64,000 nucleotides of DNA from Geminisphaera colitermitum TAV2. Lineage in GTDB: Bacteria; Verrucomicrobiota; Verrucomicrobiia; Opitutales; Opitutaceae. Position 1 is the stretch's first letter; each line of letters opens with the position of its first letter. Shown here piece after piece: positions 1 to 64,000 of the stretch. The translations under genes were made by a program, and so were the position numbers. The stretch is from contig NZ_ABEA03000157.1 in NCBI RefSeq assembly GCF_000171235.2, forward strand, positions 1 to 64,000. The letters run 5' to 3'. The notes beneath the pieces were generated by a model. That model was given only the letters and a program-made list of their open reading frames with translations. It was not told the DNA's origin and searched no databases.

Positions 1-1366
1 GAGGGAGTTGCCAGGTGTTTTTCCAGTCGGCGATGGCGGTGGTGTCGCCGAGGGCGAGTTGGAGGAGGTTGATGCGGTCGCCGCCGGGGCGATGGGGGGC
101 GGTGAGGGTGATGTCGAGCGTGGTGGTGGTGGACGAGGCGATGAGGTCGGAGGGGAGGGGGGGCGTGGTGAGGGTGTGGAATTGCTTAAAGGTGGTCTGG
201 TCGCGGAGTTCGGGGAAGGTGGCGACAGGCCGGCCGTTGACGCTGACGGCGAGGTCGAGGACGGCTCCGGATTCGTTGACGGTAATGAGGCCGATTTGGA
301 ATGGTGCGGTTGCTGCTGCGGCATCACGTGGTTTAGGGAGGGGGAGGCGCAGGCGGAGGGTCTGCGCGGCGCGGGAGGTGGGAGCGGTGCGGAGGACCTC
401 CTGTTGTCCGTAATACCAGTTGCCGAGCCGCCAGACTTGCGCGGGGGCGACGAGCGCCGGGCGGGCGGCGGCACCGGCGCGGAGGAGGGTGAGGCCGGGT
501 TGTTGGTCGATGCCTCCGGCGGGTGGTTGTAACGACATGGTGGATACGGTGGTTGCGGCGGAGGAGGGGAGGGGGACGGGGGCGGGTTGTTGCCGGCCAG
601 TGAGTGGATTGCGGGGGCCGAATCGGTCGGGTGTGAGGGCCTGGCCGGTAAGGCGGACTTGGGCGATCATGCCGGTGAAACCGCGGGTGATGGGCGTGGC
701 GGGGGTGACGGGGTCCTGCTTCATGCCGCCGATCCAGAGAGGGCGGTCGCTGGGGCCGATGGAGGTGTAGCCGCCGCCTGCGAAGGTTTTGCGGCCAAGC
801 CCCGTCCCCTTGTCAACAGAGCGTCCGTCGATGAAGAGTTCAATGGAACCTTGGCGAAGGACGCCGGCGAGGTGGTGCCAGTTGCCGTCGTCGAGGGCGC
901 CGTGGGCGGGAGCAGAGACGGCGTGGAGGCGGTTTTCCTGCCAGATGTTGAAACGGAGGCGGACACCGTCGGCTTCGGGAAAGAAGTCGAGGGAGAATTG
1001 TCCTTGTTTTCTAACTACAATGCCGCGGTGGGGAGAGGAGGAGGGGGGGAGTTTGATCCAGGCTTCGATGGTAAGGTTTTCTCGCATGGCGCCGTGGAGG
1101 CGGGCGTGGGGGGCGGTGGCGGCTTGCGTGCCGTCGAGTTTCCAGGCGGGAGCGCCGAAAAAGACATCGGGTGCGAGCGTGGGGGCGGTGGTCCAGGCAA
1201 GGGGGGCGATGCCGCCGAGGTCGGGGATGCTGGTGATTTGTGCGACGTCGGTGGCGGCCTGCCACTGGCTGACAGGCGCGGCATCGGTATTAACCGCTCC
1301 GGCTCCAAGGGGAGCGAGGGGCAGCAACACGATGGCAAATAGGAGTCGGACGACCGGGAACCTCAT
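1..1366 (-). CDS. LamG-domain secreted protein, 3' end beyond the window
   Basis: The frame is open from ATG at 1366 to the left edge (455 codons seen), so the C-terminus is missing. Residues 1-24 form a signal peptide (hydrophobic VVRLLFAIVLLPLAPL, then an AGA cleavage-like site). Residues ~80-220 look like a LamG/concanavalin-like jelly roll: the text RENLTIEAWIKLP is the usual 'FTIEAWVK' strand, followed by HHLAGVL and ELFIDGRSV. The rest is beta-rich with no motif I recognise. LamG modules bind glycans in secreted enzymes of this group, so a role in polysaccharide binding or degradation is likely but the catalytic part, if any, is not visible. Confidence 0.75.
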   Translation of the reverse strand, partial: MRFPVVRLLFAIVLLPLAPLGAGAVNTDAAPVSQWQAATDVAQITSIPDLGGIAPLAWTTAPTLAPDVFFGAPAWKLDGTQAATAPHARLHGAMRENLTIEAWIKLPPSSSPHRGIVVRKQGQFSLDFFPEADGVRLRFNIWQENRLHAVSAPAHGALDDGNWHHLAGVLRQGSIELFIDGRSVDKGTGLGRKTFAGGGYTSIGPSDRPLWIGGMKQDPVTPATPITRGFTGMIAQVRLTGQALTPDRFGPRNPLTGRQQPAPVPLPSSAATTVSTMSLQPPAGGIDQQPGLTLLRAGAAARPALVAPAQVWRLGNWYYGQQEVLRTAPTSRAAQTLRLRLPLPKPRDAAAATAPFQIGLITVNESGAVLDLAVSVNGRPVATFPELRDQTTFKQFHTLTTPPLPSDLIASSTTTTLDITLTAPHRPGGDRINLLQLALGDTTAIADWKNTWQLP

Positions 1367-1726
1367 GGATGGATTTTTGCTTACAAACGCATAAACGGAT
1401 GGGGAATCTTCGCCATCGGCAGGAGCCAATGGTTGCGATGCTGCTAATATCCGGGAGAGCTATCCGGCAGGCAAGCAGGCCTGCGCAAATGCAGCGGAAC
1501 TGATTCAGCCAGTTGAACAGAGGGATGGAGGACGGCCTGAGAGTCAGTTCCAAGGCTCAGAGAAAACATTGCCCTTCATCGAACGTAGTCGCCGATGATG
1601 CGGCGGCTGTCGCGCACGCCGCAGTCTTGACGGGTGATCCGCCAAGCCCGGTAACCGAGCGATGTCACGGAGGGACCTTCAGACGGCCGATCCAACTTGG
1701 CCATTCCGCAGGATGGCGTCATCCGG

Positions 1727-2200
1727 TCACTGCCCTGCGTATTCGGGCAGGCGATTGTCTGCGAGAACGTGTCCGAATTCCGGATCGCTGGCGAAAGCGC
1801 GCAAAAAAATGATTTCACCAGAAGAGGTATCGCGGGAAAGGATACGGAGGGTTTCGTTGTGTTCCGCCATCTGGCCAACCAACTGGCCAATGGTGACGGA
1901 GTCATCCACGCGATGGATATGGGCGATCCGGGCCAGAAAGCGCCACGGGCCGGCCAGCAGGTTGTAAAGACCGGAAACATGCGGACGGCAGGCTGTCAGC
2001 ACAAGCGCTCCGGACGCTGCGGAAAATACGGCCGGGTTTTCCGATATGACCCTGAAGACGATGGCGGGAGAAGCGGAGGCATCTTGCGTCCGCTGGCGGG
2101 CGTCCGCGAGGCGATAGATGGCGCTGAGCGGCCAGTCAGCTCTGAGCGGTAGCGGAGAGAGCACGGTGGCGTTCATAGACTGACGAGACTGGGCAAACAT
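1727..2200 (-). CDS. hypothetical protein
   Basis: A 157-residue open frame with plausible codon use and composition; I recognise no family. It contains no signal peptide, no membrane segment and no clear motif. A second in-frame ATG at 2176 gives a 149-residue form. It is divergent from the RsmB-like gene at 2348. Neither start has a Shine-Dalgarno sequence, and an antisense frame overlaps most of it, so the assignment rests on the regular, non-repetitive amino-acid composition. It could be spurious. Confidence 0.4.
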   Translation of the reverse strand: MFAQSRQSMNATVLSPLPLRADWPLSAIYRLADARQRTQDASASPAIVFRVISENPAVFSAASGALVLTACRPHVSGLYNLLAGPWRFLARIAHIHRVDDSVTIGQLVGQMAEHNETLRILSRDTSSGEIIFLRAFASDPEFGHVLADNRLPEYAGQ

Positions 2201-2347
2201 GAGTCCGCTGGAGGAGAAAAATAAACCGCAGGCGGGTTAAGTTTGCGTGACGATTGCCGGTCGCTGGCGATAGGTGTGCTTTGTTTCCAAATCGTAACGT
2301 GGCGGGCCTTTACTTTCCAGCGCAGGAAAGTCGCCTGTCCGGTTGTT

Positions 2348-3663
2348 ATGTCACGACGCATGCCTACCACTGCGGACACGGAATTTCCCTTCGATGCCGC
2401 CAGAGCCGCCAAAAGACGGCTTACGCTGCTCGAACTGATCGACAATACCGACGGGGCGCTGCGACCCGGGTTTGTGTTCGACGACTGGATACGGGGACTG
2501 TTCTCCAAAAAAGGACTTAGCTCGCACGAACGGCATCTCTACTACGCAGCGTTGATGATGTGGCTGCGCATTCGCAACTGGTGTCGTCCCGTGCTGGAAC
2601 TCGATCCCGACACCGGGCTCGCCCTGATCTGCCTGGCGCTGCCGCCCGGCCAGGTGCGGAGCGCTCTCGCCTCCGACCTCGCCCTCCCCGAAAGCGAGGC
2701 GGGCCGCCTGCCTTCGCCGGATGCGCTGGCGACCGTCGCCCCGGATTTCGCTCCGTTCAACCTCGCGAAGTTGATGCCGTCCTGGTTCACCGATCAGGCG
2801 CTCTGGACGTTTGCCGACGACACTCTGGAGCGGTGGTTCACCCCGACGCCGATGTGGCTGCGGTGCCGGCCCGGCTGGCGCGACATCGCGCGCGACATGA
2901 TGGAAAAGGAGGGACAGCCCACGCAGGTGCATCCGTTGATCCCGGACGCCCTGGGCCTGCCGCCGGATACGCTGGTGAGCAACCTGCGGGCGTTCATGGG
3001 CGGACTTTGCGAGGTGCAGGACATCGGGGCGCAGGCCATCATCGCCATGTCGGAGCCGCAGTCGGGCGAGGTGTGGCTCAATACGTTTGCCGGTCTCGGG
3101 CGGCATGCCCGGGCGCTCGCCGATCTCGTCGGGGAAACCGGGCGCGTGGACGCCGCCGACACGCGCCAGAACGAGTTGTATTCCCTGATCCCGGGCAACG
3201 ATCCGCATGCGCGAAAGAATATCCAGATCGTGGATACGAAGGGGGGGGGGGGGGGGCTTACGACGGCGTCTTTGCCTTCGCGCTGTCGTCGTGCTCCGGA
3301 CTGTTGCGGCATCGCCCGTGGCTGCTGCACCAGATGTCACCCTCGACGCTGAACGATTTTGTGGGGGCGCAGCACGACCTGCTGCGCGAGAGCGCGAAAC
3401 AGGTCCGTCCGGGCGGCCGGCTGGTGTATGCGGTGACATCCGTCTGCCTCGCCGAGACCAACAACGTGGTGGAGTTGTTTGCGGAGACGCACCCGCAGTT
3501 CGAGGTCGTGAAACCGGCGCTCGCGGACCGGCTGGCGCGGCTGGCCGGGCTTGGCTGGCGGATTCATCCGGCCGACCTCGACGGCGACGCGCGTTACATG
3601 GCGGTGTTCAGGAGACGCGCGAAGCCGGCCGGCGTTGCAAAACGAAAAGCACCGCGCTGCTGA
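2348..3663 (+). pseudogene. RsmB/NOL1-family RNA methyltransferase split by a poly-G frameshift
   Basis: Two frames together make one protein of about 440 residues. The first (from ATG 2348) carries an N-terminal helical region and the start of a Rossmann domain (SGEVWLNTFAGLGRHARALADL as the SAM-binding loop region, then QIVDTK). The second resumes after the run with YDGVFAFALSSCSGLLRHRP and QVRPGGRLVYAVTSVC, matching the order of the two conserved Cys motifs of rRNA m5C methyltransferases. The first is SSCSG rather than PCSG, and the second is SVC rather than TCS, so the enzyme has diverged. The break is exactly at a 16-G run (3241-3256). A run of 14 or 17 would restore one frame. It may be a switched-off phase-variable gene, a pseudogene, or an assembly error. 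Confidence 0.6.
3241..3256 (+). repeat. 16-G homopolymer inside the RsmB-like gene
   Basis: Pure run of 16 G that separates the two halves of the methyltransferase frame; the upstream codons end VDTK and the downstream codons resume YDGVFA one frame away. Confidence 0.9.
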
Positions 3664-5305
3664 GGAGCGTGGCGCAGGTGGCCATTGCCATCGCCCGGGC
3701 CATGTTGCCCTGCTCGAATTGCGTGAAGATGAAGCTGCCCACCGTCTGTACGCCGGGCGGGAGCAGGAGGATAGAGGCGACAAGGTCGCGCATGCACACG
3801 ACGAAGGTTGTGATCCAGGCCGCCAGCAGCGCGGGCCGCAGGAGCGGCAGCACGATGCCGGCGAGGATGCGCCAGCGCGGCGCGCCGAGGATGGCGGCGG
3901 CGTGTTCGAGATTCTGGCCGATGCCGCGCATGCCGGTGTCGGCGAACCGGACGGCGTCGCTCTGGTAGAGGGCGAAATACGCGACCAGCAGAATCCAGAT
4001 CGTGTTGTACACCGGCAGCACCACCCAGGGCGCGTTCCACGCGAGGATCATGCCGACCGCGATGACGATGCGGGGCACGATGCGCGGCAGCAGGCTGAGC
4101 TGGTCGGCGAGGCGGGCGAAAAAGCCCGGATGCCGCGACATCGCCCAGGCCGCGAGCCCGCCGACGAGCACGCAGACCGTGGCCGTGATGCCGCCGAGCA
4201 GCGCGCTGGTGCCGAGCGCGCCGAGCCCGTTGCCCTCGGCGGAAAACGACAGGAGATCGCGGTAATGCTGCAGGGTCCAGACCGGGGCGCCGGCGTTCCA
4301 GCGTTCGACGAGGCTGGCCAGGACAATGACGCCGAGCGGGAGCAGGCCGCTGATGACAAAAAGAAAGGCGAAGTAACCCTGGACCGCAGCGACGCCAGCC
4401 AGCCCGGGCGTGCGTTGCGCCGGGGAGCCGGGCCGGGTGCGGATGCCGCCGTGCCGGGCGAGGAGCCGCCGGGTGGCTTGCAGAAGCGCGATGGCGGCAA
4501 GGCAGAGGAGCAGCGAGAGCGCCGTGGCCAGCGGGATATTGACCGGCCAGTTGGTGACGAGCGCGTAGATCTCGGCGGGCAGCAGAGGGAGGTTAGCGCG
4601 GGGACCGAGGATGGCGGGGACGCCGAAGTTGGACATCGCCTCGACAAAGACCAGCACGCCGGAGTTGAGGATGGCCGGGAGCAGGAGCGGCAGCAGGATG
4701 CCTGCCCAGATGCGTGCCGGCCGCGCGCCGAGGCTGGCGGCGGCATCTTCGAGGCGGGAGCCGAGATTGAGCAGCGCCGCCTCGACAGCGAGCGCCACGC
4801 CGCCGAAGCAACCCATGACCATGACAAAGGTCACGCCCCAGAAACCGAAAAAGGCACGTTGCAGCCAGGGCGGCACGCCGCCGGTGTTGTCCCAGAAACC
4901 GCCCGGCTGCATCAGCAGGATATAGGCGAGCGCGAGCAGGTACGGCGGCGTCATCACGGGCAGCAGGAGCACGATGCGCGCGAGGCGTTTCCCAGGGAAA
5001 TGTATCCGGGCGAGCATGACGCCCGCCGGCAGGCCGAGCAGCCATGCGCCGGCCGTGGTGGCGAGTCCCCAGAGGAGCGAGTTGCCGAGCATCTCGCCGA
5101 GGCCGGGCGTGCGGACCATCGCGGCGAAGGCGCTGAACGCCCCGTCGAATTTTCCGGCCAGCGCTTCGGGAAACACCGACTGCACGGCGAGGATGGCGAG
5201 CGGGTAGCCGACGGTGACGAGGACAAAGCCGGCGGCGAGCCAGAGCGGCCAGAGGGTGAGGACGGACGAAAGGCGGGAGGCGGGGCCGGAGGTCTTGAGG
5301 GTCAT
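3608..5305 (-). CDS. iron(III)-type ABC transporter permease (fused double domain)
   Basis: Inner-membrane permease of 565 residues with about 12 hydrophobic segments arranged as two MetI-like halves, as in FbpB/AfuB/SfuB. Each half has an EAA-type cytoplasmic loop (LEDAAASLGARPARIWAGILLPLL near residue 215, LEHAAAILGAPRWRILAGIVLPLL near 485) that contacts the ATPase. The start ATG at 5305 overlaps the stop of the binding-protein gene (ATGA), so the two are translationally coupled. Third gene of the operon 7520-3608. Its stop lies inside the end of the convergent RsmB-like gene (overlap 3608-3663). The substrate is inferred from family (ferric iron, possibly thiamine or phosphonate in relatives). 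Confidence 0.9.
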   Translation of the reverse strand: MTLKTSGPASRLSSVLTLWPLWLAAGFVLVTVGYPLAILAVQSVFPEALAGKFDGAFSAFAAMVRTPGLGEMLGNSLLWGLATTAGAWLLGLPAGVMLARIHFPGKRLARIVLLLPVMTPPYLLALAYILLMQPGGFWDNTGGVPPWLQRAFFGFWGVTFVMVMGCFGGVALAVEAALLNLGSRLEDAAASLGARPARIWAGILLPLLLPAILNSGVLVFVEAMSNFGVPAILGPRANLPLLPAEIYALVTNWPVNIPLATALSLLLCLAAIALLQATRRLLARHGGIRTRPGSPAQRTPGLAGVAAVQGYFAFLFVISGLLPLGVIVLASLVERWNAGAPVWTLQHYRDLLSFSAEGNGLGALGTSALLGGITATVCVLVGGLAAWAMSRHPGFFARLADQLSLLPRIVPRIVIAVGMILAWNAPWVVLPVYNTIWILLVAYFALYQSDAVRFADTGMRGIGQNLEHAAAILGAPRWRILAGIVLPLLRPALLAAWITTFVVCMRDLVASILLLPPGVQTVGSFIFTQFEQGNMARAMAMATCATLLSSAVLFVLQRRPASRVS

Positions 5306-6330
5306 GGATCGATGAAGACCGCGCGCTCGATCTCGTATTGGAAACGGCGCATGGCGGCGGATTGCGTGGCGAGTGCGGCGGAGGCTTCGAAGGGAAAGGC
5401 ATGGGCCTCGCCCGCCGCCCGCCGGACCGGGCTGGGCGGGATGCCGGTCCGCGCAGGCAGGAGGTGGACGCGAGCGGCCTCGCGCTGGGCGGCTTCGCCC
5501 AGACAATAACGGACAAACGCCGCGGCGGCGTCGGGCTGGCGGGTGCCGGCCAGCACGGCGGCGGGACGGGTGACATACACGCCGCCGGATTTCGGATAAT
5601 AGATGCGGACAGGTTCGCCGCGTTCGACTTCGCGCAGGACCACGTAATCCACCGCGCCGATCACGGCTTGATTGGCACCGGTCATCAGGCCGGTGAGGGC
5701 CTGGGCGTTGGCCCCCGCGATTTCCAGTCCGTGCCGGCGCGCCTGTCGGAAATCGCTCCAGCCGGCCTCGCCGCGCGCGAGCAGCCAGGCCATCACGAAG
5801 TCGCCGGAGGCGCCGCTGCGTGTCGGCGACGGCAGGCTGATCCGGGTGTTTTTCCCTTCGGCCGAGGAGGGATAGCGGCTTTGCAGGAAATCCTCCCAGT
5901 CCCAGCCGCCGGCGGGCGGCGGCGGATGGTCGGCGCGCAAGGCCACGCCGATGACGGCGGCGGCCATGCCGTAATAATAACCCTCGGGATCGTGCCAGTC
6001 GGGATGCCCGGGCTGTTCCGTCGGCGGCAGCGTGACCGGGAGCAGGCGATGGCCTTGTTTCAGCGCCTCGGCGGCCACGCGGCTGGCGAGGATGACGACA
6101 TCGGCGCGCGGATGAAACCGCTCGGCTTCGAGCTTGGAAAGGAGCTGGCCGGTGGTCGCGGTGAAAAGCTCCACCGGCATGCCGGTGGCTTCCGTGTAGC
6201 CGCGGCAGATGCGCTCGGCGAGCGGCCGGGGGCCGGCGGAGTAAACCACGAGTTTGGCCGACGGGCGCGCGCAACCGGCAAGGAGGGCGAGGCCGAACGC
6301 GGGAAGGATGGCGAGGGTCGCCCATTTCAT
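5302..6330 (-). CDS. iron(III)-type ABC transporter substrate-binding lipoprotein
   Basis: Family-1 extracellular solute-binding protein, 342 residues. The N-terminus is a lipoprotein signal with lipobox LAGC (Cys ~20), so it should be anchored to a membrane facing the periplasm. The text KLVVYSAGPRPLAERICRGYTEATGMPVEL is the typical opening of FbpA-like proteins ('vYsa..e...i...fe..tGi.v'). The centre holds the usual hinge region. It overlaps the ATPase gene upstream and the permease gene downstream by 4 bases each. The ligand is not certain; the ferric-iron assignment comes from similarity of the whole three-gene set. Confidence 0.85.
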   Translation of the reverse strand: MKWATLAILPAFGLALLAGCARPSAKLVVYSAGPRPLAERICRGYTEATGMPVELFTATTGQLLSKLEAERFHPRADVVILASRVAAEALKQGHRLLPVTLPPTEQPGHPDWHDPEGYYYGMAAAVIGVALRADHPPPPAGGWDWEDFLQSRYPSSAEGKNTRISLPSPTRSGASGDFVMAWLLARGEAGWSDFRQARRHGLEIAGANAQALTGLMTGANQAVIGAVDYVVLREVERGEPVRIYYPKSGGVYVTRPAAVLAGTRQPDAAAAFVRYCLGEAAQREAARVHLLPARTGIPPSPVRRAAGEAHAFPFEASAALATQSAAMRRFQYEIERAVFIDP

Positions 6331-7520
6331 TCGCGCACCTCCCGCAGGTGGCGAGCCTCGAAGTCGGCGACGACCGGCGTGCCGGACTCGATGCCGGCGG
6401 AGGCGAAACCGCGAATGAAGCCGATGCCATCGACATCAAGGGTGATCTCGTGACGTTCGCCGGTGAAACGCGAGCGCGTGCAGCGCCCGGGCAGGCGTTT
6501 GGCGCCGGAGGCTGCGGAGGGTTTGCCGGCGGCCCCGAGCGGGCGGACCGTCACGACTTCTTTGCGCAGGGCAAACACGCCATGCGCGACCGAGGTGCCG
6601 GCGAGGCTGTTGACCGCGAGGCCGGAGTGGAAGCCTGCCGATGCGGAGGGGGCGGAGGTTGTCGTGGCGGGAGTGCTTTCATGCGCGTGAAGCTCCACCC
6701 AGCGGCCGAGCCAGGTTTTGCCTTCGCGGCGGACGAAGGGTAGCAGGTTGGCACCGCCGAGAAAACCGGCGACATAACGGGTGGCCGGTTCGCGGTAGAT
6801 TTTTTCGGGCGTGTCGAGTTGTTCGATCACGCCGGCGCGCATCACGGCCACGCGGTGCGCGATGGCGAGGGCCTCGCTTTGGTCGTGGGTCACGTAAACC
6901 GCCGTCATGCCGAGGGTGCGAATGAGGTGACCGATCTCGTCACGCAGTTCATCGCGCAGGTGGACGTCGAGCGCGCTGAGCGGTTCGTCGAGGAGCAGCA
7001 CGCGCGGCTCGACGACGAGGGCGCGGGCAATTGCCACGCGTTGTTGTTGTCCGCCGGAGAGCGTGGCCGGCATCCGGTTGGCGGCGGCTTCGAGCGACAC
7101 TCGGCGGAGCGCTTCGCGGACGCGGGCTTCGCGATCAGCGCGGGAGACGCCGCGGATTTTCAACCCGTAGCCGACGTTCTCGCCGACCGTGAGGTGGGGC
7201 CAGAGACTGAAATCCTGGAACACCATTGCGAAGCGGCGACGGGCCACGTCGGTGAAGGCGCCGGCGGCGGCGTCATCGAGCGTCTCGCCGGCGCAGCGCA
7301 CGCGGCCGGTGTCGGCCCGGAGAAAGCCGGCGAGGATGTTGAGAAGGGTGGTCTTGCCACAACCGGAAGCGCCGAGGAGGGCGAGGCATTCGCCGCGGGC
7401 GAGCGTGAAGCTCATGCGGTGCAGGACAGTGGCGCCGCCGAAGGTTTTGCTCACGTCGGTGCATTCGAGAAAGGCGGCGGAGGGATCGGCAGGAGGCGGA
7501 GGTGTGGCGGAGTCGGGCAT
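6327..7520 (-). CDS. ABC transporter ATP-binding protein (FbpC/PotA-like)
   Basis: Cytoplasmic ATPase of 397 residues for the importer encoded downstream. Walker A is GASGCGKTT (about residue 53), the Q-loop is VFQDFSLWPH, the signature is LSGGQQQRVAIARAL, Walker B is VLLLDEPLSALD, and the switch His is in VTHDQSEA. The C-terminal ~150 residues form a TOBE-like regulatory extension typical of the iron/spermidine/maltose type, here with an unusual Ala/Ser/Thr-rich stretch (about residues 285-305). First gene of the three-gene operon. The 186 bases between its start and the C/G run at 7707-7726 should hold the promoter. Confidence 0.92.
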   Translation of the reverse strand: MPDSATPPPPADPSAAFLECTDVSKTFGGATVLHRMSFTLARGECLALLGASGCGKTTLLNILAGFLRADTGRVRCAGETLDDAAAGAFTDVARRRFAMVFQDFSLWPHLTVGENVGYGLKIRGVSRADREARVREALRRVSLEAAANRMPATLSGGQQQRVAIARALVVEPRVLLLDEPLSALDVHLRDELRDEIGHLIRTLGMTAVYVTHDQSEALAIAHRVAVMRAGVIEQLDTPEKIYREPATRYVAGFLGGANLLPFVRREGKTWLGRWVELHAHESTPATTTSAPSASAGFHSGLAVNSLAGTSVAHGVFALRKEVVTVRPLGAAGKPSAASGAKRLPGRCTRSRFTGERHEITLDVDGIGFIRGFASAGIESGTPVVADFEARHLREVRE

Positions 7521-7706
7521 GCGGACGGAATGCGTGCGAGTATGGGAGAGGTAGGTTACAAGTGTGTTACGAACAGGTGTGATTCGGGTGACGATTTGCA
7601 GGAGCGGGCGGGCACGGGAACGGATGGAGGGGAATCATGCCTCGCCCGCGACGATGCGGACGGGGCCGGGATGTTACTGGCATTGCAGGAACCCTGACTT
7701 GGGGAA

Positions 7707-7726
7707 GGGGGGGGGGGGAGGGGGGG
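7707..7726. repeat. poly-G run (G12-A-G7)
   Basis: The gap 7521-7753, between two minus-strand genes, contains a run of 12 G, one A, then 7 G. Seen from the ABC-operon strand it is poly-C about 190 bases upstream of that operon's start. Confidence 0.85.
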
Positions 7727-7753
7727 CGTCATCGTGCGGGCAGAAACTCCGCA

Positions 7754-8488
7754 CTACGGGTTTTTCCAGCCGGGCAAATGGGCGGCTTCGGGCGAGCGGG
7801 CGAGGATCACGGCCTCGCGCACGGCGCGGGCGAAATCGGCGTCGTCGGTGTCATCCCACTGGAGTTTTCCCCGGAAAAAATCGGCCCAGAGAAACTCCTG
7901 AAAATACACGTTCTTGCGCTCCTCGAAGCCGCCGGCCTCCATCACCGCCCACATGAGGCCGCGCCAAGGGTTGCTGCGCAGGTCGAGGAGCGTGGTGGGC
8001 AGTTGCGCCGGCGGCAGCGGCGTGCCGTCGTCTGGCGAGCCGAGGTAGGTGTAGCGATGTTCGATCATGCGCCGCCAGAATTCGTCAGGCGAGAGACTGG
8101 ACCAGTTGGCGAGGATGTGGCCGTAAGCGGTCTTGTCGGGCTGCCGGGAGTCGATGAGACCGCGCAGGGTGTGGTGGCCGTCGGTCATGTAAGGCATGCC
8201 GCCGGGGCCGATGACAACGGGTGTGTCTTTCTTTTTCAGATACGCAACGAGTTTGTCGGGCGAGAGGGCGCCGATCGTGGCGGTCTTGAAGGCGACTTCA
8301 CGAAAGCCCACGGCGAATTGTGTGGGATGAAGCCGCCGGGCGTCGATGGTGACGGCGGCGCCAGCGGGAAGGTCGGGATGGAAGGGGACGTAGGTGGTCT
8401 CCCCCCCTTGTCCACTCCGCAGCACGGAGCAGAGGAGAACGATCAGCGGGAGGCCGAGGAGGAAAAGATAGTGACGTTGGTTTCTCAT
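7754..8488 (-). CDS. exported ParB-like nuclease-fold protein
   Basis: 244 residues starting with an uncleaved or cleaved hydrophobic segment (YLFLLGLPLIVLLCSVL, residues 7-23). The body has the order VTIDARRLHPTQFAVGFREV, then KKKDTPVVIGPGGMPYMTDGHH. This matches the 'putative ParB-like nuclease' family (ParBc_2, PF08857), in which a GHH/DGHH motif follows a beta-rich core. The family is annotated by fold only; no substrate is established. It stands alone between an ABC operon and a pseudopilin gene. Confidence 0.75.
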   Translation of the reverse strand: MRNQRHYLFLLGLPLIVLLCSVLRSGQGGETTYVPFHPDLPAGAAVTIDARRLHPTQFAVGFREVAFKTATIGALSPDKLVAYLKKKDTPVVIGPGGMPYMTDGHHTLRGLIDSRQPDKTAYGHILANWSSLSPDEFWRRMIEHRYTYLGSPDDGTPLPPAQLPTTLLDLRSNPWRGLMWAVMEAGGFEERKNVYFQEFLWADFFRGKLQWDDTDDADFARAVREAVILARSPEAAHLPGWKNP

Positions 8489-8657
8489 GCTGGCAGGCAG
8501 GACGAGTCGCTCGGAGCTAGAGGCTAGTGACTAGAAACTAGACTCCGCCTCCCGGTGACGTTTGGGCCGGAGGGCGGAGTGATGCAGGTTAGTTTGTTGT
8601 TTACTTACTATGGTGTGAAATCCGGGGCGGAATCGCTCCGGAAAGTGTTTATTGCAG
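8489..8657. other. intergenic gap, nothing recognised
   Basis: 169 bases between two minus-strand genes. It includes a short inverted pair around 8515-8545 (actagaaactag and neighbours) but no convincing terminator or promoter. Confidence 0.4.
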
Positions 8658-9527
8658 CTACATCCCCTTGGCAGCGTATGAAAAAATCTGCCAGACGATG
8701 TCAGGTTTGTCCTGTTGCCCCAGACCACTTCCGGAGGGACTTCCGGCGAGGATGTAGCTTGTCTTGAAGCTGCGCACGCTCCCGTCCGCAAACAGCAGGT
8801 TGGTTCTCTTTCCGTAGCGCGATCCTACGTGATTGGCCTGCCCACGAGCGCGAAATACATCGGAGCCACCATTTTGGTTAGCATCCAGTTCGCTGTTTTC
8901 AGTCCTCCCCTCCGCCATCAGCGGGATCACCGTGGGAGAGCGAAGCCCGCTCAAGAGCACAAAATCGACTCCTCTTTCCCGAAGAGTGGAGCTGCCTACG
9001 CCGTGCACTTTCGCCGCATCTGAATTGTAGAGCTGTGAATTGATGAAATAGCACATGGGGATCATGTCCGCCGTGGAGCCGGTGCCCGCCTCCCGCAGGC
9101 GTGAGCCAGGCGAGTAAAAGAGCGTCCGGCGGAAAGTCCGCGCGAACTCATCCTTCTCCGCGCGACTGGCGCCGGGCAGCCAGTCCTTGAGCGGGCGTTC
9201 GTTGGCGTAGGGCGGCAGCACATTGAACCAGGCATTGGCATTGTAATCCGCTCCCACATCGCTCCACCACGCAAAGTCTTCTTTTTCCAAGCTTCCCGAC
9301 TTGCCCTTCGAAGTGCCTTCCGTCGGAAGGCGGTTGCGGTTTTCTACAATATAGAGGCCGAAGGCCACGCCCCATTGCCGCAGGTTGCTGGCCGAGGCTG
9401 CACGATTGGCCTGCATGCGCACCCGGCCGACGACCGGGAGAAGAATGGCGGCGAGAATGCCGATGATGGCAATGACGGCGAGCAGCTCGATGAGCGTAAA
9501 ACCTCGTTGTCTGAATGAAATAATCAT
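8658..9527 (-). CDS. type II pseudopilin-like protein (prepilin N-terminus, DG C-terminus)
   Basis: 289 residues. The N-terminus [23 protein letters not shown] is a class III prepilin signal: a short basic leader, Gly at -1, Phe +1, Glu +5, then a ~20-residue hydrophobic helix. The C-terminal text RYGKRTNLLFADGSVRSF is the 'H/R-x-DG' block common in these verrucomicrobial and planctomycetal proteins. It is expected to be processed by a prepilin peptidase and to sit in the inner membrane or a pseudopilus. ATG 9527 is chosen because it puts the leader at the usual length; a longer in-frame start exists at 9560. It is downstream of the autotransporter-repeat gene. Confidence 0.88.
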   Translation of the reverse strand: MIISFRQRGFTLIELLAVIAIIGILAAILLPVVGRVRMQANRAASASNLRQWGVAFGLYIVENRNRLPTEGTSKGKSGSLEKEDFAWWSDVGADYNANAWFNVLPPYANERPLKDWLPGASRAEKDEFARTFRRTLFYSPGSRLREAGTGSTADMIPMCYFINSQLYNSDAAKVHGVGSSTLRERGVDFVLLSGLRSPTVIPLMAEGRTENSELDANQNGGSDVFRARGQANHVGSRYGKRTNLLFADGSVRSFKTSYILAGSPSGSGLGQQDKPDIVWQIFSYAAKGM

Positions 9528-9731
9528 AACGGCCTCAGACGCTGTTTTTTCTCCGCACAAAGTGAGCCGAAAAAGTGTTACGAACAGGTAACATCTTTAC
9601 TCGCATTGAGGCATGACGGAACACGACATGGCGGCAAAAAAGTCCGCCTCCCGGCGATGATGCCGGGAGGCGGAGTGATGCGAATCGGATCGTGGCCTGC
9701 ACCGTTTCAGCAGTGCGATTCCCCACCCGAC

Positions 9732-12644
9732 TTATTTGGTGATCTGTACGTATCCGCTGCTGAAGCCGATCGTGCCGCCGCCCACGATGGTGACGGAGCT
9801 GATGTCAGCCGTGCCGGTGACCGCGAACAGGTTGTAGGTGCCGGTTCCCACGTTGCCGGTGTCGATCGTAGCGGTGCCGAGATCGAGATTGCCGTTGATG
9901 GTCAGGACCGGAGTGGAGCCGTCCACCACAATCGTGGCATTGGAGGCATACGCCACGCTGCCGACGACGGCGCCGGTGCCGCTCAGGCTGGCCGGAGCGG
10001 CCGCGCCAACCGTGGCGCCAACGGTGATGTCCACCTCGCCGCCAATTTGGCCGAGCACGGTGTTGATGACGGTCGCGCCGTTGAGGAGCGTGAACGTGCC
10101 GGCGTAGCCGGTGGCCGTTCCCGTGATGACGACGGTGCCGCCGCCCGTGCGGGTCAGGTCATAGGAGCCAGTGGAGGACAGGTCGCCCGCCAGAGTGAAC
10201 ACCTTTTCCTGGCCGTCCACGTGGATGTCGGAGTTGGCTGTCACCACGACGCCGGAGAAGAGGGTGGCCGAGTGCACGCCTGCGGCAGGATCGTAGCGGA
10301 GACCGCCGAGGATGCCGAGGCCGCGATCATCCTGCACATTGCCACCGATGGCGCGCTGGGTGCTGCCGAGGTAGACCAAGCCGCCGAATCCGTATTCGAC
10401 GCCTTCTCCGTTGGTGGAGAGGCGAAGCTGGCCGCCTTGCTCCACCGTGATGGAGGCAACGCTGGCAAGCGCCGCCGGGGCGGACACATCGAGCACGCCT
10501 TGCGACACCGTAACCGTGCCGGTGAGGGTCTTGGCGTAGCGGGAGAACCGCAGGTAGCCGCGACCGCTTTTCACGAAGTTGCCCGCGCCAGTGATGTCTC
10601 CCTGGAAGCGGGTGTCGTTTTCAACCCATTCGCCAACCTCGTCGTCGTAATACACATCGTCCGCCTGGTTGACGGTGAGGGTCTTGCCCGAGGCAATTTG
10701 GAGGAAGGCGTTGTTCACGCCGGCTTCCGCCGGATCGGGCGAGTTGCCGTCGAGGAGGCTGACGGTGGAGTCGGCATTGAGGATGAGCGTGCGGGTGTCC
10801 TCGTCGTTGGTGAAGAGGAGCGGGCCGCTGCCGAGCGAACCGGTGGCGGGCACGACGAGCGTGCCGTTGCGGACGTTGGTGCCGCCGGTGTAGGTGTTGC
10901 CCGCGCTGGCGAGCGTGAGCGTGCCCTGACCCTGCTTGCGGAATCCGCCTTCACCAGTGATCGCGCCGTTGAGCGTGAGTGAACCGGTGGCGCCACGGGC
11001 AAAGATCTGGTTGCCCAGATCGGGACGGCCCTGCGCGTCGAGGTCAGCGCCAGTGGGGATCACAAGGACCACCGGGTTGGCGAGCGTCACCACGAGATTG
11101 GTATCGGTGGCCAGCCAGCCGCCATCGAGGGTGATGATCGGAAGGTTGGTGAGCGCGGAGCCAAACGTGTAGAGACCGTCACGATTGAGGAGGAGCTCTC
11201 CGTAGTCGAGGTTGTCATTGCCGTTTTCATCCTCGGTCGCGGGGCCATAGACTTTGATGGCCTCGGTGTGGGTGAGGATGCCATTGCGGGTCACGGCCAG
11301 GGTGCCTTGGACAATGGCGGTTTCGCCCGTGTAGGCTTTGGTCGTGGTCTGGAATTCCTGCAGGCCGACGCCCGTCTTGATGATGTCGCCGTTGCCGATG
11401 ATCGCGCCACGGTAGCTGACGTTGCTGCCCTCCTGCTTGAGCGTGAGGACTGCGCCGTCGATATTGACCGTGCCGGATTCGGAGCCGGTGAGGCCGCGCA
11501 CGGTGAGATTACCACCGAGCTTGAAGGTCGTGCTGTTGCCGAGATCGACGCGAGCGGTATTGGAAACAGTGAACGTGGAGGCGGTATTCACCGCGCCCTC
11601 GTAGACCTTGAGGTCGCCGGTAAGGTTGGCATTGCCGCCGAGCACGAGTGTGCCGGCGCCCTGCTTCACGAGATCGGCGCCGTTGATTGTGGCGGTGATT
11701 GTGGCGGTGTGGGCGCTGTTGGGAATGTTGACAGTACCAGAAAACAGAAGATTTCCAGAACCATTGGCGAGCGTCACGTTTGTAGCGCCAAATTCGATAC
11801 CATTAACAACGAAATTTCCATTCACTGAAATCGTATTATTGGCATTAGAAAAGACGGCCTTTCTGCCACTGATCCAATTATCGCCATCCCAGTTGGCGCT
11901 CGACCAGTTGCCGTTGCCACCATCCCAAGGTAGCTGGACCCCTCCCGTAGGGACAGCCTCAATCTCGATGTCGGTGATGCCGAGACCGTCGCGGGTGCCG
12001 CTGCCGCTGTTGGTGGAATACTGCCAGCGGAGGTAGGCGGTGGCATTGTTGGCCAGCGGACTGGGCAGGACGATGACCACTTCGCGCTGGCTGCTGTAGG
12101 CGGGCAAGTTGCCATCGTAGGCGATGTTGCCGCCGGCGTTGATCGGAGCCACCCACACGTCGGAGTCGGGCACGCTGCTGAAGCCGCCGGTCGAGGTGTT
12201 GTATTTGAGACGGATGGAGTTTTCACGGGCGCCATCACGCCAGATGGCCGCTCGATACTTGACGCGCAGCGCCGTGATCGCGTTGCCGGACGTATTCTTG
12301 ATCTCAGCGAAGAGGCGGGAATCGCCCAAGCCGCTGCCTTCAAGGATGCCAAACCAGCGTTTGTTCAAATCCTCCGTGCTGGCCGGGTCTCGGAAGGTGC
12401 GGAAGCCAATGGTGCCGTCGCTCCCAGTCACCGTGCCGCCAGCGCCTCCGGGAACGAAAGGCGGCGACGATTGCTCCGCCTCGGCAAAGAAGCCATCCGG
12501 GAGAGAGCCGCTGGTGCCGTTGAACCCGGAAAAATCCTGGGTGTAGGTCCCGCTGCCATTCCATGCAATTTGGGCGGCCAGTGGATTGAACGCGAGCAAG
12601 CTCGCGGAGAGGAGCATGAAGCTCCGGGTCATGTCTTTATTCAT
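9732..12644 (-). CDS. secreted protein with autotransporter-associated beta-strand repeats
   Basis: 970 residues with a signal peptide (MTRSFMLLSASLLAFNPLAAQ, cleavage near residue 25). After an N-terminal jelly-roll-like region (~30-240) the protein is built of PATR-type repeats: LVKQGAGTLVLGGNANLTGDLKV, FRKQGQGTLTLASAGNTYTGG and related copies, each 'K.G.GtLtL.g..ntytG.t.v..G'. These form a right-handed beta-helix. The usual C-terminal beta-barrel of an autotransporter is absent and no PEP-CTERM tail is visible, so surface attachment, if any, must occur another way. Start ATG 12644; 12632 is an alternative. Confidence 0.9.
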   Translation of the reverse strand: MNKDMTRSFMLLSASLLAFNPLAAQIAWNGSGTYTQDFSGFNGTSGSLPDGFFAEAEQSSPPFVPGGAGGTVTGSDGTIGFRTFRDPASTEDLNKRWFGILEGSGLGDSRLFAEIKNTSGNAITALRVKYRAAIWRDGARENSIRLKYNTSTGGFSSVPDSDVWVAPINAGGNIAYDGNLPAYSSQREVVIVLPSPLANNATAYLRWQYSTNSGSGTRDGLGITDIEIEAVPTGGVQLPWDGGNGNWSSANWDGDNWISGRKAVFSNANNTISVNGNFVVNGIEFGATNVTLANGSGNLLFSGTVNIPNSAHTATITATINGADLVKQGAGTLVLGGNANLTGDLKVYEGAVNTASTFTVSNTARVDLGNSTTFKLGGNLTVRGLTGSESGTVNIDGAVLTLKQEGSNVSYRGAIIGNGDIIKTGVGLQEFQTTTKAYTGETAIVQGTLAVTRNGILTHTEAIKVYGPATEDENGNDNLDYGELLLNRDGLYTFGSALTNLPIITLDGGWLATDTNLVVTLANPVVLVIPTGADLDAQGRPDLGNQIFARGATGSLTLNGAITGEGGFRKQGQGTLTLASAGNTYTGGTNVRNGTLVVPATGSLGSGPLLFTNDEDTRTLILNADSTVSLLDGNSPDPAEAGVNNAFLQIASGKTLTVNQADDVYYDDEVGEWVENDTRFQGDITGAGNFVKSGRGYLRFSRYAKTLTGTVTVSQGVLDVSAPAALASVASITVEQGGQLRLSTNGEGVEYGFGGLVYLGSTQRAIGGNVQDDRGLGILGGLRYDPAAGVHSATLFSGVVVTANSDIHVDGQEKVFTLAGDLSSTGSYDLTRTGGGTVVITGTATGYAGTFTLLNGATVINTVLGQIGGEVDITVGATVGAAAPASLSGTGAVVGSVAYASNATIVVDGSTPVLTINGNLDLGTATIDTGNVGTGTYNLFAVTGTADISSVTIVGGGTIGFSSGYVQITK

Positions 12645-13551
12645 GATGTTTTCTCTGGTTTATATTTGTTTGTTGCCTGACGATGCCGGAATGGGGCTGG
12701 CGCCCGCCTCGCTCCGACGCACGCACTATCGGGAAGGGCCTCGCCGGGCGAAACGAGAATATCGTTACAGTCAGGTTAATTTTGCGGCCGGGTGCAGTGA
12801 ATAACTTTTTAATGCATTCGTTGATTGTGTATTGCGGAAGATCGGCGTGAACGATTTTTTGGAGCCGGAAGGGGCTTGACAACATGCGGGAGGAACCCGG
12901 ATCCTCGTCTTTATTAATCGGATACGATTCCAGCAATGAATTGACCTCCAACGGGAAAGACTGCGCTTCCGAAAAGCATCCGAGCGCGAAAAAAATGCCG
13001 GATAATTTTCCAAGCAATGGAATTATGAATACAGCTAGAAATGCGTTTCCGTAACCTGGTTTTTACATTGGCCGCTGCAACCGAACCCAAGAACCACGGA
13101 TGGCTTGGATTGGCTGCGCCAAAACCGAAGGACCCAAACAGTAACCGCAAATGAACGCGAATGGTCGCGAATAAAACAATGAATCCAGCCTCCTTATTCG
13201 CGTTTAGAGCATTTTTTAAAAATTTGAATGGCCACAAAAAGGCACAAAAATCCAAGCTGACGACGAGGCCGCCCCGCGCGCCTATAGGCGCCTGCAACGT
13301 CTCATCCGCTCCTGGATTTTTTGTGCTGCCTTTTCGTGGCCATTCTCTCCTCCCGTTGCGGCTCTGCCGCCTCAAGAGATCCGTGGTTAAAAAATCGAAC
13401 GTACCACTGAAAACGTCGAGGAACCTATTTTCATAATTCCGTAAAAACTCTGTGTCTTTGTGTCTCTGTGGTTAAAAATCGGTTTTTGAGAAGTTCCCAT
13501 AAGCCTGCCCAGTGTCTGGTCGCCAGTCTCAAGACGCTAGTTGCCAGGATG
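12645..13551. other. 907-base non-coding region with repeat-like DNA
   Basis: No convincing gene. It is relatively AT-rich and holds an imperfect inverted repeat (13226-13253 against 13314-13345) and, at 13443-13475, a 'ctctgtgtctttgtgtctctg' type repeat also seen (reverse strand) near 53101. The promoter of the autotransporter-repeat gene should lie near 12650-12780. Confidence 0.5.
13226..13345. repeat. imperfect inverted repeat, ~28-32 bp arms
   Basis: Left arm begins GAATGGCCACAAAAAGGCAC; the right arm ends TTTTCGTGGCCATTC, its complement with small differences. About 60 bases lie between the arms. Confidence 0.6.
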
Positions 13552-13588
13552 CAAAAAACCCCGCCCCGGAATCAACCGGAGCGGGGTT
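13552..13588 (-). terminator. intrinsic terminator
   Basis: On the minus strand AACCCCGCTCCGG, a 6-base loop and CCGGGGCGGGGTT (one mismatch) are followed by a T-run (TTTTTTGC). It lies 30 bases after the stop of the PEP-CTERM gene 14416-13619 and must end that transcript. Confidence 0.85.
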
Positions 13589-13618
13589 GTATTCATTCTG
13601 ATATGACTCCGACCAAAA

Positions 13619-14416
13619 TCATCCTGCCGCCATCCGGCGGCGGCGGATGACCAGCACGCCGGTCAAAGCCAGTCCGCCGAAAATCGCTACATAGGTGGCA
13701 GGCTCGGGCACTGCGGCCGCGGATACAGTTAATTTCAGATCGTCGAAAAACATCTCCGGAAACGCGCCGGCTGCGGTCGGATTGGCAGTGATTCGAAGCC
13801 ACACTGACTCGCCTTCAATCGTCTGGGCGGTGCCGACCACACTCTTCCATGCGTCCGATGCGCCGCTGCCCTCTCTGATCCCATTGAAAAAGCTCAGTTC
13901 CACCTCTGTAAAAGTAACACTGTCCCAACTTATGGAGAGGGTGAAATAGTCGCTGACATCAGGGAAGGCGCCAGGCGAGAGACCGCGGAACAGGAATTCG
14001 ATGGCGAGGGAATCGCCGACATGGTCGGTCAGCGGTATCGCGTTGAACTGATACCACTGCGTTGTAGTGCTGGAAGTTGAGCTAAACTCGGAAAATCGCA
14101 GCAGGTTGCCTCCCGAAGCTCCGTCTATACCATCCCAGGAGCTGTCGGAAGAGTAAAAACCGAAAAATGGATTCTGGATTCCTGTGCCTAGATTGGTTAC
14201 AGTATCTCCAAACCAGATACGGTAAGAACTTGCTTCAACATTGCCTCGGTTATCTCCATATTGTGAATACAGTCCTATGTTGTTTCCGCTCGGACTGGTG
14301 CTTCCGAATGTCTCGAAGAAAACCACTTCAGTGGTCTGGCCGAAGGAGACAGTGAGGCAGGCAATGCCAAAAAAGGAAATCAGGGCCAGCGGTCTGAATT
14401 TCGGGAATAATTTCAT
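13619..14416 (-). CDS. PEP-CTERM sorting-domain protein
   Basis: 265 residues: signal peptide (LALISFFGIACLTVSFGQ, cleavage near residue 26), a beta-rich middle part, and a C-terminal PEP-CTERM tail (AVPEPATYVAIFGGLALTG followed by VIRRRRMAAG). The VPEP motif, membrane helix and basic tail are the sorting signal cut by an exosortase, which normally accompanies exopolysaccharide production. The middle resembles no family I can name; its 'FFETFG' opening is shared with the next gene upstream. It has its own terminator. Confidence 0.85.
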   Translation of the reverse strand: MKLFPKFRPLALISFFGIACLTVSFGQTTEVVFFETFGSTSPSGNNIGLYSQYGDNRGNVEASSYRIWFGDTVTNLGTGIQNPFFGFYSSDSSWDGIDGASGGNLLRFSEFSSTSSTTTQWYQFNAIPLTDHVGDSLAIEFLFRGLSPGAFPDVSDYFTLSISWDSVTFTEVELSFFNGIREGSGASDAWKSVVGTAQTIEGESVWLRITANPTAAGAFPEMFFDDLKLTVSAAAVPEPATYVAIFGGLALTGVLVIRRRRMAAG

Positions 14417-14438
14417 GGTAATTTCGGAAGAGAGTCAG

Positions 14439-15317
14439 TCAGGCTTGTATCCGCATGTTTCGGCGGCGCAGGACGACAAAAAGTAACGCACTGGCAGCCA
14501 TCCCCAGGACGTACACCGCAGGCTCAGGCACGGCTGCAGCCGTGATCGTCAGGGAATCAATGCGAATCGGAGCGCTGTATTCCTCATAAACGCTTGAGGT
14601 GCTGTATGCTCCCGTCTCCTTCAGAAGTGACGTATCCTGGAACCGGAGTTGCAGCTCGGTGCCAACCACGGTGCCCAGATCCGCTTCCCATATCGTCCAG
14701 GGCCGGGTGGGATCGACCGTGGTTCCGGGTGTGCCGATATCCTTCTGGTAGAGCGTCAGCTCCGACCAGGAGACTCCACCGTCGTAACTGGCCTCGAACT
14801 TTACATAATCGTTCAGATTGGCTGTCAGTTCGCGTGAGGTCGCGACTAGGTCTCCCCACTCATCGGTCTCGGAGGTGAACGCGGGGTAAAACCCCGCCCC
14901 GCCATTGTTCGCAGCCCAGCCGATGAGCGCCGATAGTTGCAGGGTTAGCGACTGACCAATGACTGAAGACGTATCAATTCCCGAGATACCGAGTCCTCCT
15001 CCAGCTTTGGCGATTACAAAGTGAGCATCAGGAGCGATGTTGGGGGTATACCCAGCATTCTGATTGGTTCTCCAGTTATTCCGGGTCTCTACTTTTACAA
15101 ACAGACCTGAGGTGGAATAATTGTAGTAGGCTACATCGGGTGCCGTGAAATTGGCAATCAGCTCATTGAAGTTATAGTTAGTAGTCCCCGGATCAGTCCA
15201 GGTAGCGGTGCCAAACGTCTCCTCGTAGATAACTTGGGCGGACGCGGTGGCGGCCGAGACGGCGAGCAGCGCGCCAAGGGCGGCGCTGCGGACAAGACTG
15301 ATGTGCGTGTTGTTCAT
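14439..15317 (-). CDS. PEP-CTERM sorting-domain protein
   Basis: 292 residues with a signal peptide (AALGALLAVSAATASAQ, cleavage near 28) and a C-terminal AVPEPAVYVLGMAASALLF helix followed by VVLRRRNMRIQA. The mature part opens IYEETFGTATW, like the 'ETFG' start of the downstream paralogue, suggesting a shared jelly-roll fold and gene duplication. 22 bases separate the two genes, so they are probably co-transcribed. Exported to the envelope; function unknown. Confidence 0.85.
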   Translation of the reverse strand: MNNTHISLVRSAALGALLAVSAATASAQVIYEETFGTATWTDPGTTNYNFNELIANFTAPDVAYYNYSTSGLFVKVETRNNWRTNQNAGYTPNIAPDAHFVIAKAGGGLGISGIDTSSVIGQSLTLQLSALIGWAANNGGAGFYPAFTSETDEWGDLVATSRELTANLNDYVKFEASYDGGVSWSELTLYQKDIGTPGTTVDPTRPWTIWEADLGTVVGTELQLRFQDTSLLKETGAYSTSSVYEEYSAPIRIDSLTITAAAVPEPAVYVLGMAASALLFVVLRRRNMRIQA

Positions 15318-15379
15318 GTTTGTAATGAATGAAGGTTGATTGTAACTGAATTAATGGTACAAATTGGGAGAGGCGTTTA

Positions 15380-16276
15380 TTATCGGTATAAGGAATTCCA
15401 GACAGCCCAGATGACGTCGGGTTTGTCGGCGCGGGGGTAATTGCCTCCGAGTTTTTTGACGAGGTAGGCGCTGTCGTAGGTGCGCACACTGCCGTCGAGG
15501 AAGACGATGTTGGAGCGCTGTCCGTAGCGGCCGCAGACGGAAAGACCGTCGCCCTTGGCCCGGCCTTCGCCCCCGTCGCTGCCCTCGGAAGGTTTCTCGG
15601 CGTTCCAATCGAGCACCGATTCGGTCATGAAGGCGATGCGGGAGATCGGAACACTTTCTGGCAGGAGGCGCAGGGACATGCCGCGCGAATCGTTGCGGAC
15701 GGCCATGCTCTCCTTGCTCTCCTTGGTGTAAATCTGCGAGTTCATCATGTAGCAGAAGGTGGGCAGGGAGCCGAACCCGCCGCCGCGGTATTTTTCCACC
15801 GGCGCGCCCGGCGCGTAGAACATGCTGTTGCTCGCCATGTAGGAGGGGTGGAGATTGTCGGTGGCGCGTTCCGAATCAGGAGTGGCGCTGAGCGGAAGCT
15901 GGCCGACATAAGGAGGCAGGGCGTTGAACCAGCAGGTGGCGTACTGGGGATCGTCGATCTCGTTCCAGCGGGGAATGTCGGCGGTGCTTGCCACGACTTC
16001 CCAAGGAAGCCGGTCGCGCGAGTCCTGAAAATACATCTGGAGGGCGATGCCCCACTGGCGAAGATTGCTGGCCGAGGCGGCGCGCCGGGCGCTGGTGCGG
16101 ACCTTGCTGACCACCGGCAGGATGATGGCGGCGAGGATGCCGATGATGGCGATGACGGTGAGCAGCTCGATGAGCGTAAAGCCGGAGCGGATACGGGAGC
16201 GGCGGGCGGCTGGCCCAGCCACCGACCGGTGTGTGGTAGTGGTGTCGTGAGTTGGTGTGGTGTCGTGTCTGGTCAT
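15380..16276 (-). CDS. type II pseudopilin-like protein
   Basis: 298 residues. After a long, His/Thr-rich leader (about 30 residues, [11 protein letters not shown]...) comes [17 protein letters not shown], with Gly at -1 and Glu +5. The C-terminus contains [19 protein letters not shown]. The leader is unusually long for a prepilin signal; starting at ATG 16276 is the shortest reasonable choice, and the frame stays open to 16501. It lies 62 bases upstream of the PEP-CTERM pair and so may head that unit. Confidence 0.82.
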
Positions 16277-16516
16277 GTCTGAACGGGCTGTGGTGCGCCC
16301 GTGAAACCAGCGAAGCGACGGAGCAAAATTCCGAAACAGGAAGATTGTTACAGGAAGGTTAAATCTGTTTCGCGAGAGGTCTGGTTTCTTTTTTAGTGAT
16401 TCGTAATTGGTGAGTTGGGTTTTTGGGAGAAAGTCGGAAAAAGTGGATGTCAAAAGGCTTGACAAGCTGTCGGGAACGGTCGGGTCGCCTGTATTAGTCA
16501 TTGGTTCTCAAGGCAG

Positions 16517-17875
16517 TTAGCGGGCGGTTTCGATGTTCACGGGTTTTCCGGGGAGCGGGACCGTGCCGAGCGTCTGACGGGCGACGGTATCGTAGATCAC
16601 CAGCGTATCCGGATCAGTGATACCGATGGCGACGAGCGCCGGGTGGCCTGGCAGGCCGGCGATGCGGACGACTTTGCCGGGCATGGGCACGCGGGCGAGT
16701 GCGGAGGAGTCGCCAGAGGCGGCGCGGGACACGTCGATCAAGATTAGGTCGGTGCCGGGTGTGGTGATGTTTTCAAGGCTGTCGGCGAGGCGGCGTTTGC
16801 GCTTTCCGGATACAACGGTGGCCACGGTGTGGCCTTCGTCCACGAGCACGGGATAATCGCAGCCAGCCTCAACGGGTAGGAAGGCAACGCGGCGGCGGGC
16901 GGCGACGTCGAAGACCGTGATACCGCCGTCCTGCGAGGCGTTGCTGACGAAGGCGAGGGTGCGCCCTTCGTGCGGGGCGAGGATCACGCGGTCGGGGAAC
17001 GCCGTGCCCCATTGGCCGGCGTCGGCTCCGGTGGGCAGGTAATCGGGGTTTTGCCATTTGCCGGCGAGCGCGGCGTCGAGATCGGCGAAGGCGAGCGCGC
17101 CGTAGAGGTCGAGCGTGACCAGCAGGGTGTTCGATGCGCGATCCACGCGGATGACTTCGGGCGAGGGGCCGGCCTCCTTGTCGGAGAGGTGCAACTCGGG
17201 GTGGTTGCGGGGGAGGGGGAGGTCGGCGACGAGCGAGAGGTCGGTCGCCTTGAGGATGACGATGCGGCTGCCCTGACGGCCTTTCTTGCCGTCTTTCTGG
17301 TGGCTGACGAGCAGGAGCTCTTCCGTATCCATAATCTGGATATCCTCGGGCTTGTGGCCGGGCGGGGTAAGCTGTTTGCGGGAATTCCAGCGGTGGGTGA
17401 TGCGGCCGGAGGCGAGGTCGATGGCCACGAGGTGGCCGTCCTTGCCGCCGACGAAGGCGCGGTCGCGCCAGATGCGGTGCTCTTCCGGAAGGAAGTCGAG
17501 GGTGACGAGGATAGGCGGCGTGCCGGCGGAGGCTTGCAGGTCGAGGAGCGCGAGGTTGGGTTCGCCGCTGCTTTCCGTCTCCGCGTTGAGGACGGCCCGG
17601 CGGCCGTCGCCGGAGATACAAAGCTTGGCGGCATCGCGGAAGGACGGGGCGCGGAAGAGGACGGTGGCGGCATCGGGGGCGCCGTCGGCACCGAGCACGA
17701 CGCGGGCAAGCCCGCCGTCGTCTCCCGACCGGAAGGCGACAAAAACGCTGTCAGCCCACGGGGTGGACAGCGGTAGGATCGCGAGAAAAATCGACGCGAG
17801 GACGGTGAACGGGAAACGGAGACTCAGACGGAGGCGCGGGTGATCGTGTTGGTGCGAGTGGCTGGTGGTGGTCAT
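16517..17875 (-). CDS. secreted beta-propeller protein
   Basis: 452 residues. The first 17 residues are His-rich (TSHSHQHDHP), then a hydrophobic signal segment (FPFTVLASIFLAILPLSTPWA) ends near residue 40. The rest shows repeating blades of the lactonase/YVTN/WD-like type, e.g. HLVAIDLASGRITHRW, IVILKATDLSLVADLPL, ITVFDVAARRRVAFLPV and TLVIYDTVARQTLGTVPLP, each 'v.d..t......'. No catalytic residues can be assigned. ATG 17875 is preferred over GTG 17884. It is transcribed away from the tRNA. Confidence 0.75.
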   Translation of the reverse strand: MTTTSHSHQHDHPRLRLSLRFPFTVLASIFLAILPLSTPWADSVFVAFRSGDDGGLARVVLGADGAPDAATVLFRAPSFRDAAKLCISGDGRRAVLNAETESSGEPNLALLDLQASAGTPPILVTLDFLPEEHRIWRDRAFVGGKDGHLVAIDLASGRITHRWNSRKQLTPPGHKPEDIQIMDTEELLLVSHQKDGKKGRQGSRIVILKATDLSLVADLPLPRNHPELHLSDKEAGPSPEVIRVDRASNTLLVTLDLYGALAFADLDAALAGKWQNPDYLPTGADAGQWGTAFPDRVILAPHEGRTLAFVSNASQDGGITVFDVAARRRVAFLPVEAGCDYPVLVDEGHTVATVVSGKRKRRLADSLENITTPGTDLILIDVSRAASGDSSALARVPMPGKVVRIAGLPGHPALVAIGITDPDTLVIYDTVARQTLGTVPLPGKPVNIETAR

Positions 17876-18095
17876 GCCACACACACGATGCGAGACGATG
17901 GCGGCGGGGCGGCGGCGGAATTGTCACGATTTTGTAATATTTTTGACGCCGTATCTTCGCCATGCCGGTGCCGGTCGGTGTTGTGTATTCGAAATTTAAT
18001 GACGGTTTCCTGTGCATGTCATCGCAGGTCCCTCGTCGCAATTTCATGGGCTGAGGTTGGGTTGGAGTTTCAACTTACAACAGCATATCGTAAAC

Positions 18096-18187
<92 letters not shown>

Positions 18188-18421
18188 GGAAGTGGAGCAA
18201 CAGAGGCAACGAACCGAAAAAAAAAGTGCAAGGCCTTTCTCCCCCTATTTTCACCTCCGTTTTCCCTCCTCTCCGTCACAATCAAGCCCGACACCCATCC
18301 GCATCAGTTGGATTTTGAAAATAATCCCCTTTGCACCGATGCATTTATCTGTCCACACATTCTCTCAGCGATTTCTAAATCCTGCTTCCCCTCCTCATCT
18401 ATTTTTCCTAACTCAGTCACC

Positions 18422-19324
18422 ATGCAAACGATCGGCGAACGCCTCGAAGAAGCCCGCAAACGGAAAGGCATCTCCATCCGTGAAGCCGCGGAAGCCACCA
18501 AAATCCGCAGCGACTACCTGCACAAATTCGAAAGTAATCAATTCGATATCAAGCTCCCAGATATATACTTGCGTGGTTTTCTGCGCAATTACGCAAATTT
18601 CCTGAAGCTTCCCGGTGATCGCATCGTGGCCGATTTTCAGGCGCTCGGTTTTGGCGAGGTGCGCTCCGCAAAGGCTCTCAATCGAGAGGTCTATGGCCGC
18701 ATGGACATCTCCGCGTCCAACGCCAAGGCATCGGGAGATGAGGCGCCTTCCTCCAACACCGCCCCCGGGCTTCCCCCGTCAGCGGCAAATGCGACCGCGG
18801 AACAACCGCCGCGCAAACTTGCTTCGGGACCCGCCGCAGCTTTGCCGGTCACGGCTCGGCCTTCTTCTGTCGGCTCCAGCATTGCCGGACTCAATCTTAA
18901 CCGGGGACTGCTCTTGAAAACCGGCACGCTCATCGCGGGTGCAATTCTCCTGCTGATGCTTGTCGTGTGGGGCGGGGTCGCTCTTGTCAGGGGGAAAAAG
19001 AGTCCGGTGCAGCAACCGTCATCAAATCCGGCCTCGGCAGCCTCGACGTCCGTGCCGACGCCTGTGGGTGACTTCGTGTCTCTGATTGTAACCAACCGCC
19101 CTACCAATCTGAAGGTCACCCGGGTCAGCGATGGCCAGGTTCTCTACCAGAGTGACACTCCGAAGCCGGTCGGTTTCTCCGTGCGGCTGTCGCGTGAACT
19201 GGTGACGATTACCACCGATGCGGCGGAAAATATTGCCATTGATTACCGGGGGCGCCGGTTCAGCCATGGCCAGGTGGGTCGTAGAGAGTTTCCGGTTGAT
19301 CTGAACTCATCAATCATCCGCTAG
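18422..19324 (+). CDS. RodZ-like helix-turn-helix membrane protein
   Basis: 300 residues. The N-terminus MQTIGERLEEARKRKGISIREAAEATKIRSDYLHKFESNQF is the RodZ-type HTH (HTH_25), which in E. coli anchors MreB. A Ser/Pro/Ala-rich linker follows, then one membrane helix (~170-192, TLIAGAILLLMLVVWGGVAL) and a C-terminal beta domain (~218-300) like DUF4115. The domain order and length match RodZ. ATG 18422 is chosen because it gives the full HTH; the open frame upstream runs through the tRNA. The shape-determination role is inferred from family. Confidence 0.8.
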   Translation: MQTIGERLEEARKRKGISIREAAEATKIRSDYLHKFESNQFDIKLPDIYLRGFLRNYANFLKLPGDRIVADFQALGFGEVRSAKALNREVYGRMDISASNAKASGDEAPSSNTAPGLPPSAANATAEQPPRKLASGPAAALPVTARPSSVGSSIAGLNLNRGLLLKTGTLIAGAILLLMLVVWGGVALVRGKKSPVQQPSSNPASAASTSVPTPVGDFVSLIVTNRPTNLKVTRVSDGQVLYQSDTPKPVGFSVRLSRELVTITTDAAENIAIDYRGRRFSHGQVGRREFPVDLNSSIIR

Positions 19325-19401
19325 TGATGTTGTGCCATGCGGGATAAGTCGGTTCCCGCTTGGCGTGGAGGCACGAGAGACTCTTAGTGGCGGGCTTTTC
19401 C

Positions 19402-21426
19402 ATGATCTCCATTCGCCATCTCCTGCCTGCCGTGGTTTTAGGTTTTGTGACTTGGGTTGCGGCTTCCACCCAGCCCGCGACTGCCCCGGCGATCTCGTTC
19501 AGTTTGTCCAGCTCATCGGCCTCGATTGCGATTGCCGATGCTCCGAGTCGCAATGTCGTGCCTCTGACCCGTCTGGCGGCGCGCGATGCGTTTTTTGTCG
19601 CTTATGTCGCCGATGTGCCGGGCCTTCTCGAATGCGTGGAAAAGAGTCCGTGGGCGCGGGGGTTGAATGACCCGATGTGGGACAAAACAATGACGGTGCT
19701 CCGCCCCAAGCTGGCTTTTCTCAGTGGATGGGATGGCGGCACGTTCAAGTCAGCCTCCGGATTATCTGCACTCGATCTGTTGTCCTGCGCGAAGGGGGAT
19801 GCGGTGCTGTTTATCCCGCAGTTTGAACTGCCGGGCAAGTTGGGTCTCGACGTGGACAAGATGTTGGGTGCGACGAAGGGGGCCGGGGCGGTGCTTGCCT
19901 TGCGCGTGGGAGAAGAGGCGGCGCGATTGCGCAAGCTTTTGACGGAGGCGGCAACGAAAACGCGAGGCGAGGCCGTGCTTGTGGCTGTCGAGCAGGTGGA
20001 GGGCGCAACGATCCACACCGTGACGGTGCGGGAAAAAAACACGGAAACAGGCGCATGGGAAACGACGGCCACGGTTCACTACACGTTTGGCGGGGTTGAT
20101 GGAGGCGTGTTTTTGGCAACGTCGGGCAGCAAGGCTTTGTTGCAGGCTTCGCTTGCGCGGCTGGCGAGGGTGTCGGCGGACGGCGGTGCGGGGAGGGCGG
20201 ACGTACAGGACGACATCACGGCGCATCCGGGCTATGTGGCGCTCCGCGATGGGACTCCGGGGACGCAGGTGGTGGCGTTTCTCAACTGGCAGGCGATTTA
20301 TCCGCGTCTTGCCGCTGCTGTTGATCAAAAAAGCGGAGCGGGAGAGGACGGCGAAGGGGGGGGGGGGGGAGCGGTCAATTTGCTGATTCCACAGGGCGGG
20401 CATGTCCTGCGGGCGTTGGGGCTGGATGTGATTCAACATGCGGGGATCGCCGTTGCGATTGGCGCGGCTGAGATGCGTGTGGATGGCGTGCTCGCCTACA
20501 CGGAGGAGCGGGGGTTGATAAAGCTGCTTGCATATGAGGCGGGGCCGGTGGCGCGTCCGGATTGGGCGCCGTCCGCTGGATTGGTGCAGATCAATTCGTT
20601 CAACTACAACTATGCGCGTGCTTACGCGGGGTTGGAGGGGATGATTGGCGAGGCGAGTCCGATGCTTTTGGCGATGGCGCAGGGGTATTTGGGGCAGATC
20701 AACATGGCGGCAAAGGTCGATCTCAAACGCGACCTGATCGGGAGTCTGGGCAATCGCTACGTGACGTGCGTGATTGCACCAGGCGCGGGTGGTGCGGGCG
20801 GGACGGGGCGCGCGGCTACGATGGATGAGGCGGACCAGTTGATGGGGTTTTCGTTGCGCGATGCCGCCACGTTTGAACGGGCGGCGCTGGCGCTGACCAA
20901 AATGTTTGCGCGGAGTGACCGGGCTTTGTGGACGGAGCGGGTGTTGGGCGGGACGAAGATTCGCAGTGTTGATTTGGCCGGCACGGCAGATGGCGGCGCG
21001 GGTGGCGAGGGCAAGGGGGTTCACTTTGCGATCACCAAGGATTGGTTGTTGGTGTGCATCGGGCGCGCGGGGTCGCTGGAGGCGGCGCTGTCGGCATCGG
21101 ACAAAAACGTGGCGGTGGATGGGACGGCGGCGATGACAGGCGGCCGGGTTTCGTTCTGGCAAAGTCCGGCGGCGGCGGAGTCCTTCGCGCGTGTTCCATT
21201 GCCAGCGGAGGCAGTGGGTGTTTCCTACACCGATTTGCCCCGGATGTTTTCACTATTGGCCGGCACGGTGCTGGCCTCGGTTGCGGAAGGGGAGGGGGGG
21301 GGAGTCGATCCTTCCGTGCTGCCGTCGGCAGCCGATGTGGCGCGCTTCTGGAGTTATGGCCTCTCCCACGTGAAACGGGAGTCCGACGGGCTTCATGGCC
21401 AGACGGTCATCGTGCATCCGAAGTGA
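19402..21426 (+). CDS. large exported protein of unknown function
   Basis: 674 residues from ATG 19402 with a signal peptide (IRHLLPAVVLGFVTWVAAS, cleavage near 24). I recognise no family with confidence; the layout (long alpha/beta protein with repeated 'ARVPLPAEAVGVSYTDLPRMF'-like segments) is reminiscent of DUF3352-type proteins. A 14-G run (20356-20369) lies in frame inside a Gly-rich loop (GEGGGGGAV), so slippage there would truncate it. It follows the RodZ-like gene on the same strand after 77 bases. Confidence 0.7.
   Translation: MISIRHLLPAVVLGFVTWVAASTQPATAPAISFSLSSSSASIAIADAPSRNVVPLTRLAARDAFFVAYVADVPGLLECVEKSPWARGLNDPMWDKTMTVLRPKLAFLSGWDGGTFKSASGLSALDLLSCAKGDAVLFIPQFELPGKLGLDVDKMLGATKGAGAVLALRVGEEAARLRKLLTEAATKTRGEAVLVAVEQVEGATIHTVTVREKNTETGAWETTATVHYTFGGVDGGVFLATSGSKALLQASLARLARVSADGGAGRADVQDDITAHPGYVALRDGTPGTQVVAFLNWQAIYPRLAAAVDQKSGAGEDGEGGGGGAVNLLIPQGGHVLRALGLDVIQHAGIAVAIGAAEMRVDGVLAYTEERGLIKLLAYEAGPVARPDWAPSAGLVQINSFNYNYARAYAGLEGMIGEASPMLLAMAQGYLGQINMAAKVDLKRDLIGSLGNRYVTCVIAPGAGGAGGTGRAATMDEADQLMGFSLRDAATFERAALALTKMFARSDRALWTERVLGGTKIRSVDLAGTADGGAGGEGKGVHFAITKDWLLVCIGRAGSLEAALSASDKNVAVDGTAAMTGGRVSFWQSPAAAESFARVPLPAEAVGVSYTDLPRMFSLLAGTVLASVAEGEGGGVDPSVLPSAADVARFWSYGLSHVKRESDGLHGQTVIVHPK
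20356..20369 (+). repeat. 14-G run, in frame in the exported-protein gene
   Basis: Encodes four to five Gly in a loop; one base gained or lost would put the last ~355 codons out of frame. Confidence 0.9.
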
Positions 21427-21446
21427 TGCAAATGACGCGTGTCGGC

Positions 21447-21463
21447 GGGGGGGGGGGGGGGGG
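21447..21463. repeat. 17-G run between convergent genes
   Basis: Lies 20 bases after the stop of the exported-protein gene and 44 bases after the end of the RNase D gene. Confidence 0.9.
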
Positions 21464-21507
21464 AGGGGAGGGCGCGGCGATGGGAGCAGTGTGGGCGGCG
21501 CGGGTGG

Positions 21508-22677
21508 CTACGTTGTTTCCGAATTCAGAAGGGAGGCCTGCCAGGGGAGGAGGATTTCGTTGATCTTGGCCGGTTCGCGGGCGATTTGCACGAGTTGGGA
21601 ACGGTTGGCGATCAAGGTGGGTTCGAGTTTGAGCTTGGTGGCCACTTTGTCGCGGGTGGCTTTGATGCGATCCTGGCGGGCGGCTTCCTCAAGGGAGAGT
21701 GATGTGCGTTCAGTGCGCGGGCGGCGGGGGAGGCTCTGCGGGTCGCGGGCGATGCCGGCGGTGAGCGCGGCGTGAAGCGAGGGGGCGAGGCGCGAGTGGC
21801 GTTTGCCAAGGTTGATCGTGCTCATGATGAGCTCGGGGGAATCTCCGCGTTCGGCGGCGAGGGCGATGCGGGCAAGAAAGTCGTTGTTGCAGACTTTGAA
21901 CGGGGGGACGTCGATTTTTTGCGCCCATTCTTCGCGCCAGTGCCAGATGGCGTGCAGGGCGCCGATTCCGTGGCCGCGGAGGCGGTCGGCGGGGCCGATG
22001 CGCCAGGCGTGCTCGTCGTCGTCAGGGAAACCGATGGAGCCGGATTCGATCTGGCGCCGGCATTGCTGTTCCATCCATTCCATGCGCCCGAGGCGGGAGA
22101 GTTCGCGGGTGAGGATGTCGCGCAGGGCGGGGAGGTGCCAGACGTCGAGCGAGGCGTAGTCGAGGAGCTTGGGGGTGAGGGGGCGCTTGGACCAGTTGGC
22201 TTTCTGGCCGCCTTTGTCGAGGGTGACGCCAAAGTGTTCGGAGAGGAGGGCGGCGAGGCCGATGCGCTGGCGGTTGAGGAGTTGGGCCGCGAGCATGGTG
22301 TCGAAGAGGCTCTTGGGGCGAAATCCGCAGAGGTCATGCAGGAGGCGCAGGTCGAAGTCACTGCCGTGCATGACGAGGTGCTTGGTCGCGAGCTTTTCCC
22401 AGAGCGGCTTGAGGGGCAGGGGAGTCATCAGGTCCACGAGCCAGACTTCGCCGTCGATCAAGAACTGAAGCAGGCAGACGCGGGTCTGATAGTGGTACAT
22501 GTTGTCCGCCTCGGTATCGAGGGCGACTTCCTTGACCCGGTCGAGCGCGGCGAGGAAGGGGGCGAGTTGGGCGGGCTGGTCGATCAGTTGGTAGGTGGGG
22601 GGGCGGGCCGGCACTTTGACGCCGAGGAGACAGCGAAGACGACGTGGAAGGATGCGTGAAAACAGGCGCTTGGGCAT
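21508..22677 (-). CDS. rnd: ribonuclease D
   Basis: 3'-5' exoribonuclease of the DEDDy type, 389 residues, which trims tRNA and other stable RNA 3' ends. The three exonuclease motifs are visible: I, ALDTEADNMYHYQTRV (D, E); II, LVMHGSDFDLRLLHD (D); III, YASLDVWHLPAL (Y...D). An HRDC domain follows at about residues 215-300. The C-terminal 90 residues are a basic extension. ATG 22677 (MPKRLF) starts it, although the frame is open to 22854. It is divergent from the LacI gene at 22993. Confidence 0.9.
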   Translation of the reverse strand: MPKRLFSRILPRRLRCLLGVKVPARPPTYQLIDQPAQLAPFLAALDRVKEVALDTEADNMYHYQTRVCLLQFLIDGEVWLVDLMTPLPLKPLWEKLATKHLVMHGSDFDLRLLHDLCGFRPKSLFDTMLAAQLLNRQRIGLAALLSEHFGVTLDKGGQKANWSKRPLTPKLLDYASLDVWHLPALRDILTRELSRLGRMEWMEQQCRRQIESGSIGFPDDDEHAWRIGPADRLRGHGIGALHAIWHWREEWAQKIDVPPFKVCNNDFLARIALAAERGDSPELIMSTINLGKRHSRLAPSLHAALTAGIARDPQSLPRRPRTERTSLSLEEAARQDRIKATRDKVATKLKLEPTLIANRSQLVQIAREPAKINEILLPWQASLLNSETT

Positions 22678-22992
22678 CGATTGACGAGAAAAACGGAAGA
22701 GATAAATGGAATAGTTCGTCCGGGGCGAGCCGGAAGGAAAGGGAGAGGCTTGAGGCAAAATTCGTGCAATGGCGAGCGCGCACTTATTCGCCTGACAAAT
22801 TTGAGAATGGGTGAAGAAACAAAGCCTCCGCCCATGTTTTCTCCCAAGGATCACGATCTCGCTCTGCCCGATTGGGGGCCTTACTCAAATTGTTTCGTAG
22901 GCATTTGTGCTTCCCGTTGCCTGCGTCGGTGGCGACGGACAACGTGGCGACGGTGCGGGGGGGGGAGGGGAGGCTTTGGAGGTAATTGAAAT
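22678..22992. other. divergent intergenic region (rnd / LacI gene)
   Basis: 315 bases between two divergent starts, holding the promoters of both. A 9-G run (22957-22965) lies 27 bases before the LacI start. No operator palindrome is evident. Confidence 0.5.
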
Positions 22993-24111
22993 ATGAATAC
23001 GAAAACGCGTGTGTCATTGCGCCAGGTGGCGGCGAGGGCGGGAGTTTCGCACTCGACGGTGTCGCTTGCGTTGCGTGCGCATCCGAGCATCCCGGCGGCA
23101 ACGCGCGAACGGCTGCTGGCACTGGTTGAGGAGATGGGCTACCGGCCCGACCCAATGCTGACGGCGCTCAATGTTTATCGGCAGTCGCGGCGCGGGGCGG
23201 CGTTTCAGTCCGTGCTGGCGTGGTTGAATGCCTTCGTCGAGCGCGACATGTTGCAGGACAATCCCGACTGCGTGCTTTACCGCAAAGGGGCGGAGGCGCG
23301 GGCGCGCGAGGCGGGTTTTGTGCTGGAGGAATTTTGGTTGCGCGAGCCGGGCATGACGCCTGCGCGCTTGGCGCAGATTCTTACGAGCCGGCAGATTCAG
23401 GGGGTGTTGCTGCCGCCGATGCCGGTTGCGGACACTTCGCTGGGGATGCCGTGGGAGCGTTTTTCGGTGGTGGCTTTGGGATATTCGCACCAGCCGGTTT
23501 TCCATACGGTGGCGAACGCCCAGTATCGCGCCACGCGGCTGGCGGTGCGCAATCTTCACCGACTCGGTTACCGGCGCATCGGGCTGTTTACGTGGACGGA
23601 GTATGAGGACCGTTCGGACTGCAATTTTCTTTCGGGTTACATCTGCGAGTGTTCGAGGTTGGGTGTGCCTTCGATGTTGTGCTCGGTGGACAGCCAGCTC
23701 GACCGGCGTGAGCGCGACGCGGTGTTTTACGAAACATGGAAACGCCAGACGAACGCGTGGATTATGCGCGAGCAACCGGATGCCTTGTTGTTGCCCGACC
23801 CGATTGTGGCCGAGCGTCTGGGTTTCGGGGGCAAAGGACGTCCGGCGGGCAAACGTCCGGCGATGGCCGTGCTGGCGCACTACGCGCAGCATCCGTGGTT
23901 TGCCGGCATTAACCAGAATCCGGGGCGCATGGGCGCGGCGGCGGTGGACCATCTTATTCACATGATCCAGCGCAACGAGCGGGGGCGTTCTGATTTGCCG
24001 TTGCGCATTTTGGTCGAGGGAGAGTGGCGCGAAGGGGCGTCTGCGCCGGGGGTGGAAAGGCGCAGTGATATGAAATGTATCACGAAGCGCGTGGATGCAG
24101 GATTGGGATAG
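22993..24111 (+). CDS. LacI-family transcriptional regulator
   Basis: 372 residues. The N-terminal HTH reads VSLRQVAARAGVSHSTVSLALRAHPSIPAATRERLLALVEEMGYRPDPMLTAL, with the hinge helix at ~46-58; the rest is a periplasmic-binding-protein-like effector domain. The 'YRPDPMLTALNVYRQSRR' text after the HTH is the subgroup seen in Opitutaceae; the second LacI gene here (40338) has 'YRVNPLLTALVQQRR'. Its likely targets are nearby carbohydrate genes (25-29.7 kb), but I see no dyad in front of them. Its 3' end overlaps the convergent vapC by 32 bases. Confidence 0.9.
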   Translation: MNTKTRVSLRQVAARAGVSHSTVSLALRAHPSIPAATRERLLALVEEMGYRPDPMLTALNVYRQSRRGAAFQSVLAWLNAFVERDMLQDNPDCVLYRKGAEARAREAGFVLEEFWLREPGMTPARLAQILTSRQIQGVLLPPMPVADTSLGMPWERFSVVALGYSHQPVFHTVANAQYRATRLAVRNLHRLGYRRIGLFTWTEYEDRSDCNFLSGYICECSRLGVPSMLCSVDSQLDRRERDAVFYETWKRQTNAWIMREQPDALLLPDPIVAERLGFGGKGRPAGKRPAMAVLAHYAQHPWFAGINQNPGRMGAAAVDHLIHMIQRNERGRSDLPLRILVEGEWREGASAPGVERRSDMKCITKRVDAGLG

Positions 24112-24496
24112 GGTTGTTACGCAAGCGTCGGTAAACGGAAAAGTGCGCGGTGTCAGTGGTGATGACTTTGGCGTGGGGAAACATTTCCGAGAGGCGGACA
24201 ACGGCTGCGTCACAAAAATCCATCTGCGGATATTTTGCAGACAAGGCCCGGAGATGGGAAATGTGCTCAGGAAGGAGAGGAATGATTCTAAGCGCGCCAG
24301 ACTCCACCATACCGTAGAGCTGATCGACTGCCTCTTGGGAGGAACCTAGTTGCCAGATAGTTTCAGCAATGACGGCTTCGCATGTGATCAATGGTGGCTC
24401 CAACAATTCCAAGACGCTCACGCTCCATGCGTGCCATTGGTCCCTTCGGTTTATCCACCCAACGAGCGGGCCGGTGTCGGTAATATAGTCGGACAT
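24080..24496 (-). CDS. VapC-type PIN-domain toxin
   Basis: 138 residues, a PIN-fold ribonuclease. Acidic residues sit at the expected places: YITDTGPLVGW (D7), AVIAETIWQLG (E), DFCDAAVV (D) and ITTDTAHF (D). Such toxins cleave tRNA or rRNA and are held inactive by the adjacent antitoxin (24557-24793), whose gene precedes it. A 13-C run lies 32 bases before its ATG. The end overlaps the end of the LacI gene. Confidence 0.85.
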   Translation of the reverse strand: MSDYITDTGPLVGWINRRDQWHAWSVSVLELLEPPLITCEAVIAETIWQLGSSQEAVDQLYGMVESGALRIIPLLPEHISHLRALSAKYPQMDFCDAAVVRLSEMFPHAKVITTDTAHFSVYRRLRNNPIPILHPRAS

Positions 24497-24528
24497 GGGG
24501 ATGCTTGGGAAAGTGCGTGTGCCTGCGA

Positions 24529-24541
24529 GGGGGGGGGGGGG
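24529..24541. repeat. 13-G run between antitoxin and toxin genes
   Basis: Reads as 13 C on the toxin-antitoxin strand, 15 bases after the antitoxin stop and 32 bases before the toxin ATG; a change in length could alter toxin translation. Confidence 0.85.
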
Positions 24542-24556
24542 AGCCGTTGAGTTCGT

Positions 24557-24793
24557 TTAACGACTGAAACCTTCGCGAGTGGAGAGATTGCGCGGTCCAG
24601 AGTAGATGCCTTTGGCCGAGGCGGCCAGTTCCCCAAATGTCCGTGTCGGTTTAGCGTTCAGCAAAAAAGTTTCGCCGGTTTTCCCGTCATGGATTTCCAC
24701 GGTTTGTCCTTTGCGGGCAGCCGCTTTGATTTTGGGAAATTCACGGACGAGTGACCGGGTGCTAACCTTCATGTCAGACACGGTGTTTGACAT
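24557..24793 (-). CDS. VapB-type antitoxin
   Basis: 78 residues (72 if ATG 24772 is used). The text MKVSTRSLVREFPKIKAAARKGQTVEI is the AbrB/Phd-like N-terminal fold common in partners of PIN toxins: a short beta strand, a helix and a 'G..v.i' turn. A C-terminal segment should wrap around the toxin. 60 bases separate it from vapC, with the C-run between. Expected to autorepress; no operator was identified. Confidence 0.75.
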   Translation of the reverse strand: MSNTVSDMKVSTRSLVREFPKIKAAARKGQTVEIHDGKTGETFLLNAKPTRTFGELAASAKGIYSGPRNLSTREGFSR

Positions 24794-24891
24794 GAGTTAG
24801 GTGTCAACATCGGTGCCTCGGTGCCGGATGCCCGGTTCTTCTGTTCAAGAGCTTGCCATCTGCCACAGACAAACGCTGGTAAACGGCCCCT

Positions 24892-24904
24892 CCCCCCCCC
24901 CCCC
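24892..24904 (+). repeat. 13-C run
   Basis: Pure C run 123 bases before the start of the PEP-CTERM gene at 25028. Confidence 0.85.
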
Positions 24905-25027
24905 ACCCATGAATACTCACCACGGAAAGTGACGTGGCATTTGATTTCGTTTTTTGCGCTGGCAGGGCTATCGGCGTGCCGCAAGGCGCGGCGTATATCC
25001 AAACACCCGAAAAATTCCGGAAATCCT

Positions 25028-25723
25028 ATGAAAATCACCTCCCGTCTATTCGCTGTTGCCATTGGTCTCGGCACTATTCTGCCACTTGGCATCGCGGGCA
25101 CTTATACCTATAATTCAACCATCTCCGACTGGTTTACTGCCTCGGAAAACCTTCCCTCTTTCACTGGCTACGTCGTCAAAGGCGGGCCGACACCTTCGGA
25201 TACTTTTTATGTTTCAACAGTCGCCACAAATATCCTCAAGGTGGCTAGCAACCAAGGTAACGCATCCAAAGGCATTTTGCCTGCCGGCACTTATGCCGGA
25301 GCCACATGGGCCGTTCCCAATGGAGAACGCATCACCAGCATCACCTTTACTTACAAGGCGATTTTGACGGAAGGGCTTTCGCTGTCTCTTTATGGAGGAG
25401 AAGGCAACTACAGCACCAAGCTCGGAGAGGTTACCAAAAGCGCCCCGGCGGCCTCGCAGACTGGCACCGTGACATGGACGGTCAACCAGGGCGTAGTTGT
25501 TACCCAACTACAGTTTCGCAACTGGGAACTCAGCACGGCGAGCGACGGAAAAACTCCCGGCATTTCCAATGCCACCAGTTGGTATTCTCAAATCACGGAC
25601 GTCACCATTAACACCACCCCTTACACCCCCGGCGTTCCTGAACCCTCAACCTTCACCCTCATCGCAGCGGGCGGCGTGTTCGCGGCAGCGTTCTGGCTGC
25701 GTCGTCGGCACATAAAAGCCTGA
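25028..25723 (+). CDS. PEP-CTERM sorting-domain protein
   Basis: 231 residues: signal peptide (LFAVAIGLGTILPLGIAG, cleavage near 24), a beta-rich middle (Thr/Ser/Gly-rich, no family recognised), and GVPEPSTFTLIAAGGVFAAAFWLRRRHIKA as the exosortase sorting tail. ATG 25028 follows a purine-rich ribosome-binding stretch (GGAAATCCT). Probably co-regulated with the pseudopilin gene that starts 99 bases after its stop. Confidence 0.88.
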   Translation: MKITSRLFAVAIGLGTILPLGIAGTYTYNSTISDWFTASENLPSFTGYVVKGGPTPSDTFYVSTVATNILKVASNQGNASKGILPAGTYAGATWAVPNGERITSITFTYKAILTEGLSLSLYGGEGNYSTKLGEVTKSAPAASQTGTVTWTVNQGVVVTQLQFRNWELSTASDGKTPGISNATSWYSQITDVTINTTPYTPGVPEPSTFTLIAAGGVFAAAFWLRRRHIKA

Positions 25724-25822
25724 TTCTCGTTCGTCTGTTTGTCCGCAAGGTTGCGCGTTGCGAACGATGACGCGTGCGCGCATACTCGAAGCCTGCCCGA
25801 ATTCAACCTTCCTCGAATCCCC

Positions 25823-26536
25823 ATGAGCATATCCCGTAATGAAATATCAACTACGAATGCCTTTACTCTGGTCGAGCTTCTGACCGTCATTGCCATCATC
25901 GGCATTCTGGCGGGCATTCTCATCCCGGTTGTCGGCAAGGTCAGGGCCACCGCGCGGGCCGCGCAATGCCTCTCCAACGTGCGACAACTCGGAACCGCGG
26001 TGATTCTTTTCGCCGAATCCAATCGCGGGCGATTCCCCAACGATGTTGATAGCGGCAAGTCAGTCTGGGACAAAGAGGCTCTTACGATTCTTTCCTCAGC
26101 CAGTCCCGTGCCTTGGAATGCCATGCTCCATTGCCCTGCCGATTTCGTCGAGCGCACCGCAACCAACGCGACCGAGCCTCGTTCCTATGCCATCAATCCT
26201 GTGATCACCAACCTGGACGGCGGCTACGACGGGGGCGGCTGGAACCCGGCTAATCCCGGCACTCGAGGTAGCAAGGCCACAGGCTTGCCTGCCCAGCTTG
26301 TGGGGAATCCTTCCCGCATGGTTTTGCTCTCCGAATGGCACGTCGTGACGAACACCTACAGGAACGGCAGCAATCGTAGTTACGCGGGAATAAGCGATAC
26401 GCACAACGGCGGCATGAACGTTGTCTTCTGCGACGGCCACGCCAGCCGGATCAGGAAAACCGCCGAACTGACCGCGCCGGACCCGAAAGACAACGCGCGC
26501 AGCGTTTACCAGACCACCTACATCAGGAACAACTGA
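25823..26536 (+). CDS. type II pseudopilin-like protein (Ala at -1)
   Basis: 237 residues. The prepilin signal [21 protein letters not shown] has Ala instead of Gly before the cleavage site; the -1 residue of most prepilins is Gly but Ala can be processed. The C-terminus has HNGGMNVVFCDGHASRIRK, the 'H..G.n..f.DGH' block of this family. Placed between the PEP-CTERM gene and the large secreted protein gene, the same order as in 42.6-46.7 kb. Confidence 0.88.
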   Translation: MSISRNEISTTNAFTLVELLTVIAIIGILAGILIPVVGKVRATARAAQCLSNVRQLGTAVILFAESNRGRFPNDVDSGKSVWDKEALTILSSASPVPWNAMLHCPADFVERTATNATEPRSYAINPVITNLDGGYDGGGWNPANPGTRGSKATGLPAQLVGNPSRMVLLSEWHVVTNTYRNGSNRSYAGISDTHNGGMNVVFCDGHASRIRKTAELTAPDPKDNARSVYQTTYIRNN

Positions 26537-26543
26537 GTTTCCT

Positions 26544-26572
26544 CCCCCCCCCCCCCCCCCACACACACACAC
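26544..26572 (+). repeat. 17-C run followed by (AC)n
   Basis: C17 (26544-26560) runs straight into ACACACACACACC; 27 bases separate the C-run from the start codon at 26588. The same C-run plus AC pattern appears at 59512. Confidence 0.9.
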
Positions 26573-26587
26573 CTGTATCCAATTTAC

Positions 26588-28900
26588 ATGACACTGATAC
26601 CACTGCGACTTTTCGCCTCCCTCGCAATCGCCGGCGTTGCGACAGGCACCTCCAGCGCTGCTCTCCATAATCCCGGCATCGTTGTCATCAATGCCGCCAA
26701 GTTCCCTCGCGCACTGGTCGAAGTCAAAACACCCGGCGCTGGCGCGACGGTATGCTTGCCGCTTGAAAACTTCGGTCCCGTTTTGATGAGGGAAGGGAAA
26801 ATGCTGCTTCCCGGTGAATACGAAACCCGGCTTGTATCGGAAAAAAATGACGGAATCGCCACGCGGCTGACTTATCAAATCGCATCGCCTCAAAACACCG
26901 CGGCAGGAAGCGCGCCAACGTTTACCCTCGCAGTTGAGCGTCCCGCGCTAGGGAAAATTATTCTGACACTCGAAAGCGCACATCCCGCGTTGGTTGGCGC
27001 ATATCCCGGACGCCTTGCTGCCTCGAATGATCTCATCGGGTTCAGCGTCCCTACGCGCTACAATGAGGATTACGCACGGCATGGACGTTTTCCCGATTTG
27101 TTCTATCATCGCAAGGCCGCCCTTTGGATGCGCGCCCGCTGGGATCTCGACTATGGGAACGCCTCGCGTACAGAAAGTCCTTACCCGGCAAGCACCGCCA
27201 AAACGCTGCAAGGTGAAGATGCTGTGTTTTTCCCTGGGCTCACCGAAGAATCACTGGCAACGCCCGGAACAAACTCCGCCTCCGCATCTGGAATGCTAAC
27301 CTCGTATTTTCTCGATAGCCGCATGGTTTACCAACCGCTCGTGGATGGCGCTCGTCGCCCTCTGTGCGAACGCCTCGTGTTCACCTTCTCCCCCCGACTC
27401 TGGGATGCCGTTGCCGTTCCGTCCAACCAGCCAAGCCAATACCGTGAGGCCCTGAAAAATCTCATGTATCTCGACATTTGGGCCGGTTTTTATGCCGACC
27501 GTTCGGCCTTCACCGCATGGATGCAGGAAACGGTTGGCCGTTATATCGGCGGACTTTGCATCGTGCAAAACTGGCAAGGCGGCGGTTTCGATTCCAACCT
27601 GCCGCACGCCATTGCCGACGAACTCCCACCCAGCCCGCGCATGGTCGGAACGCCTGACCAACTGAAGTCGTGGATGGAGCAGATGAAAAGCTGGGGACTG
27701 GCCGGACTGCGCACCAACTATCAACTCTACCGCAGCAAGGAAAAACCGCTGCCGCAAACAGTGCGCCGCGCACGCGCCGCGGACGGGAAACCCAAATGGC
27801 ACACGCAGCCGCAAGATGTCCTCCCGGTCATCGAAAAACAGGAACGTTACATCCAGAATCTTCTCGGCACCACGGCCTCGTTTTCCGACCAGCTTACATC
27901 GGGAGGCCCGGCCGCGCCTTATGTCGAGTTCAGCCCTGACAACCCCGACGCCGGCACAATCCGCGGCGCGCGCAACGCCCTCCGCGGCGAGGCCCGGCTC
28001 ATCAAGAGCATCGTCGGTGGCCCGCTCCTCTCTGAAACTCTCAATAGCGAATTTCTCATCGGCGAATTCGTGGACTCCGGCGATTACGGGATTTTTGAGG
28101 GATTCAATCGCATGGTGACGCCCGACTACAAACTGCGCCGCTTGCACCCGCTCACCGTCACCCACGGCATGGGACTTGGCTACCGTTACTTTTTCGGTCC
28201 TCCGTATGGCGGCACGGGCAGGCAGAGCAAAGGAAGTCGCATGTATCGGGACATCTACGGCGCAGGTTCCGACGACTACCGCGCCATGACGATTGCCTGG
28301 GGCAACGCCGCCTATCTCGACTACGCGCCCGGCCCCTCCGTCCATGACAAAGCGCTGACCGAAGCGATGACGGTGGGCGTTTTGCAGCGTCATTACCTGC
28401 TTCAACCCGTGCGCGAAATCACCTATGCCGCACCCGATTCATCAACGGGCTGGCAAACGCTGGAGGAGCTGCTTCTTGCCGGTAAAAATCCGCTTCCCTA
28501 TTTTTCGCGTATCAAGGTCGTTTACGAAAACGGCCTCACGGTCATCGTGAACCGTCAGGACGATTCGCTGGCATTGAGACTCCCTGTATTCGGTAACGTG
28601 ATACTACCAAAACATGCCTGGGCTGTCTGGACGGCGGACGGCGCAGTGGAGGGTTTTTCCGGTATTCCGGTCGCCTCCGGCGATTTTGCCGCGACAGGCA
28701 ACGAAACGCACAAAGAACAAAACCATCGTATCGACTACACACGCGACGATCATCGTGAACTCCTGTTTATAAATCCCCGTGCCACTGGCTGGCGCGGTCT
28801 GGCGGCCCCGACGATTTTCGAAAAAGGAGAAAAAACCTACGAGTTGCCCGTGGCGCTGCGTTATAGTTCCCTCCCTCCCCCTGCCGAACCTGCCAAATGA
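26588..28900 (+). CDS. large secreted protein, putative TIM-barrel glycoside hydrolase
   Basis: 770 residues with a signal peptide (LIPLRLFASLAIAGVATGTSSAA, cleavage near 25). The middle contains elements of a (beta/alpha)8 barrel (e.g. LMYLDIWAGFYADRSAFTAW, WGLAGLRTNYQLYRSKEK, TASFSDQLTSGG, EFVDSGDYGIFEGFNR, THGMGLGYRYFFG). No named family could be assigned by eye, so no substrate is given. A CBM9-like gene overlaps its stop by 4 bases, suggesting a shared carbohydrate role. The start is preceded by the C-run at 26544-26572, with only 15 bases between. Confidence 0.55.
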   Translation: MTLIPLRLFASLAIAGVATGTSSAALHNPGIVVINAAKFPRALVEVKTPGAGATVCLPLENFGPVLMREGKMLLPGEYETRLVSEKNDGIATRLTYQIASPQNTAAGSAPTFTLAVERPALGKIILTLESAHPALVGAYPGRLAASNDLIGFSVPTRYNEDYARHGRFPDLFYHRKAALWMRARWDLDYGNASRTESPYPASTAKTLQGEDAVFFPGLTEESLATPGTNSASASGMLTSYFLDSRMVYQPLVDGARRPLCERLVFTFSPRLWDAVAVPSNQPSQYREALKNLMYLDIWAGFYADRSAFTAWMQETVGRYIGGLCIVQNWQGGGFDSNLPHAIADELPPSPRMVGTPDQLKSWMEQMKSWGLAGLRTNYQLYRSKEKPLPQTVRRARAADGKPKWHTQPQDVLPVIEKQERYIQNLLGTTASFSDQLTSGGPAAPYVEFSPDNPDAGTIRGARNALRGEARLIKSIVGGPLLSETLNSEFLIGEFVDSGDYGIFEGFNRMVTPDYKLRRLHPLTVTHGMGLGYRYFFGPPYGGTGRQSKGSRMYRDIYGAGSDDYRAMTIAWGNAAYLDYAPGPSVHDKALTEAMTVGVLQRHYLLQPVREITYAAPDSSTGWQTLEELLLAGKNPLPYFSRIKVVYENGLTVIVNRQDDSLALRLPVFGNVILPKHAWAVWTADGAVEGFSGIPVASGDFAATGNETHKEQNHRIDYTRDDHRELLFINPRATGWRGLAAPTIFEKGEKTYELPVALRYSSLPPPAEPAK

Positions 28901-29700
28901 AGCCGCCTTGTCCGCGTTTTTTCCACATCATCGCCGGCGCACTACTCATTGCTGTTGAAAGTGCGCTAGTGGCATCGTCCGGGGCTATCGCGTCTGTGGT
29001 ATCCGAAAACAAGTTACCTGAGACACGAGTGCCCCGGGTGGATGCTCCCGTAAAGCTGGATGGACGGGCCAGTGATCCAGCTTGGAAATCGGCGGCGTTT
29101 GTAGAACTGCGCGATTTTTGGGAAAAGCCAGGGGACGCAATGGCGCAACGCACACGCGTGTCGTTGTTGCACGATGGGACAAAGCTTTACCTCGCATTTG
29201 ATTGTGAGGACCGCGACATTTTGGCGGTCCGGACAGCGAAGGAGGACCAGACATTCCGCGACGATTGCATCGAGATAATGCTCGGAGCTCCCATCGAACG
29301 GCTGGCCGATGCCGCGTGTTTGGAAATCAATGCGCTCGGCACGTTGGCGGACTACTACTATCGGCACGCCGACTGGATCAACTATCGCTTCGTTTCGCAG
29401 GCGGAGATCGCGGTCTCGCGCGTGCCTTTGACCGAGTGGAAGGGGATGGGTGGCCAAGGCTACCGGGTGGAAGTGGCGATCCCGTTCGCGGTCTTGCAGC
29501 CTGTGATGAACCTTTTCCCCGAAGAAGGCTCAGCCGGGGCGCCGGGGCATCCTCCCGCAAAACTCCGGGCCAATTTTGCGCGTTGGGATCGGAACGGAGC
29601 CAAGGCGGGCGGTGACCGTTTTACGATTTGGGCAGATCCACGTTTTCCGTTTCCTCATCCGCACCGTCCGGAGCGTTACGGCTGGCTGGTGCTGGAATGA
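28897..29700 (+). CDS. carbohydrate-binding family 9-like secreted protein
   Basis: 267 residues. A signal peptide (HIIAGALLIAVESALVASS) is followed by a CBM9-like domain: VPRVDAPVKLDGRASDPAWKSAAFVELRDFW opens it ('iDG.lddpaW..a'), then TRVSLLHDGTKLYLAFDCEDRDI, FRDDCIEIML ('dD.veiml') and YRVEVAIPFAVL. Such modules bind xylan or other chain ends. Overlaps the preceding gene (ATGA), so the two are coupled. No catalytic domain visible. Confidence 0.82.
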   Translation: MKPPCPRFFHIIAGALLIAVESALVASSGAIASVVSENKLPETRVPRVDAPVKLDGRASDPAWKSAAFVELRDFWEKPGDAMAQRTRVSLLHDGTKLYLAFDCEDRDILAVRTAKEDQTFRDDCIEIMLGAPIERLADAACLEINALGTLADYYYRHADWINYRFVSQAEIAVSRVPLTEWKGMGGQGYRVEVAIPFAVLQPVMNLFPEEGSAGAPGHPPAKLRANFARWDRNGAKAGGDRFTIWADPRFPFPHPHRPERYGWLVLE

Positions 29701-29790
29701 CAGTCGGAACAACGACGCGCAGAGCGGCTGACTGCGGAATGGCAACGGGTCGTTGTTTCCCGCGAGTCCGCCCGTGCGCCGTCGAATCGC

Positions 29791-30804
29791 TCACCAGCGG
29801 TGCGGATGGGGGCCGAAGTTGGCTTCGTAAAAGGGCGCGACGTGCGTGCCGGGCGGGACGATTTCGTCGATCTTGCTCAAGTCGGCTTCGGTGAACGTGA
29901 CGTCGAGCGCGCCAAGGTTGTCCTCAAGTTGCTCAAGCGTGCGCGGGCCAATGATCGGGCTCGTAATGCCGGGCTGGTGAATCGTCCACGCCAACGCGAG
30001 TTGGGCAAGTGTCACGCCTTTGGCGGCGGCCAGCACGGAGAGCGGTTCGATGACGTCATACACGCGTTCGGTGAAACGCTTCGCCTGAATCGGGTTCGGG
30101 TTGGCGTAACGTGAATCCACGGGCACGGGCTGGCCGCGTTGATATTTGCCGGAGAGAAGGCCGCCACCGATGGGGCTCCAAGGGATCAGCGCGAGGCCGA
30201 AGGTGCGGGCGGCGGGGATGAGTTCGCGTTCGATGCGGCGGTCGAGAAGGTTGTAGGGCGGTTGCTCGGAAACGAAACGGTTGAGACCGAGTTCCTTGCT
30301 GGCCCAGAGCGCCTCGACCACCTGCCACGCGGCAAATGTGGTGGTGCCGGCGTAGCGGATTTTGCCGGAGCGGATCAGGTCGTCGAGAGCGCGGAGGGTT
30401 TCGTCGATGGCGATCTCAGGACGCGGACGGTGGATTTGATACAGGTCGATGTAGTCGGTTTGCAGGCGGCGGAGGCTGGCTTCGCATTGCTGGATGATGT
30501 GACGGCGCGAGTTGCCCTGACAGTTGGGATCGGTGTCGTCCATCGAACCGTGGACCTTGGTGGCGAGAAAAATGCGGTCGCGCTTTCCGTTGCGTTTGAG
30601 GGCTTCGCCGGTGAATTCCTCGCTGCGTCCGCGCGAGTAAACGTTGGCTGTATCGAGGATGTTGATACCGGCGTCGATGGCGCGGTCGATGATCCGGCAG
30701 GAGTCGTCGAGTTCGGTGCGGCCACCAAACATCATGCAGCCGAGGGTGAGGGGTGACACTTTGATTCCGGTGCGGCCAAAGAGGCGATAGTCGGTGAGTT
30801 TCAT
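29791..30804 (-). CDS. aldo/keto reductase
   Basis: 337 residues, NADPH-dependent aldo/keto reductase. Catalytic residues of the TIM barrel: Asp in GINILDTANVYSRG, Tyr in the same stretch, Lys in FLATKVHG, and His in IDLYQIHRPRP. The cofactor-binding C-terminal text is QPGITSPIIGPRTLEQLEDNL. Similar to the YajO/voltage-gated-channel beta-like subgroup. 18 bases downstream of the UbiE gene and probably co-transcribed. The substrate is unknown. Confidence 0.9.
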   Translation of the reverse strand: MKLTDYRLFGRTGIKVSPLTLGCMMFGGRTELDDSCRIIDRAIDAGINILDTANVYSRGRSEEFTGEALKRNGKRDRIFLATKVHGSMDDTDPNCQGNSRRHIIQQCEASLRRLQTDYIDLYQIHRPRPEIAIDETLRALDDLIRSGKIRYAGTTTFAAWQVVEALWASKELGLNRFVSEQPPYNLLDRRIERELIPAARTFGLALIPWSPIGGGLLSGKYQRGQPVPVDSRYANPNPIQAKRFTERVYDVIEPLSVLAAAKGVTLAQLALAWTIHQPGITSPIIGPRTLEQLEDNLGALDVTFTEADLSKIDEIVPPGTHVAPFYEANFGPHPHRW

Positions 30805-30822
30805 GGAGCCGATGATAAGGAA

Positions 30823-31560
30823 CTACTCTCCGCGGCGTCCAGTGTGGAGGGCGACGATGCCGAAGGTCATGCGCAGGACTTCGATGTCCTTGAAGCCAGC
30901 CATGCGCAGTTCGTTGCTCATGGCGGTGTGCGTCGGGTAGGTTTCGATGGAACCGCAGAGATAATCGTAGGCGCTTTTGTCTCCTGTAACGATGCGGGCA
31001 ATACGCGGGAGCAGATGTTTCAGGTAGAAAAAATAAACGGGGCGGAACCAGCGCCAGGGTTGGGAAAATTCCAACACATGCACGCGTCCGCCGGGACGAA
31101 GCACGCGGTGCATCTCGCGCAGCGCTTGCAGGCGGCTGGCCATGTTGCGCAGGCCAAAGGAAATTGTGACGGCATCCATGCATTCGTCATCGAGAGGGAG
31201 GTCCATGCCGTCGCCTTGACGGAATTCGATGCGGGCAACAGGGGAGTCCGGCGTTGTCGATGAAACCGGCGCGCGGGCGGTGAAGGCGCGTTGCTTCGCG
31301 GTGGCTTCGTCGAGCATCGGCAGGCAAAAATCCATGCCGGTGATGCGCGTCGCGGGCGGGAGGGCTTGGGCTAGGGCAAAGGCCACGTCGCCGCTGCCAG
31401 TGGCGAGGTCGAGCACGTCGGCGGGCGCGGCGCGGCGCACGCGGCGGACGAGTCGCCAGCGCCACCAGACGTCACTGCCGCCGCTGAGCAGCCGGTTGGC
31501 GAGGTCGTAGCGGCGGGCAATGCGCCCAAACATGGTCTTAACAGCGGCGGGATCAGGCAT
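30823..31560 (-). CDS. ubiE: demethylmenaquinone/ubiquinone methyltransferase (UbiE/MenG)
   Basis: 245 residues. Class I SAM methyltransferase for the C-methylation step of quinone biosynthesis. Motifs: FGRIARRYDLANRLLSGGSD (family signature), DVLDLATGSGDVAFALA (SAM loop), RITGMDFCLPML, AVTISFGLRNM and RVLRPGGRVHVLEFSQP. An open frame extends to GTG 31587, but that codon lies inside the 30-bp inverted repeat, so ATG 31560 is preferred. The organism is probably a menaquinone user, so MenG is the more likely role. Confidence 0.92.
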   Translation of the reverse strand: MPDPAAVKTMFGRIARRYDLANRLLSGGSDVWWRWRLVRRVRRAAPADVLDLATGSGDVAFALAQALPPATRITGMDFCLPMLDEATAKQRAFTARAPVSSTTPDSPVARIEFRQGDGMDLPLDDECMDAVTISFGLRNMASRLQALREMHRVLRPGGRVHVLEFSQPWRWFRPVYFFYLKHLLPRIARIVTGDKSAYDYLCGSIETYPTHTAMSNELRMAGFKDIEVLRMTFGIVALHTGRRGE

Positions 31561-31581
31561 GGTGGGAGAGACTGGTTGTTT

Positions 31582-31677
31582 AACCACTAATGGACACTAA
31601 TAGGCACTAATCTGAGAGGCAGAGGGGGGGGGATTTCGTTGGTATTCATTAGTGCCTATTAGTGTCCATTAGTGGTT
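31582..31677. repeat. 30-bp perfect inverted repeat with internal 10-bp tandem copies
   Basis: Arms 31582-31611 and 31648-31677 are exact complements, with a 36-base loop containing a 9-G run. Each arm contains three tandem copies of CACTAATRGR-type units. It lies between the metW stop and the ubiE start and could terminate metW transcription. Confidence 0.85.
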
Positions 31678-31683
31678 TAAAAA

Positions 31684-32271
31684 TCAGCTTTCAGCTTTTT
31701 CCAGGTCGTAAAGGGCGTAGCCGGCGAGGAGGTTCGGGGCGAAGTTGCAAGTGGTTTTCCAGTCGCCGCGCAGGTGGGCGTGACGAACGATGTGGATGCG
31801 TTTTCTGGCGCAAAATTGTTCGAAATCGTAGATCGTCACCGGATTCGTGGGGCGGCTCTCGTACCACGTTGTCGTGTAAACGGCATTACACGGTTTGCGT
31901 CCGCGAAGGGCGCCGTCGATTCGGTTTTTCCAGTAGGCGTGGTTGACGAAACCGACGGTGACGTTGCGCGCCACGCGGAGTCCTTCAGCGATGGCCTGGC
32001 CGGGGACGGGCAGTTCTTCAAGCGTGCGGGAAAAGATCACGCGGTCGAAATAACCGTCGGGGAAGCGCTGCATGAAGGCGAGCATGTCGGCCTGATGCGC
32101 GGTAAGGCCGCGTCGGATACAGGCGGAGATTTTGTCGAAATCCATGTCCACTCCCACGGCAAACACGTCCTTCGTGTGGCGCAGGTAGTCGAGCAGCACG
32201 CCGCGTCCGCAGCCGAGGTCGAGCACGCGCGAGCGCGGCTCCACCCAGCCGGCGATGATCTGCATGTCCAC
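31684..32271 (-). CDS. metW: methionine biosynthesis protein MetW
   Basis: 195 residues, SAM-methyltransferase fold. MDMQIIAGWVEPRSRVLDLGCGRGVLLDYL, GVDMDFDKI, FPDGYFDRVIFSRTLEELPVP and VNHAYWKNRIDGALRGRKP are the conserved stretches of MetW, which works with homoserine acyltransferase MetX. MetX is not in the window. The family usually has a few residues (K-R-x-D) before this ATG; upstream codons KRSV are present in frame, so the real start may be GTG 32277 or lie beyond the 17-G run (32316-32332), where an ATG (32368) would be in frame only if the run had 16 or 19 bases. Confidence 0.85.
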   Translation of the reverse strand: MDMQIIAGWVEPRSRVLDLGCGRGVLLDYLRHTKDVFAVGVDMDFDKISACIRRGLTAHQADMLAFMQRFPDGYFDRVIFSRTLEELPVPGQAIAEGLRVARNVTVGFVNHAYWKNRIDGALRGRKPCNAVYTTTWYESRPTNPVTIYDFEQFCARKRIHIVRHAHLRGDWKTTCNFAPNLLAGYALYDLEKAES

Positions 32272-32315
32272 GCTGCGCTTGCCGCCGCCGGCGTGCGGAG
32301 CGCGTTGCCGGGCCC

Positions 32316-32332
32316 GGGGGGGGGGGGGGGGG
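32316..32332. repeat. 17-G run upstream of metW
   Basis: Reads as C17 on the metW strand, 38 bases before GTG 32277. Confidence 0.9.
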
Positions 32333-32384
32333 ATGCGTGGTAGGCGGATGCGTGCTTATGGCTGACATGTATGGTGCTGGGAAC

Positions 32385-32580
32385 GGAAACATTTAACGCT
32401 GAACATTGAACATTTAACATTTAGTAATGAACGTTGAATGGCGGCGGTGGCAATGTAAGCGGAGCATCCATTCAGTGTTCAGTTTTTAATGTTAAATATT
32501 AAACGTTAAACGGTTAGTGTTCAATGTTAAGTGTTTGGCATTCTTGAGTCGCAGGGTTCGGGCTAAAGCTCCGAACTACG
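32385..32580. repeat. AT-rich inverted-repeat region
   Basis: Many copies of 'aacrttgaacattnaac' type words in both orientations (e.g. 32396-32440 and 32485-32535). Base composition is far from the surrounding genes; no coding potential. Probably a repeat element remnant upstream of metW and downstream of rpe. Confidence 0.5.
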
Positions 32581-32598
32581 GAGGGGGGGATGTTGGGA

Positions 32599-33261
32599 TT
32601 ACCAGCCCGCCACGGTGGCGGCGAAGGCGGCGCGGTCGGGGGCTTTGAAAAAGGCGGTGCCGGCAACAAAGGTGTCGGTGCCGACGGCAGCGCACTCGGC
32701 GCCGGTGGCAAGGTCGATGCCGCCATCGACTTCGAGGCGGAAACGCAATCCGCGTTCGGCGCGCCAGCGGTCGATTTGGGCGATTTTGGGGAGCATGTCG
32801 CGGCGGAAGGATTGACCGCCGAAGCCGGGTTGCACGGTCATGACGAGCACGAGGTCAACGTGGGCGAGGTGGGGTTCGATGGCGTCGGCGGGAGTGCCGG
32901 GGTTGAGGACGATGCCGTTCTGGCAGCCGAGTTCGCGGATGCGGCGCAGGGTCGCGGCGTGGTCGTAAGCGGGTTCGATGTGGATGCTGATGAGGTTGGC
33001 ACCGGCCTTGGCAAAGGGCTCGATGTAGCGGTGCGGTTCGTCGAGCATGAGGTGGGTGTCGAAAAACAGGCCGGGCAGGGTGGGGCGGAGGTCGGCCACG
33101 GTTTGCGGGCCGAAGGAGAGATTGGGCACGAAGTGTCCGTCCATGATGTCGAGGTGGAGCCAGGGGATCGCATGGCTGGCGACGATTTGCGCGCTGTCGG
33201 CGAGCCGGGCGTGGTTGCCGGCGAGGAGCGACGGTGCAAGGAGGGAGGCGTGGTGTTTCAT
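32599..33261 (-). CDS. rpe: ribulose-phosphate 3-epimerase
   Basis: 220 residues, the usual length. Interconverts ribulose-5-phosphate and xylulose-5-phosphate (pentose phosphate pathway). Signature stretches: LLAPSLLAGNHARLADSAQ, WLHLDIMDGHFVPNLSFGP (metal ligands H, D), FFDTHLMLDEPHRYI, LVLVMTVQPGFGGQSF, FRLEVDGGIDLATG and TDTFVAGTAFF. ATG 33261 gives the standard N-terminus. The in-frame open stretch upstream to 33954 is repeat DNA and antisense of the SGNH gene. Confidence 0.95.
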   Translation of the reverse strand: MKHHASLLAPSLLAGNHARLADSAQIVASHAIPWLHLDIMDGHFVPNLSFGPQTVADLRPTLPGLFFDTHLMLDEPHRYIEPFAKAGANLISIHIEPAYDHAATLRRIRELGCQNGIVLNPGTPADAIEPHLAHVDLVLVMTVQPGFGGQSFRRDMLPKIAQIDRWRAERGLRFRLEVDGGIDLATGAECAAVGTDTFVAGTAFFKAPDRAAFAATVAGW

Positions 33262-33270
33262 TCTGAAAGA

Positions 33271-33449
33271 AAAAATCCCAAAAGGGGAAAATCCCAAAGA
33301 CACAAAGGGGCAAATCCCAAAGATCGGAAAATCCCAAAGATACAAAGGGGCAAATCCCAAAAGGGATCCATGCCTTGGAGTGCTTCGCTTGTTTGGGATC
33401 TGCCGACTTTGTGATTTGGACCTTTGGGATTTGTGACTTGGGATTTCCC
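33271..33449. repeat. interspersed AAATCCCAAA direct and inverted repeats
   Basis: Five direct copies of AAATCCCAAA with spacers such as GGGGC and GACACAAAGG, then three inverted copies of TTTGGGATT near 33391-33445. Not spaced like a CRISPR. Confidence 0.7.
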
Positions 33450-33464
33450 GGCTTCGCCGGGCAT

Positions 33465-34208
33465 TTATTTCAGCAATTCGTCGAGTTTGGCGTCGATGGC
33501 GTCGGCCCATATCTTGTAGCCGGCGGGACTGAGGTGGAGGAAGTCGGGCATGATCGACTTGGAGAGCGAGCCGTCGGGTTGCAGGAATTTTTCTCCGATA
33601 TCGAGGAAAAACACGCGCTGACCGTCGTCGAGGTTGGCGATGATTTTGTTGATCCCGGCGATTTTGACGCGGGCAGGCGTGCCGGGCTTTTCGTTGCGCG
33701 GGAACACGCCGAGGAGCAGCACCTTGGCTTGCGGGGCGCGCTTGCCGAGTTCCTTCACGATGGCGGTGATGCCTTCGGAAATTTGCGCGGCGCTGTCGCG
33801 TCCGGTGTTGTTGGTGCCAATCATGAGGACCACGGCCTTGGGCGCGATGCCGCTGCCGAGCGCGCCGTTTTGCAAACGCCAGAGGACGTGTTCGGTGCGG
33901 TCGCCACCGATGCCGAAGTTGGCGGCCTTGAGCGAGGTGTAGCGTTCGGCCCACACTTGTTTGCCGTTGTTGCTCCAGCCGGCGGTGATCGAGTCACCGA
34001 GAAACATGACTTCGCAACCGTCCTTCTTGGCGGTGGCGATCTGGCGGTTGTGTTGTTCGAGCCACGTGTTGCGCGTCAGGGGGACGGTGGCCGGATTGGG
34101 CTTGGTGGAGCCGCTGGTTTCGGGCTGCTGGGCGAAGGCCGCGACGGAGCCGGTGAGAAGGAGGGTGAAAACAAGCGCAATGCGCGTGACAGGGTTGGTT
34201 GAGATCAT
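33465..34208 (-). CDS. GDSL/SGNH-family esterase
   Basis: 247 residues from ATG 34208 with signal peptide (VTRIALVFTLLLTGSVAAFAQ, cleavage near 24). SGNH blocks: I, VMFLGDSITAGW (catalytic Ser); II, NFGIGGDRTEHVLWRLQNG; III, VVLMIGTNNTG (Asn); V, MPDFLHLSPAGY (Asp, His). The closest type is the platelet-activating-factor acetylhydrolase-like / rhamnogalacturonan acetylesterase group, so deacetylation of a polysaccharide is the best guess. Exported. Confidence 0.9.
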   Translation of the reverse strand: MISTNPVTRIALVFTLLLTGSVAAFAQQPETSGSTKPNPATVPLTRNTWLEQHNRQIATAKKDGCEVMFLGDSITAGWSNNGKQVWAERYTSLKAANFGIGGDRTEHVLWRLQNGALGSGIAPKAVVLMIGTNNTGRDSAAQISEGITAIVKELGKRAPQAKVLLLGVFPRNEKPGTPARVKIAGINKIIANLDDGQRVFFLDIGEKFLQPDGSLSKSIMPDFLHLSPAGYKIWADAIDAKLDELLK

Positions 34209-34362
34209 CGACGCCTTGGATAGCGAAATTGCCCGCGTCCCGACAATCACCAATCTTCGTTGTGACGTCGCCGCCTTCCCGCGTCTCCACGGTACAGCAG
34301 AATCCGTGCTAGAATGTTAATACCGCTTGCCAGATGACGGAGGCGGGTTTCTCTCCTGCGCT

Positions 34363-35292
34363 GTGCCAGCTATCAAACACATCTTTAATGAACTGCATTA
34401 CGAGATGACCCGGAAGATTGCCGAGGGGGGGATGGGCCTTGTCTATGAGGCCGTGCAGCGGGGCGTTGGAAATTTCAGCAAGGTGGTGGCAGTCAAACTC
34501 ATCCGTGAGGAATACTCCACCATCGTCGAATTCCAGAAAAACTTCATTGGCGAAGCCCGGCTGGTGTCCGACCTCATCCACACCAACATCGTCCAGACCT
34601 ATCACCTCGGCCAGATTGGCGGGCAGTATTTCATGGTCATGGAATTTGTTAATGGAGTGAATCTCGAACAATTTCTTGACCGCCACCGCACGCTCGGCCG
34701 CCTCGTGCCGGTGGACATTGCGGTCTTCATCATCTCGCGTGTGGCGCGCGGGCTCGCCTACGCGCATTCGAAGCGCGGGCGGGATGGACGCCCGCTCAAC
34801 ATCGTCCATCGGGACATCGGCCCCAAAAACATCATGATTGCCTACGAGGGCGACGTGAAGCTCACCGACTTCGGCATCGCGAAGGCCCTCGACCTCATGT
34901 ACAACGAGGAAGGCCAGGTCATTGCGGGCAAGGACGAGTATCTCTCGCCCGAGCAGGCCACCTACTCAGTCACCGATGCGCGCGCCGATCTCTTTGGCCT
35001 CGGCATCGTGCTCACCGAACTGCTGCTGGGGAAAAACATCTTTCGCGCGGCCGACCGCCTCGAATCCCGACGCAACATCCTGGAGATGCCCATCCCCCTC
35101 TTCGCCACCCTGCGCCCGGAGATCGATCCCAAGCTCGAACCCATCATCCAGAAACTTCTCACCCGCGACCGCGAACAACGCTACCAGACCGCCAACGAAG
35201 TGCTCAACGATCTCGAACTCTATCTTTACAGCGACGGCTACGGCCCGACCAACGAAAAGCTCGGCGCCTACCTGCGCGAGCTCATGGAATAA
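34363..35292 (+). CDS. serine/threonine protein kinase, atypical catalytic loop
   Basis: 309 residues, a soluble kinase domain with no membrane helix. Gly-rich loop [16 protein letters not shown], beta-3 Lys [12 protein letters not shown]-helix Glu in [14 protein letters not shown] in [12 protein letters not shown], and activation-segment end YLSPEQATY. The catalytic loop is HRDIGPKN: Asp and Asn are present but the usual Lys two residues after Asp is Gly. GTG 34363 is the preferred start; TTG 34327 gives 12 more residues. It lies 68 bases before rpoN on the same strand. Confidence 0.82.
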
Positions 35293-35360
35293 ACGCGCAG
35301 CCCCGGCCCCGGCTCACGTCTCCGACCACTCACCATCCTACCACACGCCAGCGCCAATAA

Positions 35361-36962
35361 ATGAGCGGCCCATCCTTTAGTCACGAACTCCGGCAGAAAC
35401 AGACGCAGTCCCTGGTCCTTGCGCCGCAACTGCGCCAGTCCCTCAAAATCCTGCAAGTTGCGGCCCTCGACCTGCGCTCCGTCATTCAGGAGGAACTTGA
35501 GTCCAACCCCACCCTCGAAGAACTCTCCGGCGACACCGTCAGCCTCGAACACGAACGCGAAAAACTCGACGCCGGCGACCGTGCCGACGACTCCGGCGGC
35601 GGCAACGATGACGACGGCGGCAACCTCGCCGGGGACGACGGCGCTGGCGGCGATTACGACCGCGGCGCAGGCAACGCTCCCGCCGAACGCGATTCCGATT
35701 CCGACGCCGCCGGTGACCGCGAATCGCTCGATTTTTCCAAGGAGTTCGAAGTCCTCAGCAAGCTCGACGAAGACTGGCGCGACTACATGTCGCAGGCTGG
35801 CGGCAACCAGCCCTACACCTCGGAGGACGCCGAGCGGCGCCAGCACTTTTTTGATTCCCTGGTCAGCGAGACCTCCCTGCAAGAGCACCTCATGCGCCAG
35901 GCCGAGCTTTCCGACCACGCGCCCCACGTCCGCGCCGCGCTCGAACACCTCATCGGCGGCCTCGACGAACGCGGCTTTGCCACGCAGACCCCCTCCGAAG
36001 TTGCCCTGCAAACCGGCCTCCCGCTCGACGCCGTGCAGGAGGCCGCGCGCCTGCTCAAGACCTTTGAACCCGCCGGCATTGGAGCCGCCGACCTCGGCGA
36101 ATGCCTCCTCCTCCAACTCCGCGCCAAAGGCCGTGGCGACAGCCTCGCCGCCCGCATCGTGCGCGACCACATGGCGCTCCTCACCCGCCGCCGCATTCCC
36201 GAGATCGCCCGCAAATCCGGAGCGCACGTGGACGACGTGCAGGAGGCGATTCTGGAGATCGGCGCGCTCGACCCTGCGCCCGGACGCCGTTTCGCGGAGG
36301 ACACCAACCGCGTCGTCACCCCCGACGTCACCGTGGAAAAAGACGACAGTGACGGCGGCGAGAGCGCCGACGGAGGCTGGCGCATCACGCTCAACAGCGA
36401 CTACATCCCGCGTCTCCGAATTTCCAATACCTACCGCGACCTCATTGCCAGAGGCACGCTCAACAAGCAGGAGCGCGACTACCTGCGCGAACGCATTCGC
36501 TCGGGCAAGTTTTTGATCAACTCCATCGAGCAGCGCCAGCAGACCATCGAGCGCATCACGCGCGAGATACTCAAGGTGCAGCGCGAGTTTTTCGAGGAAG
36601 GCGTTTCCAAGCTGCGTCCGCTCACCATGACCCAGATTGCCTCCGCCGTGGGCGTGCACGAGACGACGGTGAGCCGGGCCATTGCCAACAAGTTCATCCA
36701 GACCCCGCATGGTGTGTTTGAAATGAAGTATTTCTTTACACCCGGCTATGCCTCCAGCGGTGGCGAATCCGTGTCCAACACCAGTGTGAAGGAGATGATC
36801 AGCGACCTCATTGCCGGCGAGGATCGCAGCCATCCCCTGAGCGACGAGGAGATTGTCAAAAAACTCTCGGGCAAAGGCATCAAAATCGCCCGCCGCACCG
36901 TTGCCAAATACCGCGAAGAACTGGGCCTGCTCCCCAGCAACCTGCGCCGCGAGTATTCGTAA
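35361..36962 (+). CDS. rpoN: RNA polymerase sigma-54 factor
   Basis: 533 residues. Region I (Gln/Leu-rich: LRQKQTQSLVLAPQLRQSLKILQVAALDL), acidic region II (Asp/Gly-rich, residues ~65-120), core-binding region ~160-280, HTH MTQIASAVGVHETTVSRAIANKFIQTPHGVF and the C-terminal RpoN box ARRTVAKYREELGLLPS (~510). It directs polymerase to -24/-12 promoters and needs an AAA+ activator. The acidic region is longer than in E. coli. 68 bases after a protein-kinase gene. Confidence 0.95.
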   Translation: MSGPSFSHELRQKQTQSLVLAPQLRQSLKILQVAALDLRSVIQEELESNPTLEELSGDTVSLEHEREKLDAGDRADDSGGGNDDDGGNLAGDDGAGGDYDRGAGNAPAERDSDSDAAGDRESLDFSKEFEVLSKLDEDWRDYMSQAGGNQPYTSEDAERRQHFFDSLVSETSLQEHLMRQAELSDHAPHVRAALEHLIGGLDERGFATQTPSEVALQTGLPLDAVQEAARLLKTFEPAGIGAADLGECLLLQLRAKGRGDSLAARIVRDHMALLTRRRIPEIARKSGAHVDDVQEAILEIGALDPAPGRRFAEDTNRVVTPDVTVEKDDSDGGESADGGWRITLNSDYIPRLRISNTYRDLIARGTLNKQERDYLRERIRSGKFLINSIEQRQQTIERITREILKVQREFFEEGVSKLRPLTMTQIASAVGVHETTVSRAIANKFIQTPHGVFEMKYFFTPGYASSGGESVSNTSVKEMISDLIAGEDRSHPLSDEEIVKKLSGKGIKIARRTVAKYREELGLLPSNLRREYS

Positions 36963-36975
36963 CTGAAGAGACTAC

Positions 36976-37081
36976 GGAGGGCGGGTCTCCCGACCCGCCG
37001 ACGGTGCGAAGCACCGGCCCTTCCGTTTTCCCGGATGGGCGCGGCTACGCCGCGTCTGGCGGGTCGGGAGACCCGCCCTCC
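36976..37081. repeat. palindromic repeat: 24-bp perfect arms
   Basis: Left arm 36976-36999 starts GGAGGGCGGGTCTCCC; right arm 37058-37081 is its exact complement. The inner part holds the word CGGATGGGCGCGGC. Relatives at 57991-58185 (interrupted) and 61955-62004. May act as an rpoN terminator. Confidence 0.9.
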
Positions 37082-37111
37082 ACCCTTGGCTGCCATCTGC
37101 GTGAAAGGGCA

Positions 37112-37128
37112 GGGGGGGGGGGGGGGGG
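37112..37128 (+). repeat. 17-G run upstream of the propeller gene
   Basis: 71 bases before the start codon at 37200. Confidence 0.9.
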
Positions 37129-37199
37129 AGGAGCCCCAGCTTATCTGTATCAATGACGGCGCGCTCGTTCTCTGCGGGGTGGCGGATTCAGATGCGCGC

Positions 37200-38444
37200 A
37201 TGAATTCATTTTCCTCCGCCGTTGCCGATGTTTCCCCGACAAACGACGATGCCTCCGTCGCCACCGCCGCGTTTCCCGCCGCCGTCGCGCTCACGCGCGG
37301 ACCGAAGCATCATTTTTTTGGCTACTACGAAAAATGTCCCTGGGATGCCTCCGGGCGTCGCCTGCTCGCCATGGAGTCCGCTTTCATGCACCGCCCTCCG
37401 ACCGCGGATGACGTGCTCACACTGGGCTTCGTCGAAACGGACAGGGCAGGGGGGGGGGGGGCGTTCACGCCCTTTGCCGAGACGCGCGCATGGAACTGGC
37501 AGCAAGGCTGCATGCTCCAGTGGCTCGGCGACGGATCGAGCGGCGACGTCATTTTCAACGACCGCATCGACGGACGGCTGGTGTCGCGTATTTTTAATCT
37601 CAATACAGGACGCGAACGCGTGCTCGACCGCCCCGTGTATGCGGTCAACCGCAGTGGCACGACCGCCGTGTCGCTCAACTTCGCGCGTCTCCAGCACCAG
37701 CGTCCCGGCTACGGCTACGCGGGCGTGCCGGACGCATGGCGCGAGGTGCTCGAACCGGAGGACGACGGGGTTTACGCCATCGATCTGGCCAGCGGACGCA
37801 GCCGCCTGATTCTCAGCGTGGCGGAGGCGGCGCGGTTTCAGCGCGGGGCCGATTTCGGCGGACTCACGCACCGGTTCAATCACGCCCAGTTTGGCGCGGA
37901 CGACCGGCGGTTTGCCGTCCTGCACCGGCGCAAGTCGCCCAATCAGGAAGTCGGCTCCACGCGCCTGCTCACGCTCGACATCGACGGCGGCGGACTGCGC
38001 TGCCTCACCGATCACGAACTCGTGTCGCACTACGACTGGCGCGGCGGCGACGCGATTCTGGCCTGGGCCAATCGCAACGAGAGCGGCCCGCATTATTATC
38101 TGTTCGACGACAACGACGCCCCCCCGGCCCGGCGCATCGAGATGATCGGCGACGGCGTGCTTACGTGCGACGGCCATTGCTCGTTTTCGCCGAACGGCGA
38201 ATGGGTGCTCTCCGACACGTATCCAGACAAGCGTGACCACCACCGCACCCTGTTTCTCTGGCACATGGAATCGCGCCGGCGCGTGGACATCGGACGTTTC
38301 CTCTCGCCGCCGATGGAGTGGCAGATCCGCTGCGACCTGCACCCGCGCTGGGCGCGCGACGGGCGCAGCGTGTGCATTGACTCGATCCACGAAGGCCCCC
38401 GGCAGATGTATCGGATCGACGTCAGCGAGATCGTTGGACGGTGA
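37200..38444 (+). CDS. beta-propeller protein, oligogalacturonate-lyase-like
   Basis: 414 residues, no signal peptide, so probably cytoplasmic. Opening text PKHHFFGYYEKCPWDASGRRLLAMES resembles the oligogalacturonate-lyase family (Pectate_lyase22), whose propeller carries the active site. Later blades include GVYAIDLASGRSRLILSV, RLLTLDIDGGGLRCLTDH, HCSFSPNGEWVLSDTYPD and LHPRWARDGRSVCIDS (TolB/PD40-like). A 13-G run (37449-37461) sits in frame (DRAGGGGAFTP). The next gene is a GH63-like glucosidase. The enzyme role is inferred only. Confidence 0.7.
   Translation: MNSFSSAVADVSPTNDDASVATAAFPAAVALTRGPKHHFFGYYEKCPWDASGRRLLAMESAFMHRPPTADDVLTLGFVETDRAGGGGAFTPFAETRAWNWQQGCMLQWLGDGSSGDVIFNDRIDGRLVSRIFNLNTGRERVLDRPVYAVNRSGTTAVSLNFARLQHQRPGYGYAGVPDAWREVLEPEDDGVYAIDLASGRSRLILSVAEAARFQRGADFGGLTHRFNHAQFGADDRRFAVLHRRKSPNQEVGSTRLLTLDIDGGGLRCLTDHELVSHYDWRGGDAILAWANRNESGPHYYLFDDNDAPPARRIEMIGDGVLTCDGHCSFSPNGEWVLSDTYPDKRDHHRTLFLWHMESRRRVDIGRFLSPPMEWQIRCDLHPRWARDGRSVCIDSIHEGPRQMYRIDVSEIVGR
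37449..37461 (+). repeat. 13-G run in frame in the propeller gene
   Basis: In the Gly-rich loop at about residue 85; a one-base change would cut the protein to under a quarter of its length. Confidence 0.9.
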
Positions 38445-38498
38445 ACAACTGCGCCGCGCTCGTGGTTGTGGCCATGACCGTGATTTTCTGACGCGGGC

Positions 38499-38514
38499 AC
38501 TCTACGATTAGAGT
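38499..38514. promoter_or_regulatory. LacI-type operator dyad
   Basis: ACTCTACGATTAGAGT: 6-bp complementary ends, one base different from the sites at 41428 and 49349. 50 bases before the GH63-like start. Confidence 0.7.
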
Positions 38515-38564
38515 TTTTTGCGAATCGCTTCAGGTGAACGTCGGAAGGAAGTTTGTGGAAACAT

Positions 38565-40325
38565 ATGTTTCAAAAGACCCACCAGCCGCTTCCCGCATGG
38601 ACTCCCGGCCAGCTCGTTTGCTTCTCCGGCCTCGATGGGCGGACCTGCCATGACGATGGCATTGTCGCGCGCACCCGCCCCGGTCTTGTATTGAGAATCG
38701 AACTACCGGCGACGCTTGAGGTGCGGTTTCCCGGAGCCCGATCCGGCGCGAACCTGAGCAATGATGTCATCATCACGGAGCGAACGCAGGCCGTGTTGCT
38801 TGACGCGCACCATCTCCTCATCGTCGGTCCCTGCCAGATTGCCACACCCATCCCGGACATTCCCTCTTCGCTGCGCGTGTTGGATAACCGTGCCAACAAC
38901 AGTGTTCCCTCCTCCATCCCCCCCTCCCCCCGCACCCTCATCGGCGTCGCGGCCCACTGGAATCCCGCACTCATCGACGCCGACATCGACATCGCTAGGG
39001 CTGATCGCCTGCGCTGGCTCGCTGCGCAGACCCTGCCCGCCCATATCGCGCGACACCCCGCCTCCGCCGCCGCCTGGTGCAAGGCTCTGTGCATGTTCAA
39101 AAGCCAGATCTATTCTCCCGAAGGCCGCTTCCGCCATCGTTGGACGACGCCCGACCGCTGGCCCCACCGTGACCTTTGGCTTTGGGATTCCGCCTTCCAT
39201 GCCATCGGCTGGCGGCATCTCGATCCGGCCCTTGCCCGCGAAATCCTGCAAGCCGTCTTCGACACGCAACACCCTGACGGCTTCATTCCACACATGGCCA
39301 CGCCGACGGAAACCTCCACCGTCACCCAGCCGCCGATTCTCGCCCTTGCCGTCGGCCTCGTCGATGAAGCCGCACCCGATGACGCATGGCTCGCCGCCCT
39401 TTATCCCTCCCTCGCCCGCTACCTCGAATGGGACATCGCCCGCCGCGACCGCGACGCCAACGGCCTTTGCGAATGGGCCGTGGACCCCTCCAACCCCAAC
39501 AACCGCAGCGACGAAAGCGGCATGGACAACAGTACCCGTTTCGACGCCGCCGTGCTCCTCGACGCCGTTGATTTCAACAGCTACCTCGCCCACGAATGCG
39601 AATGGATGGCCCGCTTCGCGCTCCGCCTCGCCCGCCCCACTGCGGAAATCGCACTCTGGCAACACCGTCATGCTCGTTTCATTACACTCATCAACGAACA
39701 TCTCTGGGACGACGATGCCGGATTTTATTTCGACCGCGACATCGCCACCGGCCACCGCACCGGCGTCTGGTCCGGACCCGGATTTCTCCCTCTCCTGTGC
39801 GGCGCCATTGACCCCGCCCGCGCGCGCCGCCTCCTTGAGCACCTGCGTCCCGGCGGCGGCGGACGTTTCGACACGCCGGTCCCCGTTTCCAGCATCCCGT
39901 CCGGTTCTCCCGGATACACCCGCGACATGTGGCGCGGCCCCATGTGGGTCAACCTCAACTGGCTCGTGATCCGGGGACTCGCCCGCACCGGCAACGACAT
40001 CGCCCACGCCGATCCCCGGACTGCCGATGCTCTCCGGCAACTCGCCACGCATCTCCGCCACAAAACCATCGCTGAACTCGAACGCTGGCACGCCAAGCTC
40101 GGCACCTTTTTCGAGTTTTACGACGACTCCGGCAGTATCCCGCCGCCTGATCTCCCGCGCAAGGGTCGCAACGCCCCCGACGTGTCGCCTTACCACCAGG
40201 TTATTCACGATTTCGGCTGGAGCGCCTCGCTCTACATCGACCTCTGCCACACCGCCACGCTCGCCGCCGTCCCCGCAAACGCACCCGCGCCCACCCGCGA
40301 ACCCGAACCCGCGTCCGTGGTGTAG
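38565..40325 (+). CDS. GH63-like (alpha/alpha)6-barrel glycosidase
   Basis: 586 residues, no signal peptide. An N-terminal beta domain (~1-130) is followed by a six-hairpin barrel like mannosyl-oligosaccharide glucosidase / trehalase (GH63/GH37). Typical stretches: RDLWLWDSAFHAIGWRHLDP (probable catalytic Asp), DGFIPHMATP, GMDNSTRFDAAV, WSGPGFLPLL, YTRDMWRGPMWVNLNWLVIRGL and HDFGWSASLYI. It probably hydrolyses glucosyl residues of imported oligosaccharides in the cytoplasm. ATG 38565 is preferred over TTG 38553. An operator dyad lies at 38499-38514. Confidence 0.8.
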   Translation: MFQKTHQPLPAWTPGQLVCFSGLDGRTCHDDGIVARTRPGLVLRIELPATLEVRFPGARSGANLSNDVIITERTQAVLLDAHHLLIVGPCQIATPIPDIPSSLRVLDNRANNSVPSSIPPSPRTLIGVAAHWNPALIDADIDIARADRLRWLAAQTLPAHIARHPASAAAWCKALCMFKSQIYSPEGRFRHRWTTPDRWPHRDLWLWDSAFHAIGWRHLDPALAREILQAVFDTQHPDGFIPHMATPTETSTVTQPPILALAVGLVDEAAPDDAWLAALYPSLARYLEWDIARRDRDANGLCEWAVDPSNPNNRSDESGMDNSTRFDAAVLLDAVDFNSYLAHECEWMARFALRLARPTAEIALWQHRHARFITLINEHLWDDDAGFYFDRDIATGHRTGVWSGPGFLPLLCGAIDPARARRLLEHLRPGGGGRFDTPVPVSSIPSGSPGYTRDMWRGPMWVNLNWLVIRGLARTGNDIAHADPRTADALRQLATHLRHKTIAELERWHAKLGTFFEFYDDSGSIPPPDLPRKGRNAPDVSPYHQVIHDFGWSASLYIDLCHTATLAAVPANAPAPTREPEPASVV

Positions 40326-40337
40326 CCCGCAAGTCAA

Positions 40338-41420
40338 CTACCTGCTCCGCACCGGCAGCGTGGTCCCCTCGTGCCACACCGGGGTCGTCAAGAGGATCGC
40401 CGGGGTTCCCGGCAACCCCAGCCGGTTTCGGTATAACTTCCCCACGATCTGGTCGATCGCCCGCCGACTGCTTTCCTCCACGCACGTGTAGAGACCGCTG
40501 TGTCGGTTTTCCTGCGCGTGTATGTTAATTTCAACTACGGCCAGATCGTCCGGCACCGCCAACCGCAGTCGCTGCAAGACCGGCTCGCAACGCTGCAACG
40601 ACAGACTGTTTGAAACCAGCACGTCCGGCTTCCATCGCGCCAGCCATCGTTCGAACTCCGCGTCAAACTCCGCCTCGTCCACCACCAGCGGCGGGATCAA
40701 CGACAACCGTTTCTTCCCGCTTTCGCGTTCCAGCCCGCTGGCAAGAAACCCGCCGCGCCACCGCCCCTGCGACGCGACATCCGAATGCGACAGCACAAAA
40801 AATCCCGGCTTCCGGTAGCCCCGCTGCCACGCCGTATGCACTGCCTGATACGTCGCCCCGAAATGATCCGTGTCCACCCGGTCCATCGGCGGCGTGCGCA
40901 GGTTGGTGCTGAACGTCACCACGGCGAAATGCTCCCAGTTGAGCGCCACCGGACCGCCTTCCGGCTCGTCCGACGGCGGCAGAAACACCCCGCGAATTCC
41001 CCGCGTGTGCAACGCCTTTTCCAGCCGCGCGTGCGACCCGAACTCCGCCGCTTCGAACGCCTCAAGTTTAAACCCCAACTCCTCTGCATGTGTCCGCGCC
41101 GCCTCGAACATCCGCGCCACATACGCATTTTCCGCCAGCACCTGCCGTCCCGCTTGCGAGCGCGTGATGAAGGCCAGCGCCCCCTGAAACTTCCCCGACC
41201 GCGCCGTCCGCCGCTGCTGCACCAGCGCTGTCAGCAACGGATTGACCCGATACCCCATCTTTTCCGCCAGCGCTCGGATGCGTTCCCGCGTCGCCACCGG
41301 CAACTGCGGACTGTTGCGCAAGGCCAGCGAAACTGTCGTCACATGCACGCCCGCGGCCTCCGCCACATCGCGCATCGCCACCCCGCGTCCGCCACTCTTC
41401 GCTGCGACCTTCGAACTCAT
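40338..41420 (-). CDS. LacI-family repressor of the carbohydrate locus
   Basis: 360 residues from ATG 41420. HTH VAMRDVAEAAGVHVTTVSLALRNSPQLPVATRERIRALAEKMGYRVNPLLTALVQQRR, hinge region, then a sugar-binding core (VFLPPSDEPEGG, VDTDHFGATYQAVHTAWQRGY). A 16-bp dyad begins 8 bases upstream of the start (41428-41443), so autoregulation is likely; the same dyad lies before 38565 and between 49253 and 49557. Convergent with the GH63-like gene (13 bases between stops). The inducer is unknown. Confidence 0.9.
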   Translation of the reverse strand: MSSKVAAKSGGRGVAMRDVAEAAGVHVTTVSLALRNSPQLPVATRERIRALAEKMGYRVNPLLTALVQQRRTARSGKFQGALAFITRSQAGRQVLAENAYVARMFEAARTHAEELGFKLEAFEAAEFGSHARLEKALHTRGIRGVFLPPSDEPEGGPVALNWEHFAVVTFSTNLRTPPMDRVDTDHFGATYQAVHTAWQRGYRKPGFFVLSHSDVASQGRWRGGFLASGLERESGKKRLSLIPPLVVDEAEFDAEFERWLARWKPDVLVSNSLSLQRCEPVLQRLRLAVPDDLAVVEINIHAQENRHSGLYTCVEESSRRAIDQIVGKLYRNRLGLPGTPAILLTTPVWHEGTTLPVRSR

Positions 41421-41427
41421 GCCCGTA

Positions 41428-41443
41428 ACTCTATGATTAGAGT
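41428..41443. promoter_or_regulatory. LacI-type operator dyad, autoregulatory position
   Basis: ACTCTATGATTAGAGT, identical (on the other strand) to the site at 49349-49364; it lies just upstream of the repressor start codon. Confidence 0.75.
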
Positions 41444-41507
41444 AACGCCTGTGTCGACTCTCCAAACCAATCCCGGCAACTTTTCCGAACCGATTACCTC
41501 CGCCGCC

Positions 41508-41870
41508 ATGTCATCACCCACCATTAGAGCCAGTGTTCATTCGCTGCCCTTGCCCGCCGAGTTATTTGCCGGGTGTCCCAAATCTCCCGGGACACGTCCA
41601 AAAGCATTCGGGACCTGTCCAAAATCACTCCGGACGAATCCCAAAGTATTCGGGACGAGTCCAACCTCCCTCCGGACAAGTCCTGGACTGCTTAGGACAA
41701 GTCCCAAGGCATTCAGGACAAGTCCTAAAGAGCTCCGGACGTGTCCTAAAATGCTCAGGACATATCCCAAGCGAACCCGGATCCCGCCTCCTCCCTCCCT
41801 TTGCCTGCCCACCGATAAAAACCAGACAGCCAACGAACCCACACCAGAACTGAAAGCCAAAACATCATGA
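41508..41870 (+). CDS. heptapeptide-repeat ORF (PKxxRTx) upstream of 41867
   Basis: 120 residues from ATG 41508 (another in-frame ATG at 41433). Residues ~24-93 are ten heptads of the form P-K-x-[LF]-[RG]-T-x, matching the 21-bp DNA repeat. Proline codons vary at the third base (CCC, CCA, CCT) yet always read Pro, and Thr codons vary (ACA, ACC, ACG), which favours translation. However, the same bases also keep a GGACNNRTCC dyad, so DNA-level selection is an alternative. The stop overlaps the next start (ATGA). No family recognised. Confidence 0.45.
   Translation: MSSPTIRASVHSLPLPAELFAGCPKSPGTRPKAFGTCPKSLRTNPKVFGTSPTSLRTSPGLLRTSPKAFRTSPKELRTCPKMLRTYPKRTRIPPPPSLCLPTDKNQTANEPTPELKAKTS
41576..41785. 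repeat. 21-bp tandem repeat array, 10 units
   Basis: Units start every 21 bases from 41576 to 41765; consensus TCC(C/T)AAA-N6-CGGACNNG. Each unit boundary contains GGACNNRTCC, giving nine dyads on the same face of the helix (two turns apart). Confidence 0.9.
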
Positions 41871-42541
41871 GCAATACCGGATATATCCCCTCCGCCGACG
41901 AGAGTTTCCACGCTTGGCAGGCCAACTTCGCGCTGAAACTCGGCCCCATGGTCACGCGCATCGGCATCCCTGCGGCCAAAATGACCACGTTCGAGAGCCT
42001 CCAAGGACTGTGGATCGACGCCTTCCAACTCGCCAGCCAGCCGAGCACCCGCACCCCGCTGGCCATCGAACAAAAAAAACACGCCCGCGACGATTACGAA
42101 GCCCACATCCGCGCCCTCGTCCGCCAATACATCACCCACAACGACGCCACCACCGATGATGACCGCGTGAGCCTCGGCCTGCCCATCCCCAAGACCACGC
42201 GCACCCCCGTCCCCGTGCCTGCGGACTCGCCCGCCTTCGAAGTGGGCATCTCACACCTCCGTGAAATCCATATCTACTATCACCCCACCGGAGCCAAGCC
42301 CGCCGGAGCCAAACCCTACGGCGTGCACGGCGCGGAGTGCTGCTGGGCCATCCGCGATACACCTCCCACCGACGACATCGAAACCGACCTGCCCTATTCT
42401 CGTTTCGACACCCACTCTCCCCTCATCCTCCCCTTTAAGGAAGGCCAGCGCGGCAAAACCGTCTATTTTGCCCTCCGCTGGGAGAACACCCGTGGCGACA
42501 AAGGTCCTTGGGGCGACATTGGCTCCGCCATCATCCCCTGA
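41867..42541 (+). CDS. conserved hypothetical protein, cytoplasmic
   Basis: 224 residues, no signal peptide. An N-terminal helical part (SADESFHAWQANFALKLG ... ALVRQYITHNDATTDDDRVSLGLPI) is followed by a beta-sandwich-like end (VHGAECCWAIRDTPP, DTHSPLILPFKEGQRGKTVYFALRWENTRGDKGPWGDIGSAIIP). I remember the pattern 'GLPI.DttRTPvp' and 'R WENTRG.KGPW' from a family frequent in Bacteroidota and Verrucomicrobiota with no assigned function. Its start overlaps the heptad ORF. Followed by 106 bases, then a secreted-protein gene. Confidence 0.75.
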   Translation: MSNTGYIPSADESFHAWQANFALKLGPMVTRIGIPAAKMTTFESLQGLWIDAFQLASQPSTRTPLAIEQKKHARDDYEAHIRALVRQYITHNDATTDDDRVSLGLPIPKTTRTPVPVPADSPAFEVGISHLREIHIYYHPTGAKPAGAKPYGVHGAECCWAIRDTPPTDDIETDLPYSRFDTHSPLILPFKEGQRGKTVYFALRWENTRGDKGPWGDIGSAIIP

Positions 42542-42647
42542 AGGGAAAAGCTAAACATCTTCAGTTTTTTTTTACTCAAGATTTGCCTCTGTTATTACGC
42601 TGCCACGCTACCGCCCTTCCTCTGAATAAACCAACATCCTCCAAACA

Positions 42648-43424
42648 ATGAAATTCAACTCCCCAAAGTTATTCCTCGCCCCACTCGCATCGTTGCTTCT
42701 CGCATCGCTGCCCGCCCCTGTCGCATTCGCGCAAGCTCTCATGATTGATTTCGGTCCCATAACCGTCGCCGGAAGCAATCTAACCAACAGCCCCTTGCAT
42801 GCCGCCAATGCTCAGTTCACCGATAAAACTTGGAACAAGGTCGAACTGGAAGACGTTGCTGCGGGCGGGCTAAAATGGTCAGACAACACCACCGCGCAAG
42901 GTGTCAGCCTGCGTTTGGGCGGAGGCTTGAATTACGCCAATCATGTCAAATTCAATACTCTCGCCAACAATCCAAACCTTTCAGATTATCGTGGAGGTGC
43001 CATACGCACAGGCATCTATAGTGGCAATTCCGTGGGTAGGGACGGCATCTCGGTTAATTCTGATGGCAGCGTTATTGCGTTGCAAATTGGCGGACTTCAG
43101 TCCGGCACCTACGATGTTTACGTCACCACGCGCAACACTAATTCCAATTCCGCGCATAGCCAAAACGTCTATGTCGGCAAAACATCGACGGCGGTGGATA
43201 CCATAGCCTACAGATTGGGCACCGGGACAGTCACCCAAAACGGTTTTGTTGCCCAATCGATTTCCTATCCAGCCGGAGTGACAGCCACAGACAGTTGGGT
43301 TCAGGGCACAAACTACTTCAAGTTTAGCGTTACCCTTGAGGCAGGAGAGTTCCTGAATATCATGACTTCTTCCGCAGGTGGTGTGAACAAGGGATCCCTC
43401 ACCTCGCTGCAAATCATTCCATAG
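42648..43424 (+). CDS. secreted beta-rich protein
   Basis: 258 residues, signal peptide (LFLAPLASLLLASLPAPVAFAQ, cleavage near 29). Mature part starts ALMIDFGPITVAG and is beta-rich (GLQSGTYDVYVTTRNTNSNSAHSQNVYV), a lectin- or CBM-like fold by general look, but no family is assigned. No PEP-CTERM tail. It stands before a pseudopilin and a GH gene, as does the PEP-CTERM gene at 25028. Confidence 0.7.
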   Translation: MKFNSPKLFLAPLASLLLASLPAPVAFAQALMIDFGPITVAGSNLTNSPLHAANAQFTDKTWNKVELEDVAAGGLKWSDNTTAQGVSLRLGGGLNYANHVKFNTLANNPNLSDYRGGAIRTGIYSGNSVGRDGISVNSDGSVIALQIGGLQSGTYDVYVTTRNTNSNSAHSQNVYVGKTSTAVDTIAYRLGTGTVTQNGFVAQSISYPAGVTATDSWVQGTNYFKFSVTLEAGEFLNIMTSSAGGVNKGSLTSLQIIP

Positions 43425-43537
43425 CCTGTTCCAGAACCAGCAACAGCCATGTTGTGTGCCAGCAGTTTTGTAATGACCGTTATTGTATTCAGCTGCATTT
43501 GACAAAAGTTCATCCGTTTTGCCTTCCCCCCCCTTCC

Positions 43538-44260
43538 ATGAAAAAGACCTCCGCCTTCACTCTGATCGAATTGCTCACTGTCATTGCCATCATCGGTATC
43601 CTCGCGGGTATCATGATTCCCGTCGTCGGCAAAGTCCGGGGGACGGCAAGAGGTGCGCAGTGCAAATCCAATCTGAGGCAACTCGCCACAGCGATTTCCA
43701 TGTATGCCGACGAGCACAAGGGACTTTATCCGACGGCGTATCCGCCGCCTCCGGGTGCCACGGACGGCAATATCAACTGGTTTTGCGGCGACAACAACAA
43801 GAAGAACTGTCCGATCGCTCCTTACATCAGTGGAGGCGAGACAGCGGATGGGAAAGTGGGGCGCGCCACCATGCGCCTTGTTGTTTGTCCGTCCAATGAA
43901 GTTGGCCAGCCGTATCCCTCTCACTGGATATTTCCCAACGGCAACGCCTACGGTTATCCCTATGCCGTGAACATGTCTGTAATATCCGACACATCCACAC
44001 AAGTTGCGGCAAATAGCATTACGGTGCCCAGCCAGACGGTTCTCATGACTGATAATTCGACTCCGGTCACGGGGGGAGGAACATGGACCTACGGTTTCAA
44101 GTTCACAGCATCCGGCTTTGACGATCCCTACTGGGGAACTCGTATTGTGGAACGCATGGGCGCTCTGCATGGGGAGAAAACCAACATCGCTTGGTGCGAC
44201 GGCCATGTGACAACGACGTCGGTCGAAAATTTCAAACAAACCTACAAGGTTCCTCAATAG
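43538..44260 (+). CDS. type II pseudopilin-like protein (Ala at -1)
   Basis: 240 residues. [22 protein letters not shown]: 6-residue leader with Ala, not Gly, before the cut, then Phe and Glu +5. C-terminus HGEKTNIAWCDGHVTTTSVENF, the 'H..G.n..wcDGH' block. ATG 43538 gives the standard short leader. It is 131 bases before the GH-A gene. Same arrangement as 25823. Confidence 0.88.
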   Translation: MKKTSAFTLIELLTVIAIIGILAGIMIPVVGKVRGTARGAQCKSNLRQLATAISMYADEHKGLYPTAYPPPPGATDGNINWFCGDNNKKNCPIAPYISGGETADGKVGRATMRLVVCPSNEVGQPYPSHWIFPNGNAYGYPYAVNMSVISDTSTQVAANSITVPSQTVLMTDNSTPVTGGGTWTYGFKFTASGFDDPYWGTRIVERMGALHGEKTNIAWCDGHVTTTSVENFKQTYKVPQ

Positions 44261-44297
44261 ATCTGGCGGCAGTTTCCCACTACTTCACAAAACGCAT

Positions 44298-44333
44298 CCC
44301 CCCCTCCCCCCCTCCCCCTGAGTGAGGGGGGGA
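44298..44333 (+). repeat. C-rich/G-rich stretch with small hairpin
   Basis: C7, T, C7, T, C5, then TGAGTGA and G7: the last C-run and the G-run can pair. Could act as a weak terminator of the pseudopilin gene. Confidence 0.45.
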
Positions 44334-44391
44334 CGATTACTCCACTCTCGCACGTATCATTTTTCTATTACAAATTGCCGTTTATTTCATC

Positions 44392-46650
44392 ATGACCGTT
44401 CGCATTCCCAAACTATTTTTCTCTAGTGTGATTTTGTCGTTTGCTGCCACGACATGCTCCGGGATTGCAGCCACTGCGCTTGACGATGCGCTCAACGATG
44501 CCGATGGCGCTGCGACTGCAACTGAATCTGCCGCCACCGCGAAGTCAGAGCAGATTGTTTTTACCACGAGCGAGGATTACATTCCCGTCAAGGGACCGAG
44601 GCGCGTCAAAAAGGGAGGCATTTTCGATTTTTCCACCAAACCGTGGATCTTCGATGCGCCCGCCGGCAAACACGGATTCATTCGCGCTGTTGGCGAGCAT
44701 TTTGAGTTTGAGAATCGCCCCGGAAAGCCAGTCCGTTTTAACGGTCTCAACCTGATGGATGTGCCGTCCGCCGACAGTGCTTTGGTAGAATCCGATGCCG
44801 ACGCGATGGCTGAAGCCGGCTACAACTTGCTTCGACTTCATCATTTCGACGACTGGATTGCCGACTACAAGGCGTCCGACCCCAAACGCTATCATTCCGG
44901 AGAACTCGATCCCGTGAATCTCGATCGCCTTGATCGTATTGTGGCTGCCTGCAAAAAACGAGGCATCTATACAACGCTCGATTTTTATACGATCCGCCGT
45001 ATCCGAAGGGCTCATTTCCCCGATTATCCAGGAACAACCGACGAGAAGTTCAACCGTCTGGAATACAAGGCGCTGGTCTGGGTTGACGAACGCACAGCCG
45101 ACGATTTTTGGGCATTTGCCGAGAATCTCATGAACCACGTCAATCCTTATACCGGTCTCGCGTGGAAAGACGATCCGGCCATCGTCTTTATCAGTCTGAT
45201 CAACGAGGGCCCCATGACGAAGTTGCCCGGCGTCACACCAACGGTGCAGGCGATGTTCGACCGGAAATTTGACGAATGGGCTGCCAAGCGTGGCTATGAA
45301 AACACTCCCGAATTACGCAAGGAACGACATCGGCAGTTCATCACGGAGTTTTACAATGAGACCTACGCGCGTTTTGTCCGGAGCGCCCGTGACATTGGTA
45401 TCCGGGTTCCGCTCACAGACCAGAATCTCGACACCTTGCGGTATGAGACGATTTTGCAACGTCGCCAGTTTGATTACATTGATCTCCATGCCTACGGATG
45501 GCACCCTACATCGCTCGATAAAAATTTCAGATGGCATGAAAACAAGGCCGCTTTGAAAGTAGGCGCGGTCAGCACCATCAAGGCGTATTACAGTGGAGGG
45601 CCGATGTCGATACTCGCTTCGGGACGTCACTATGGGAAGCCGTTTGTTGTTAGCGAATGGGAATACTGCATGCCTGCCGAATCCGCCCAGGAAGGCACAT
45701 TGCTCATGGCGTCATATGCCGCCGCGCAAAATTGGAACGGATTGGTGCGTTTTGGCCTCGGTCACGGTTTTTCGCGCGGTAATTTCGAAACCGTCAAGCC
45801 ACGAGCGATCCTTGCAATCGCCAATCCGCAGACAGCACTCGCCGAAAGAATGACGTCTCTGCTCTTCCTGCGCGGCGACGTTCTCCCCTCCGTGGATAAT
45901 TATCCGATTCTGATGCCGCTTGATTATGCGGAGGAGCTAAAAGCAGAGAAAGTCTGGCCAGAAAATCTCCGTCGCATCGGTTTGTTGGGCCGCACCGGTA
46001 TCCTGTTTTTCGATCCGAAAAAACCGGAGGCTGTCGCGTCTATGCTCCCTCCGAACACGAAAGGCGTTTTCCAGATAGGCTCCACTCCGGTCGTCACGAA
46101 CGGCGTGCCTGTCTATACCGATACCACAGTCAGGCTGGGACTGAATCTTCCGCGCAATCCTGCCGTAAACGACACGGGGGAACTTACGCTTGATCGCGAC
46201 TTGGGCGTCTTTTCTGTTGTCACTCCACGCAGCGAAGGATTTGCCGTGCCGGAAGGGCAGGAGGTAAAAGGCGCGTTTGCCACGGCCAAAAGCAAAAAAT
46301 CTTTTGCCACGGTATTCGTCTCCGCAATGGATGAAAAACCGCTGAGTACGAGCGAATCTTATTTGATCCTCCACCTGACCGGTAGCAAGGGGGAGGGAAT
46401 GCGCTTCAGAAACGACGAGTTGGCGATTCTCGACGAATGGGGAAATGCACCGCTTTTGGCCCACCGCGGCGAAGTTGAATTCACATTCAACCGTAATTTT
46501 CCTGAAGAAGGTTTTGTTCTCTACGCTCTCAGTTTTTCGGGCGAACGGCTCTTCCGTGTTGCCATGGAAACACAGAATGGGCGCTCACGATTTACCGCCA
46601 AAAACACATCAGACGGACATGTCATCGCCGCCTACGAACTCGCACGATGA
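44392..46650 (+). CDS. secreted GH-A clan glycoside hydrolase (GH5-like)
   Basis: 752 residues with signal peptide (LFFSSVILSFAATTCSGIAA). A TIM barrel at ~85-450: GYNLLRLHHFDDW (strand 2), KKRGIYTTLDFYTI, AIVFISLINEGPMTK (acid/base Glu ~271), FDYIDLHAYGWHP, KPFVVSEWEYCMP (nucleophile Glu ~423) and WNGLVRFGLGHGF. The C-terminal ~300 residues are beta-rich. Clan GH-A is clear from the two Glu motifs; the exact family is not. Next to a GH10 xylanase, 88 bases apart. Confidence 0.82.
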   Translation: MTVRIPKLFFSSVILSFAATTCSGIAATALDDALNDADGAATATESAATAKSEQIVFTTSEDYIPVKGPRRVKKGGIFDFSTKPWIFDAPAGKHGFIRAVGEHFEFENRPGKPVRFNGLNLMDVPSADSALVESDADAMAEAGYNLLRLHHFDDWIADYKASDPKRYHSGELDPVNLDRLDRIVAACKKRGIYTTLDFYTIRRIRRAHFPDYPGTTDEKFNRLEYKALVWVDERTADDFWAFAENLMNHVNPYTGLAWKDDPAIVFISLINEGPMTKLPGVTPTVQAMFDRKFDEWAAKRGYENTPELRKERHRQFITEFYNETYARFVRSARDIGIRVPLTDQNLDTLRYETILQRRQFDYIDLHAYGWHPTSLDKNFRWHENKAALKVGAVSTIKAYYSGGPMSILASGRHYGKPFVVSEWEYCMPAESAQEGTLLMASYAAAQNWNGLVRFGLGHGFSRGNFETVKPRAILAIANPQTALAERMTSLLFLRGDVLPSVDNYPILMPLDYAEELKAEKVWPENLRRIGLLGRTGILFFDPKKPEAVASMLPPNTKGVFQIGSTPVVTNGVPVYTDTTVRLGLNLPRNPAVNDTGELTLDRDLGVFSVVTPRSEGFAVPEGQEVKGAFATAKSKKSFATVFVSAMDEKPLSTSESYLILHLTGSKGEGMRFRNDELAILDEWGNAPLLAHRGEVEFTFNRNFPEEGFVLYALSFSGERLFRVAMETQNGRSRFTAKNTSDGHVIAAYELAR

Positions 46651-46738
46651 TACATGTTGAAAAACAGAACACCAAAACCTCATAAGTTGCTTTATCCCGC
46701 ACCGACCAATCACGGCAATTTTCAACAATCTGAAAGAT

Positions 46739-48253
46739 ATGGCTACCGCTGAAAAAGTCATTGAGACCGTCATCAAAAATCCTGGCCTCGTAATGAGCGA
46801 TGCTTACCTGAAACTATGGAAGGCGGAGTATGAAAAGATCGACGCCGACATTGAGGCAAATCGCAAGGCAGACGCTCTTGTTTGCTTGGGTGATAAAATC
46901 GCTCCCGGCACAGAAGTTCGCGTCGAACAGGTGTCGCATGAATTCGTTTTCGGCGCGCATATTTTCAACTTCGACCAGTTGGGAAGCGATGAGTGCAATG
47001 CTCGTTACAAGGAACTTTACGGCACACTCTTCAACTCGGCGACAATTGCTTTTTATTGGAAGTGTTTTGAACCGGAAGAGGGGACGCCGCGCTTCAAGGC
47101 GAAGTATGAGGATACGGCGGAGTTTTGGAATTCGATCAAAGAACCGAAACGGCAACCACACTGGCGGCGTCCGGCAACCGATCCCGTGGTGGAGTTTTGC
47201 GAGAGCAAGGGCATCCGCATGCATGGGCACACTCTCGTATGGGGCAATGCCCAATGGCACATGCCAGACTGGGTGTTTGAGAAAATTCCCGAGTCGTATC
47301 GAAAAAACGCCCGTCCGCCGGAAAACCCCAGCGTCACTCCGCGCATCGAATTATTCGATTCGATGACACCTGCCCAGATTGAAAAATTGCTGCCCGGCTT
47401 CACCAACGAGGTGAACACACTCATGACGCGACGGATCATTGAAATCGCCCTGCGCTACAAAGGCCGCCTGCACAGTTGGGACATCGTCAATGAAAGCGCA
47501 ACCGACTTCGGACTCGGCTTGCACATCGCAGGCGATGGTCTTTGTAAAAGTGGCAATGGACTTATGCCCGGCGACTATGCCTGCCGCTCGTTCAAAATCG
47601 CCGAGAGCGCTTTCCCAAAAAAAGTTTTCCTCAACATCAACGATTACAACCTTGGGGAGGATTATTTGCGGCAGGTGCAGGATTTGCAGACACGCGGCTG
47701 CAAGATTGATGTCATGGGAGCGCAGATGCACATCTTCAATCCGCAACAGTGCAAGGACATCGCCGATGGCAATAGTGATGAGAAGACCGATGCCAAAGTT
47801 CGTCCTGACAAGATTCGCGCCACCATTGAACGCCTGGCCACGGCGGGAGTCCCCATTCACATGAGTGAAATCACCATTTCCGCACCGACCACCACCGCAG
47901 GTGAGGAACAGGGCCGGTTGATTCAGGCGATTATCGCGAGAAACTTGTATCGCCTATGGTTCAGCCTGAAGCCGGTGATGGGCATCACTTGGTGGAACGT
48001 CGTTGATGATTGCGGCGCGCCCGGCGAGCCGTCCGTATCCGGTCTGTTCACACGCGACATGAAGCCCAAGCCGGCGCATGATGTCCTCAAACACCTCATT
48101 CATGACGAGTGGAAAACACGGCTCACCGTCCGTGCCGGAGCGGATGGGACGGTGCATTTTCGTGGGTTTCGAGGCGGATACAAATTGACGTGGCAGGATG
48201 ATTCCGGACGCACGCACGTCACCCCTTATATTTTGGGCACGGAGTGCAAATGA
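46739..48253 (+). CDS. GH10 endo-1,4-beta-xylanase, without signal peptide
   Basis: 504 residues. GH10 signatures: HEFVFGAHIFNFDQLGSD, GIRMHGHTLVWGNAQWHMPDW, LHSWDIVNESATDFG (acid/base Glu ~252), LNINDYNLGED, GCKIDVMGAQMHIF, IHMSEITISAP (nucleophile Glu ~376) and GITWWNVVDDCG. The N-terminus (MATAEKVIETVIKN) is not a signal peptide, so it may act on imported xylo-oligosaccharides, like intracellular GH10 enzymes. The C-terminal ~60 residues form a small beta unit. A strong bidirectional terminator lies at 48443-48480. Confidence 0.93.
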   Translation: MATAEKVIETVIKNPGLVMSDAYLKLWKAEYEKIDADIEANRKADALVCLGDKIAPGTEVRVEQVSHEFVFGAHIFNFDQLGSDECNARYKELYGTLFNSATIAFYWKCFEPEEGTPRFKAKYEDTAEFWNSIKEPKRQPHWRRPATDPVVEFCESKGIRMHGHTLVWGNAQWHMPDWVFEKIPESYRKNARPPENPSVTPRIELFDSMTPAQIEKLLPGFTNEVNTLMTRRIIEIALRYKGRLHSWDIVNESATDFGLGLHIAGDGLCKSGNGLMPGDYACRSFKIAESAFPKKVFLNINDYNLGEDYLRQVQDLQTRGCKIDVMGAQMHIFNPQQCKDIADGNSDEKTDAKVRPDKIRATIERLATAGVPIHMSEITISAPTTTAGEEQGRLIQAIIARNLYRLWFSLKPVMGITWWNVVDDCGAPGEPSVSGLFTRDMKPKPAHDVLKHLIHDEWKTRLTVRAGADGTVHFRGFRGGYKLTWQDDSGRTHVTPYILGTECK

Positions 48254-48296
48254 GTTTTTCAATTTCTGAAAACAGAATTGTGATTATATAACTGAA

Positions 48297-48428
48297 GTTA
48301 CGCGGCAGGAGCGGCGGCGTCCCCGCCGCCGGACGGACCGGCAGGTCCGCCAAAATAAAGCACTTGTGTTATTCGGGCGCGCTGTCGCGCGTCGGGCGGC
48401 GGGGACGCCGCCCCTCCTGCCGCGTAAC
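48297..48428. repeat. 34-bp inverted repeat (one mismatch)
   Basis: Left arm 48297-48330 begins GTTACGCGGCAGGAGCGG, right arm 48395-48428 is its complement with one mismatch. Intergenic, after the xylanase gene. Confidence 0.85.
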
Positions 48429-48442
48429 ATCAGTTAAAAAGA

Positions 48443-48480
48443 AAGAGAGGGGGACGAAATTTTCGTCCCCCTCTCTTCTT
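48443..48480. terminator. bidirectional intrinsic terminator
   Basis: GAGAGGGGGACGAAA pairs with TTTCGTCCCCCTCTC, with T-rich sequence on both sides; serves the xylanase (+) and the PEP-CTERM gene (-). Confidence 0.85.
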
Positions 48481-48521
48481 TTTGAAAACGTCTGACGACG
48501 ATCCGTGATCTCACCACGCAG

Positions 48522-49253
48522 TCACATTTGTTTGCGAATACGACGACGATAAAGGGCAATGGCTCCTATCGTCACCACACCGAACGCCAACCCGATGCTG
48601 GCCGGCTCGGGCACGGCGATTGCGGTGATTTGAAGATTATCGACACGCAGCGATGAGCCGGAAGGAATATCGGCAAACGACCAGCGCAACGTCACCGACG
48701 ACTGATTATTGATGGCAACGAGACTTGAAAGATCCAGTGACCAGACCGAGTAGCCCGTTCCGGTTGAGAAAGACGCAAGCGAGAGTCCCGATGAACCCCA
48801 GCCCGAACCCGTGTCATATTGCAAATTAGAGAACGACGTCAGTCCGCCGGTGTAGGAGCGGAGATCCATGCGAACCTGCAAGGAAGACAGTCCTGTTGTA
48901 TCCAGTGTGACACTGAAGGAATTTCCCGTGGAGCCGCTGTTCCACGCCAATGAATGTCCTGGCGTGCTTCCCGTTCCGCTGCCCGACCATGTTGTGCCAT
49001 CGAATGCCTGAAACGAAGCGGCACCGCCGTTGTTTCCGCCCGAAGTAATGTTTGAACCCGTATAGGAAAGCGTTGGGATGGTTTGAAACGTCGAGGCTGT
49101 CACGATGCTGGTAAATGTCCCCCCGGTTCCGTTTTGAGTGGTTTGGAAACTCCAGAATGCAGCGGTTGACTGAGCTTGGATTCCACTGACGGCGACCAGT
49201 GCGAGCGCAAGCGCTCCTGCGATTTTGTGGGTGTAGGATGTTTGAGATTTCAT
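48522..49253 (-). CDS. PEP-CTERM sorting-domain protein
   Basis: 243 residues from ATG 49253: signal peptide (AGALALALVAVSGIQAQ, cleavage near 25), beta-rich Ser/Thr/Gly-rich middle, and AVPEPASIGLAFGVVTIGAIALYRRRIRKQM tail. The middle resembles the other PEP-CTERM proteins in composition only. It shares an intergenic region, and the dyad at 49349, with the divergent esterase gene, so it may be under the local LacI repressor. ATG 49253 is preferred to the open frame up to 49310. Confidence 0.87.
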   Translation of the reverse strand: MKSQTSYTHKIAGALALALVAVSGIQAQSTAAFWSFQTTQNGTGGTFTSIVTASTFQTIPTLSYTGSNITSGGNNGGAASFQAFDGTTWSGSGTGSTPGHSLAWNSGSTGNSFSVTLDTTGLSSLQVRMDLRSYTGGLTSFSNLQYDTGSGWGSSGLSLASFSTGTGYSVWSLDLSSLVAINNQSSVTLRWSFADIPSGSSLRVDNLQITAIAVPEPASIGLAFGVVTIGAIALYRRRIRKQM

Positions 49254-49556
49254 GGTGGTTTTGGATGGATTGACTGTTAGCAGCTCCTTGGGAGCAGCAA
49301 CCGGTGACACAGCATCCGGCTGATCGGATAGAAGTCGATAGGTCGGTTACTCTAATCATAGAGTCATATCGTGACCGTCTCCTCACCGTCTTCCGGCCAT
49401 CCATATATTGACTGCGACAAAGGAGGGCGCTCAGGGCATTTGCCGTGGGCCAGCTCAAATATCGTCATTTGCATGTTGCGTATTAACCAGCTTGCTTGCC
49501 GCGATGGCATCGCTCCCGTTTTCTCTCGTGTTCGAAATCGTATGTTTTCCGCAACC
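49254..49556. other. divergent intergenic region with operator
   Basis: 303 bases between divergent genes. The dyad at 49349-49364 lies 96 bases from the PEP-CTERM start and 193 bases from the esterase start. The frame from 49371 to 49556 is open but has no signal; start 49557 is preferred. Confidence 0.6.
49349..49364. promoter_or_regulatory. LacI-type operator dyad
   Basis: ACTCTAATCATAGAGT, the exact complement of the site at 41428. Confidence 0.75.
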
Positions 49557-50405
49557 ATGAAACGCCTCCTCCCAATCGTCCTGCTCTTCTCCGTGGCATC
49601 CGCCGCCCTTGCCTCCCATGTGGAAGAGAAAAACGTCTCCTATCTGGAGGAAGCGGCCTTTGCCAAAGCGGATGCCTACCGGCAGGAGCAATGCCGCATG
49701 GACTTGTGGCTGCCGACCGGGAAACCCGGTTTCCCCACCCTCATCTGGTTGCACGGCGGAGGACTCACCAGCGGGAAACGTTTCATGCCGGTGCTCCGCG
49801 ACAAAGGCATCGGTCTGATCGCGGCCAGCTATCGCCTTTCGCCGAAAGTGGAGCATCCCGGCTATCTTGAGGATGCGGCTGCCATCACGGCTTGGACGCT
49901 CCGGCACATCGCGGAGCGCGGCGGCGATCCGAAAAAAATCTTTCTCGCCGGACATTCGGCAGGCGGCTACCTCGCCGCCATGGTCGGCATGGACCCGCAA
50001 TGGCTGGCCGCTCAAGGCGTTTCCAACCGCGACCTCGTCGGCCTCGTCCTCGTCAGCGCGCAGGTGACAACTCACTTCCTTGTCAAAAAATTGCGTGGCG
50101 ACACCCGTCCGGAATATCGTCCCATCATTGATGAATTCGCCCCGCTTTACCACGCGTCGAAGGACTTGCCCCCCGTTTGTCTCATTCTGGGTGATCGGAA
50201 AATCGAATACAAAAACCGCGTCGAGGAAAACAATCTGCTGGCTGCCAGCCTGCGCAATCTCGGCCATCCGATGGTCGAGTTTTACGAAATGGGAGGACTC
50301 ACTCACGGCAGCGTGGTGAGCGGTTCCTGGATCATCGTGCCGGATTTTTTGAAACGAGCGGTCGCGTGGCGCGCGGCGGACACGTCCTCCGCCCAGGGCC
50401 GTTGA
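49557..50405 (+). CDS. secreted alpha/beta-hydrolase (esterase)
   Basis: 282 residues with signal peptide (LLPIVLLFSVASAALAS, cleavage near 20). TLIWLHGGGLTSG is the oxyanion HGGG, IFLAGHSAGGYLAAMVG is the nucleophile Ser elbow, CLILGDRKIE the Asp region and MGGLTHGSV the His. This is the BD-FAE / hormone-sensitive-lipase-like type found with xylanases, so feruloyl or acetyl esterase action on plant polysaccharide is likely. Follows the operator dyad. Confidence 0.85.
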   Translation: MKRLLPIVLLFSVASAALASHVEEKNVSYLEEAAFAKADAYRQEQCRMDLWLPTGKPGFPTLIWLHGGGLTSGKRFMPVLRDKGIGLIAASYRLSPKVEHPGYLEDAAAITAWTLRHIAERGGDPKKIFLAGHSAGGYLAAMVGMDPQWLAAQGVSNRDLVGLVLVSAQVTTHFLVKKLRGDTRPEYRPIIDEFAPLYHASKDLPPVCLILGDRKIEYKNRVEENNLLAASLRNLGHPMVEFYEMGGLTHGSVVSGSWIIVPDFLKRAVAWRAADTSSAQGR

Positions 50406-50452
50406 CCCATGCTCGGCTTCATGGAAGTAAAATCTAAATGGCGCAAAGAGCC

Positions 50453-50479
50453 GTGGCGCGGGTGGAACGCCCGCGCCAC
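50453..50479. repeat. REP-like hairpin
   Basis: GTGGCGCGGG and CCCGCGCCAC with a 7-base loop; same word as the repeats at 58981-59111. Confidence 0.7.
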
Positions 50480-50577
50480 TTCAAGGCCGTCTGTGTAACA
50501 TCGGTTTATCAGTATCAGCGAACGAAGTCTGGACACTCCTTGGCCTGACCTGTCTGGCTTCCCGCTTGTCCTTCGTC

Positions 50578-52311
50578 ATGCCATCCTTTCCCTTGCGCAC
50601 GGTCACGTCTCTCAACGGTCTCTGGGACTTCGCGTTCCCGGGTCGCATCGACCTCGATGCGTTTTCGCCCGCATCCTTCCCCTCCGAAACGGAAAAAACG
50701 CCTGTCCCCTCGGCCTTCGACGCGCTCCCGGCACACGCGGGCAGGCGGGGCGCGGCGGTTTACCGGCGGCGCTTCACGGTGCCTGCCGGAAGGCGTGCGC
50801 GGCTGGAGTTTGGCGCGGTGTCGATGTGGTGCCGCGTGTGGATCGACGGCGTGGCGGTCGCGGAACACGCGTGTGGCTACGCGCCCTTCACTGTCGATGT
50901 GCCGGTGCGCACGGACTCGTCCGGCGAACGCGAACTCGTCGTGCTGGTGGACAACCGCTACGACTTCGCCCGCGTGCCGATGCATGAGGAGTATTTTGAT
51001 TTTTACCAATACGGGGGACTCCTGCGCGACGTGACGCTGCACCTGTTGCCCGTCGCGTCGGTCGAAGGCGGCGTGTTTATCGACCACGTGCAGACTCTCG
51101 TCGGCGAAGGTTATGCGGAGGGACGGTTCCAGTTGCGCGTGCACCTGTCCGGAAAAAGCATTCCGGCAAGTGTTGCGCTCGTCACGCAGATCGACGACAA
51201 CGAGCCGCGTGTCGCGGAAAATATCCCGGTGGACGCGGATGGCGTGGCGACGCTGCAACTTCAGGCGGGCGCGCCTCGTATCTGGTCGCCGGATACGCCG
51301 CATCTGCACCGCCTGACGGTGCGGCTGCCGGACAACGGCGACGCCTTGGAAATCCGTTTCGGACTGCGCCGCATCGAGGCGCGCTCCGGCAAACTCTGGC
51401 TCAACGGACAACCGCTCGTGTTGCGCGGCTACAACCGGCATGAGTGGCATCCGAATACCGGCCCCTGCACGCCAACGCTCCAGATGGTCGCCGACATCCA
51501 GCTCATGAAGGACCTGGGTTGCAATTTCGTGCGCGGTTCGCACTACCCGCAGGACCAGCGGTTCCTCGACTTGTGCGACGAGTTCGGGTTGCTCGTCTGG
51601 GAGGAAAATCTCGGGTGGGGACAGCGCGAGAAGACATTTGCCAGCACGAAGTGGCGCGCCGATCACGCACGGGCCTTGCGCGCGATGGTGCGCGCGAGTT
51701 GCAACCACCCGTGCGTCATAATCTGGGGTTTCCTCAACGAGGCCGGGACAAACGCCGATTACGTGCGCCCCGTCCTTGAAGAAACCACGAAGACGCTGCG
51801 CGCTCTCGATCCCTCGCGGCTGGTGAGCTACGCTTCGATGTATGGCAAGGTGGACAAACACTTCGATCTGGCCGACCTGATTGCGCTCAACATCTACCCT
51901 GGCTGGTACGGATGCGAAGGCGTGGAGCATCCGCTCGACTTGATTGCGCCGGCGATGCGCGAATTTTTCGCATCGATCGACGCGCGCGGTTTCGCGGACA
52001 AGCCCATCATGATTTCGGAGATCGGGGCCGAGGGGCTTTACGGATGGCGCGATGCGCACAACGACTTTTTCACCGAAGAGCATCAGGCCGAGTATATCCG
52101 CCGGGCCTGCGAGGAGGCGTTGTCCAATCCGCGCAGCAGCGGCATCGCGCTATGGCATTTCAGCGACGTGCGCACCTACGGCGGCGGCTGGTCTCTGAAA
52201 CGTCCGCGGGCGTTCAACAATAAAGGCACCTTCGACGAATACCGCCGTCCCAAGGCCGCGGCGCGCGTGGTGAAAGAAATTTTTCGGCAGTCATCCGGAG
52301 CCGGAAAATAA
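50578..52311 (+). CDS. GH2-family glycoside hydrolase
   Basis: 577 residues, cytoplasmic (no signal). Domain order: N-terminal sugar-binding jelly roll (SLNGLWDFAFPG, MWCRVWIDGVAVAEHACGYAPFTVDV), an immunoglobulin-like domain (~185-275), then a TIM barrel: LRGYNRHEWHPNTGP, NFVRGSHYPQDQRFLDLCDEFGLLVWEE, VIIWGFLNEAGTN (acid/base Glu ~387) and IMISEIGAEG (nucleophile Glu ~480). Either beta-glucuronidase, beta-galactosidase or beta-mannosidase activity is possible. Same strand as the esterase. ATG 50578 is chosen over TTG 50566. Confidence 0.9.
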   Translation: MPSFPLRTVTSLNGLWDFAFPGRIDLDAFSPASFPSETEKTPVPSAFDALPAHAGRRGAAVYRRRFTVPAGRRARLEFGAVSMWCRVWIDGVAVAEHACGYAPFTVDVPVRTDSSGERELVVLVDNRYDFARVPMHEEYFDFYQYGGLLRDVTLHLLPVASVEGGVFIDHVQTLVGEGYAEGRFQLRVHLSGKSIPASVALVTQIDDNEPRVAENIPVDADGVATLQLQAGAPRIWSPDTPHLHRLTVRLPDNGDALEIRFGLRRIEARSGKLWLNGQPLVLRGYNRHEWHPNTGPCTPTLQMVADIQLMKDLGCNFVRGSHYPQDQRFLDLCDEFGLLVWEENLGWGQREKTFASTKWRADHARALRAMVRASCNHPCVIIWGFLNEAGTNADYVRPVLEETTKTLRALDPSRLVSYASMYGKVDKHFDLADLIALNIYPGWYGCEGVEHPLDLIAPAMREFFASIDARGFADKPIMISEIGAEGLYGWRDAHNDFFTEEHQAEYIRRACEEALSNPRSSGIALWHFSDVRTYGGGWSLKRPRAFNNKGTFDEYRRPKAAARVVKEIFRQSSGAGK

Positions 52312-52374
52312 TAACCGGGCTTCCGACCCTTTACTTCAAACAGGCGTTAACTACGGTTTGTGCTCATTCGCAAC

Positions 52375-53103
52375 ATGAGCACACCGTCCGCCGCCGCATC
52401 CGCCACCGTCCCCCCCCCCCCCCCGCCATCCGATCTCGAAAAGGCCACGCCGCAGGAGCGTGTGCGTTGGGCGGTGGACACGTTTGGCGATGGGCTGGTG
52501 CTGACGACGAGCTTCGGCATCCAGGCGGCGGTCATGCTGCATCTCGTCACACGCATCGTCCCGGAGCTCCCCGTGGTGTTCATCGACACCGGCTACCTGT
52601 TTGCCGAGACCTACCGCTTCGCCGACCAGTTGACGGAGCGGCTCAGGCTCAATCTCAAGGTTTACCAGCCGCGCCTCACCGCCGCGTATCAAGAAGCCCG
52701 TTACGGCAAACGCTGGGAGCAAGGGATCGACGGGCTCAAAGCCTACAATTTCGACAACAAGGTGGAGCCCATGGATCGCGCCGTGCGCGACCTCGGCGCG
52801 CGCGCCTGGCTGGCGGGCCTGCGTCGTTCGCAGTCCGGCACGCGCGGGGCGCTCGGCGTCGTGCAGGAACAAAACAATATCACCAAAATCCACCCGATCA
52901 TCGACTGGGACAACCGCACGGTGCACCGCTACCTCACGGAAAACGACCTGCCGTATCACCCGCTCTGGGAACAAGGCTACGTCTCGGTCGGCGACTGGCA
53001 CAGCACCTCGAAACTCGAACCCGGCATGACCGAGGAACAGACGCGCTTCGGCGGTCTCAAGCGCGAGTGCGGTCTGCATGAAGAGTGGGGGAAGGGGAAT
53101 TAA
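52375..53103 (+). CDS. cysH: phosphoadenylyl-sulfate reductase (thioredoxin type)
   Basis: 242 residues. Reduces PAPS to sulfite in sulfate assimilation. Motifs: [17 protein letters not shown] (phosphate-binding loop), [32 protein letters not shown] and the catalytic KRECGLHEE (Cys ~231). The Fe-S cysteine pairs (CC...CxxC) of APS reductases are absent. An in-frame 15-C run (52410-52424) encodes PPPPPP near residue 15; a length change would abolish the protein. Other cys genes are not in the window. Confidence 0.92.
52410..52424 (+). repeat. 15-C run in the 5' end of cysH
   Basis: In frame at the present length, within about 12-17 codons of the start. Confidence 0.9.
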
Positions 53104-53162
53104 CCACAGAGACACCGAGGCACAGAGAATCAATCCACGGAGAAGATCAGAAACCGCATGGA

Positions 53163-55619
53163 TCAGTTAATGATAAAATCATCTCTGTATTTTTGCTGCC
53201 CCAGCCACGCGGCCAGGCCGGCGTCGTCGGTGATCGTTTCGCCAAATTGGTAGTCGCGGTCGAGTAGTTGCGCGTAGCTCAGTTCCACGAAGCGGCGGCA
53301 ATGCAACAGCACCCGCGCCCGCTGTCCCGGCGCGCGCACCAGACGGCCCAGTGCCTGGTTCACCTTTTGCATGCCCGGCGCCTGATAAACCCTCCGGAAC
53401 GCCTCCTCGCGCGACAACGCCCGCAGTGTCGCCATGCGCGCCTTCTGCACCGCGTTGACCTCCGGTAGCGCCGGGCCTACGACCATCGCATGACTCACGC
53501 GCCCGCCCAGTGCGTCAATGCCCTCGGCAAAACTGCTGCCCAGCACCAAAAACACCGCATCGGCCATCACCAGCGACTCCTCCACCCACGCCGTCTGCGC
53601 CGCAAGGTCGTTGAGGCGCGGCTGGATCGCCACTCGCACCGCCGGAAACGCCGTGTTCAATTCGCGTTCGATCATCTCCGCATACGCATAGCTTGGAAAA
53701 AACACTGCAACGCATCGCAACCGCTCCGCCCCCCCCCCTCCGCGTGAAGCCGCCTCGTGCAACGCGGCCACGGTCGCGGCGGTTGTTCGCGCGTGGCGTC
53801 CGCGCTGCAGGTAAGTCGTGTCGGCGCGCACATCGTAAGCGATGTCATAAGCCGCGTCGCGCCACGGCGTGCGGGCAACCACGGAGAAAGGCTGAAAGGC
53901 TGAAAGATTTAAACCCACCAACCCGCACGACTCCGCAAAAATTCCCGCCGGTCCCGGTGTCGCCGTGGTGAACACCACGCCGCCAAACTCCGCGACCGCC
54001 GCCCCGATTTCCGCCGCCGCGTCCAGGCATGTGAAGCGCAACTCGCCCTCCGCCGGGCACCACAGCAATTTTTCCAAGCTCGTCCGTTCCAGCCAGTCCG
54101 CCAGCGCCGGGATCATCCACAACGCCTCGCTCGCCACCGGCCCCAAGTCCGCGTAATCGAGCGGCGTTTGCTGGATGCGGCTGGCGAGCGTGCGCAGCGC
54201 GTCGGCCACGTCGTCCTCCTGGTCGAGTCCCAGCGCCTCGCACGGGCGCAACCTTGCCAGCAACAAAGCCCACTCTTCCCACGCGCGCACCAAGGGCGCG
54301 GGCACATGGTGATGATCCAACTCCGCCAGCACCGCGTGCGCCGTTCCCGCCTGCGCCGCGTGCGACCACGCATCCGCCACGCGCGAGGGCAGGTTGTGCG
54401 CCTCGTCGATCACCAGCAGCGTCTCCGCGGGTTCAAACCCCGGCTGCTCGAAAAACAGGCCCCGGTTGTTGGGCGCAAAAACGTAGTTGTAATCGCCCAC
54501 CCACACGTCCTGAAACGCCAGCGCCACGCGCGTGATCTCGTAGGGGCAGACGCGCGCCGTCCGCCCCGCCGCGCGCAGGGCGTCGATCTCGCACGCCTCG
54601 TTTTCAAAACGGTAAAACCGCGAAAGTCCCGCCGCCTCCCAGCGCCGTTCCATGCCGTCGAGATACCCGCACGCCTCCCGCACGCAGTGAAACGTGCTGT
54701 TGACGCAATGCTCGCGTTTGGGCCGCACCTGCCAGGCGCGGACGAATGCGGAATGCGGATTGCGGATTGCGGAATGGCAAACCTCCGCACTCCGCATTCG
54801 CCTGAGCGTTTGCATCACTTGGAGTTGCCCCGTCGCCTTGCTCGTCAGGTAGATTAATCGTGAAAATCGTCCCGCCCGCATCTGCCCCAGCGCGCACTCC
54901 AGCAGCACGCCCGTCTTGCCAAACCCGGTCGGGGCGGTGAACAGCACCGACGGGTGCAACACCATCGCCGCCTCCAGTTCCGCCGCCGTAGTCTCCTGCC
55001 CGATACGCAACTCGGAGAACGGGGGATGAAACACCAGTCCGCGCAGGCGTTCGCGTGACTCCGCCCGCAGGTCGAGAAAACCGCGCACGGCCTCCAGCCG
55101 GGCGCGAAACAGCGACTCGTCGGTGTCCGTGCATGTGAGCGTCTGGCTCAGGCCGCTGCCCGCCTCGACGAACACCAGTTCCCCGCGCACGGGGGTATCC
55201 GGGTCGCCGATACGGCGCAGCATGACGTAGGCCGCCAGTTGGGCAAAATAGTCCGGGTGCTCTGCACGAAGTTCCTCCTCCGCCGCCGGGATGGCGCGCA
55301 GGGTGGTCTTGATTTCGCGCAGCACGACGGGGCCGGTGCGTGTCTTAACCGGCAGCACCTGGTCAATGCGGCCTGTCAGCGTGATGACCCAGCCGCCATG
55401 CGCCACGCTGCCCGACACCGGCACTTCGAACTCGGCATCGGCCCGTTCGGACGCCAGTTGCGCGCGCATTTCCTGATGCCATTGCGTGCCCAGTTGCGCC
55501 CGCCATATCCCTCTCTTCGTGCCTTGCTGTCCGTTCCCCGGCGCGCGCGGCCCGATCGCAAAGGTGGCGAATTCACCGATGCTCAGCGAGGCGGTGCGGT
55601 GTTCGAGGTCAAATTCCAT
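53163..55619 (-). CDS. DinG/XPD-like helicase with N-terminal PD-(D/E)XK nuclease domain
   Basis: 818 residues. Residues ~1-190: RecB-type nuclease residues LTGRIDQVLPV (D), LREIKTTLR (E-x-K), and FAQLAAYV (Q-x3-Y). Then helicase motifs: I TAPTGFGKTGVLLE (Walker A), II LLVIDEAHNLPS (DEAH), and VI-like NQALGRLVRAPGQRARVLL. Between I and II lies a cysteine set like the XPD Fe-S domain (REHCVN, HCVREACGYL, RVCPYE). Probably DNA repair or R-loop processing. The stretch AEVCHSAIRNPHSAF (~273-287) comes from a repeat in the DNA (54743-54800). Confidence 0.85.
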   Translation of the reverse strand: MEFDLEHRTASLSIGEFATFAIGPRAPGNGQQGTKRGIWRAQLGTQWHQEMRAQLASERADAEFEVPVSGSVAHGGWVITLTGRIDQVLPVKTRTGPVVLREIKTTLRAIPAAEEELRAEHPDYFAQLAAYVMLRRIGDPDTPVRGELVFVEAGSGLSQTLTCTDTDESLFRARLEAVRGFLDLRAESRERLRGLVFHPPFSELRIGQETTAAELEAAMVLHPSVLFTAPTGFGKTGVLLECALGQMRAGRFSRLIYLTSKATGQLQVMQTLRRMRSAEVCHSAIRNPHSAFVRAWQVRPKREHCVNSTFHCVREACGYLDGMERRWEAAGLSRFYRFENEACEIDALRAAGRTARVCPYEITRVALAFQDVWVGDYNYVFAPNNRGLFFEQPGFEPAETLLVIDEAHNLPSRVADAWSHAAQAGTAHAVLAELDHHHVPAPLVRAWEEWALLLARLRPCEALGLDQEDDVADALRTLASRIQQTPLDYADLGPVASEALWMIPALADWLERTSLEKLLWCPAEGELRFTCLDAAAEIGAAVAEFGGVVFTTATPGPAGIFAESCGLVGLNLSAFQPFSVVARTPWRDAAYDIAYDVRADTTYLQRGRHARTTAATVAALHEAASRGGGGAERLRCVAVFFPSYAYAEMIERELNTAFPAVRVAIQPRLNDLAAQTAWVEESLVMADAVFLVLGSSFAEGIDALGGRVSHAMVVGPALPEVNAVQKARMATLRALSREEAFRRVYQAPGMQKVNQALGRLVRAPGQRARVLLHCRRFVELSYAQLLDRDYQFGETITDDAGLAAWLGQQKYRDDFIIN
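54743..54800. repeat. inverted-repeat insertion inside the helicase gene
   Basis: CGAATGCGGAATGCGGA (54743-54759) and TCCGCACTCCGCATTCG (54784-54800) pair with one mismatch; TGCGGATTGCGGA repeats in between. In frame with the gene. Confidence 0.75.
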
Positions 55620-55664
55620 GGGCCGTTAGCGCATTTGTCGTGGGATGGTATCGGTTGTTTTAAC

Positions 55665-55789
55665 GGTAGTGAGGTCTCTCCGAGACCTCCGCTGTGCGTG
55701 GTGTGAGGATGGCAAAACTCATGGGTGGGCGGCGGCGTGGTGAGGTTATCGCGAAGGTGACGCGGAGTCCTCGGAGAGGCCTCACTACC
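55665..55789. repeat. 28-bp imperfect inverted repeat
   Basis: GGTAGTGAGGTCTCTCCGAG and its near-complement at 55762-55789, arms with a few mismatches, in the gap between the helicase and greA-like genes. Confidence 0.75.
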
Positions 55790-55872
55790 TGGATAGGTTG
55801 TGGCTACAATTTTTTTGAGAATGTTCTAAACACGCCTGTCCGGTGGATGAAATGCAAGCTGCTTGGAACGGC

Positions 55873-55900
55873 GAAGGGCGGACAATGGTGTCCGCCCTTC
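55873..55900 (-). terminator. possible terminator hairpin after the greA-like gene
   Basis: GAAGGGCGGAC pairs with GTCCGCCCTTC, 30 bases after the greA-like stop. There is no T-run, so it may be only a stabilising hairpin. Confidence 0.45.
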
Positions 55901-55930
55901 GGTCAAAGCTAGTGCTGGTGTCGGGTTCGC

Positions 55931-57784
55931 TTACCGGGCGTCGGCGTAGCGGGCGATGGAGGTCACAGTGTAAGTTTCCTCGGCACTGCCGATCTTGACT
56001 TGCACGGTGTCGCCCACGCGCTTGGTGAGGAGGCCCTGGCCGAGCGGGGTCTTGTAGGCGATGATGTTCTTCTCCGGGATGCTGTCCCAGGCGCCAAGAA
56101 GGGTGTAGGTGGCGGTCTTGCCGGTGGAGCCGATCTTGAGTCCGACGATATTGCCCACGCCGATGCTGTCCGTCGGGGCGTCCTTGAAATCAGTGATGCG
56201 GGCGCGGCTGAGTTCTTTTTCGATGAGGGCCTTTTGCGCCATGAGAACCTGCTGGTCCTGCTTGGCCATCTTGTACTCGGAGTTTTCCTTGAGATCGCCG
56301 TGCTCGCGGGCGGTGGCGATGGCTTTGCTGTTCTCAGGGATTTTTTTGGAAACGATGGTTTCGTATTCCTCGCGCTTGCGTTCGTAGCTCTCGCGGGAGA
56401 CGAGGAGTTGTTCTTCCTTGCCTTCGGAGTCGCCGGTGAGGAGCGACTGGATGGAGGGGAACAGTTTGATGAAGCGGGCGAGGAGGGATTTTTTGGTAAG
56501 GTCTTCGAAGCCTTGGTTGAGCAGGAGGGTGTTGGCGAGGTCGCGCGCGGTCTCGGTGTCGGCGGCGGCAAGGAGGTCGGGGATGAGTTCGGTGTCGTCG
56601 CTGAGGATTTCGGCCAGCGGGATGCGGCGCGCGCTGGCGGCTTGCAGGGCTTCGTAGTCGATGGCGTAGAAGACGGAGCTGAGGAGGCGGGGGGTCACGA
56701 GGTCGCCGAGGATTTTGGCGAATTTCTTCGAGTGGCGGTTCTTGACGATCCACAGGAGAACGGGGGCGCGGAGGTTTTGCTCGATCTGCCAGCGTTTGAG
56801 CGAGTCGGCCAGCTCTTCGGTGTGACCGTTCTCAACGAGGAAGTTGATGCACTCGGTGGTGAACTTGCCTTGCGAGATTTTGAGGAGGTTGAAGATGATG
56901 TCGCGGTGCTCGATGGGGAAGGTCTCTTTGATGAGGTCGAGGAGGTGGGCTTGGAACTGGACGGGGATTTTTTCGACGATGTCGGGGATGTCGCGCTGGT
57001 TGGCAATGAGGGAGGATTGCGTGGGGACGAAGGCGTTGGCGTCCACGTCGGGGGCGAGTTTGGCGAGTTCGTCGCGCACGTAGGCGCCGTAGAGGCGTTC
57101 GGCGGGGGTGAGCTGGTTGGAGTCCTTCACGGCGTCGGCAATGCCGGTGAGCACGGTCTTGATGGTCTCGGGGTTGGTGTCCTTTTTGTCGGCGGCGGCA
57201 ACGAGTTCGTCGGCGAGCTTGATGCGGCGGCGGGCGGAACGGGTGCCGTTGAAGAATTCAAGGATTTCGTCTTCGTTGGAGATGGGCGTCTCGCGGATGT
57301 AGTAGCATTCGGTCTTCTTGAGGGGGAGGCCGACGCGGGGGTCTTTGAGGACGATTTTCTTGGCGGCGCTCCACCAGCGTTTAAACTTGTCGGGGCCGAC
57401 GACCTGGGCGAGGACGGATTCGATTTCGATGCCGGTGGCGGCCTGGTTGGGGTAGGCTTCGAGGCCTTCGACGAAGAGTTGGGCGGGGTCCTCGGCGATG
57501 AGTTTGTTGATTTTTTCGGTCTCGGTCTGCTTGCGGACGAGCAGGTGATTGGCCGGGAGAACTTCGAGGGTTTTGACGCAAAACACCGGGTCCATCGGGT
57601 GGCCGGGCTTGCCGGTGAAATCGATAATCAGGCGCTGGGTCGCGGAGTTATAGGATTTGATCTGCCCAAAGCCCCAGCTCGAATGAATGCAATAGGAGCC
57701 GGATTTCATGGCCTCCAGCTTGGTCTTGGCCGTTTTAAGGGACGGGTTTTTGGCGATCAGCGCAGCAACATCTTCCGTAGTCAT
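55931..57784 (-). CDS. GreA/GreB-type transcription elongation factor with long N-terminal extension
   Basis: 617 residues (628 from GTG 57817). The last ~160 are GreA-like: an antiparallel coiled coil (REHGDLKENSEYKMAKQDQQVLMAQKALIEKELSRA) with acidic D/E at the tip (GDLKENSEY), then the FKBP-like end (GNIVGLKIGSTGKTATYTLLG ... GQGLLTKRVGDTVQVKIG). The first ~450 residues are helical, TPR-like, with no known motif. Chlamydial GreA has a similar large extension, so this is a group trait. The factor rescues arrested RNA polymerase by stimulating cleavage of the transcript. Confidence 0.88.
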   Translation of the reverse strand: MTTEDVAALIAKNPSLKTAKTKLEAMKSGSYCIHSSWGFGQIKSYNSATQRLIIDFTGKPGHPMDPVFCVKTLEVLPANHLLVRKQTETEKINKLIAEDPAQLFVEGLEAYPNQAATGIEIESVLAQVVGPDKFKRWWSAAKKIVLKDPRVGLPLKKTECYYIRETPISNEDEILEFFNGTRSARRRIKLADELVAAADKKDTNPETIKTVLTGIADAVKDSNQLTPAERLYGAYVRDELAKLAPDVDANAFVPTQSSLIANQRDIPDIVEKIPVQFQAHLLDLIKETFPIEHRDIIFNLLKISQGKFTTECINFLVENGHTEELADSLKRWQIEQNLRAPVLLWIVKNRHSKKFAKILGDLVTPRLLSSVFYAIDYEALQAASARRIPLAEILSDDTELIPDLLAAADTETARDLANTLLLNQGFEDLTKKSLLARFIKLFPSIQSLLTGDSEGKEEQLLVSRESYERKREEYETIVSKKIPENSKAIATAREHGDLKENSEYKMAKQDQQVLMAQKALIEKELSRARITDFKDAPTDSIGVGNIVGLKIGSTGKTATYTLLGAWDSIPEKNIIAYKTPLGQGLLTKRVGDTVQVKIGSAEETYTVTSIARYADAR

Positions 57785-58016
57785 GTAAAGTCGGGTTTTC
57801 TTGGATGAATTGGTCACTTAAGCGGATCACGGTGTGCGGTGTCAATCCAAGCGGTGAGCGTTGCCAGATTGAGGGAGGGGGGGGAGGGGGGGAGGGGCCG
57901 CCGAGGGCGCGCAGCGTCGGTCCATCTGGAATATCTCAGGCAGAGACGCAGAGAAGAAAACAGCAGGGAGGTTCTAAAAATCCGTTTTTCCGGATGGGCG
58001 CGGCAAAGCCGCGTCT
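57785..58016. other. intergenic region with palindromic repeat
   Basis: No gene. A G8 run (57869-57884 region) and the first half of a palindromic repeat (CGGATGGGCGCGGC, 57991-58016). Confidence 0.6.
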
Positions 58017-58032
58017 GGCGGGTCGGGAGACC

Positions 58033-58165
58033 TATACGCGCTAACATCTTTTCAATCGCCACGCATTTCTTGAGATTATTTCAGCAGAAAACAGCGATTT
58101 TTAGATTTAAAAGGCTGGTTTGAATCAAAAAATGAAGAAAAAAACGAAACATGTTAGCGCGTATA
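58033..58165. mobile_element. 133-bp MITE-like insertion
   Basis: Terminal inverted repeats TATACGCGCTAACAT and ATGTTAGCGCGTATA (58033-58047, 58151-58165) are exact complements. A 12-bp direct repeat GGTCGGGAGACC flanks both ends (58021-58032, 58166-58177). The AT-rich interior has no gene. The empty site exists at 37058-37081 and 61981-62004. Non-autonomous; no transposase in the window. Confidence 0.85.
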
Positions 58166-58198
58166 GGTCGGGAGACCCGCCCTCCCTTTGTTTGCCTT

Positions 58199-58846
58199 TC
58201 ACACCGTGCCGTCGCCGATGGCGGTTTCGTAGCGGCGTTCGGCGTCGGCCTGGCTGCTGATGGAGAGGCGCAGGTCGCGGGCGAGGCCGTCCTTGAGACC
58301 GTAAACCCAGGCATGCACGGTCAGCGGCTGGCCGCGGTCCCACGCGTCATGGATGATGGTGGTTTGCGTGACGTTGAGGGCTTGCTCAATGGCGTTGAGT
58401 TCGCAGAGACGGTCAACGCGGGCGCTTTCGGTGGGGATCTGGTTGAGTTGGGCGGCGTGTTTGTCGCGCACGTCTTTGACGTGGCGCAGCCAGTTGTCGG
58501 CCAGGCCCACGCGGTCGCCGCGCAGTGCCACGCGCACACCGCTGCATCCGTAGTGACCAACGACGAGGATGTGTCGCACTTTTAACAGATCCACGGCGAA
58601 CTGGAGCACGCTGAGGCAGTTCAGGTCGGTCGGCACAACGACGTTGGCGATGTTGCGGTGAACAAAGAGTTCGCCGGGCAACAGGCCCACGATTTCGTTG
58701 GCCGGCACGCGGCTGTCGGAGCAGCCGATCCACAGGTATTGGGGGTTCTGCTGGCGCGACAGACGAAGAAAAAAGTCCGGGTCGGCGGTCCTGATTTTTT
58801 GGGACCAAGCTTGGTTGAGGGCGAAGAGGTGATCGAGTTTTCCCAT
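58199..58846 (-). CDS. beta-class carbonic anhydrase
   Basis: 215 residues. Interconverts CO2 and bicarbonate. Zinc ligands are visible: YLWIGCSDSRVPANEI (Cys, then Asp/Arg pair) and LVVGHYGCSGVRVAL (His, Cys). The text ELFVHRNIANVVVPTD is typical. ATG 58846 (MGKLDHLF) gives the standard start; an in-frame ATG at 58924 would add 26 residues of unlike composition. Cytoplasmic, single gene. Confidence 0.95.
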   Translation of the reverse strand: MGKLDHLFALNQAWSQKIRTADPDFFLRLSRQQNPQYLWIGCSDSRVPANEIVGLLPGELFVHRNIANVVVPTDLNCLSVLQFAVDLLKVRHILVVGHYGCSGVRVALRGDRVGLADNWLRHVKDVRDKHAAQLNQIPTESARVDRLCELNAIEQALNVTQTTIIHDAWDRGQPLTVHAWVYGLKDGLARDLRLSISSQADAERRYETAIGDGTV

Positions 58847-58980
58847 GAGAGGCGCGGTGCGGCCGCGTATGCAGGGCAAAAGCTGATATCCAAATGCCGC
58901 GGAGCGAAAGTCCAAAGCCGACATAGCGGTATCGCTAACAGCAAACAGAACGCAGCGTTAGAATTGCTAACTGTTGCAAA

Positions 58981-59111
58981 GCGGGCGAGACGCCCGCGCC
59001 ACGCGTAGGGGCTTCGCTTGCGAAGCCCGCGTATGCAGGACGTGGCATCGAATGGCGTGCGCGGGCGTCGCAAGCGACGCCCCTACAGCGGGCGAGACGC
59101 CCGCGCCACGC
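58981..59111. repeat. nested direct and inverted repeats
   Basis: Two direct copies of GCGGGCGAGACGCCCGCGCC (58981-59004, 59088-59111) with inverted words between; related to the hairpin at 50453. Confidence 0.8.
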
Positions 59112-59152
59112 CTTGACCAAGGTGGCTCTCCTGCGTAGAAAACAAAATCGTT

Positions 59153-59491
59153 ATGTCACCCATCCCGTCGAAAATGTCCTCCACGCCCGCGCCCTCGCCC
59201 TCGAAACAGTTCAGGATTCTCGCAATAATGTTATGGTTCATCGCCGCCATCTCATTTGGGATTTCCATCTGGTTGATGATAAGAATCAACAACGCCCAAG
59301 TGATCGTATGGCAAATCACGCGCGAGATTGATAAAGAGAAAGTGGATGGGCTTTCTGAATTTATAAAACATATGGGCTATATAAAGAATTACCTGAATAT
59401 GAGTGCAGTGGCGTTGTGCGTCTTAGGCTTTACTTGTTGGCAGTGCAGGAAGCTGTGTCGGACCAAGGAAGAATCGAAAGAACCAGTTTAA
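59153..59491 (+). CDS. small membrane protein, hypothetical
   Basis: 112 residues with two membrane helices (~21-44, LAIMLWFIAAISFGISIWLMI; ~84-98, AVALCVLGFTCWQC). Unlike its neighbours it is AT-rich, and no family is recognised. The C-terminus (CRKLCRTKEESK) is basic. Possibly a recent arrival. Confidence 0.55.
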   Translation: MSPIPSKMSSTPAPSPSKQFRILAIMLWFIAAISFGISIWLMIRINNAQVIVWQITREIDKEKVDGLSEFIKHMGYIKNYLNMSAVALCVLGFTCWQCRKLCRTKEESKEPV

Positions 59492-59511
59492 GTTACCCGC
59501 CGCCGCCCCTT

Positions 59512-59541
59512 CCCCCCCCCCCACACACACATACACACACC
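59512..59541 (+). repeat. C11 run plus (AC)n
   Basis: C-run then ACACACACATACACACACC, like 26544-26572; 48 bases before the next start. Confidence 0.85.
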
Positions 59542-59589
59542 TACCACGCACGCCGGCGGACTTTGGCAGGCGACTTTGGCAGGCGAGGC

Positions 59590-60561
59590 GTGTTGCCAAA
59601 TGCGTTGCCCGCGCCCAGCGTGCGGGGTGTGAACGTTTCCTGGGATACTCTCAAACTCCTTTCCGACCCCACGCGGCTGCGCGTGCTCGCGCTGCTCTTG
59701 CGTGAAGAGCTTTCCGTGGCCGAGTTGCAGGAAATCCTCGGCATGGCGCAGTCGCGCATTTCGTCGCAACTGGCGCTGTTGCGTCAGGCGGAGGTCGTCA
59801 CCGACCGGCGCGATGGAAAACGCGCCTATTACTCGTTGCAGGCGGACCTTGATCCGGGAGCGCGAACCTTGCTCGTTTCCGCGTGCGACACGGTGGAGGG
59901 GCTGCCGGAGATGCGAGAGGATCGCGCCAATCTGGAGCGGGTTTTGCAAAAACGGCGCGACCAGCAGGAGCAGTATTTCAACCGCATCGCCGGACGCCTC
60001 GGCAAAAATTACTGTCCGGGACGCTCGTGGGAGGCGATTGGACATCTGGCGTTGCGGCTTATTCCTGCCATCACGATCGCCGATCTCGGCGCGGGCGAAG
60101 GTCTCATCTCGCAACTCCTTGCGCGTCGCGCCCGCCAGGTGTGGTGCATCGACAATTCGCCGCGCATGGTGGAGGTGGGCACCGAACTGGCGGCGAAAAA
60201 CGGTCTCGCCAACCTCACCTACAAACTCGGCGACATCGAGCGTGTGCCGTTGCCCGACGCGTCGGTTGATCTGGCGATTTTGAGCCAGGCGTTGCATCAC
60301 GCGCAGCATCCGCAGCGGGCGGTGGCGGAGGCATGGCGCATTCTCAAGCCGGGCGGGCAACTGCATGTGCTCGACCTCAAGGAGCATTCATTCGAAAAGG
60401 CGCGCGAACTCTACGCCGATGTGTGGCTCGGTTTTAAGGAGACCGCGTTGCATGATTATCTGCGCAAGGCGGGGTTTCAGCAGGTGGATGTTTCACTGGT
60501 GTCGCGCGAGGAACAGGAGCCGTTTTTCGAGACGCTGCTGGCGAGCGGGACAAAATTTTAA
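59590..60561 (+). CDS. ArsR-family HTH fused to a SAM-dependent methyltransferase
   Basis: 323 residues from GTG 59590 (GTG 59620 also possible). Residues ~20-95 are the winged HTH (LKLLSDPTRLRVLALLLREELSVAELQEILGMAQSRISSQLALLRQAEVVTDRRDGKRAYYSL). The rest is a Methyltransf_11-like domain: TIADLGAGEGLISQLLA (SAM loop), VWCIDNSPRMV, LSQALHHAQHPQRAVAEAWRILKPGGQLHVLDL. In other bacteria such fusions sit with methionine-cycle genes. No cysteine metal site is apparent in the HTH part. Target unknown. Confidence 0.85.
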   Translation: MLPNALPAPSVRGVNVSWDTLKLLSDPTRLRVLALLLREELSVAELQEILGMAQSRISSQLALLRQAEVVTDRRDGKRAYYSLQADLDPGARTLLVSACDTVEGLPEMREDRANLERVLQKRRDQQEQYFNRIAGRLGKNYCPGRSWEAIGHLALRLIPAITIADLGAGEGLISQLLARRARQVWCIDNSPRMVEVGTELAAKNGLANLTYKLGDIERVPLPDASVDLAILSQALHHAQHPQRAVAEAWRILKPGGQLHVLDLKEHSFEKARELYADVWLGFKETALHDYLRKAGFQQVDVSLVSREEQEPFFETLLASGTKF

Positions 60562-60567
60562 TCCGGA

Positions 60568-60582
60568 GGGGGGGGGGGGGGG
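60568..60582 (+). repeat. 15-G run
   Basis: Between the ArsR fusion gene and the PLP-enzyme gene, 111 bases before the latter's ATG. Confidence 0.85.
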
Positions 60583-60693
60583 AGACACTTGGCCCGACGT
60601 AATTCGACTTAACTCGATTTAAGACGGCGCGGGGCACCGTGGTGAATTTTTGGGATTTGTTTTTTTGTAACTTTGAAGGTTTCTGGAAGGAGC

Positions 60694-61890
60694 ATGGCAT
60701 TTCCCTTTTTCACCAAAAGTCCCGCTGGCATTCGGCAACGTTGCCACGAGGACAGCATGACCAAGCTGCGACTCAAATACGCGCCCTACTATCACGCGCC
60801 GGAGTGGCAGGAGGGCACGCGCATCCGGCTCGATGGCCGTGAAATGATCATGCTGGCGAGCAACGATTACCTGGGACTTTCCTGGCACCCCAAAGTCATC
60901 GAGGCCGCCCGCGACGCCCTGCTCAAATGGGGAACCAGCACCACGGGCGCGCGCGTCGCCAACGGGTCGCGCGCGTATCACCTCGCGCTGGAGGAAAAAC
61001 TCGCCGCCTTCCTCGGACGCGAGGCGTGTCACATCCACGCGGCGGGTTATCTGTCATGCATGTCGGCAGTCGCGGCCTTCGCGCAAAAGGGCGACACCAT
61101 CCTCGCGGACAAAAACATCCACTCCTGCCTTTGGGATGGCATCCGCCTGTCCACGGCGGCGGTCGAACGTTTCGCGCACAACAACCCCAACGACCTGAGC
61201 GAAGTCGCCGCGAGCGTCCCGGACGGGTCGCCCAAGATGCTGGTCATCGAGGGCGTGTATTCGATGGAGGGACACATTGCACGCGTGCCCGAGTTTCTCG
61301 AAGCGGTGCAACCCTATGACTGCTTCACCGTGCTCGACGACGCGCACGGGTTCGGCGTCCTCGGGCGCGAGGGACGCGGGACGGCGGACCATTTTGGCGT
61401 TAACGACCAAATCGACATTCTCTGCGGCAGTTTGTCCAAGGCGCTGGCGAGCACGGGCGGTTTTGTGGCCGGGTCGCGCGACCTGATCGAATACCTGCGT
61501 ACCCACGGAAAACATACACTGTTCAGCGCCGCCATCAGCCCGGCGCAGGCGGCGGCAGCCTCGGCGGCGCTCGACGTCCTGCAAACCGAACCCGAGCACA
61601 TGGAGCGGCTTTGGACAAATACGCGTCGCTACAAACAAATCCTCGCCGACCTCGCGCTCGACACATGGGACAGCGAGACGCCGGCAGTGCCGATTGTGCT
61701 CGGGAGCAAGGAACGCGCTTACGCGTTTTGGAGGGCGTTGCGGGAGCGCGGCGTGTTTAGCGTGATGTCGCTCGTGCCGGCCGTGCCGCCGGGCAAGGAT
61801 CTGATTCGCACCGCGATTTCGGCCCGGCACACGGAAAAGCAACTGGAACAAATCGCCGACGCGATGGCTTACGCGAAGAAGCGGAGTTGA
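60694..61890 (+). CDS. alpha-oxoamine synthase family PLP enzyme (BioF/SPT-like)
   Basis: 398 residues. Condenses an acyl-CoA with an amino acid (KAPA synthase, serine palmitoyltransferase or 2-amino-3-ketobutyrate CoA ligase). Motifs: MLASNDYLGLSWHPKV, TTGARVANGSRAYHLALEEKLA, CFTVLDDAHGFGVLG (Asp, His) and CGSLSKALASTGGFVAGS (PLP Lys). A good ribosome-binding site GGAAGGAG precedes ATG 60694. Without other biotin genes nearby, a sphingolipid-type SPT role is as likely as BioF. Confidence 0.87.
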   Translation: MAFPFFTKSPAGIRQRCHEDSMTKLRLKYAPYYHAPEWQEGTRIRLDGREMIMLASNDYLGLSWHPKVIEAARDALLKWGTSTTGARVANGSRAYHLALEEKLAAFLGREACHIHAAGYLSCMSAVAAFAQKGDTILADKNIHSCLWDGIRLSTAAVERFAHNNPNDLSEVAASVPDGSPKMLVIEGVYSMEGHIARVPEFLEAVQPYDCFTVLDDAHGFGVLGREGRGTADHFGVNDQIDILCGSLSKALASTGGFVAGSRDLIEYLRTHGKHTLFSAAISPAQAAAASAALDVLQTEPEHMERLWTNTRRYKQILADLALDTWDSETPAVPIVLGSKERAYAFWRALRERGVFSVMSLVPAVPPGKDLIRTAISARHTEKQLEQIADAMAYAKKRS

Positions 61891-61943
61891 GCGGAGGGTG
61901 GATTTTTCTTCCGGGGATCGGATGGGGGCGGCACCGCTGCGCT

Positions 61944-62004
61944 CATCCGGAAAAACGGATGGGCGGCGCTTCGCGCCGTCGGCGGGTCGGGAGACCCGCC
62001 CTCC
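61944..62004. repeat. palindromic repeat copy
   Basis: CGGATGGGCGGCGC followed by GGCGGGTCGGGAGACC and GCCCTCC (61981-62004): an uninterrupted copy of the repeat at 37058-37081. Confidence 0.85.
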
Positions 62005-62011
62005 GTAGTTA

Positions 62012-62503
62012 TTATGCGGCCCGCCGTTTTTTGCGCAGCATACCGCGTCCGCTCCACGCCAGAAGCAGGATGCTGGCCGTCACGGCCCAGACGGGCGCGC
62101 GGTGGGCGAGCGCGAAACCGAGAAGCGCCCCGGCCCCGGCCAGCACAAAAAAGTCGGCCAGACGGCTGGCGCCGGACTTCCATTGCGTGACGGCCAGAAG
62201 GACGGCGAGCACGCCGCCGCAGACGATGGATGTGAGCGCGAGGTTGGAGGCGAGAAGTTCGCGCCCGGCTTCGCGGCGCAACAAAAACGCGCCAAGCCAA
62301 AAGAGTAGTTGATTAAACACTACAAATCCGGCGCCCAGCCCGGCGAGCAGCGCGGGGGTGACGGGAAATTGATCGGAGCCCGCCGCCGGCAGGCGCGCAA
62401 GGAAGGCGCAGCCGGAGCAACAATAGCAAGGTCGCCCCGGCTCCACGCGGCGCACGCGCATGGGCAGTCCGCAGTGTGAACAGGTGAGGGATTGTGGTTT
62501 CAT
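62012..62503 (-). CDS. membrane protein with N-terminal cysteine zinc-binding motif
   Basis: 163 residues from ATG 62503. N-terminus CSHCGLPMRVRRVEPGRPCYCCSGC has a CxxC and a CCxxC set, resembling the metal-binding front of some heavy-metal P-type ATPases. Then four hydrophobic helices (~55-75, 85-105, 110-130, 135-155). No ATPase domain follows. Function unknown. A 19-G run lies 24 bases upstream. Confidence 0.6.
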   Translation of the reverse strand: MKPQSLTCSHCGLPMRVRRVEPGRPCYCCSGCAFLARLPAAGSDQFPVTPALLAGLGAGFVVFNQLLFWLGAFLLRREAGRELLASNLALTSIVCGGVLAVLLAVTQWKSGASRLADFFVLAGAGALLGFALAHRAPVWAVTASILLLAWSGRGMLRKKRRAA

Positions 62504-62527
62504 TTTGACGAGAGGAGAGGCGGGGGA

Positions 62528-62546
62528 GGGGGGGGGGGGGGGGGGG
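62528..62546. repeat. 19-G run, longest in the window
   Basis: Reads as C19 on the strand of the membrane-protein gene. Confidence 0.9.
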
Positions 62547-62708
62547 ACGCGCTTTGCGCGAACGTTCAACGCTCAACGTCGAACGCCCAACATCGAAGTC
62601 CGAACCAGCGTCGGCGGGTGGCGGGAGCGTATGATCAAATTTGAGTTTTGCAGCGACGGCAGGGGGCGGGACTGGGGGGGAGGGGAGGGGGGGGGACACA
62701 AAGGAAGG

Positions 62709-63167
62709 TCAGTCGAGGATCGCGGTGTCGAGGTGCTGGATGATGAGTTCCTGGATGGTGGCGAGAAAGAGGTAGCACATAAACGCCTTGCGCACGGGCT
62801 CGTCGAGCGTGTCGGGGTCAATGCTGCCGCCCTCAAGATCCTCGTCGGTGAGACCGTCAAGAAAACGTTCGCGGAGCCGGAGCCGGACCGCCGAGCAAGC
62901 CTTGGCAATGACCTCGGCGTTGTCGCTGTCGAAGGCAACGATGCCGGTGGAGAAAAATTCGCTGTTGAACAGGGCAAGCAGGGTGCGCAGTTCCTCGCGT
63001 TGCTCGCCCTGCAATTCCTCGCGCCAGTCGTCGCGGAAAAGCGGGTCCACATCGTCGAGCGTGAGGCCGGCGGCGAGTTCCTGTTGCAGAGTGTCGGAGG
63101 CGGCCTTGATGACGTCGAGCAGGGGGGCGACGACGGTGAGGCTGAGTTTGACCTCGATGCGTTTCAT
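62709..63167 (-). CDS. hypothetical protein next to clpS
   Basis: 152 residues, acidic and helical (KLSLTVVAPLLDVIKAASDTLQQ ... LRTLLALFNSEFFSTGIVAF). No motif recognised. ATG 63167 overlaps the clpS stop (ATGA), so it is translated with clpS. A DUF2017 gene beside clpS occurs in actinobacteria, and this could be a counterpart, but I cannot show similarity by eye. Cytoplasmic. Confidence 0.7.
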   Translation of the reverse strand: MKRIEVKLSLTVVAPLLDVIKAASDTLQQELAAGLTLDDVDPLFRDDWREELQGEQREELRTLLALFNSEFFSTGIVAFDSDNAEVIAKACSAVRLRLRERFLDGLTDEDLEGGSIDPDTLDEPVRKAFMCYLFLATIQELIIQHLDTAILD

Positions 63168-63496
63168 GACGTGGGTTCGTCCGGTTCGATGCGGGCGTTG
63201 AGGTGCCACTGCTGGAGAGAGAAGGCGTAGTGCTCGGCCTTCTCGCGCAGGCCGGTCCAGACAATGGAGCGGCCTTCCTCGTGGACGGTCATCATGTGCT
63301 TGCGCGCGGTGTCTTCGTCGATGCCGAGCACTTTGCGAAGGACAAGGACGAGGTAGGACATGAGGTTGACCGGATCGTTGATGATGACGACGTGCCAGGG
63401 ACCATCCGGGCTGGGATGGAGGTGCGTGCCCGCCGCCGGGTTTTCCTGCGGCGAGGCGGGCGGGTGGAATGGATGATTGTGGGTGTCGTCCGCCAT
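63164..63496 (-). CDS. clpS: ClpS-like ATP-dependent Clp protease adaptor
   Basis: 110 residues. WHVVIINDPVNLMSYLVLVLRKVLGIDEDTARKHMMTVHEEGRSIVWTGLREKAEHYAFSLQQWHLNARIEPDE follows the ClpS core: 'v.l.nDd.tpm.yVv.vL......a...m..vH..G.a.v..g....ae........g' and the end 'l...ie'. It brings N-degron substrates to ClpA/ClpC. Long His/Pro N-terminal extension. Five bases after the proS stop; third position in the operon proS-clpS-hypothetical. Confidence 0.8.
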   Translation of the reverse strand: MADDTHNHPFHPPASPQENPAAGTHLHPSPDGPWHVVIINDPVNLMSYLVLVLRKVLGIDEDTARKHMMTVHEEGRSIVWTGLREKAEHYAFSLQQWHLNARIEPDEPTS

Positions 63497-63501
63497 GCCG
63501 G

Positions 63502-64000
63502 TTACGCCGTGGCCGTGGTGGGGGTGGCCGCTGTCGCTGCCGCCGCCGCCTGACGGACCGCTTCGGCGAGGTGCGTCTCCGCCTCGCCTACGGGGATCCT
63601 GGAAACCTCTTTTTTCGTGCGCCATTTGAGTTCGATGATGCCGTCTTTGATGCCTTTGCCTCCGACGGTAATGCGCAATGGAATACCAATCAAGTCAGCG
63701 TCCTTAAATTTCACCCCTGGTCTTTCGGTCCTGTCGTCAAGTAAAACATCGGCTCCGGCGCGTTCGGCGGCGGCGGCGAGTTTTTCCGCGAGGGCGGCAA
63801 CGGTGGCGTCCTGCGGGTCGAGCACGGTGACGAGCACTTGGAAGGGCGCGCAGGCCCAGGGCCAGATGATGCCGTCGGCGTCGTGGCATTGCTCGATGAT
63901 GGCCTGGAGGGTGCGGCTGATGCCGATGCCGTAGCAGCCCATGACCATGGGGTGCTGTTGTTTTTGGTCGTCGGTGTAGAGGGCGTTGAATTTTTCCGAG
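63502..64000 (-). CDS. proS: prolyl-tRNA synthetase, C-terminal part
   Basis: 166 codons seen; the gene runs off the right edge. SEKFNALYTDDQKQQHPMVMGCYGIGISRTLQAIIEQCHDADGIIWPWACAPFQV is the class II motif 3 region (GCYGIGISR) with the anticodon-binding domain after it (LLDDRTERPGVKFKDADLIGIPLRITVGGKGIKDGIIELKWR). Attaches proline to tRNA-Pro. An Ala/Thr-rich tail ends it. Confidence 0.93.
   Translation of the reverse strand, partial: SEKFNALYTDDQKQQHPMVMGCYGIGISRTLQAIIEQCHDADGIIWPWACAPFQVLVTVLDPQDATVAALAEKLAAAAERAGADVLLDDRTERPGVKFKDADLIGIPLRITVGGKGIKDGIIELKWRTKKEVSRIPVGEAETHLAEAVRQAAAAATAATPTTATA

What the first reader, a model, noticed from the sequence alone, without database searches (positions are those of the whole stretch)
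58021..58177. MITE with empty sites in the same window
A 133-bp element with perfect 15-bp terminal inverted repeats and 12-bp target duplication GGTCGGGAGACC interrupts a palindromic repeat; uninterrupted copies lie at 37058-37081 and 61981-62004. This gives direct evidence of a transposition event targeted to an intergenic repeat.
Basis: seen in the sequence. Interest (0 to 1): 0.7.

Follow-up and report, generated by a model that had tools for sequence, protein, structure and literature searches.

The report
Palindrome-targeting miniature transposon and its parent
A 133-letter piece of mobile DNA sits inside a palindromic repeat; the same genome holds 17 more copies and the full-length insertion sequence that almost certainly moves it, a relative of E. 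coli IS186 that lands in GC-rich palindromes.

Summary
The 133-bp element at 58033-58165 has perfect 15-bp inverted ends and a 12-bp duplication GGTCGGGAGACC, inside the palindrome GGCGGGTC-NNNN-GACCCGCC. The genome carries 18 full copies, 15 of them identical; 15 are flanked by identical 12-mers and 17 sit in this palindrome, of which 174 uninterrupted copies remain. The same ends bound a 1324-bp insertion sequence (IS): 8 intact, near-identical copies in the same palindromes, encoding an IS4-type DDE transposase, 32% identical to E. coli IS421/IS186. Relatives in many phyla share CATAAGCGCTAAC-like ends and mostly 10-13-bp duplications at GC-rich palindromes. So this is a MITE mobilised in trans by an IS186-like IS: a new member of a known kind.

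Two by-products. First, this transposase group, IS186 of K-12 included, keeps a conserved C-terminal domain in the +1 frame (64 of 84 loci), implying frameshifting where the IS4 family is defined as having none. Second, 5 of 8 intact IS copies have inverted instead of direct 12-mers, probably an assembly artefact.

The parts
58033..58165 (+). MITE, 133 bp, 34% GC, no transposase gene
   Evidence: 18 full copies in the genome; ends shared with the 1324-bp IS
58033..58047 (+). left terminal inverted repeat TATACGCGCTAACAT
58151..58165 (-). right terminal inverted repeat, exact complement of the left
58021..58032 (.). left copy of the 12-bp target duplication GGTCGGGAGACC
58166..58177 (.). right copy of the 12-bp target duplication GGTCGGGAGACC
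58017..58032 (+). left part of the interrupted palindrome (GGCGGGTCGGGAGACC)
58166..58185 (+). right part of the interrupted palindrome with its outer flank (GGTCGGGAGACCCGCCCTCC)
37058..37081 (-). uninterrupted target palindrome, second arm of the same composite repeat
61981..62004 (-). uninterrupted target palindrome

Best explanation
The feature is a MITE: a non-autonomous 133-bp transposon without a transposase gene, moved in trans by the transposase of a 1324-bp insertion sequence in the same genome. That IS is closest to the IS186/IS421 group of the IS4 family. Most likely course: the transposase binds the shared 15-18-bp ends, excises the element by cut and paste, captures a GC-rich palindrome (here mostly GGCGGGTC-NNNN-GACCCGCC) and joins the two ends across a 12-bp stagger; gap repair leaves the GGTC-NNNN-GACC duplication. 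Shown from sequence: copies, shared ends, duplications, empty sites, target preference, intact transposase gene. Inferred by homology: mobilisation in trans, the cut-and-paste route, and the need for a +1 frameshift to make full-length transposase.
For: 18 full copies, 15 identical; 15 of 18 with identical flanking 12-mers, 17 of 18 in GGTC-NNNN-GACC; 174 uninterrupted palindromes as empty sites; 8 intact, near-identical copies of a 1324-bp IS with matching ends in the same palindromes; IS4-family transposase above the curated cut-off, DDE domain; relatives in many phyla with similar ends, duplication length and palindromic targets; structural matches to Tn5 transposase for a relative.
Against: Movement was not observed, only inferred. 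The MITE interior is unrelated to the IS and both MITE ends resemble the IS left end, so it is not a simple deletion derivative. Three MITEs and five intact IS copies lack matching 12-mers, which needs recombination or misassembly to explain.
Confidence: 0.93

Rival explanations
1. The 133-bp unit is an internal module of the composite palindromic repeat and spread with it as one larger repeat; the flanking 12-mers are simply the repeat's own palindromes.
For: Element and repeat occur together in 17 of 18 cases.
Against: 174 palindromes lack the element; outer flanks differ between copies; a copy sits outside the repeat with its own 12-bp duplication GGCCGGTTGCCC (L011); an unrelated 1.3-kb sequence with the same ends occupies the same position.
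Confidence: 0.02
2. The MITE is moved by a different, undetected transposase, and the IS with the same ends is a competitor for the same sites.
For: The MITE interior is not derived from the IS, and movement in trans was not tested.
Against: 15-18 bp of identical ends, the same duplication length and the same unusual target; the end sequences found in the genome are accounted for by MITE and IS copies.
Confidence: 0.05
3. For the IS copies only: insertion into this palindrome often inverts the 4-bp core on one side, giving inverted rather than direct 12-mers, through a template switch on the self-complementary 12-nt overhang during gap repair.
For: 5 of 8 intact IS copies have GGTCTCCCGACC on the left and GGTCGGGAGACC on the right, while nearly all listed empty sites have one core orientation relative to their flank.
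Against: The MITE has the same ends and target yet shows no such flank on the hairpin side (0 of 14, against 7 of 11 for the IS, counted), so it is not a property of the chemistry. A 1.3-kb repeat longer than the sequencing reads fits an assembly artefact better.
Confidence: 0.15

Closest known systems
IS186/IS421 (IS4 family) of Escherichia coli
   Same: Homologous transposase (32% identity); about 1.34 kb; ends CATAAGCGCTAAC against TATACGCGCTAAC; duplication in a GC-rich palindrome (K-12 IS186A; GGGGTGCCCCC in PMC12102499); the same +1-frame C-terminal tail.
   Different: Only 32% identity; first end base T instead of C; the element here uses a dedicated genome-wide palindromic repeat and has a MITE. 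I know of no MITE of IS186, but did not search for one.
IS231 and MIC231 elements of Bacillus cereus group (IS4 family)
   Same: 10-12-bp duplications and the end consensus CAT-------AA--TAA (PMC2266710) fits the relatives' CATAAGCGCTAACTTAA; non-autonomous derivatives (MIC231) moved by a relative are cited there.
   Different: IS231 is longer (1450-5400 bp) and listed with a single ORF; MIC231 elements are longer cassettes (from memory).
ISRm22 of Sinorhizobium meliloti (IS4 family)
   Same: An IS4-family IS whose nine copies all lie in REP palindromes (PMC1525189).
   Different: Placed in another IS4 subgroup (IS4Sa, PMC2266710) and using another repeat; not compared by sequence here.
MITEs of bacteria with an identified parent IS (e.g. 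MITEAba12, PMC6382973)
   Same: Short, non-autonomous, inverted ends, target duplication, many copies.
   Different: Different ends, target and host; known here from the title and abstract only.

Membership tests
MITE | Short element without transposase gene, inverted ends, target duplication, several copies | tested here: met
   133 bp, 15-bp perfect ends, 12-bp duplications, 18 copies
MITE | Shares ends with an autonomous element in the genome | tested here: met
   1324-bp IS with the same 15-18-bp ends
MITE | Is mobilised in trans by that element | not testable with these tools
   Needs a transposition assay
IS4 family (parent IS) | DDE transposase with Y(2)R(3)E(6)K signature; family model match | tested here: met
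   YRLRWQIELAFKRLK in the ORF; NF033592 119.2 bits against cut-off 115; DDE_Tnp_1
IS4 family (parent IS) | Target duplication of about one helix turn | tested here: met
   12 bp
IS4 family (parent IS) | Single transposase ORF, no frameshift (hallmark in PMC2266710) | tested here: not met
   Conserved tail in the +1 frame in this IS and in most relatives, IS186 and IS421 included; since IS186 is an accepted member, the hallmark looks wrong for this group, and I file the IS with IS186 rather than under the hallmark
IS186/IS421 group (parent IS) | Homologous transposase, GCGCTAAC ends, GC-rich palindromic target, about 1.3 kb | tested here: met
   first end base differs (T for C) and no tree was built
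REP/BIME (target repeat) | Abundant extragenic palindromes in alternating orientation | tested here: met
   174 palindromes, many as inverted pairs 96-120 bp apart end to end; extragenic position checked only for the sites in the window
REP/BIME (target repeat) | Associated REP-type tyrosine transposase (RAYT) | not tested
   Not searched

The most novel reading that the evidence does not exclude
The whole IS186/IS421 transposase group, insL of E. coli K-12 included, makes its full-length transposase only through a +1 frameshift (ribosomal, or by transcriptional slippage) at a T/C-rich tract. The annotated 362-370-aa product lacks a conserved, roughly 60-aa helical C-terminal domain and may serve as a regulator.
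Probability: 0.7. Interest if true: 0.6.

Novelty: new member of a known kind. Interest (0 to 1): 0.45.

Why it matters
It is an unusually complete case: a MITE family, its autonomous parent, its target repeat and 174 empty targets in one genome, so targeting can be measured instead of guessed. It shows a lineage-specific palindromic repeat acting as a landing pad for an IS186-type element. The by-product reaches further: IS186 moves often in E. coli laboratory strains, and its transposase may have been annotated without its C-terminal domain, which is directly testable.

Tried and rejected
Internal-deletion origin of the MITE from the IS: rejected, only the ends match. MITE copies in 140 relatives, one of the same genus included: none, a single 28-bp chance-level hit. 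Target repeat in relatives: only isolated palindromes with other cores. Promoter in or next to the element: none by consensus. Sequence search against solved structures: no hit. Recombination between IS copies as the cause of the inverted 12-mers: rejected, because the non-standard half does not exist among the listed empty-site halves; assembly collapse remains.

Full report
OBSERVATION. The sequence is as described. The element 58033-58165 is 133 bp, begins TATACGCGCTAACAT and ends with its exact complement, and is flanked on both sides by GGTCGGGAGACC. With the element and one 12-mer taken out, the site reads GGCGGGTCGGGAGACCCGCCCTCC, the sequence of the uninterrupted sites at 37058-37081 and 61981-62004; a third lies at 36976-36999. 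The element lies between two minus-strand ORFs, 55931-57817 and 58199-58924. The end 15-mer occurs exactly only twice in the window.

COPIES. The genome (5.67 Mb, 225 contigs) holds 18 full copies: 15 identical, the other three 98-99% identical. Fifteen of 18 are flanked by identical 12-mers. Seventeen lie in GGTC-NNNN-GACC, with cores TCCC/GGGA or TCCT/AGGA. One (L011) lies in GGCCGGTTGCCC, which is not part of the repeat but has a similar form. One (L006) was inserted into the flanking 12-mer of an older, decayed IS: TATACGCGTTCAAGCC follows its right repeat, and a remnant of the IS lies downstream.

PARENT. The same search found further end-like matches about 1.3 kb apart. They are the ends of a 1324-bp IS: eight intact copies (seven differing by at most one base, one with a local rearrangement), one copy split by another insertion, and five fragments. 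Its left end is TATACGCGCTAACATGT and its right end, read inwards, TATAAGCGCTAACATGT. Both MITE ends are of the left type, and the MITE interior (34% GC over the whole element) has no similarity to the IS (59% GC). The IS encodes a 362-aa protein that matches DDE_Tnp_1 and the NCBI IS4-family model NF033592 above its cut-off, with the YREK signature.

TARGET. The palindrome GGCGGGTCNNNNGACCCGCC occurs uninterrupted 174 times in this genome, in many cases as inverted pairs in a 96-120-bp composite with two small hairpins between them. It is absent from the only same-genus genome held, and occurs once or twice, with other cores, in 10 of 140 relatives. Intact palindromes fill about 0.06% of the genome, so the clustering of insertions is not chance (10^-91 for 29 of 30). 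Roughly one site in seven is occupied (inference from the counts).

RELATIVES. A scan of genome contigs gave 80 loci at 31-61% identity. Where boundaries could be found by script, lengths were 1.31-1.47 kb, ends were variants of CATAAGCGCTAACTTAA, and duplications of 8-14 bp were mostly GC-rich palindromes such as GGGGGTACCCCC, GGGGATCATCCCC and GGCCGCGAGGCCC. E. coli IS421/IS186 is a relative at 32%. IS186A of K-12 has these ends and sits in GGGGATCACTCCCC, and a published IS186B insertion duplicated GGGGTGCCCCC (PMC12102499). The palindrome preference therefore belongs to the group; what is special here is an abundant repeat that supplies the palindrome. An IS4-family precedent for repeat targeting is ISRm22 in S. 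meliloti REPs (PMC1525189).

MECHANISM. Shown: copies, ends, duplications, empty sites, intact transposase gene. Inferred: mobilisation in trans, from identical ends, duplication length and target; cut and paste, from IS4-family biology (PMC2266710); staggered joining across the 12-mer.

FRAMESHIFT. The 362-aa ORF of the IS stops shortly after TTTTTTCCCCCTGGGG; entering the +1 frame there gives a 416-aa protein ending GYPPRKRIPHRILIKS. In relatives the +1 frame carries a conserved tail with W-R-E and P-R-K-R motifs. A profile of the tail, tested only on loci not used to build it, scored best in the +1 frame in 64 of 84 loci, in frame in 8, in -1 in 5, and weakly or not at all in 7. In several relatives (Pseudovibrio, Sphingomonas, Anaerolineae, and the Acinetobacter plasmid protein WP_178319675.1) the tail is part of one ORF. 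A model of such an in-frame member has mean pLDDT 89 and places helices in the tail; its best structural matches are Tn5 transposase. The K-12 annotation of insL1 ends before the tail, which is open in the +1 frame after TTTCCCCCCC. PMC2266710 gives absence of a frameshift as an IS4 hallmark. I found no paper in the library that reports this, which does not prove it unknown. From memory only: IS231V and W were described with two overlapping frames.

ANOMALY. Five of eight intact IS copies have GGTCTCCCGACC on the left and GGTCGGGAGACC on the right. Of 100 listed places where an empty palindrome is read from its GGAGG flank, 99 have one core orientation, and the other is a symmetric site. The hairpin-side half of these IS copies is therefore non-standard: 7 of 11 IS flanks on that side, 0 of 14 MITE flanks (counted). 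Because the 133-bp MITE never shows it, I think assembly of a 1.3-kb repeat is the cause, but reads are needed. Three MITEs with mismatched 12-mers (L003, L012, L013) look like joined halves of different sites, and contigs C50 and C185 share a MITE-217 bp-IS segment with different outer flanks, as expected from recombination or misassembly at repeats. Loss of matching duplications through recombination between IS copies is documented (PMC11708052).

VERDICT. Ordinary in kind, unusually complete, with a frameshift lead that deserves a bench test.

Noticed in passing
L020:1557-2810 (parent IS), L066-L148, L169 (IS186A of K-12): Conserved C-terminal transposase tail in the +1 frame after a T/C-rich tract, across phyla and in E. 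coli IS186; in a few relatives the tail is in frame.
   Followed up: yes
L031, L033, L035, L036, L038 (IS copies): Flanking 12-mers are inverted instead of directly repeated in 5 of 8 intact IS copies; L037 has a direct repeat in the non-standard orientation.
   Followed up: partly
window 36976-37081 and 61981-62004; genome-wide: Lineage-specific composite palindromic repeat (174 intact palindromes, absent from the same-genus genome); its origin and the machinery that spread it are unknown.
   Followed up: partly
L032 (C50:19877-22070), L033 (C185:62686-64560), L003, L012, L013: Chimeric junctions at MITE copies and a MITE-217 bp-IS segment present in two contigs with different outer flanks: recombination or misassembly.
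   Followed up: partly
L045 (C129:41900-43600): MITE inserted in the flanking 12-mer of a decayed IS copy: the same half-site was used twice.
   Followed up: partly
C176:2884-5675; C207:92636-93562, C71:4291-5217, C207:52085-52485: IS copies interrupted at 1140-1148 and at 924-927 of the IS, apparently by other mobile elements with 9-bp and 4-bp overlaps.
   Followed up: no
window 37110-37128 and 57876-57897: Long G-rich runs near the palindromic repeats; similar runs near other copies such as L014 and L035.
   Followed up: no
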